From positions 1 through 22,008 of IMG/VR virus record IMGVR_UViG_3300037264_002857: a DNA stretch of 22,008 bases. One strand, 5' to 3'. Every line of letters starts with the position of its first letter. The first letter of the stretch is position 1. Below the pieces are notes generated by a model. That model saw only the letters and a program-made list of their open reading frames with translations, was not told where the DNA came from and made no database searches. This DNA is from a virus. Of the stretch, positions 1-22,008 are shown piece after piece. The translations under genes and the position numbers were made by a program.

Positions 1-281
1 GCGCCACCCGCGCCGCCTGCGCCACCCGCTGCTTGGCGCCGCGTGGATTGCTCCATGTTGCGCGACATCTGCTCTTGGAGCTTCGCGGCCTGCTCCATCG
101 AGCCGACGATCGCGGCCTGCGCCTTCGCCATCTTCTCGATGGCGGCTGTCGCGCGGTCGATGCTCTTCGCGAATCGCTCCGCAGACCTCGGCGAGAGCGC
201 AGTCTCCAAAGACCGACCGAGCCCCCTGACCTGTCGGTCATCGACTCCGATCTCGATCGTGGTCTTCAGCTTCTCGCCCAC
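1..281 (-). CDS. Tape measure protein, N-terminal part (runs off the window)
   Basis: I read this from the minus strand as a GTG-started frame (GTG at 279-281) that stays open to base 1, giving 93 codons and no stop. It is preceded by a perfect AGGAGG (286-291) four bases before the GTG, overlapping the end of the chaperone gene. The protein begins MGEKLKTTIEIGV, has a helical, Ala/Lys/Glu/Gln-rich region with coiled-coil character (roughly residues 45-83), and then enters a Gly-Gly-Ala linker at the window edge. The assignment rests mainly on position: in tailed phages the gene after the frameshifted tail chaperone is almost always the tape measure, which sets tail length and is bound by that chaperone. 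The helical start fits. The main body lies outside the window, so no length or domain can be checked. Confidence 0.75.
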   Translation of the reverse strand, partial: MGEKLKTTIEIGVDDRQVRGLGRSLETALSPRSAERFAKSIDRATAAIEKMAKAQAAIVGSMEQAAKLQEQMSRNMEQSTRRQAAGGAGGAGG

Positions 282-282
282 G

Positions 283-1096
283 CTACCTCCTGCGGCGCAT
301 CACCTGTTCGATGGGGGGACGCGACGGATCCGTCGCGGCGAGTTCGATCGCATCCCATTCCGGGTTCCCCGTCAACAGCGGGGTGTCGGCGAGCTTGCGC
401 GCTTCCTCGTCGGTGCGGACCTCGACCTCAGTGTCCCCGAGCTTCGACCTCACGCGCTTCTTCGCCAGTTCCTTTCGCGCGTCCTCCGTCACCTCGGCGA
501 GCGCGACGGAGGCGTGGATGAACTCCAACGCCTCACGCACCGTCACCTGTGAGCACGACTCGTCCGTGGGAGGCACCCTGAACGTCCGGCTCCACAGCAT
601 CCGCACCGTCAGGAGCATCTCCTGATCCGTCTGCGGGTTCTTCAGAATCACCTTCAGGGCGGCCACGTCCCTTGCCGCGTCCGTGAAAGGTATCCTCGTA
701 GGAACGAGCCTCCTTGTAGAGGGCACGCAGCGGAGTCACGTCGTAGAGCTTCGACCCGTGGTCGGTCTCGGCCCACCACGCGGGCGTGCCTGGCGCGTCG
801 TGCGTCAGTGTGATCTCCAAGTAGGACATCATCTCGACGAGCGCGCCTGCGCTCGTGTCCGCAAGCAGAAGATTCTGCCCCGCCGCGAGCATCGCCTTCA
901 GCCGCCCGATCTCGACGATCTGCGAGAGCGTGGGGACGCGGTACTTGAACCGCCCGGCGAAGTGCCTGCCGCTCTCGTCGGTCGCATCGATCTCGATGTA
1001 CCCCTCCGGCGACTTGCCCTTCGACTTCTCCTCGGTCGGTCGCTTCACCGCAGCTTGCGCTGCGGCGAGGCTCTTCCTCGCTGCACTTGCACTCAT
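283..1096 (-). CDS. Tail assembly chaperone, long frameshifted form (GT-type)
   Basis: Two overlapping frames appear to be joined by a programmed frameshift. Translation starts at ATG 1096 after GGGAGGAACC. The first frame looks coding to about codon 137 (a TTT at 686-688), after which it becomes Gly/Arg/Asp-rich filler. From there the +1 frame becomes coding-like (TDAARDVAALKVILKN...) and continues to a TAG at 283-285. Joined at TTT-C the product would be about 270 residues. The second frame has no convincing start of its own: its first GTG (726) lacks a ribosome binding site. The pair lies between the tail tube and tape measure genes, the standard place for lambda G/GT-like chaperones, which hold the tape measure protein while the tube polymerises around it. 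The C-terminal extension normally recruits tube protein. The exact slip codon is inferred. Confidence 0.75.
533..1096 (-). CDS. Tail assembly chaperone, short unshifted form (G-type)
   Basis: This is the zero-frame product, 187 residues, starting at ATG 1096 and ending with TGA at 533-535. Residues 1-137 are the probable conserved chaperone domain, with a basic, Ala/Lys-rich N-terminus and a central part containing RVPTLSQIVEIGRLKAML and a helix around ALVEMMSYLEITLT. The last ~50 residues (HGRGKGRGRPEGDSEEP...) are low in complexity and look like out-of-frame reading, as is common for the short form. In known systems the short form greatly exceeds the long one, and both bind the tape measure protein. 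The gene is 38 bases downstream of the tail tube stop. No family was matched by search; the role comes from position and the overlapping second frame. Confidence 0.7.
   Translation of the reverse strand: MSASAARKSLAAAQAAVKRPTEEKSKGKSPEGYIEIDATDESGRHFAGRFKYRVPTLSQIVEIGRLKAMLAAGQNLLLADTSAGALVEMMSYLEITLTHDAPGTPAWWAETDHGSKLYDVTPLRALYKEARSYEDTFHGRGKGRGRPEGDSEEPADGSGDAPDGADAVEPDVQGASHGRVVLTGDGA
685..691 (-). promoter_or_regulatory. Probable +1 ribosomal frameshift site (ACC TTT C)
   Basis: On the minus strand the zero frame reads GAT ACC TTT CAC. A +1 move lets the Phe tRNA re-pair from TTT to TTC and enters the frame that stays open to 283. TTT is a rare Phe codon here, where most Phe codons are TTC. 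GAGG lies five bases upstream of the TTT, recalling the Shine-Dalgarno-stimulated +1 shift of prfB. A small GC stem (GCGGC...GCCGC) can form just downstream. There is no homopolymer run that would suit a -1 or -2 slip. Confidence 0.55.
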
Positions 1097-1134
1097 GGTT
1101 CCTCCCTAGATGAAAGCACCGGGGTTGCCCCCGG

Positions 1135-1575
1135 TCAGGTGCCGATCTCGGACTCGTCGCGGATGCGGATGGCGACGAACTCCACGTCGGTCAGCACCAT
1201 CGCGCGAGCGCCGATGTTCTGCGTGTAGCGAGAGCAGCGCACGCGCTCGATGCTCGCCACGACTGTCTCGGTCACGCTGTCCTCGATGGTCGCGGTGAGT
1301 TCGCCGGACGAGAGGATGTTCTCCAGGCTAGGAAAGATTTCCACGCCGTCCCGGTTCTTGATCGGGTTCAGCACGACGCGGACGTGCTGCGCCGAGAACG
1401 TGACGCGGTACGCGACGGGGACGTGTTCGGCCACGTCGAGCCGGTCGAGCACCTCGACGGGGTCGTACTGAATCTCCTCGCTGTAGGAGCAGTTCGTCGC
1501 GTACATGACCTGCACGCCCTCGATGCTCAATCGAGCGCGCGCACCTGAGAGAACCCTTCCAAGCTCTGCGGGCAT
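1135..1575 (-). CDS. Tail tube protein
   Basis: A 146-residue protein starting at ATG 1575 after GGAGGTAGGTC. The contractile tail tube is built of stacked rings of a small beta-barrel protein of about this size, encoded directly after the sheath, as here. The sequence is beta-rich, with YATNCSYSEEIQYDPVEVLDRLDVAEHVPVAY-type segments near residues 24-56 (given here in shortened sense: an YATN turn, then a VEVL-x-LDV-x-EHVP stretch) and a C-terminal strand ending RIRDES. I recognise the general pattern of myovirus tube proteins but no diagnostic motif. The 20-base gap to the sheath and the downstream chaperone gene make another role unlikely. DNA passes through this tube during ejection. Confidence 0.75.
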   Translation of the reverse strand: MPAELGRVLSGARARLSIEGVQVMYATNCSYSEEIQYDPVEVLDRLDVAEHVPVAYRVTFSAQHVRVVLNPIKNRDGVEIFPSLENILSSGELTATIEDSVTETVVASIERVRCSRYTQNIGARAMVLTDVEFVAIRIRDESEIGT

Positions 1576-1595
1576 GACCTACCTCCGAATGGAAA

Positions 1596-3860
1596 TCACG
1601 CGGCGGCCCTTGCCGCAACGAGGTGAACGGTGATGGGGATGAAGTTCACCGGCAGAACCGGCGCGATCTCCACGCTGATCGGGAACACGTCCCCGATCTG
1701 CTCGACCGTGAGGGCACGGTAGTCGAAGATGATCTCCTCGTCGATCATCCGCGAAAGCTCGTCGTTCGCGAGCGACTTCAGCGCAGCAGCGGTACCACGG
1801 AGCCCTCGCGAACCGATGCGGCGATCGAGGCCGGTGCGAAGCCGGAAGACCGCCGTGTTCGCCGACTCGTTCGCCGACATCTCGCTGAAGACGACGTTGT
1901 CGTCGGCGAGGTAGGTCGTGAGCGAGCGGACGAAGCGGATTCCGATGTTGTCCACCTTCTCGGAGAACATGAGCCCCGCGTCGAGCAGTTCGTCGCCGTT
2001 GTCCTCGCTCGTCCACGAGGTGTCCTGCCGCGTGTCGGTGACGAGCGGCAGCTTGCGGGTGAGCGGCTCACCGATGGGCGAGCCTGCCTGCATCCCGGCG
2101 GCGATGACCGCGTACATCCACGATCGGTAGAACGTGGCCTGCCCGGTGTCCGGGTCGAACCGCTGCGGCTCCTGCGCGAGCGCGCTGATGTGGCGGCTCT
2201 GGACCTGTTGGATGAGCGTCTTGATCCGCGCGAGGTCGGGAGGCGCGGTCTGCGCGACGTTCTCCAGCCCGATGTAGCCGTTTGCCTCGCTGCGCAGCTT
2301 GCCGGCGCGCTCGATGAGGTGCGTGAGCAAGAGGGACGCCACAGCGGGGTCGCCCGTGAGCGGCACGATGATGTTCACGCGACGCTTCTTCAGCAGCGTG
2401 AACGCGGTCTGGTACTCGGTGATCGTCGGCACCCCCTCGATGGCGCCGCCCAAAAACACGGGGGCCGGCGTGTTCGCCGGGACCATGACTCCGTTCGGCG
2501 ACGCGAGCCTCGTGCCGCCGACGAACGCGGAGGACGAGTTCAGGATCTCGATGAAGTAGAACAGGTCAGCCGTGAGCACGCCGGGGCCCGGCGTGGCCGA
2601 GACGGCAGCCAGCGTCCGATCGAAGTCGCTCGGGAGGAACGTGGTCGGATTCGCGACCTCGCTGGTCGCCGTGAATCCTGTGAGTTGGTTGATGCCGTCG
2701 AGGAGCTTCTGGACGGTGTTCACCGTCGAATGCGCGAAGGTCACCGACCCGGCCTCGGTGACGGTCCTCGCGACCGGCACGTCGCCGAGTTCGATCTGCG
2801 TGATCGAGGAGAACACGGCGGTCGCAGGAACCACCAACAGGAGGCTGGCCTTCACCACGAGGTCGGTGTTCGTCGCGCTCTTCCCACGGATGACCGCGAT
2901 GGCCGCGACGAGCACGTCCACGGAGATTGCGAGCGCGGACGCGACCGGCATCGCCGTGATGGTGAGCAGTCCGCGCGTCAGCACGCCGGGCGCGAGGGAG
3001 AAGACGGTGATCGGGCTCGTGTCGGCGACCGTCACGGTGCCGATGGTCGCCGCGCTCTTCCGACAGCCGGTGACCTTGGAGAACACCTGCGTGCCTGCGA
3101 CGGGCGTGAGCCCGTTCAGCGTCCGCGTCTCGCTCACCGGGAGCGTGGCCGCGTCGAGACCGTAGAGCGTCACGGTCTGCGTGATGTCGCCCGCGTCGCT
3201 CGACACGTAGGTGACCGTGAGCGGCGCGCTCATGTCGGCGGTCCGCTCGTTCACGAGCCCGATGTCCGCGCGTGTGAGGTTCAGCCTCACGCTCGCGGCG
3301 AGGGATTCGAGCGAAGCCGAATCCCACTGCCCGGCCGCCGCAGGGTACGCGACGGAGAGCGTGTCGAGCCCGCCCACGTCGTCGAAGTCCTCGACGGTCC
3401 CTTCGAACTGCACCGTGATGCGCTTGCCGAGCGTCGTGCCGGTCGCGACCTCGACGCTGATCTGATTCGTGAAGGCGCCGTAGTCCTTCGACGTGAGCAG
3501 CACGGACGGTGTCGGCGTGCTGTCGGGCAAGGTCGCCGTCGCCTGGGTCGCCGGATTCACCTTCACGGCGACGAGGCGCTGCGCGCCACCGGGGATCGCT
3601 GGGTCGTTCGCCGGCTGGAAGGCAAACTGCCCTGCGGTGCGCAGGTTGCCCGAGCGGTACCGGGTGAGCACCGTCTCGGAGCGCGTGTGGTCGCTGTCCA
3701 CCGGATCGACCGAGAGAGGCTTGCCTCCCTCGGCGGTCCCGATGATCGCGACGATGCCTACTGCGGCGGGGCTGACCGACGCGAGCGCGCTCGCATCGAT
3801 CTTGGAGTACGCGCCGGGGCGCACGATCCGCTGGCCGTTGAAGAAGATTGCTGTCGGCAT
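1596..3860 (-). CDS. Tail sheath protein
   Basis: A 754-residue protein starting at ATG 3860 after GAGAGGAAACC. The sheath surrounds the tail tube and contracts to drive it through the cell envelope. Sheath hallmarks are an N-terminal PGAYSKIDAS stretch (15-24) followed by a short hydrophobic strand and GTAEGG (41-46), a SKDYGAFTNQISV segment near 124-136, and a conserved-looking C-terminal third (about 500-754) containing ISALAQEPQRFDPDTGQ, GSPIGEPLTRKLPLV and strands ending FIPITVHLVA, which in known sheaths forms the inner ring and handshake arms. At 754 residues it is well above the common 380-500, so roughly residues 150-440 (Thr/Val-rich, beta) are probably an extra surface domain. It is followed by the tail tube gene, as in other myoviruses. 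Confidence 0.93.
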   Translation of the reverse strand: MPTAIFFNGQRIVRPGAYSKIDASALASVSPAAVGIVAIIGTAEGGKPLSVDPVDSDHTRSETVLTRYRSGNLRTAGQFAFQPANDPAIPGGAQRLVAVKVNPATQATATLPDSTPTPSVLLTSKDYGAFTNQISVEVATGTTLGKRITVQFEGTVEDFDDVGGLDTLSVAYPAAAGQWDSASLESLAASVRLNLTRADIGLVNERTADMSAPLTVTYVSSDAGDITQTVTLYGLDAATLPVSETRTLNGLTPVAGTQVFSKVTGCRKSAATIGTVTVADTSPITVFSLAPGVLTRGLLTITAMPVASALAISVDVLVAAIAVIRGKSATNTDLVVKASLLLVVPATAVFSSITQIELGDVPVARTVTEAGSVTFAHSTVNTVQKLLDGINQLTGFTATSEVANPTTFLPSDFDRTLAAVSATPGPGVLTADLFYFIEILNSSSAFVGGTRLASPNGVMVPANTPAPVFLGGAIEGVPTITEYQTAFTLLKKRRVNIIVPLTGDPAVASLLLTHLIERAGKLRSEANGYIGLENVAQTAPPDLARIKTLIQQVQSRHISALAQEPQRFDPDTGQATFYRSWMYAVIAAGMQAGSPIGEPLTRKLPLVTDTRQDTSWTSEDNGDELLDAGLMFSEKVDNIGIRFVRSLTTYLADDNVVFSEMSANESANTAVFRLRTGLDRRIGSRGLRGTAAALKSLANDELSRMIDEEIIFDYRALTVEQIGDVFPISVEIAPVLPVNFIPITVHLVAARAAA

Positions 3861-3879
3861 CGGTTTCCTCTCGCCTCGT

Positions 3880-4164
3880 TCAACGCGGCTTCGCCGCCCA
3901 TGCCCGGTAGATCACTCGCCACTCCTCGACGGAGAGACGTGAGGGAGGAACCCCCTCGACGCGGCGACCGATCTCGGTCTCCGCAACGAACGCATTACCG
4001 AGCGCCATCGGGACGCTGGCGACGCGCACGAAGTCACGAACGAAGATTCGCGGCACGCGAGGCGCAGGCTGCACGTCATCGGCGAGCGCGAGCACGGGCG
4101 GGAGAGGCGGGAGGATCATCATGTCCTCGTCCTTCCTGCTGCTGCGTCGTTCATCCTTCGCCAT
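3880..4164 (-). CDS. Small unknown protein upstream of the tail sheath
   Basis: A 94-residue protein that I do not recognise. The ATG at 4164 follows GGAGG with a 6-base spacer and overlaps the last 14 bases of the preceding gene, suggesting translational coupling. A second possible start is ATG at 4120-4122 (MMILPPLPP), preceded by AAGGACGAGGAC. The N-terminus is charged (KDERRSSRKDED), then Pro/Leu-rich, then a compact region containing FVRDFVRVASVPMALGN and SVEEWRVIYRAWAAKPR at the C-terminus. The position between a neck/tail-completion gene and the sheath suggests a small neck or tail-completion component, but nothing in the sequence proves it. Confidence 0.65.
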   Translation of the reverse strand: MAKDERRSSRKDEDMMILPPLPPVLALADDVQPAPRVPRIFVRDFVRVASVPMALGNAFVAETEIGRRVEGVPPSRLSVEEWRVIYRAWAAKPR

Positions 4165-4936
4165 CCGAATCCTCCGTGGTCGCCGCGTAAGGGTGAACCC
4201 CGCCGCGCACGCCGTCCACTACCACATCGTCTATGAAAACACCCCCCAGACGCAATCTCCTCGGGTCCACGAGGAGCAGCCGGGGGACCGTGACTTGCGT
4301 GACCGCGCGGACCTGAAGGTACCGGACGAACATGTTCTCGGGCATGTAGCCCTCGTCGGGCGCGAGTTCGCCGCCCGCGAAGGTGACCTCCGTGCAGCCG
4401 GCCTCCAGAAAAGTGCTCTTCGCGCCGAAGAGGCAGAGCTTCGCGAACTGGTAGAGGTAGATCGCTACGTCCGGGTGCTCGGCGTAGACGTAGATCATGT
4501 GGCTCTGCGAGAAGTGCGCGCCCACGAACTCGACCGGCAGGCGATCGGTGGAATCCCTCCCGGTCTGCGAGATGAAGTCGCCGACCGCGTTCTGCACTTC
4601 CTCCTCGGACGCCAGGACGATCGATAGGCACGGGAAGCTCGCAGACGTGCGGGGGTAGCCGAGCACCACGTTCGGCGGCGCGCGCATGAAGTTCGTGACG
4701 AACTCGGCGCGCTCTGCCTCGCCCACGATCGGGTCGTAGAAGTGCGCGAAGAATCTGTCGCACTCGCTCCTGTCCTGCGACAGGCGATCGACCTCGGAGC
4801 GCAGCACGGCGAGGATGACGCGCTCGATGAGCACGACGTTCGTCCGCATCACCTCCGCGCCCGACCCGGTAGGATTCGTGAGCCCTGCGGCGACAGCGCC
4901 TCCGAGATTGCGCAGAGCGCGGGTCTTCCTGTTCAT
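4151..4936 (-). CDS. Putative neck or tail terminator protein
   Basis: The real start is ATG 4936, which overlaps the previous stop as ATGA; the longer frame upstream is a shadow of the neighbouring gene. The product is 261 residues. After a short basic N-terminus it has a helix (NVVLIERVILAVLRSEVDRL), a central part with NVVLGYPRTSASFPCLSIVL and EEEVQNAVGDFI (about 88-121), and beta-rich segments with SHMIYVYAEHPDVAIYLYQF. The middle resembles tail terminator/neck proteins that cap the tube and sheath and join the head, in which a small domain reports prices such as pairwise strands around a 'P-x-I' core; this is an impression, not a match. Its position just before the sheath fits. It could instead be another tail-completion factor. 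Confidence 0.6.
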   Translation of the reverse strand: MNRKTRALRNLGGAVAAGLTNPTGSGAEVMRTNVVLIERVILAVLRSEVDRLSQDRSECDRFFAHFYDPIVGEAERAEFVTNFMRAPPNVVLGYPRTSASFPCLSIVLASEEEVQNAVGDFISQTGRDSTDRLPVEFVGAHFSQSHMIYVYAEHPDVAIYLYQFAKLCLFGAKSTFLEAGCTEVTFAGGELAPDEGYMPENMFVRYLQVRAVTQVTVPRLLLVDPRRLRLGGVFIDDVVVDGVRGGVHPYAATTEDSDGEG

Positions 4937-5748
4937 CGGCCCCCGATGCGCCCCGGAGGCGTTCGGTCGCGCAGCGCGCCCGTGATGATGTCCTTCGCGA
5001 GCGTCTCGACCTTCGACTGGACCTCTTTCGCGAGGTGCCGCGCCTTCAGGCCGGGGTGGAACCAGTGCTTGCCCGGCGCGCGGTCGTTCATCGAGACCGT
5101 GCGGAACGACTTGTAGCCGGTCGTCTGCGTCTTGCCGCTCGCGAACTGCTTCCCCTCGCGAATCATCCCCGTGTAGATCGACGAGGCGTGCCACGGGCGC
5201 GACTTCGTGTTCAGCAGCTTGCGGGCGACCTCGTTCACGTTCTTCGACAGCGGCGAGAGCCGCTGTCCGTAGACCACCGTCCCCTTGCCCGGCTTCGATT
5301 CGATCTTGCCGGGCCGCGAGAGGGTCGGCGCGAGCTTCTTCGCCGCGCGATGAATGTCGGGCGGCATCGGGTTGCCGACGTTGCGTCCGCCCGACTTCGA
5401 AGATCCGTGCGCGAACGGGATGACAGCGTAGGGGCCCTTCTTCCCGATCTTCGCCGCTTTGCCGTGCAGGAGCCACTGCCGGAGGTCGCCGCCTACCCAG
5501 CCCTGCTCGATCATGTTCGGGAGCATCCCCTCCAGAGAGATAGTCGCGTGGGAGTCGCTGATGTCCTCTTGGATGCCCTGAATGTAGTCGCGCGAGGTCG
5601 AGTGCAGGCGCGACTGCGCGAGCGAGATCCACATCGAGCGCGCAGACGCGGCCACGCCACGGAGGATTCGGACGCGGTCGTCCTCCGTGGGCAAGGTCTT
5701 CAGCACCGCGCCGATGAGCGGTCCGATGTCTACCTTGACGATTCCCAT
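4933..5748 (-). CDS. Putative neck / tail completion protein (HK97 gp10-like)
   Basis: A 271-residue protein starting at ATG 5748, with GGGAG three bases upstream. The C-terminal part has a stretch seen in HK97 gp10-like and related virion morphogenesis proteins: FRTVSMN (215-221) followed by KHWFHPGLKARHL (227-239) and a terminal helix. These proteins sit at the head-tail interface and are needed for tail attachment or completion. The N-terminal helices (30-65) include an RSMWISLAQSRLHSTSRDY segment typical of the same group. The middle is basic, with GKKGPYAVIPF. It overlaps the next gene by ATGA, and the downstream terminator-like and sheath genes support a neck role. I am fairly sure of the general class and unsure of the exact step. 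Confidence 0.65.
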   Translation of the reverse strand: MGIVKVDIGPLIGAVLKTLPTEDDRVRILRGVAASARSMWISLAQSRLHSTSRDYIQGIQEDISDSHATISLEGMLPNMIEQGWVGGDLRQWLLHGKAAKIGKKGPYAVIPFAHGSSKSGGRNVGNPMPPDIHRAAKKLAPTLSRPGKIESKPGKGTVVYGQRLSPLSKNVNEVARKLLNTKSRPWHASSIYTGMIREGKQFASGKTQTTGYKSFRTVSMNDRAPGKHWFHPGLKARHLAKEVQSKVETLAKDIITGALRDRTPPGRIGGR

Positions 5749-5773
5749 AGGCTCCCGCTCTCGCGCCGCCCCT

Positions 5774-6052
5774 TCAGACGAGGTCGTCCACGCCGAAGAT
5801 GCGCGCCGACGAGATGGTGGCGCCTAGCGCTGCGACCTGGGCGACGATTGCGTTGTGCGCTGCGTTTCGCACGTCCTGCTTGCTGAAGTTGCCGTCCACG
5901 GTGAGTACGGACTGCGCTGCCGATGGCAGGCTCGTCGAGTTGGGGACGAACAGCATCCGGTATTCGATCAGCAGATCGACCTTCTCCGGGTCTGCTTCGT
6001 TTGCCGTGATGTCCAAGAACCCGGTGACGACGACGGTGGGCTGGGCTGCCAT
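5774..6052 (-). CDS. Small unknown protein, possibly neck-associated
   Basis: A 92-residue protein with ATG at 6052 after AAGGAGAGATCAAC. I do not recognise a family. The sequence reads as one compact alpha/beta domain: strand TVVVTGFLDI, strand KVDLLIEYRMLFVP, strand SVLTVDGNF, a helix QDVRNAAHNAIVAQVAALG and a final strand SSARIFGVDDLV. That layout is compatible with a small virion or assembly protein. It lies between the fibre-like genes and the gp10-like gene, 25 bases before the latter, so it is likely to be co-expressed with the neck set. Confidence 0.65.
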   Translation of the reverse strand: MAAQPTVVVTGFLDITANEADPEKVDLLIEYRMLFVPNSTSLPSAAQSVLTVDGNFSKQDVRNAAHNAIVAQVAALGATISSARIFGVDDLV

Positions 6053-6070
6053 GTTGATCTCTCCTTCTCG

Positions 6071-6868
6071 TTAGCCTTCGATGTACTGATTCATTACCGC
6101 GATGGTTACGGTCGCTGCTGTGAGCCCATTGTTCATCCAGATTTGGGGTGAGAGCAACGTGGTGTTCGCGGGAATGTCGGTGCTGACGCTGCCTTCGATG
6201 TACTGCTGCACGTCCAGGCGCTCCAGGCTGTAGAAGATGTCAGCCCCGTTCGGCCGGCACCAGATTCGCGCCTCGTACACTGCGGTCGCTGTCGTCGCCG
6301 GGAAGCTCGCGCCCAGGTCGATGGCCGTCGCTGCGCCCGCTCCGTCGTTGCGCATGAAGCGAACGGTCGTCTGCGCGCTGTCGATGGCGAAGCCAACGAA
6401 GTTGAGAAGCGTCGAAGGGTTCACGTTTCCGATCACAGCCCCGCTGCTGTGCAGGCCGACGAACCAGCGCATGTCCGCCTGCGTCTGATCGATGACGAAG
6501 CGCGCGACGTAGAGGAATCCTCCGACGCCCGCCGTGCCGTTGCCCCGGAAGAACTGAAGCGCAGCGTGCCTCGTCCCGGCAGAAGACCCGGCGAGCGCCG
6601 CCGACACGAAGGCGAGGCGGCGAAGGGACGTGGAAAGATTGGTGGTGGCGACGGTCCTCGCCGTCACTACGCCGGTCGTTGTGTTGCCGAACGAGACCAG
6701 GGCGACGGTCGTGACGTTACCCAGCGCGCTCCAGAGCCCGTACTTGTCGCCCGTGAGTAGTGCTGTCAGCGCTGCGACGCGCACCCACGACGTGCCGTCG
6801 AAGTAGAGGATGTCGCCCTGCGTGACGCCCGCCTCTACCGGAACTGGGAAGACCTCCATCTGCGGCAT
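6071..6868 (-). CDS. Beta-rich virion appendage or fibre-like protein
   Basis: A 265-residue protein starting at ATG 6868, one base after the preceding stop (TGACATG). Residues 1-50 contain VEAGVTQGDILYFDGTSWVRV, a small beta module often found at the start of phage fibre and spike proteins, where it presents a 'G-D-x-L-x-x-DG-x-x-W' pattern. The rest is a Ser/Thr/Ala-rich beta sandwich (FLYVARFVIDQTQ, MRWFVGLHSSG, VYEARIWCRPNGADIFYSLERL) that resembles lectin-like, jelly-roll domains used for binding or decoration. The segment QYIEG occurs twice near the C-terminus. No family was identified. The neighbouring genes are also fibre-like, so a head or neck appendage is the favoured role. Confidence 0.6.
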   Translation of the reverse strand: MPQMEVFPVPVEAGVTQGDILYFDGTSWVRVAALTALLTGDKYGLWSALGNVTTVALVSFGNTTTGVVTARTVATTNLSTSLRRLAFVSAALAGSSAGTRHAALQFFRGNGTAGVGGFLYVARFVIDQTQADMRWFVGLHSSGAVIGNVNPSTLLNFVGFAIDSAQTTVRFMRNDGAGAATAIDLGASFPATTATAVYEARIWCRPNGADIFYSLERLDVQQYIEGSVSTDIPANTTLLSPQIWMNNGLTAATVTIAVMNQYIEG

Positions 6869-6869
6869 G

Positions 6870-7229
6870 TCAGGACATCTCCGCGACGCGCACGTCGATG
6901 GACCCGGCGTTCGCGATTCCGAAAATGTGGAGCGATGCGTTCGCGGGGATCACGAGCGTCTGCTTCGCTTGCAGCGGCGTTCCGTTCGCCGTGGTGACCG
7001 AGCCGTCGAATCCCCAATAGAGGGTGCCGGTCATCGGCGTGATCGAGATGATCTTCCGGTTCGCCAGGATGGAGCCGGCGCCGAGAAGCTCCGCAGCGGT
7101 CGTGACGGATTGCGTGCGGTACTGCCCCGCGCTCACCGTGTCGGCGACCGTGACGCCGCCGCTCCCGCCAACGGGAACCGCCGCGCCGGTCTCGTCGCGA
7201 AGAACCGAAGATGCACTGTGCTGCGACAC
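6870..7229 (-). CDS. Small beta-rich virion protein
   Basis: A 119-residue protein starting with GTG at 7227-7229 behind a weak GGGGGT site. After a short polar N-terminus with a VPVGGSGGVTV turn it reads as successive strands: KIISITPMTGTLYWGFDGSV, TPLQAKQTLVIPA, LHIFGIANAGSIDVRVAE. This pattern resembles small beta-sandwich decoration or fibre-attachment proteins found near head and neck genes. Its ending is similar in rhythm to the last ~85 residues of the upstream 316-residue protein, so the two may share a paralogous domain. No catalytic motif, signal peptide or membrane segment is present. The function is inferred from neighbours only. Confidence 0.6.
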   Translation of the reverse strand: MSQHSASSVLRDETGAAVPVGGSGGVTVADTVSAGQYRTQSVTTAAELLGAGSILANRKIISITPMTGTLYWGFDGSVTTANGTPLQAKQTLVIPANASLHIFGIANAGSIDVRVAEMS

Positions 7230-7242
7230 GCTGACCCCCGGT

Positions 7243-8193
7243 TCAGGTGTACTCGGTCATGCGAGCGGCGCCCGTACCCGCGCCGGACCAGATTCCGTCG
7301 ATCCGTCCGGTGTAGCCGAAGGGCACCTCGTAGTAGTCGCCCACGAAGAGCTTCGCGGTGAAGTCGATGACCGTCGCCGTCGTCCCCATCTTCACGAAGA
7401 GGATTCGCCCGCCGCCCGCGTCGTTGAAGATCGACGCCCCCTTGCGGGCCGCGTTCAGCGCGAGGAGCGTGTCGCTGGCGGCGTTCGTCGCCACGTCGCT
7501 GCGCGTCGCAGTGGCGCTCGTCGCTGGGGTGACGGGAATCGCTGACTGGTCGCTCGCGATGACGACGGGCGTCGAGGCGGCCATCGCCTTCTGGCCGAGC
7601 GTGTTGATGCGCGCCTGGAACGCGACCGTGGTGAGAACGCCCGCGAGCGTGCCCTCGGTCGCTGCGCCAGTCGGCAGCGGCAGCGACGCGGCGCTGATGG
7701 GCTGCGTCGTGGTGCCGGTGGGATCGACCCGAATCGGATTCGTTACGGTGCCGCCCGCGATGCTGCCGCCCGCACCGGGCAGGCGCACCGAGACGCCGAG
7801 CCCGTACTCGGTGCCGCCTCCGGTATCGAGGTCGAACATGCGCGCGGCTTGGAGGTTCGTCCCGTCGCTGCCGCCGATCTGATCACTGCTGCCCGGCGCC
7901 ACTGCGCCGTTGACGCCGACCGCAGGCGACGCGAACGAGCCGCTGACAGGAATCGCCGTGCCGCCGACGACGCCTTGGATCGAGACCACGCCGCCAGCGG
8001 GCGTCCCGGCGACGCCAGCCCCGACGACGACCATGCGCCCCGACGAGTCGCCTCTGATGTAGCGGGAGTTCGTCCCGTCCGACAGCATCGCGATCAGACC
8101 GGGCGTAGCCGCAGGGACCGCGACGCCGTCTTGCGCAGCAAGCTGGACTCCTGCGGAGTCGGAGAGAATGGCGATCGGGGAATCCTGGCTCAT
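7243..8193 (-). CDS. Repetitive beta-rich fibre or appendage protein
   Basis: A 316-residue protein; its ATG overlaps the previous stop as ATGA and follows CGAGGACCGTAAC. Composition is Gly/Ala/Ser/Thr/Val-rich with hardly any Lys or Cys, typical of fibrous beta proteins on virions. Residues 1-100 hold short repeated turns (AVPAATPG, AIPVSGSF); the middle has PVSG/PI-type turns; around 205-225 there is ASTPVVIASDQSAIPV, a segment I recognise from many phage structural proteins. The last ~90 residues form a distinct domain ending FVGDYYEVPFGYTGRIDGIWSGAG, typical of a C-terminal beta sandwich. It may be a head fibre, neck whisker or decoration protein. No receptor-binding motif can be named. 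Confidence 0.65.
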   Translation of the reverse strand: MSQDSPIAILSDSAGVQLAAQDGVAVPAATPGLIAMLSDGTNSRYIRGDSSGRMVVVGAGVAGTPAGGVVSIQGVVGGTAIPVSGSFASPAVGVNGAVAPGSSDQIGGSDGTNLQAARMFDLDTGGGTEYGLGVSVRLPGAGGSIAGGTVTNPIRVDPTGTTTQPISAASLPLPTGAATEGTLAGVLTTVAFQARINTLGQKAMAASTPVVIASDQSAIPVTPATSATATRSDVATNAASDTLLALNAARKGASIFNDAGGGRILFVKMGTTATVIDFTAKLFVGDYYEVPFGYTGRIDGIWSGAGTGAARMTEYT

Positions 8194-8609
8194 GTTACGG
8201 TCCTCGTCCTACTGACTTCGAACACTGTGGTGTACGTGATCGCGTCCGTCACGGTCGCGATCACGGTGGTACCGTCCGAGGCGTAGACGGACCAGATGAT
8301 GCTCGTGGGGAGCTTGTTCGGTGCCAGCACGAGGAGCTTCGCGACGATCTTCTTCGTCTTCGTCGCGTCCTCGTACCAGATGATGCTCGTCGGGAAGGGG
8401 TCGCCGAGCGGCAGCGTCTCTCGGAACGCGCCGGAGGCCCAGCCCTCCATCGGGCCGCCCGCTGCCGCGAGGTGGATGAGTTCCCGCAGGACCGGGTGCC
8501 GATCCACATACGCCTTCGTCGCGGCCTCCTGCGCGACCAGCGGGTCGTTCAGGTTCAACGCGCGAGACGTAAGCTCGAAATCGAGGTTCGTCTTGATGGG
8601 GCGCGACAT
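8190..8609 (-). CDS. Fibre/appendage protein with duplicated beta module
   Basis: A 139-residue protein starting at ATG 8609, three bases after the upstream stop and with no good ribosome binding site, so coupled translation is likely. Residues 13-36 contain RALNLNDPLVAQEAATKAYV, the motif that in many phage fibre and appendage proteins marks the shaft or attachment region. The rest holds two copies of a short beta unit starting PTSIIW about 28 residues apart, then a terminal stretch VFEVSRTRTVT common to such modules. The underlying DNA has a perfect 16-base direct repeat (8291-8306 and 8375-8390). It is short for a fibre, so it may be an adaptor or a neck-appendage subunit. Confidence 0.65.
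   Translation of the reverse strand: MSRPIKTNLDFELTSRALNLNDPLVAQEAATKAYVDRHPVLRELIHLAAAGGPMEGWASGAFRETLPLGDPFPTSIIWYEDATKTKKIVAKLLVLAPNKLPTSIIWSVYASDGTTVIATVTDAITYTTVFEVSRTRTVT
8291..8390. repeat. 16-base direct repeat, 84 bases apart
   Basis: ACCAGATGATGCTCGT (plus strand) occurs at 8291-8306 and again at 8375-8390. The 84-base offset is 28 codons, in frame, and both copies encode the PTSIIW start of a beta unit in the fibre-like protein. It looks like an internal module duplication rather than a mobile or regulatory repeat. Confidence 0.85.
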
Positions 8610-8612
8610 CGG

Positions 8613-9812
8613 TCAGGTGCATCTAGCGTACCCTGCCAGAGGGGACGACAGGTTGACGAGAAGCTGATTCAGATTCGTGTGCTGGACAGCGACCTCGCAC
8701 TCTTGGAGCGAGCCGTCGATCGCCGTGACGGCTGGGTAGAAGCCGAGATTGTGGTTCACGGTCCACGACGCGAGGGGCACGTTCTGGGTGTGAATGTAGA
8801 CCGCGCTGCCAGGGCCGGCGGGGCCAGGGGGACCGGCGGGGCCAGGGGGACCGGGCGGTCCGGGGATTCCTGGGAAGACGACGTTCGGAGGGATGAGGCT
8901 CTGGTCCTGCGGAGGGAAGAGCGTCGGCGCGCCGGGCCCGATGAGTCCGCCGCTGGCCGGCGCGTTCACGTCGAGGAGGTAGTCGAGCTTGATCATCACG
9001 CGGAGCGGCAGCGCAGTGAGCGTGTTCTGCCTCTTCGTGAAAATGTTCATCTCGTTCCGCGTGACGTTCGCGTGGCTCTGCACGATGAACACGGGCGCGT
9101 AGTTGTAGAGGAGCGAGAAGAAGCCCCCCGCCGGGATGACGCGGTCCGCCGCAGGCATCCAGCGAATCCATCCGTTCTCGTCGATGCGGAAGTGAACGCC
9201 CTCCTCGGCGAGCCTCGCGCGCTTCGCTGCGTCCTTGTACGCGAGGCGCACGGCCTGCTTGATCCGGTAGCGCGCGGAATCACGCCCCGCAGGAAGCACG
9301 CTGCGCGCGCCCTTGCGGTTGTTCCGCGTGAGCACCTCGTCGAAGGGCATGAGGTCGTCGATTAGCTCGATCGAATCGCGGTAGCCGCACCGATGCTCGG
9401 GCGCCACGGTCGCCGAGCCCTCTCCGGTGAGCCACTGCCCCGCGTGCTTGTAAATGTCCACGCGCTGATCGAAGTTCGTCGTCCACGCCTGGATCTGCAA
9501 CGGGTCCACGTAGAAGTACCCGCTGCCGTCGCAGTCGAGGCAGTTGATCTCGGTCTGAAGCGTGACCGCGTTCATGCAGGGGCAGAGGAGTGCCTTCCGC
9601 CATACGACGAAGCGGCCCTTCTGTTCGATCGCCTGCCGGAAGAAGTCGGGCCGGAAGTCGGCGCGCTGCTTCCGCAGACGCGCGTCGTCTGCGCGGCGCG
9701 GTAGGTCGAGGTCGAGCACCGTCAGCGGCACATCGACGGCGTGATCGGACTTGCTCACGATGGGCGCGGGGCGCACGCGCCTCGGATCGATCCGTCGCGA
9801 GTCCGTGCTCAC
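8613..9812 (-). CDS. Neck-like protein fused to collagen-like segment and appendage C-terminus
   Basis: The start is GTG 9810-9812, overlapping the adaptor gene's stop as GTGA; sequence upstream in this frame is a shadow. The product has 399 residues in three parts. Residues 1-290 form an alpha/beta domain with four cysteines (CPC at 77-79 and CLDC at 91-94, the latter followed by DGSGY), which looks like a zinc or redox ribbon and suggests a structural neck or head-closure protein. Residues 315-335 are seven Gly-X-Y triplets (collagen-like), able in principle to trimerise. Residues 336-399 (IHTQNVPLASWTVNHNLGFY...) match the C-terminal domain often found on phage fibre and appendage proteins. 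The arrangement suggests a head-tail junction protein that carries or anchors an appendage. Domain names are by eye. Confidence 0.65.
   Translation of the reverse strand: MSTDSRRIDPRRVRPAPIVSKSDHAVDVPLTVLDLDLPRRADDARLRKQRADFRPDFFRQAIEQKGRFVVWRKALLCPCMNAVTLQTEINCLDCDGSGYFYVDPLQIQAWTTNFDQRVDIYKHAGQWLTGEGSATVAPEHRCGYRDSIELIDDLMPFDEVLTRNNRKGARSVLPAGRDSARYRIKQAVRLAYKDAAKRARLAEEGVHFRIDENGWIRWMPAADRVIPAGGFFSLLYNYAPVFIVQSHANVTRNEMNIFTKRQNTLTALPLRVMIKLDYLLDVNAPASGGLIGPGAPTLFPPQDQSLIPPNVVFPGIPGPPGPPGPAGPPGPAGPGSAVYIHTQNVPLASWTVNHNLGFYPAVTAIDGSLQECEVAVQHTNLNQLLVNLSSPLAGYARCT
8815..8850. repeat. Perfect 18-base tandem duplication in the collagen-like segment
   Basis: CCGGCGGGGCCAGGGGGA (plus strand) is present at 8815-8832 and again at 8833-8850, followed by a diverged third copy. 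Each unit encodes two Gly-X-Y triplets. Such repeats can change length by slippage without breaking the frame. Confidence 0.9.
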
Positions 9813-10873
9813 GCACTCACCATGCGGATGCCCTTGTAGTACCGCTTCAGATTCGGAATCTGTTCCTTCACCTGCTTCAAGTACTGGATGATGCGCGAGC
9901 CGTAGCCGGCGTTCGTGGCGGACGACGTGGTGCCGATGCTCTGCGAGAGCCCGTCCATCGAGAGCGAGATGGTCGCGATGCCGGCGCCTGCGATGAGGTC
10001 GCCGAAGATGTTGAAGGGGCCAAGCGACGCGAACATGCCGATGAGGTCGAGGATGTCCTCGGGCACCTGCCCCTCTTCGAATCCCGCCGTGTACGTGATC
10101 TCGAAAAGCTGCGGCAGATAGTCCATGCCCGTGTAGATCGCGGGCAGGAAGCTGCCGCCCTGCCCGATGAGAATGTTCGACAGCGTGCCTGCGGTCGGAA
10201 CGATCTGAAGGTGGCCCTCCGGCTTGTTCAGCCGGATCCACTCGTTCGGGAACACGATCACGTTCTGCCCGCTCGGGTATTGGACGCGGAACTCCTCGAC
10301 GTTGATGACGGGGTAGTTGTCGAGGCGGATCATGTTGAAGGCTTGGTAGTCGCCTCGGTAGTAGTCCTGCTTCTCGACGAACACGGTCGGCAGGATCGGA
10401 ATGTCGAGTTGCTTCTCCATCCAGCGAATCGCCTGGATGATGTAGTGCTGGAACACCGCGTCCGGCAGCACGCCGCCGTCGTCCTTCGTGAAGTTCACGC
10501 CGAAGAGGTAGCGCTCCTTCAGTTGGGGCACGGTGAGGATTCGACGGATCGCGAGCCCGACACCGGGGATGGGGTCGCTCGGGTCGGAGAGTTGGCCCTT
10601 GAACTCGCCGGACGTGATGGCGTAGCGCGTGCGGTAGAGCCCGTTCGGGGCGCCTCGGCGGTCCACGAACTTCTGGACGCTCTGCCCCGTCGTGAGCACG
10701 GGGCGCTCTGAGGGGAGCGTGATCTCGGTGTACGTCAGGCCGCCGTCGTCCGACCGCTCCACCACGAGGCGGTCGTACCCAGCCTCGATCGCGGCGTCGA
10801 TGTTCTCGTCCGTCACGGCCACCGTAATCACGGTGCCGATGGAGCCTGCGTCGATGCGAGCGAGCGGGGGCAC
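9809..10873 (-). CDS. Putative head-tail adaptor with N-terminal FN3-like domain
   Basis: A 354-residue protein starting with GTG 10871-10873 after AAGGAGTGACCT. Residues 1-105 resemble an FN3/Ig-like domain (YDRLVVERSDDGGLTYTEI, then a YRTRYAITSG strand), a module phages often add to virion proteins. From about 112 it looks like a head-completion adaptor: helix VPQLKERYLFGV, then a DAVFQHYIIQAIRWMEKQLDI helix, a usual early feature of gp6/gp15-like connectors, then a YYRGDY loop and beta strands with EWIRLNKPEGHLQIVP. The C-terminal helix (SRIIQYLKQVKEQIPNLKRYYKG) could contact the portal. These adaptors form a ring under the portal. Its position after head genes and before neck genes supports this; portal itself is not in the window. 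Confidence 0.65.
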   Translation of the reverse strand: MPPLARIDAGSIGTVITVAVTDENIDAAIEAGYDRLVVERSDDGGLTYTEITLPSERPVLTTGQSVQKFVDRRGAPNGLYRTRYAITSGEFKGQLSDPSDPIPGVGLAIRRILTVPQLKERYLFGVNFTKDDGGVLPDAVFQHYIIQAIRWMEKQLDIPILPTVFVEKQDYYRGDYQAFNMIRLDNYPVINVEEFRVQYPSGQNVIVFPNEWIRLNKPEGHLQIVPTAGTLSNILIGQGGSFLPAIYTGMDYLPQLFEITYTAGFEEGQVPEDILDLIGMFASLGPFNIFGDLIAGAGIATISLSMDGLSQSIGTTSSATNAGYGSRIIQYLKQVKEQIPNLKRYYKGIRMVSA

Positions 10874-10876
10874 AGG

Positions 10877-11059
10877 TCACTCCTTCGGGGACGGAGCCGG
10901 CGGCTCCGCTGCGGGATTCTTCGGAGGGGGCGAGAGCGAGAGACGTAGGTTTCGCTGGGACTGCCGAGCGGCTCGGGTTACGTGGCGCGCTGTGCGCGCG
11001 AAGTCGTCGAGGGACTGACGCATCTCCGACACTTCACTCGGTACCGGCTTCGCCTTCAT
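10877..11059 (-). CDS. Small basic protein, unknown
   Basis: A 60-residue protein starting at ATG 11059, overlapping the upstream stop as ATGA and preceded by GGAGGCAAGCG. The first ~40 residues are a probable amphipathic, Arg-rich helix (SEMRQSLDDFARTARHVTRA), followed by a Pro/Ser/Ala-rich tail (PPPKNPAAEPPAPSPKE). It has no membrane segment. The strong ribosome binding site and overlap make it likely to be real despite its size. It could be a partner of the membrane protein encoded just upstream, or a small head or assembly protein. Nothing allows a firm choice. Confidence 0.55.
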   Translation of the reverse strand: MKAKPVPSEVSEMRQSLDDFARTARHVTRAARQSQRNLRLSLSPPPKNPAAEPPAPSPKE

Positions 11060-11400
11060 CGCTTGCCTCCTGTGTGTGGTGGTGGGTGCCGCCCTCTGAC
11101 CGTGTCCTCCAGAGCCTCGATGCGCTTCTCGACGCGCTCCAACGTCGCCACAGTGCGTTCGTAGACGCCCTTCACCTCAGTCGAGGTGCGGACCTGCTCG
11201 CGGAGCGCGCCAGAGAACTCGTTCGTGACCGCGATCAGCGTGTCTCGGACCTCGCGAGCATCCGCGACTCGCGACACTTGCACCTCGTGCAACTGCCCCG
11301 AGAGCGAGCGCGCGTAGAGGGCGAGCGGAATCGTCACGAACACGAAGATCGTGCCGAAGATGCCCCCCTGCGTGATGAGTGTAGAGGTTGCTTCATCCAC
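11056..11400 (-). CDS. Membrane-anchored coiled-coil protein (possible holin-like)
   Basis: A 114-residue protein with GTG start at 11398-11400. Residues 12-29 (GGIFGTIFVFVTIPLALY) form one hydrophobic segment near the N-terminus, followed by a long helix with coiled-coil heptads (about 32-100: RSLSGQLHEVQVSRVADARE..., TLERVEKRIEALEDTV) and a basic, Pro/His-rich tail. One membrane segment plus a coiled coil is seen in some phage holin-associated and membrane-binding proteins, but no endolysin or second holin lies nearby, so a lysis role is uncertain. There is no normal ribosome binding site next to the start: GGAG lies 26 bases upstream with a palindrome between. It could equally be an uncharacterised virion or assembly protein. 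Confidence 0.6.
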   Translation of the reverse strand: MDEATSTLITQGGIFGTIFVFVTIPLALYARSLSGQLHEVQVSRVADAREVRDTLIAVTNEFSGALREQVRTSTEVKGVYERTVATLERVEKRIEALEDTVRGRHPPPHTGGKR

Positions 11401-11430
11401 GCGAGCACACGCCGATCAGATCGGCGCTCC
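11398..11430 (-). promoter_or_regulatory. Possible hairpin-split ribosome binding site
   Basis: Read on the minus strand: GGAG (11427-11430), then the inverted repeat CGCCGATC-T-GATCGGCG (11410-11426), then nine bases, then the GTG start. If the repeat folds, the spacing between GGAG and GTG drops from 26 to 9 bases, a usual distance. T4 genes 25 and 38 are known to use such split sites. The repeat also spans the stop of the upstream gene, so chance is possible. Confidence 0.35.
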
Positions 11431-12207
11431 ATTCAGTTGCCAGTCGAGAACCCGCACCGCGTTCTGAATCGTGTTCCCCGAGCTACCGATGATCAACAGG
11501 AGCCCGGAGACGATGGTTGGCGACTTCGGCAGCCCCCCGTCCGCCGTGTATGCGTTCACGATGCGCGCGCTTGGGTAGCGCGCGACGATGGCCGGGATGC
11601 TGTAGGCCCACGTCATCCAGCTTGCCGTGGTGTACGCGCCGGGCGGGACGGCTGGGCCCTGCACGGCCGCGACCTCGATGGCCCCCGGAGGTGCTGGGGA
11701 CGCGCCGATCATCTTCTTTAGGAGGACGACCTGCACGTTCGAAGTCGGCGAGCCCGCCGTCCAGACAAGGCGGCGCTGTGTCGATGTGGGGGACGAGAAC
11801 ACGCCGAGCGAGAGCCCGTGCGCGATCACGCTGTCGATGTCGCCGAGCGAGAGGATGGAGTAGTTGGCTGGGTCGCCTACCGGGTCCATCTCGACCACGA
11901 GGTTTGCGTAGGGGATGGTGTTCGGACCCAGCGCCTCCGGCTGGAGCAGTTCCGCGAGCCACTCGATGCTCACGAGGTCCGAGAGGAGCATCGGCGCCGA
12001 CAGGAAGTGCCCCAGGATGGCCTTGTTGCCGGTACCCCCGCCTGCGTAGGCCCCGGCCGTGTGCTGGTCCGTCTTCGTTCGCAGCAGCGCAGAGGTGGTG
12101 TTGAAGAGGTCCACGCTGGCCCCGTTGACCGAGTGGTCGCGGCGATCGGCAACGGGTGTCAGACCGCTGCCGCTGCCGAAGTTCGGGAACCAGCGTGGGA
12201 ACGTCAT
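11416..12207 (-). CDS. Unknown beta-rich virion protein
   Basis: The real start is ATG 12207, directly after the upstream TGA (TGAGATG) and behind GGGGGTGAG. The product is 263 residues; the longer frame upstream is an Arg/Ser-rich shadow. I do not recognise it. The N-terminus (FPRWFPNFGSGSGLTPVADRR) is followed by Ala/Gly/Thr-rich sequence and several strands (PYANLVVEMDPVG, RRLVWTAGS, NVQVVLLKKMIG), then PTIVSGLLLIIGSSGNTIQNAV near the end. There is no clear membrane segment or signal peptide. It lies between small head-associated genes and the membrane protein, so a head decoration or fibre-like role is a guess. Confidence 0.6.
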   Translation of the reverse strand: MTFPRWFPNFGSGSGLTPVADRRDHSVNGASVDLFNTTSALLRTKTDQHTAGAYAGGGTGNKAILGHFLSAPMLLSDLVSIEWLAELLQPEALGPNTIPYANLVVEMDPVGDPANYSILSLGDIDSVIAHGLSLGVFSSPTSTQRRLVWTAGSPTSNVQVVLLKKMIGASPAPPGAIEVAAVQGPAVPPGAYTTASWMTWAYSIPAIVARYPSARIVNAYTADGGLPKSPTIVSGLLLIIGSSGNTIQNAVRVLDWQLNGAPI

Positions 12208-12208
12208 C

Positions 12209-12565
12209 TCACCCCCGCTTGGACACACGCGAGAGCGGCGTGAGGATGAGGCGAGCCGTGCCTGCGGACATGATGGCCGCGATCGAGTCGTTGTGCTCCG
12301 GTCGCACGTTGATTTCAAACGCGGTCGCAAGGCCGGTCCCGAGCGGCGTGCTGGGCACGTCCGCAATCGCCACGACCGGCGTGCCGACGACGAAGGGCCC
12401 AGCACGCACCCACGCGCGGTTCAGGCCCGCGTCGATCAGTTGCACGAGGTACCGACCGGGCGCGAGCTTCGGCGACGCCGCGCTCGCCACGGTGAGCGGG
12501 ACCGCTTGCGCGAAGCCCAGGTCGGCCGAGTAGAAGTCCAGTAGGTCGTCGCCGCGCGCGCTCAT
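12209..12565 (-). CDS. Small head-associated (decoration-like) protein
   Basis: A 118-residue protein starting at ATG 12565 after GGAGGGACC. It reads as a small beta sandwich: AVPLTVASAASPKLAPGRYLV, then VRAGPFVVGTPVV, then GLATAFEINVRPEHNDSIAAI and a final GTARLILTPLSR strand. The phrase 'NDSIAAIMSAGTA' resembles a pattern seen in small phage head proteins that decorate the capsid surface or connect to the neck, but I cannot name a family. It lies second after the major capsid protein, a usual location for decoration proteins. It could also be a connector subunit. Confidence 0.6.
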   Translation of the reverse strand: MSARGDDLLDFYSADLGFAQAVPLTVASAASPKLAPGRYLVQLIDAGLNRAWVRAGPFVVGTPVVAIADVPSTPLGTGLATAFEINVRPEHNDSIAAIMSAGTARLILTPLSRVSKRG

Positions 12566-12586
12566 GGTCCCTCCGTGTGGATTCGA

Positions 12587-12970
12587 TCAGTCGCCGTAGA
12601 TCGCCTTGTTCAGGGCCGCCTTCATCTCGGCGAGCTTCATCGACTCGGTGATCTCGACGCCGTGCGCCTTCGCGAGCGCGAGCGCGTCAGCCTTCGACTT
12701 CAGCCCGTCGATGTCAGGGCCGACCTCCTCCGCAGACTCGGCCACGGGCGCCGGCACCGGGGCCGGTGGCGCGGGGACGGGAGCGGGAGCCGCCTTCGTG
12801 GTGACCGCACCGATGGAGCCTGCCGGACGCCAGCCCGGCGTACTGCCGAGCGCGTTGGCCTCTTCGTCGGAGAGGTTGTCGATGACCCCGTCACCGTCCG
12901 TCTGGACGACGCGACCGCTCCGAAGTCGAAGCTGGGTCCACGGGAGATTCTTGTTCTGGATGCGTGCCAT
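12587..12970 (-). CDS. Small head protein with C-terminal HeH/SAP-like domain
   Basis: I take the start as ATG 12970, which has AGGAGGG upstream, rather than an earlier ATG at 13033, which lies within a hairpin and would add a low-quality extension. The product has 127 residues. Residues 9-48 (LPWTQLRLRSGRVVQTDGDG..., ending PGW) look like a small beta module seen in head-associated proteins. Residues 59-78 are a Pro-Ala linker. Residues 87-125 (IDGLKSKADALALAKAHGV... AEMKAALNKAI) resemble HeH/SAP/LEM-like helical folds, which can bind nucleic acid or protein. It follows the capsid gene. A role in head completion or DNA contact is plausible, not shown. Confidence 0.65.
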   Translation of the reverse strand: MARIQNKNLPWTQLRLRSGRVVQTDGDGVIDNLSDEEANALGSTPGWRPAGSIGAVTTKAAPAPVPAPPAPVPAPVAESAEEVGPDIDGLKSKADALALAKAHGVEITESMKLAEMKAALNKAIYGD

Positions 12971-12993
12971 GTTCCTGATTCCCTCCTGAGAGA

Positions 12994-13035
12994 CGACGAA
13001 GGCGGGCGAGCCGTGGGGCGCGCCCGCCTTCATCG
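12994..13035 (-). other. Long stable hairpin just after the major capsid gene
   Basis: On the minus strand CGATGAAGGCGGGCG (13021-13035) can pair with CGCCCGCCTTCGTCG (12994-13008): 15 base pairs with one G-T(U) wobble and a 12-base loop that itself holds GCC...GGC. It lies in the 86-base gap between capsid and the next gene. There is no T-run, so it may be an mRNA stability or processing element, or a weak terminator or attenuator. Confidence 0.7.
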
Positions 13036-13056
13036 TACCCGATCAGGGCTCAGTCG

Positions 13057-14481
13057 TCAGGGGACGATCGAGGACGGCAGGCTGCCAGCGAGGCGGCCGA
13101 CGTTCTTCAGGACGATGTTCTTCGCGGGCGTGTACATCTTCACGCCGCCGTAGAGCACCTGCGCCCAGCGGATCGACGTGTCGATCGCGGCGAGCGGGAT
13201 GCGCGTCATCGGGAGAAGCTGCGACCACGAGAAGCTGCGCGCGTTCTGCATGAGCATGAACGCCTTCGACGTGCCGGGGATGTCGCTGTTCAGGTCGGTC
13301 ACGACCTGAGTCGCGCCCGTCCGCGCGATGCGCACCATGAGGCGCGCGTCCGCCGCCGCTCCACCGGGGGTCGTCCGGTAGATTTCGTAGAAGCTCGCGT
13401 TCGGCGGGCCTCCATCGGCGATGGTGAACATCACGCCGTCACCGGACGCGACCACGACCGCAGCCGAGTTCAGCGGAATCGAGAGACCGAAGCGGTTGCC
13501 GGCGACGACGCGGTAAATGTACGAGCCCGCGTCCGCAGCGATGAAGAGCGAGCCCGCCGCCGGAGCCGCCACGGGGGCGACCGTGATGAGCGGAGCCGCA
13601 GCGCGCTTCGTGGTCGAGGCGAGACCGGCCGCGAGCGCCGTCTGTCCCTCGGTGATGAAGACGTGGTCGTGCAGGTTGACCTTGCCGTGCTGGCCCTGGA
13701 ACGCCGTCACCTGCGCGCCGAGCACGCCGGGCGCCGGAGCGACCCCGAAGCGCTGGCGGTCGTAGACCTGCTTCGCGAGGTCCGCGAACGGCCCGGTGCC
13801 CGAGTAGAAGTCGGTGCCCATGCCGAAGTTGTCGCGGATCTGGAGCAACGAGTCGTTCATCACCTCTTCGGTGAGCGGCCCGCCGCGAAGGTCCACGACG
13901 TTGTTCGGAGCGCCGACCGTGATCAGGCGTTCCAGCCCGTCCACCTGCTCGGGGATGAGGCTGCTGTCGCCGAAGAACAGCGCGTTCTCCAGTTGCTTCA
14001 GAAGCTCCATCGTCTTGTTCATCGTCTCCAGGCCGATCACGTTGCCGTGCGCGGCGCGGATCGTGTTCGCGACGTGGGTCACGCGACCGACCACGCCCAG
14101 GAACTTGATCTGCATCGTGATGCGCTCGTAGGTCGAGTCCTCCTCCTCGGGGAGGTCGCCCTCCGTCATCCAGCCCAGGTTGAAGCGACGCGAGCCGCCC
14201 TTGCCGTAGGAGAGGAGCCGGTTGAACTCTTCGACCGTGTTGGTGGCGGGCACCTTCGGGATGGTCTTGAAGAGCTTGATCTCGTCCATCTCGTAGGTGA
14301 GCACCTTCAGCGTCGCCTCCAGCGACTCGGTGCGGAGGGGGAATCCCTCACCGGGGACGACGGCAGGCGCGTTGACGCTGTCGCCAGCGTAGAGTGCCTT
14401 GCGGAGTGCTGCGATCTCGTCGGGACTCGACGAGCCGAAGCCGCCGTAGTCGCGCGCGGAGACGAAGGGGGTCGTGTTCAT
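13057..14481 (-). CDS. Major capsid protein with probable Ig/FN3-like insertion
   Basis: A 474-residue protein starting at ATG 14481 behind AGGAGAG. It follows protease and scaffold genes, the usual head order. The HK97 fold is not provable by eye, but several features fit a major capsid protein: residues 60-110 with YEMDEIKLFKTIPKVPATNT and a GWMTEGDLPEEEDSTYER loop, a helix GLETMNKTMELLKQLENAL (150-168), then LFFGDS, and a C-terminal part with MTRIPLAAIDTSIRWAQVLYGGVKMYTPAKN. Around residues 295-405 lies an Ala/Val-rich stretch with SYIYRVVAGNRFGLSIP and FYEIYRTTPGG, an FN3/Ig-like domain pattern, apparently inserted in the peripheral part of the fold and likely displayed on the capsid surface. 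Length is compatible with this insertion. Confidence 0.9.
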   Translation of the reverse strand: MNTTPFVSARDYGGFGSSSPDEIAALRKALYAGDSVNAPAVVPGEGFPLRTESLEATLKVLTYEMDEIKLFKTIPKVPATNTVEEFNRLLSYGKGGSRRFNLGWMTEGDLPEEEDSTYERITMQIKFLGVVGRVTHVANTIRAAHGNVIGLETMNKTMELLKQLENALFFGDSSLIPEQVDGLERLITVGAPNNVVDLRGGPLTEEVMNDSLLQIRDNFGMGTDFYSGTGPFADLAKQVYDRQRFGVAPAPGVLGAQVTAFQGQHGKVNLHDHVFITEGQTALAAGLASTTKRAAAPLITVAPVAAPAAGSLFIAADAGSYIYRVVAGNRFGLSIPLNSAAVVVASGDGVMFTIADGGPPNASFYEIYRTTPGGAAADARLMVRIARTGATQVVTDLNSDIPGTSKAFMLMQNARSFSWSQLLPMTRIPLAAIDTSIRWAQVLYGGVKMYTPAKNIVLKNVGRLAGSLPSSIVP

Positions 14482-14526
14482 GGCGTGGTCTCTCCTCTTC
14501 CGTTCTTCTCTTGGGGGTTCACAGGG

Positions 14527-15543
14527 TCAGCGGTAAGACCGCGCCTTCTGGGTCTCGCCGGGGTGCTGCCGCAGGAAGCTCTCGATGGCTCCCACCGTCT
14601 CCGGCGCGATCACGTTGCCCCCTTCGAAGAGGCCGATGACCTCTCGCGTGGACGGCCCGTTGATCTCCTTCACGCCCTTCTCCAACAGCATGTAGGAGAG
14701 GGTGTTCAGAATCTCGCTCTTGCCGAGCCGCCCGCCGCCCGAGCCGGCCTCGCCGGGCATCGACTTCGCGAGCGCCTGCGCTCGCGTCGGGCTCTGCACG
14801 CCGCGCGCGGGCGCGGGCTGCGTCTCGACGAGGCCGAGCCGCTGACCGAGCGCGTTGATGACCTGTGCCTGGCTCTTCACGAGCTTGCCGGTCTGCCAGA
14901 GCGCGGCGGCGAACGCGCGGTTCACCTTGCGCTGCTCGACGTGGCCTCCGTGGATGCCCTTCGCGAGCGAGTCCATCTGCTCGGCGACACGTCCGGTCAT
15001 CGCCTCCAGATACGACGACACGTCGATCGCGTCGCTGATGTCCGAATCCGCGCGGAGCGCGTCGATGCTCTTCGTGAGCGGCTCCCCCTCGGAGTAGGCG
15101 GCGCTCTTCTTCGCGAACGGGGGCATCGACGGCTTGCCCGCCATCTTGCCGTGAGGCGCGGGGCGCGAGTGCTGGAAGAAGCCGCCGCCGGCCTCGCCCG
15201 ACATCTCGTCCGCGTCCTCCTCCGCGTCCTCCTCGGAGTCCTCTTCCTCTTCCTCCTCGCCCTCGTCCTTCGCCGACATGAACGCGGCGATCTGCGGAGC
15301 CGAGAAGCCAGCATCGGCGAGGGCGGACATCACGGTCTGCTCCATCTTGCCGATCATCATGTTGTCGAGGCCGCCCTCGTCGGAGCGATCCGCGCCGCCG
15401 CCGCCGCCCTTGCCGCGCTCGTCGTAGCGACCGGAGTAATCGAGGTTCACGCCGTTCCCCTTCACGAGGTCCGTCGCATCCGCCGCCTTCACGAGTTCCG
15501 AGAGGCTCGCCTCCAGCCCGCTCACGTCCACCTGATTCTCCAT
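14527..15543 (-). CDS. Capsid scaffold-like protein, acidic
   Basis: A 338-residue protein starting at ATG 15543 behind GAAGGAGAAGAGGAC. It lies between protease and capsid genes, the normal location of scaffolding protein, which guides capsid assembly and is later removed. It has a Gly run (45-50), a very acidic stretch (93-113, runs of Glu/Asp), then Met/Lys/Pro-rich linkers and helical regions (SYLEAMTGRVAEQMDSLAKGI, SQAQVINALGQRLGL, a C-terminal helix ending HPGETQKARSYR). This low-complexity, charged and helical pattern fits a scaffold that the adjacent protease would cleave. It has no recognisable enzyme motif. It could also be an unrelated head protein, but context makes scaffold the best call. 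Confidence 0.75.
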   Translation of the reverse strand: MENQVDVSGLEASLSELVKAADATDLVKGNGVNLDYSGRYDERGKGGGGGADRSDEGGLDNMMIGKMEQTVMSALADAGFSAPQIAAFMSAKDEGEEEEEEDSEEDAEEDADEMSGEAGGGFFQHSRPAPHGKMAGKPSMPPFAKKSAAYSEGEPLTKSIDALRADSDISDAIDVSSYLEAMTGRVAEQMDSLAKGIHGGHVEQRKVNRAFAAALWQTGKLVKSQAQVINALGQRLGLVETQPAPARGVQSPTRAQALAKSMPGEAGSGGGRLGKSEILNTLSYMLLEKGVKEINGPSTREVIGLFEGGNVIAPETVGAIESFLRQHPGETQKARSYR

Positions 15544-15558
15544 GTCCTCTTCTCCTTC

Positions 15559-16308
15559 TCAGGCGGCGGGGTGCCACCGGACCGCGTACTCGACGATGCG
15601 CTCGGCCTTCGCTCGATTGAGCGAGGGTCGAAGCGACAGCAGGAAGTCCACCGCTTCGCTCTTGCCCATGCGGGCCTTCACGTTGCGGAGCTTCTTCTTC
15701 GGATCCTTCGGGGTCGGGCGCGCAGAGCGCACGCCCTCCAGCGCCTTCGGCGCGATGATCGCGGCGTCGCTCGCGGGCACGCCCGCAGTCGGGGGATTCG
15801 CGCCGACCGCGAGGCTCTTCGCGAGCACGGAGAGCGAGGTGTTCGTGTTCACCGGGCACTTCGTGATCGCGACCTCGCGCACGACTGCCTTGCGGACGGT
15901 CTTCGGGTCGTCCGGGTCGCGCTCGCCGATCGAGCCCTCGACGCTGAAGCCGAGCTTCCGGCCGGAGCCCGAGCGCTGAAGCTCGGTCGCGAGATCCCAG
16001 ATGCGATTCCCGCGATCCGTCTTCAAGAGGTAGCCCTCGACGTACCAGCCCTTCCGGCCATCGGGTAGGTGCCGAAGCTCGGCCTTCTCCGGGTAGCCGA
16101 CGACGCTGTCGGTCGCCGAGTCGTGGTTGTCGTTGAACCAGCCGCCCTTCAGGAACGGCGAGAAGTCGAGGCCCTCCTGAAGGAGGATCTCGCTCTGACG
16201 ATCGAGGTGGTCCGTGGACACGATTCCGCCGATGCGGCGTTCGGTCCCTTCCGGGCTCGCCTTTTCGAAGACCTCTACGTCGAGGTCGAACTGGAATCTC
16301 CGGTCCAT
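15559..16308 (-). CDS. Prohead serine protease (S78/U35-like)
   Basis: The chosen start is ATG 16308, giving 249 residues (MDRRFQFDLDVEVF...). Upstream the frame is open to 16524, but that part is Arg-rich, contains a terminator hairpin and overlaps another gene, so it is not used. Prohead proteases mature the capsid by cutting scaffold and capsid N-termini. The family pattern is visible: a first strand then RIGGIVSTDHLDRQ (25-38), GGWFNDNHDS with His62 as probable catalytic histidine, GRKLGFSVEG (116-125) with Ser122 as probable nucleophile, and EVAITKCPVNTNT (145-157), which closes the catalytic domain. The last ~60 residues (basic linker and helix NRAKAERIVEYAVRW) may be a propeptide or scaffold-like tail. 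No ribosome binding site is evident at the start. Confidence 0.85.
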   Translation of the reverse strand: MDRRFQFDLDVEVFEKASPEGTERRIGGIVSTDHLDRQSEILLQEGLDFSPFLKGGWFNDNHDSATDSVVGYPEKAELRHLPDGRKGWYVEGYLLKTDRGNRIWDLATELQRSGSGRKLGFSVEGSIGERDPDDPKTVRKAVVREVAITKCPVNTNTSLSVLAKSLAVGANPPTAGVPASDAAIIAPKALEGVRSARPTPKDPKKKLRNVKARMGKSEAVDFLLSLRPSLNRAKAERIVEYAVRWHPAA

Positions 16309-16330
16309 CTGCGCGTGCGCGTGCGGCCCG

Positions 16331-16368
16331 AAAACGAAAAGGGCGACCCAGGTCTCCCTGAGTCGCCC
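16331..16368 (-). terminator. Rho-independent terminator
   Basis: On the minus strand GGGCGACTCAGG (16357-16368) pairs with CCTGGGTCGCCC (16341-16352), 12 base pairs with one G-T(U) wobble and a GAGA (GNRA-type) tetraloop, directly followed by TTTTCGTTTT (16331-16340). It ends the helicase/zinc-ribbon block, but lies only 22 bases before the protease start codon. The plus strand has no T-run, so it is one-directional. Confidence 0.9.
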
Positions 16369-16401
16369 CTCGCTGCCTCTACAGAGGCGGGCCGTGCGGA
16401 A

Positions 16402-16431
16402 GGTATGGCAGCAATCCTTCGGTCGAGTCAA
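16402..16431 (-). promoter_or_regulatory. Possible sigma70-like promoter before the head genes
   Basis: TTGACT (16426-16431) and CATACC (16402-16407) on the minus strand are 18 bases apart; -35 fits well, -10 fits only partly. The TTGACT overlaps the stop codon of the zinc-ribbon gene. Transcripts from here would meet a GCCTCT...AGAGGC palindrome (16375-16388) and then the terminator at once. Chance similarity in a window this size is quite possible. Confidence 0.25.
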
Positions 16432-16661
16432 GCCCTCCGTAGAATCAGCCTCGGGGCGTCCGCTTTCCTGATTACGAGGGGGCCCTCGGCGAGCACGAGC
16501 GGCAGCACGATCGGCTGCCGGCACGAGAGGCAGTTCGTCTCGATGTCCACCTCGTCGCCGACCGCGCTCTTTCGAATCACGAGCACGCGCATCTTCGCCT
16601 TCAAGCGATGACCGTCACGACTCGGTTCGAACACCGCGCTCTTGCAGAAGGGGCACTGCAT
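16428..16661 (-). CDS. Small zinc-ribbon protein
   Basis: A 77-residue protein starting at ATG 16661, five bases after the previous gene's last base and without a good ribosome binding site, suggesting coupling. CPFC (residues 3-6) and CLSC (44-47) form two Cys pairs 37 residues apart, the layout of a zinc ribbon. Between them is a basic, beta-rich stretch (RLKAKMRVLVIRKSAVGDEVDI). Phage zinc-ribbon proteins of this size include Mu Com-like regulators and many unknown head-cluster proteins, so a regulatory or assembly function is possible. No DNA-binding helix is obvious. It lies between the helicase block and the terminator and is most likely the last gene of that transcription unit. Confidence 0.7.
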   Translation of the reverse strand: MQCPFCKSAVFEPSRDGHRLKAKMRVLVIRKSAVGDEVDIETNCLSCRQPIVLPLVLAEGPLVIRKADAPRLILRRA

Positions 16662-16665
16662 GGCG

Positions 16666-16959
16666 TCAGGGGATCACGACGCCGAGCATCCTCGCGTAGG
16701 ACACGAGCCCGCTCGGCAGCGGGACACCGTGCGCGAGAGCCCCGCGAAAGACAGCGACCCACATGCGCTTGATGTCCTCGGGCCCGTGCCAGCGCGTCAG
16801 CACCGGCTCGTAGTTGCGGAGCCAGTTCAATCGCTTGAAGGCAACGTCCTCGCCCGTGATGCGCGCGAAGGACTCCACATCGATCGGCCCGGTCGGTGAC
16901 CCGCCGAACGGGCCGATGAATGCGTCGGTCGGCAAGAGTTGGCGGCCCAGCAGCGGCAT
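16666..16959 (-). CDS. Small unknown protein after the helicase
   Basis: I place the start at ATG 16959, right after the helicase stop (TGAGATG) and behind GGGGAGG, giving 97 residues. A longer reading from 17016 would overlap the helicase and has a poor N-terminus. I do not recognise the protein. It has GPFGGSPTGPIDVE near the start, then a helical centre (DVAFKRLNWLRNYEPVLTRW) and PEDIKRMWVAVFRGALAHGV, ending in a hydrophobic SYARMLGVVIP. It has no cysteine pairs, membrane segment or signal peptide. Because it is tightly coupled to the helicase gene it may assist that protein or belong to the head module. Confidence 0.65.
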   Translation of the reverse strand: MPLLGRQLLPTDAFIGPFGGSPTGPIDVESFARITGEDVAFKRLNWLRNYEPVLTRWHGPEDIKRMWVAVFRGALAHGVPLPSGLVSYARMLGVVIP

Positions 16960-16960
16960 C

Positions 16961-19900
16961 TCACGCCTCCCCGCGCAGGACGCGCGTTGGAATGAAGAAT
17001 CGGGTGTAGGGCTCACTCTTCTTCGCTGTTGCGGTGCGGGGGATCGGCACGCTCTTCCGAGAGCCCGACTTCTTGCCCGATGCCTTCGCGGCTGCGCGCG
17101 CGTCGCGCGCCTTCGCCTCGGCGGCGATCCTCTCGGGGAGGATAGACACGTCTCCGAGACTGCGCGCGGTGGTCGCGAGGTAGTCGTAGTTCGTCTTGTG
17201 CGGCTGCGCCGTGCTGAAGAGACGGAGACCCGCCTCGTAAGGGACCATCTTCGCGCGCCCCTGCATGAGTTGGGATCGCTCGGGCATCGTCGGGGATTCG
17301 ACCGTCCATTCCCCGCTGGGGATCATCATCCGCTTCTTCTTGCCCGTCTCCGGGTCTGTTCGGACGATCTCCTTCATCTCCGGCACGTTCACGGAGGTCG
17401 TGAGGCGCTTCACGTCGATGAGGTACATGCGTGCGCGCAGGATCCGAGCTTCGAACGCGCTGACGTGATTCCGCAGAATCTCGTTGGTTACGTCGCTCTC
17501 CTGAATCGCCTCTGGGGGGATCCAGTTGTACTTCGGCTTCGTGGGGTCTCCCTGCGCAGGGAGGTCCGGGTCAGGTACCTGGCCCTTCTGTCGAAGCTGC
17601 GTGCCGATGAGAGGGCGAAGGGCTGCGATCTTGTCCATCGCGCGCTTGGAGAAGATCGCTTCCACGATCTGATCGGCGCGCCCTCCCGGCATCTTCAGAA
17701 GCTCGTGCCTGTCGCTCTCGTCGAGGCTCTCGATCGCGTCCTCGACCGCTTGGAGCGAGTTCTCCGGCCCGTACTCCTTCAGCCCGGTTTCCGCCTCCAT
17801 CGCCGCGAGCTTCGCGTCGATCTTGGCGATGTACTTCTTCGCGGGGCCGGTGACGGCAGCGTCGAGCATCCGAGCCGCGCGGGTCATGCGCTGCCACTCG
17901 TCCATCGGCGAGAAGAGCGAGTCGTACATGATCAGCTTCGGCGCGGGCCAGTTCAGACCGACGTTCGCCGCGTCGGTCGCGATCATGCACTGCGTGTTGT
18001 TCAGGACGTACTGGTAGTGCTCGGTGAGCGGGCTGCGGCTCGACCAGTAGCGATCCGCGAGCGCGCGAAGCTCGCCGTCGATTTCCTTCTTCCGCTCGGG
18101 GCTGCCGCCGCGACGCTCCTTCTCCAACCGCGAGAACTCGGCCTTGTCCTTCGGCTTCATCTCGCTCTCGTAGAGGAAGCGCTGCTCGACGCGAGTCTCC
18201 CCGTCCGGCCCCGGAACCTCGACGGAGGTCACGCGCATCGGGACTTCCAAGCCGACCGGGTCGCCCGCCTTCGTCTTCCGAGTCGGATCTTGGAACGCGC
18301 CCTCGATGCGCGACCGCTGACCCCGGCTCCAGCCCTCTCGCATCTCGCCGACCTTCGGCGCGGCGCGCGTGCCGCCGTTCATCGTGCGGAACACGAAGAT
18401 GCTCTGCCCGGTCTTGTGCCCGAACTGGTCGAGCTTCTGCCTGAAGATTTCCGAGTTCAGGTCTCGGTTGCCGAGCGTCGCGCCCTTGCCGGCATACGTC
18501 ACGAAGTACTTTCGCGGACGCAGCGCCTTGTCCTCTGCGGTCGAGGCATCTGCGTTACCCAGCGCCTCGTTCACGTCTTGGAATCCCGACCTGCGAAGCT
18601 GGGCCTCCATCACGCGGAAGCTGCTACCCACGCGGTTGCCGAACAGAATGAACTGCTGGTCGGGTCCGAGATTGTCGTCGCGCAGCGCGTTGTCCATGTA
18701 CGCCCGCAGTTCGTCCGTCTTGGCGTTACCAGACGTGACCGCGAGGTCGAACTCCGCGCGCTGCTTCCGACGCTTCGTGGACCGCTGCACCGAGAGCGCC
18801 GGGTCGGTCGGACGCTGCTTGCCTGCGGTGTCCTTCTTCGCCTTCTTCTTCGCCCCCGGCGCACCCGACTCGTCCACGTCGCCCGTCTCGGCGCCCGTCT
18901 CGCTCTCGCCCGTGTCGTTGAAGCGGCCCGTCGAGATCCAATCCTCCTCGGCGTAGAAGAGCCCGTTCGCCTTGCTGTTGGGGTCGCGGATCCATCGCTT
19001 GCCGACCGGGATCTCCAGCGTGTGCTTCACGCCACCCACCATCGTCTCCTCCACGATGGGCAGGATCTTGCCGTCGTCACCCAGCACGCCGCGCGAGATC
19101 ATGCCCTCGGGCCCGTAGTCGGGATTCACGACGGCGCCCCACGGTGCGCCCGTGGGCGTGAAGTAGTCGCCGCGCTTCACGCCATCGAGGAGATCCTTCG
19201 GAATCGCCTTCCCCTCGACGCTCTCGTAGGTCACGCCGAACAGGCGCTCGTAGTACTCCTTCAGCACGGTGTGGTAGCCCTGCTCGACGACGCCGTTCTC
19301 CACGTCCTTGAACGTCGGCCACTTCCCGCCCCAGCCCTCGGGCTTCGCCGTCGTCATCATCGCGTGCGAGGGCAGGATGAACTGCCTCGTGACGCGCGTC
19401 TCGCTGATCTTCCCGGTCTTCGTCTCCGTAGTCACGACCGACTCGTAGGTGAGCGTCTCGCGCTGGTCGGGCGCCTTGTACGCGAGGCAGTTGGAAATCG
19501 AGCGCGCGACGTTCACCTTGCGGCGCCCGTCCGCACCCAGCGCGTAGGTCTCGTCGGAACCGATCGCCCCCGACTGCTCCATGAGCTTCTGCTCTTCGGG
19601 AGTGAACCGCGCCATCGAGAGCCGGTGCATCCGCGCCTGCTGCCCGATCATGTGCGCCGGCTTGTTCTCGTCGAGCAGCACGTTGGGCATCGTCTTGCCC
19701 TTCACGTCCTGCGTCGTCGCGATGTGCATGAGCGGGTAGAGGAGCGCCGAAAGCTCGCCCACCCTCTGCGGGTTCAGATCGGTCAGCGGAGGATTCTTGC
19801 TGCCCGCCTTCTTCATCACGGCAGAGCCCACGAGGTACCGCTCCGCGAACTCTTCCTCGGAGCCGAGATCCACGCGCCCCGCCGTCACCAGGCGCACCAT

Positions 19901-22008
19901 GCGCGGGAGCACCGAGAAGGTGTCGGTGATCGGCGTGCCACTCAGCGCGAGGAACATATTCATGTCCGGGTTCCACCGCTCGACAGCGCGACTGATCTCG
20001 TTGTCGTTGGCGATGTTGTGCGCTTCGTCCACGACCATGCCGTCGAAGAGCCCCGTGGCCTTCATAAGCTCGTTGTGGTCGCGGAAGTACTCGTAGCCGA
20101 TCACGACGCCCTGATTCTCGTCGGCCCACGGGTTCCAGATCGTAGGGTCGTGCTTGACGGCTCCCTTCCACTCTCGGAGAGCGCGCTCGATGTACGCCTC
20201 CTGCGATTCGCTCTTCCCCTGCGCGGGAGGCGGGAACATTCGCAGCGCGCCTGCCACAGCGCCCGTGCCGACCAGAGTCGCCGGCTTCCCGGTGAAGGCG
20301 AGGATCTCGTCCTCCCAGTTGTTCGGGACGTTCGGCGGGACGACGTAGATGACCTTCTTCTTGACCCGATTCGGATGCGGCTTCCCCGGATCGTCCTTGA
20401 CGGTCAGGTTCCGCATCATCTGCGCTGCTGCGATGGCGAGCGCGGTCTTGCCGGTGCCCATGAAGTGCGCGGCGTAGAGGCGGCCACCGTTCGCTGCGAG
20501 ACGCTGGAGCGCCTCGATGCGATGCGGCCCCGGCTGCATCCCGTTCGGGCCCGAGACCATGCCCTTCAGCACGCCCTCGGGGTTGATGTTGCCGTCCGCG
20601 TCCACGAGGTCTTCCGGCGCGGGCCACGGGGCTCCCGTAGAGCGCACGGTGAACTCCCTCGCGAGAGTCTGCTGCTCGTCCATCATCGCCGCAGCGCGCG
20701 CTTCCATCACGAAGCCGCCGATCGCAGCGCGGAACTCAGGCAAGTCCTTCGGAGAGATCACGAGTTCGATGCCGGGGCCCATCTCGCCGACGACCGTCAC
20801 GCCGCGCTTCCGCTTCCTCGGGGGCAGGCCGATCATCCGCACGCCGGGCATCGTGGAGAGGTGCGCCAGCGAGATGCTGCCGTCCGAAGGGGCCAGAATC
20901 TTCATCACACCGCTCGTGCTGCGGTCGGTGCTGCCTCGGCGCACCTCGTCGGCGTACAGAAGCACGTCGCGCTTCAGAGGCTCGACGAATCGCTTCTCGA
21001 CGGTGGGCCTGCCGGGAAGCTCGCTCTCGTCGGTCGCAGAGACGCGCGTCGTCGTCATGCGGCCCTTCGGGAGCCCGGCTCCCTGGCCGGGGAGTACCTG
21101 CACGACGTAGGCGCGCTTCGTCTTGCCCTTCTCCGTGTAGTCCTTGCGCTCGACGAAGCGCGCCATCACGCGCTTCGCGACCCCGTGGTGGTTCGTCGCC
21201 GTGACCCAGACCAGCGCGTGCTTCTTGATCTTGCGCCGCGTCGGCGCGTTGACCTTCACCCCGCCCACCCCGACGATCTCGTCCATGCGATCGATGATCT
21301 GATCGATGCGAACGCGGTCCGACATCGGCAGCCCGAGCTTCCGATTCCAGTACGTGCCCTTCACGCGCGGAGGCCCAGCGCCGTCGAACTCCACTTCGAA
21401 GTGGACGATCGCGTCGCCCTTCTTCGAAGGGACACTCACCCAGGTGCTCGGAGGCTGCGGCTGCGACGCCGCCAGGCGCATGAGGCGCTGAATGTCGAAC
21501 AGATCGCGGATGACCTCGCCGCTCGGGTTGATCAGTTGCGCGAAGAGCGGGTCGGTGAACTGCCCGCGCGCGAACTTCGCGTTGCGGCGCAGAAGCGATT
21601 CCACGTCCACCTTGAACTTGCGCGCGAGCGACGCGGGAGAAATCTCCCCGTCTTCCGACGAGAGCTTGTAGGGAAGCCACTCCGTCGCCAGCTTGCCCTC
21701 CTTGGTCTTCACCTGGGCGGGCGCGAGAATCGTCTGTCCTGCGGCGAAGGGGTCCGACTCGCAGACGGTGAGCCGGAGGGTGGTCCCGTCCGGGTTCGTC
21801 TGCTCGTAGACCGTCGCAGTCCGCAGTGGTTCGAACTTGCCAGTGGTCGGATCGAGCGCGGTGAGGATCTTGGACGTGCGCGTCTTGTGGTCGTACTGGC
21901 GCGCGACCCACGGCTGGTACTCTGCGGGGCGGATTCCTCCGAACTTGAACGTCCCGCTCTTCTGGACGTACTCGGTGAAGTTGACCTCGACGGGAACCCA
22001 ATCGTGCC
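16961..22008 (-). CDS. Giant SF2/SNF2-like helicase (N-terminus outside window)
   Basis: An open frame of at least 1,681 codons from the window edge to the TGA at 16961-16963; the first 98 codons come before the first GTG (21712) and have no stop, so the gene begins outside. Helicase motifs, numbered from the edge: Walker A MGTGKT near residue 516 (20444-20461), DEAH near 660 (20018-20029), SGTP motif III near 689, QFILFGNRVG (motif IV-like) near 1118, ATDAANVGLNW (motif V) near 1343, QRMTRAAR (motif VI) near 1372. Motifs III and IV are about 430 residues apart, with an acidic/Lys-rich linker (ESETGAETGDVDESG, then KKKAKK), which is a large insertion. The ~500 N-terminal residues are unassigned. 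It lies next to head genes, and could be a virion-associated or antirestriction (DarB-like) protein; this is inference. Confidence 0.9.
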   Translation of the reverse strand, partial: HDWVPVEVNFTEYVQKSGTFKFGGIRPAEYQPWVARQYDHKTRTSKILTALDPTTGKFEPLRTATVYEQTNPDGTTLRLTVCESDPFAAGQTILAPAQVKTKEGKLATEWLPYKLSSEDGEISPASLARKFKVDVESLLRRNAKFARGQFTDPLFAQLINPSGEVIRDLFDIQRLMRLAASQPQPPSTWVSVPSKKGDAIVHFEVEFDGAGPPRVKGTYWNRKLGLPMSDRVRIDQIIDRMDEIVGVGGVKVNAPTRRKIKKHALVWVTATNHHGVAKRVMARFVERKDYTEKGKTKRAYVVQVLPGQGAGLPKGRMTTTRVSATDESELPGRPTVEKRFVEPLKRDVLLYADEVRRGSTDRSTSGVMKILAPSDGSISLAHLSTMPGVRMIGLPPRKRKRGVTVVGEMGPGIELVISPKDLPEFRAAIGGFVMEARAAAMMDEQQTLAREFTVRSTGAPWPAPEDLVDADGNINPEGVLKGMVSGPNGMQPGPHRIEALQRLAANGGRLYAAHFMGTGKTALAIAAAQMMRNLTVKDDPGKPHPNRVKKKVIYVVPPNVPNNWEDEILAFTGKPATLVGTGAVAGALRMFPPPAQGKSESQEAYIERALREWKGAVKHDPTIWNPWADENQGVVIGYEYFRDHNELMKATGLFDGMVVDEAHNIANDNEISRAVERWNPDMNMFLALSGTPITDTFSVLPRMVRLVTAGRVDLGSEEEFAERYLVGSAVMKKAGSKNPPLTDLNPQRVGELSALLYPLMHIATTQDVKGKTMPNVLLDENKPAHMIGQQARMHRLSMARFTPEEQKLMEQSGAIGSDETYALGADGRRKVNVARSISNCLAYKAPDQRETLTYESVVTTETKTGKISETRVTRQFILPSHAMMTTAKPEGWGGKWPTFKDVENGVVEQGYHTVLKEYYERLFGVTYESVEGKAIPKDLLDGVKRGDYFTPTGAPWGAVVNPDYGPEGMISRGVLGDDGKILPIVEETMVGGVKHTLEIPVGKRWIRDPNSKANGLFYAEEDWISTGRFNDTGESETGAETGDVDESGAPGAKKKAKKDTAGKQRPTDPALSVQRSTKRRKQRAEFDLAVTSGNAKTDELRAYMDNALRDDNLGPDQQFILFGNRVGSSFRVMEAQLRRSGFQDVNEALGNADASTAEDKALRPRKYFVTYAGKGATLGNRDLNSEIFRQKLDQFGHKTGQSIFVFRTMNGGTRAAPKVGEMREGWSRGQRSRIEGAFQDPTRKTKAGDPVGLEVPMRVTSVEVPGPDGETRVEQRFLYESEMKPKDKAEFSRLEKERRGGSPERKKEIDGELRALADRYWSSRSPLTEHYQYVLNNTQCMIATDAANVGLNWPAPKLIMYDSLFSPMDEWQRMTRAARMLDAAVTGPAKKYIAKIDAKLAAMEAETGLKEYGPENSLQAVEDAIESLDESDRHELLKMPGGRADQIVEAIFSKRAMDKIAALRPLIGTQLRQKGQVPDPDLPAQGDPTKPKYNWIPPEAIQESDVTNEILRNHVSAFEARILRARMYLIDVKRLTTSVNVPEMKEIVRTDPETGKKKRMMIPSGEWTVESPTMPERSQLMQGRAKMVPYEAGLRLFSTAQPHKTNYDYLATTARSLGDVSILPERIAAEAKARDARAAAKASGKKSGSRKSVPIPRTATAKKSEPYTRFFIPTRVLRGEA

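Follow-up and report, generated by a model that had tools for sequence, protein, structure and literature searches.

Gene content of the locus

The window (the whole stretch of DNA analysed, 22,008 bases) is a complete IMG/VR contig, and the N-terminus of the protein of most interest has therefore been taken from relatives. The genes and domains identified are as follows.

16961..22006, minus strand: gene for a giant SNF2-type ATPase/translocase (truncated at its 5' end where the contig stops; complete relatives have 2177-2512 aa)
17807..20551, minus strand: two-lobed SNF2 motor, motifs I-VI (Pfam, RAD54 profile match, Foldseek, motif positions)
18656..19930, minus strand: enlarged SNF2 insert, a 425-residue stretch from motif III to motif IV (motif positions)
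21029..21229, minus strand: small SH3/tudor-like barrel within the N-terminal part (approximate position, mapped from the model of the G001 homologue)
21509..21637, minus strand: LysM-like helix-helix stretch PASLARKFKVDVESLLRRN... (kept in relatives; LysM identity not established)
16666..16959, minus strand: small partner gene g49, ~97 aa (start codon one base past the helicase stop)
15559..16524, minus strand: prohead protease, S78-type (phrog_1028, 3.6e-47; the true start is probably downstream of the listed one)
14527..15543, minus strand: head scaffold (phrog_15087, 3e-05)
13057..14481, minus strand: major capsid protein, SPO1-like (phrog_752, 8e-85; tblastn to SPO1-group phages)
1596..3860, minus strand: contractile tail sheath, as in a myovirus (phrog_279, 8.6e-51)

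The giant open reading frame has 1,681 residues and runs off the contig. The longest stop-free run in 30 random sequences from a dinucleotide model is 516 codons. Comparison with the homologue in contig G001, the closest complete relative (105 kb, 67% identity, gene of 2,211 aa), gives conservation values of 0.745, 0.790 and 0.613 at the successive codon positions, with the minimum at the third position of the helicase frame. On both grounds it is a real gene. It encodes a large DNA-motor protein of roughly 245 kDa, the G001 homologue having a mass of 246.8 kDa. The opposite strand carries an even longer open reading frame (16814-22006, plus strand, 1,731 codons), of a kind that can mislead gene callers in GC-rich phages. 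Because the codon-position conservation matches the minus strand, this frame is rejected as a mirror of the minus-strand gene in GC-rich DNA.

The original prediction placed the helicase beside the head genes, and the relatives make this stronger than was claimed, the gene sitting there between portal and prohead protease. The complete order in G001 is terminase, several large genes, portal, a 254-aa gene, a MuF-like/zincin gene, g47 (1037 aa), helicase, g49, protease, scaffold, capsid and tail. The remaining helicase contigs keep the order helicase, protease, scaffold, capsid over the length that they cover. Coupling to two small genes had also been proposed. It holds for g49, where the junction in the window reads TGA, one base, ATG, and is not confirmed for the second.

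The SNF2 motor

The motor motifs found in the window are I (MGTGKT, residue 516), II (DEAH, 660), III (SGTP, 689), IV (QFILFGN, 1118), V (ATDAANVGLNW, 1343) and VI (EWQRMTRAAR, 1370). The expectation of a frame of at least 1,681 residues with complete SF2/SNF2-like motifs is thus borne out. The motifs are kept across relatives, the sole noted change being DEAH to DEAQ in L014/L049. Pfam matches are to SNF2-rel_dom (9e-11) and ResIII (6e-06), the PHROGs match is to phrog_62, DNA helicase (1.2e-31), and a profile built from this helicase family matches RAD54 at 6.8e-12. Foldseek matches to the AlphaFold model of the motor, which is of low confidence (pLDDT 55.6), are SNF2 remodellers, with ZorD among them. 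On its profile match and its predicted structure, the motor is of the dsDNA-translocase type. Taken as a spacing, the original figure of about 430 residues from motif III to motif IV is correct (425 measured); in SNF2 proteins some of this spacing is normal.

Relatives and distribution

The helicase gene was found in 14 contigs, a set enlarged by scans with capsid, portal and family alignment. These represent 12 distinct genes, eight of them complete (2,177-2,512 residues). A tblastn search with the window helicase gave no match among annotated phages, and none of the cultured phages in the collection carries it. A full-length homologue searched against annotated phages gave only a zincin echo, in cyanophages (E 0.7), and a scan of genome contigs for helicase relatives gave none.

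In all 14 helicase contigs (tblastn) g49 adjoins the helicase, and it was not found in the helicase-less contigs L020, L021 and L025. There is likewise no helicase match in the related contigs G003, G004 and G005 (72-109 kb, possibly incomplete), which keep the portal, MuF-zincin and capsid genes. The helicase and g49 thus behave as an optional pair, swappable among relatives.

The N-terminal region

The window copy covers the SNF2 motor back to an N-terminal linker, and the parts beyond were read from the relatives. All eight complete homologues share the same order from the N-terminus: a short tag of the form GHKY..R....GGK..Y.Y, a zincin metallopeptidase domain and the SNF2 motor. The tag is N-terminal in every one of them, for example HKYLKREPYFVGGKLRWRYWY. 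The zincin motifs HExxH and ED[FW]AE occur in seven of the eight. In the L024/L051 homologue (L024:1041-7574) the active-site motif has decayed to REVGR, and on this change the domain should be inactive. Peptidase activity is therefore not essential in every copy, and self-processing by the zincin cannot be universal.

Confidence in the AlphaFold models is low to moderate (62.5 and 55.6). A fold search with the N-terminal model, with coverage mostly of residues 102-336, matched the zincin of G001 to M34-type catalytic domains (best Z 9.9) and to PPEP-1 (8.9). This is a match of common fold and carries no information about the substrate. The SH3/tudor-like barrel (G001 residues 822-888) matched with Z 7.6 and rmsd 1.8 over 55 residues, which is near the level of a mere common arrangement. 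For the LysM-like rhythm that the original prediction had remarked on, a profile search of PDB sequences has, at the LysM-like stretch, the LysM chain 4uz2 in third row with a weak E of 0.11, and Pfam finds no LysM in the helicase at E<=1.

The original prediction suggested that the missing part might hold a methylase. This suggestion is not supported: none of the eight homologues has NPP[YFW] or the wider [NDS]PP[YFW], no methylase profile matches at E<=0.001, and in the relatives the tag and zincin stand there instead. The crude pattern also misses P1 DarB, so that the profile result weighs more than the absence of the motif. One PHROG match labelled DNA methyltransferase (E 0.01) spans only the region of helicase motif I. 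Simple HNH and PD-ExK pattern checks, which are not a full test, gave nothing convincing for a nuclease. If LPD36 is among the Pfam families, it gave no match in the N-terminal region.

A repeated hairpin tag in the head cluster

The tag is not confined to the helicase. A regular expression for the tag, in the form G[HG]KY..R.P.G.GGW.Y.Y and the helicase form, found 22 convincing copies and one doubtful one among the 507 predicted proteins of six long contigs, with copies in five of the six. Shuffled proteins gave a mean of about 0.5 copies and a maximum of 3. The expression was written after several copies had been seen, so that the count describes the data and does not serve as an independent test. 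Where the copies lie is more telling than how many there are: all 22 copies fall in genes between terminase and protease. The loci include g41, g43 and the helicase in G001 (L004-L009), G003 43384-52835, G004 84236-98253 and L047:11971-13254.

Proteins carry up to five copies (in one protein of 1413 aa), and in several cases a copy precedes a recognised domain, as in P0004, where the tag is at residue 416 and a zeta kinase at 509-690. The tag forms a β-hairpin in the AlphaFold model, and no Pfam family covers it in the proteins scanned. Lalka8_4, from a cultured Thermus myovirus that also has a DarB-like gene in its genome, begins with the same tag.

A phage that injects proteins must have some way of choosing which ones to load. 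In P1, a targeting stretch has been mapped on DarB, but the Dar proteins yielded no consensus (PMC9024508). We tentatively suggest that the tag could be a shared signal for capsid targeting or release that stands ahead of cargo domains, and by which this one group of phages would load many unrelated effectors into the head, the giant SNF2 motor included. Within one group of phages, the tag is conserved on several cargo proteins unrelated to one another and is confined in the genome to the head cluster, which makes a common loading signal testable.

Neighbouring genes

Where contigs extend over the region ahead of the helicase, a large protein of the g47 family is encoded there. In this protein the C-terminal ~730 residues stay constant, and the N-terminal part is swapped among relatives: InPase in L049, L050, L057 and L058, ART-PolyVal in L054 and GNAT in L050. 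The helicase-less L020 has GNAT and InPase in the same slot. Genes before the portal encode ddrB-ParB (L031) and zeta kinase (G001, L033).

Several individual proteins deserve mention. The protein preceding the helicase at L049:141-4004 matches the S-adenosylmethionine lyase family over residues 262-363 (E 1e-6); removal of SAM is a known antirestriction strategy of phage T3. At L054:3-4796, a polyvalent-type protein that also has ART-PolyVal matches a TMEM65-type domain (residues 746-845, E 7e-15). P0004 of G001 (L006:259-3624), upstream of the portal, has its zeta-toxin-type kinase at 5e-20 and, by eye, a ParB-like nuclease stretch. P0002 of G001 (L002:4849-7962), the 1037-aa protein before the helicase, has the conserved C-terminal 730 residues, which by eye are partly sigma-factor-like; its sigma-70-like and ART-like parts, both seen by eye, have no Pfam support. 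A second tag-like motif, GGP[YF]IGP[KR]GG.[WY]AD..H..., opens g47-slot proteins (L020:6641-7987, L031:9555-10724, G001 48024-51137); it recurs between domains in L020 and is absent from shuffled proteins.

InPase, ddrB-ParB, ART, GNAT and zeta domains have all been reported from injected polyvalent or MuF-fused proteins (PMC5512222).

Proposed function

On the basis of these observations, we consider that the helicase is probably a polyvalent-type passenger of the virion, packed with the head proteins and ejected with the genome, where it would guard the incoming DNA. Packaging followed by ejection is the best reading because the type of motor, the place of the gene and the small partner all resemble P1 DarB. 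In outline, the helicase would be made together with the head proteins and loaded into the prohead by way of its N-terminal hairpin tag, aided by g49. Either its zincin domain or the prohead protease would probably then trim it, and it would leave the head with the genome. The SNF2 motor would run on the incoming dsDNA and strip or block enzymes of host defence, restriction complexes for instance, in the manner proposed for P1 DarB, with no methylation. Given that no methylase was found, translocation and the displacement of bound enzymes would have to provide the protection.

A related possibility is that the protein is packaged and ejected, and that its motor acts in DNA entry or in early transcription with no direct role in antirestriction, by pulling the genome in, clearing nucleoid proteins or recycling host RNA polymerase as RapA does. 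A motor of the dsDNA-translocase type and the lack of a methylase would suit this, as would the constant presence of the large g47-family protein ahead of the helicase, and a RapA-like role has been proposed for SNF2 proteins of jumbo phages (PMC7824862). However, the helicase is an accessory gene, its absence from G003, G004 and G005 suiting a role that depends on host defences better than a general entry motor, and a neighbour in L049 has a SAM-lyase domain. We therefore regard a role in entry or early transcription as rather unlikely.

It is improbable that the helicase is a factor for head assembly or DNA packaging that is left behind, either in the infected cell or in the empty head. Its position inside the head operon, followed by a dedicated small gene, would be as expected, but relatives with the same capsid do without it, a separate terminase is present, and its tag is common to neighbours of effector type. 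A role as a replication or recombination helicase, placed in the late region by chance, is very improbable, despite the phrog_62 label of DNA helicase and nucleic-acid metabolism: DnaB, primase, polymerase and a UvsW-like SF2 are encoded separately in both G001 and G002 (with SbcCD and RuvC also elsewhere in G001), relatives such as G003 that keep those genes lack this one, and a replicative helicase in particular is rejected because the SNF2 motifs do not belong to a DnaB-type fold and DnaB and primase are separate.

Comparison with known systems

Zorya ZorD and DISARM DrmD give weak profile matches to the motor, and ZorD is also among the Foldseek matches noted above. Unlike the present protein they are host defence proteins, and no defence-system partners are found at the helicase locus.

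The DarB-like protein of the Thermus phage Lalka8 (PMC11437467) resembles the helicase in being the product of a giant gene of a myovirus, with the tag on the nearby Lalka8_4. It differs in having the methylase motif NPPY, and the tag sits on that other protein.

The likeness to P1 DarB with its small partner Ulx is closer. Both systems have a protein of ~250 kDa with an SNF2-type motor, a gene beside portal and protease genes, and a small gene directly downstream. Both also have an N-terminal element at the place where the capsid-targeting signal sits, which here is the tag, a candidate for that function. In P1, where about 40 copies of the 250-kDa DarB are packaged, this depends on its N-terminal 30 residues (PMC9024508), and the Dar proteins are ejected together with the DNA (PMC12810830). 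In contrast to DarB, the helicase has no methylase and has an extra zincin, there is no sequence match beyond the motor, and transcription of P1 darB runs away from the portal gene. Compared with P1 DarB and the Thermus DarB-like protein, the helicase sequence shows similarity no higher than noise, and g49, having no similarity to Ulx, is ruled out as its relative. For the proposal of a DarB-like injected, putatively antirestriction protein, the context speaks in favour (gene order, polyvalent-type neighbours, zincin, tag and separate replication genes), whereas the methylase part fell away. Because no methylase was found, the helicase is not filed as DarB; the best reading is that it would work like P1 DarB and is not itself a DarB. 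By parting the SNF2 motor from the methylase, this family raises the question of whether translocation alone protects incoming DNA.

The polyvalent proteins (Iyer et al. 2017, PMC5512222) are likewise very large and multidomain, combine a zincin with an SNF2 motor, are encoded among the head genes of portal-terminase phages, and have neighbours with InPase, ART-PolyVal, ddrB-ParB, zeta and GNAT domains. The helicase has at least two disparate domains (zincin and SNF2, in seven of the eight complete homologues), a late/virion gene location in a portal-terminase phage, and a zincin with HExxH and the downstream E. Polyvalent-associated Pfam domains, which are common and not obligatory, do not occur within it at E<=1 and occur in its neighbours. 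In polyvalent proteins, the methylase is nearly always fused to an SNF2 motor (PMC5512222), whereas the SNF2 motor here has no adenine methylase and comes with the short tag and a small partner dedicated to it, neither of which was found in that work. The helicase matches the class of polyvalent proteins, as a variant that lacks the methylase and has a tag and its own partner.
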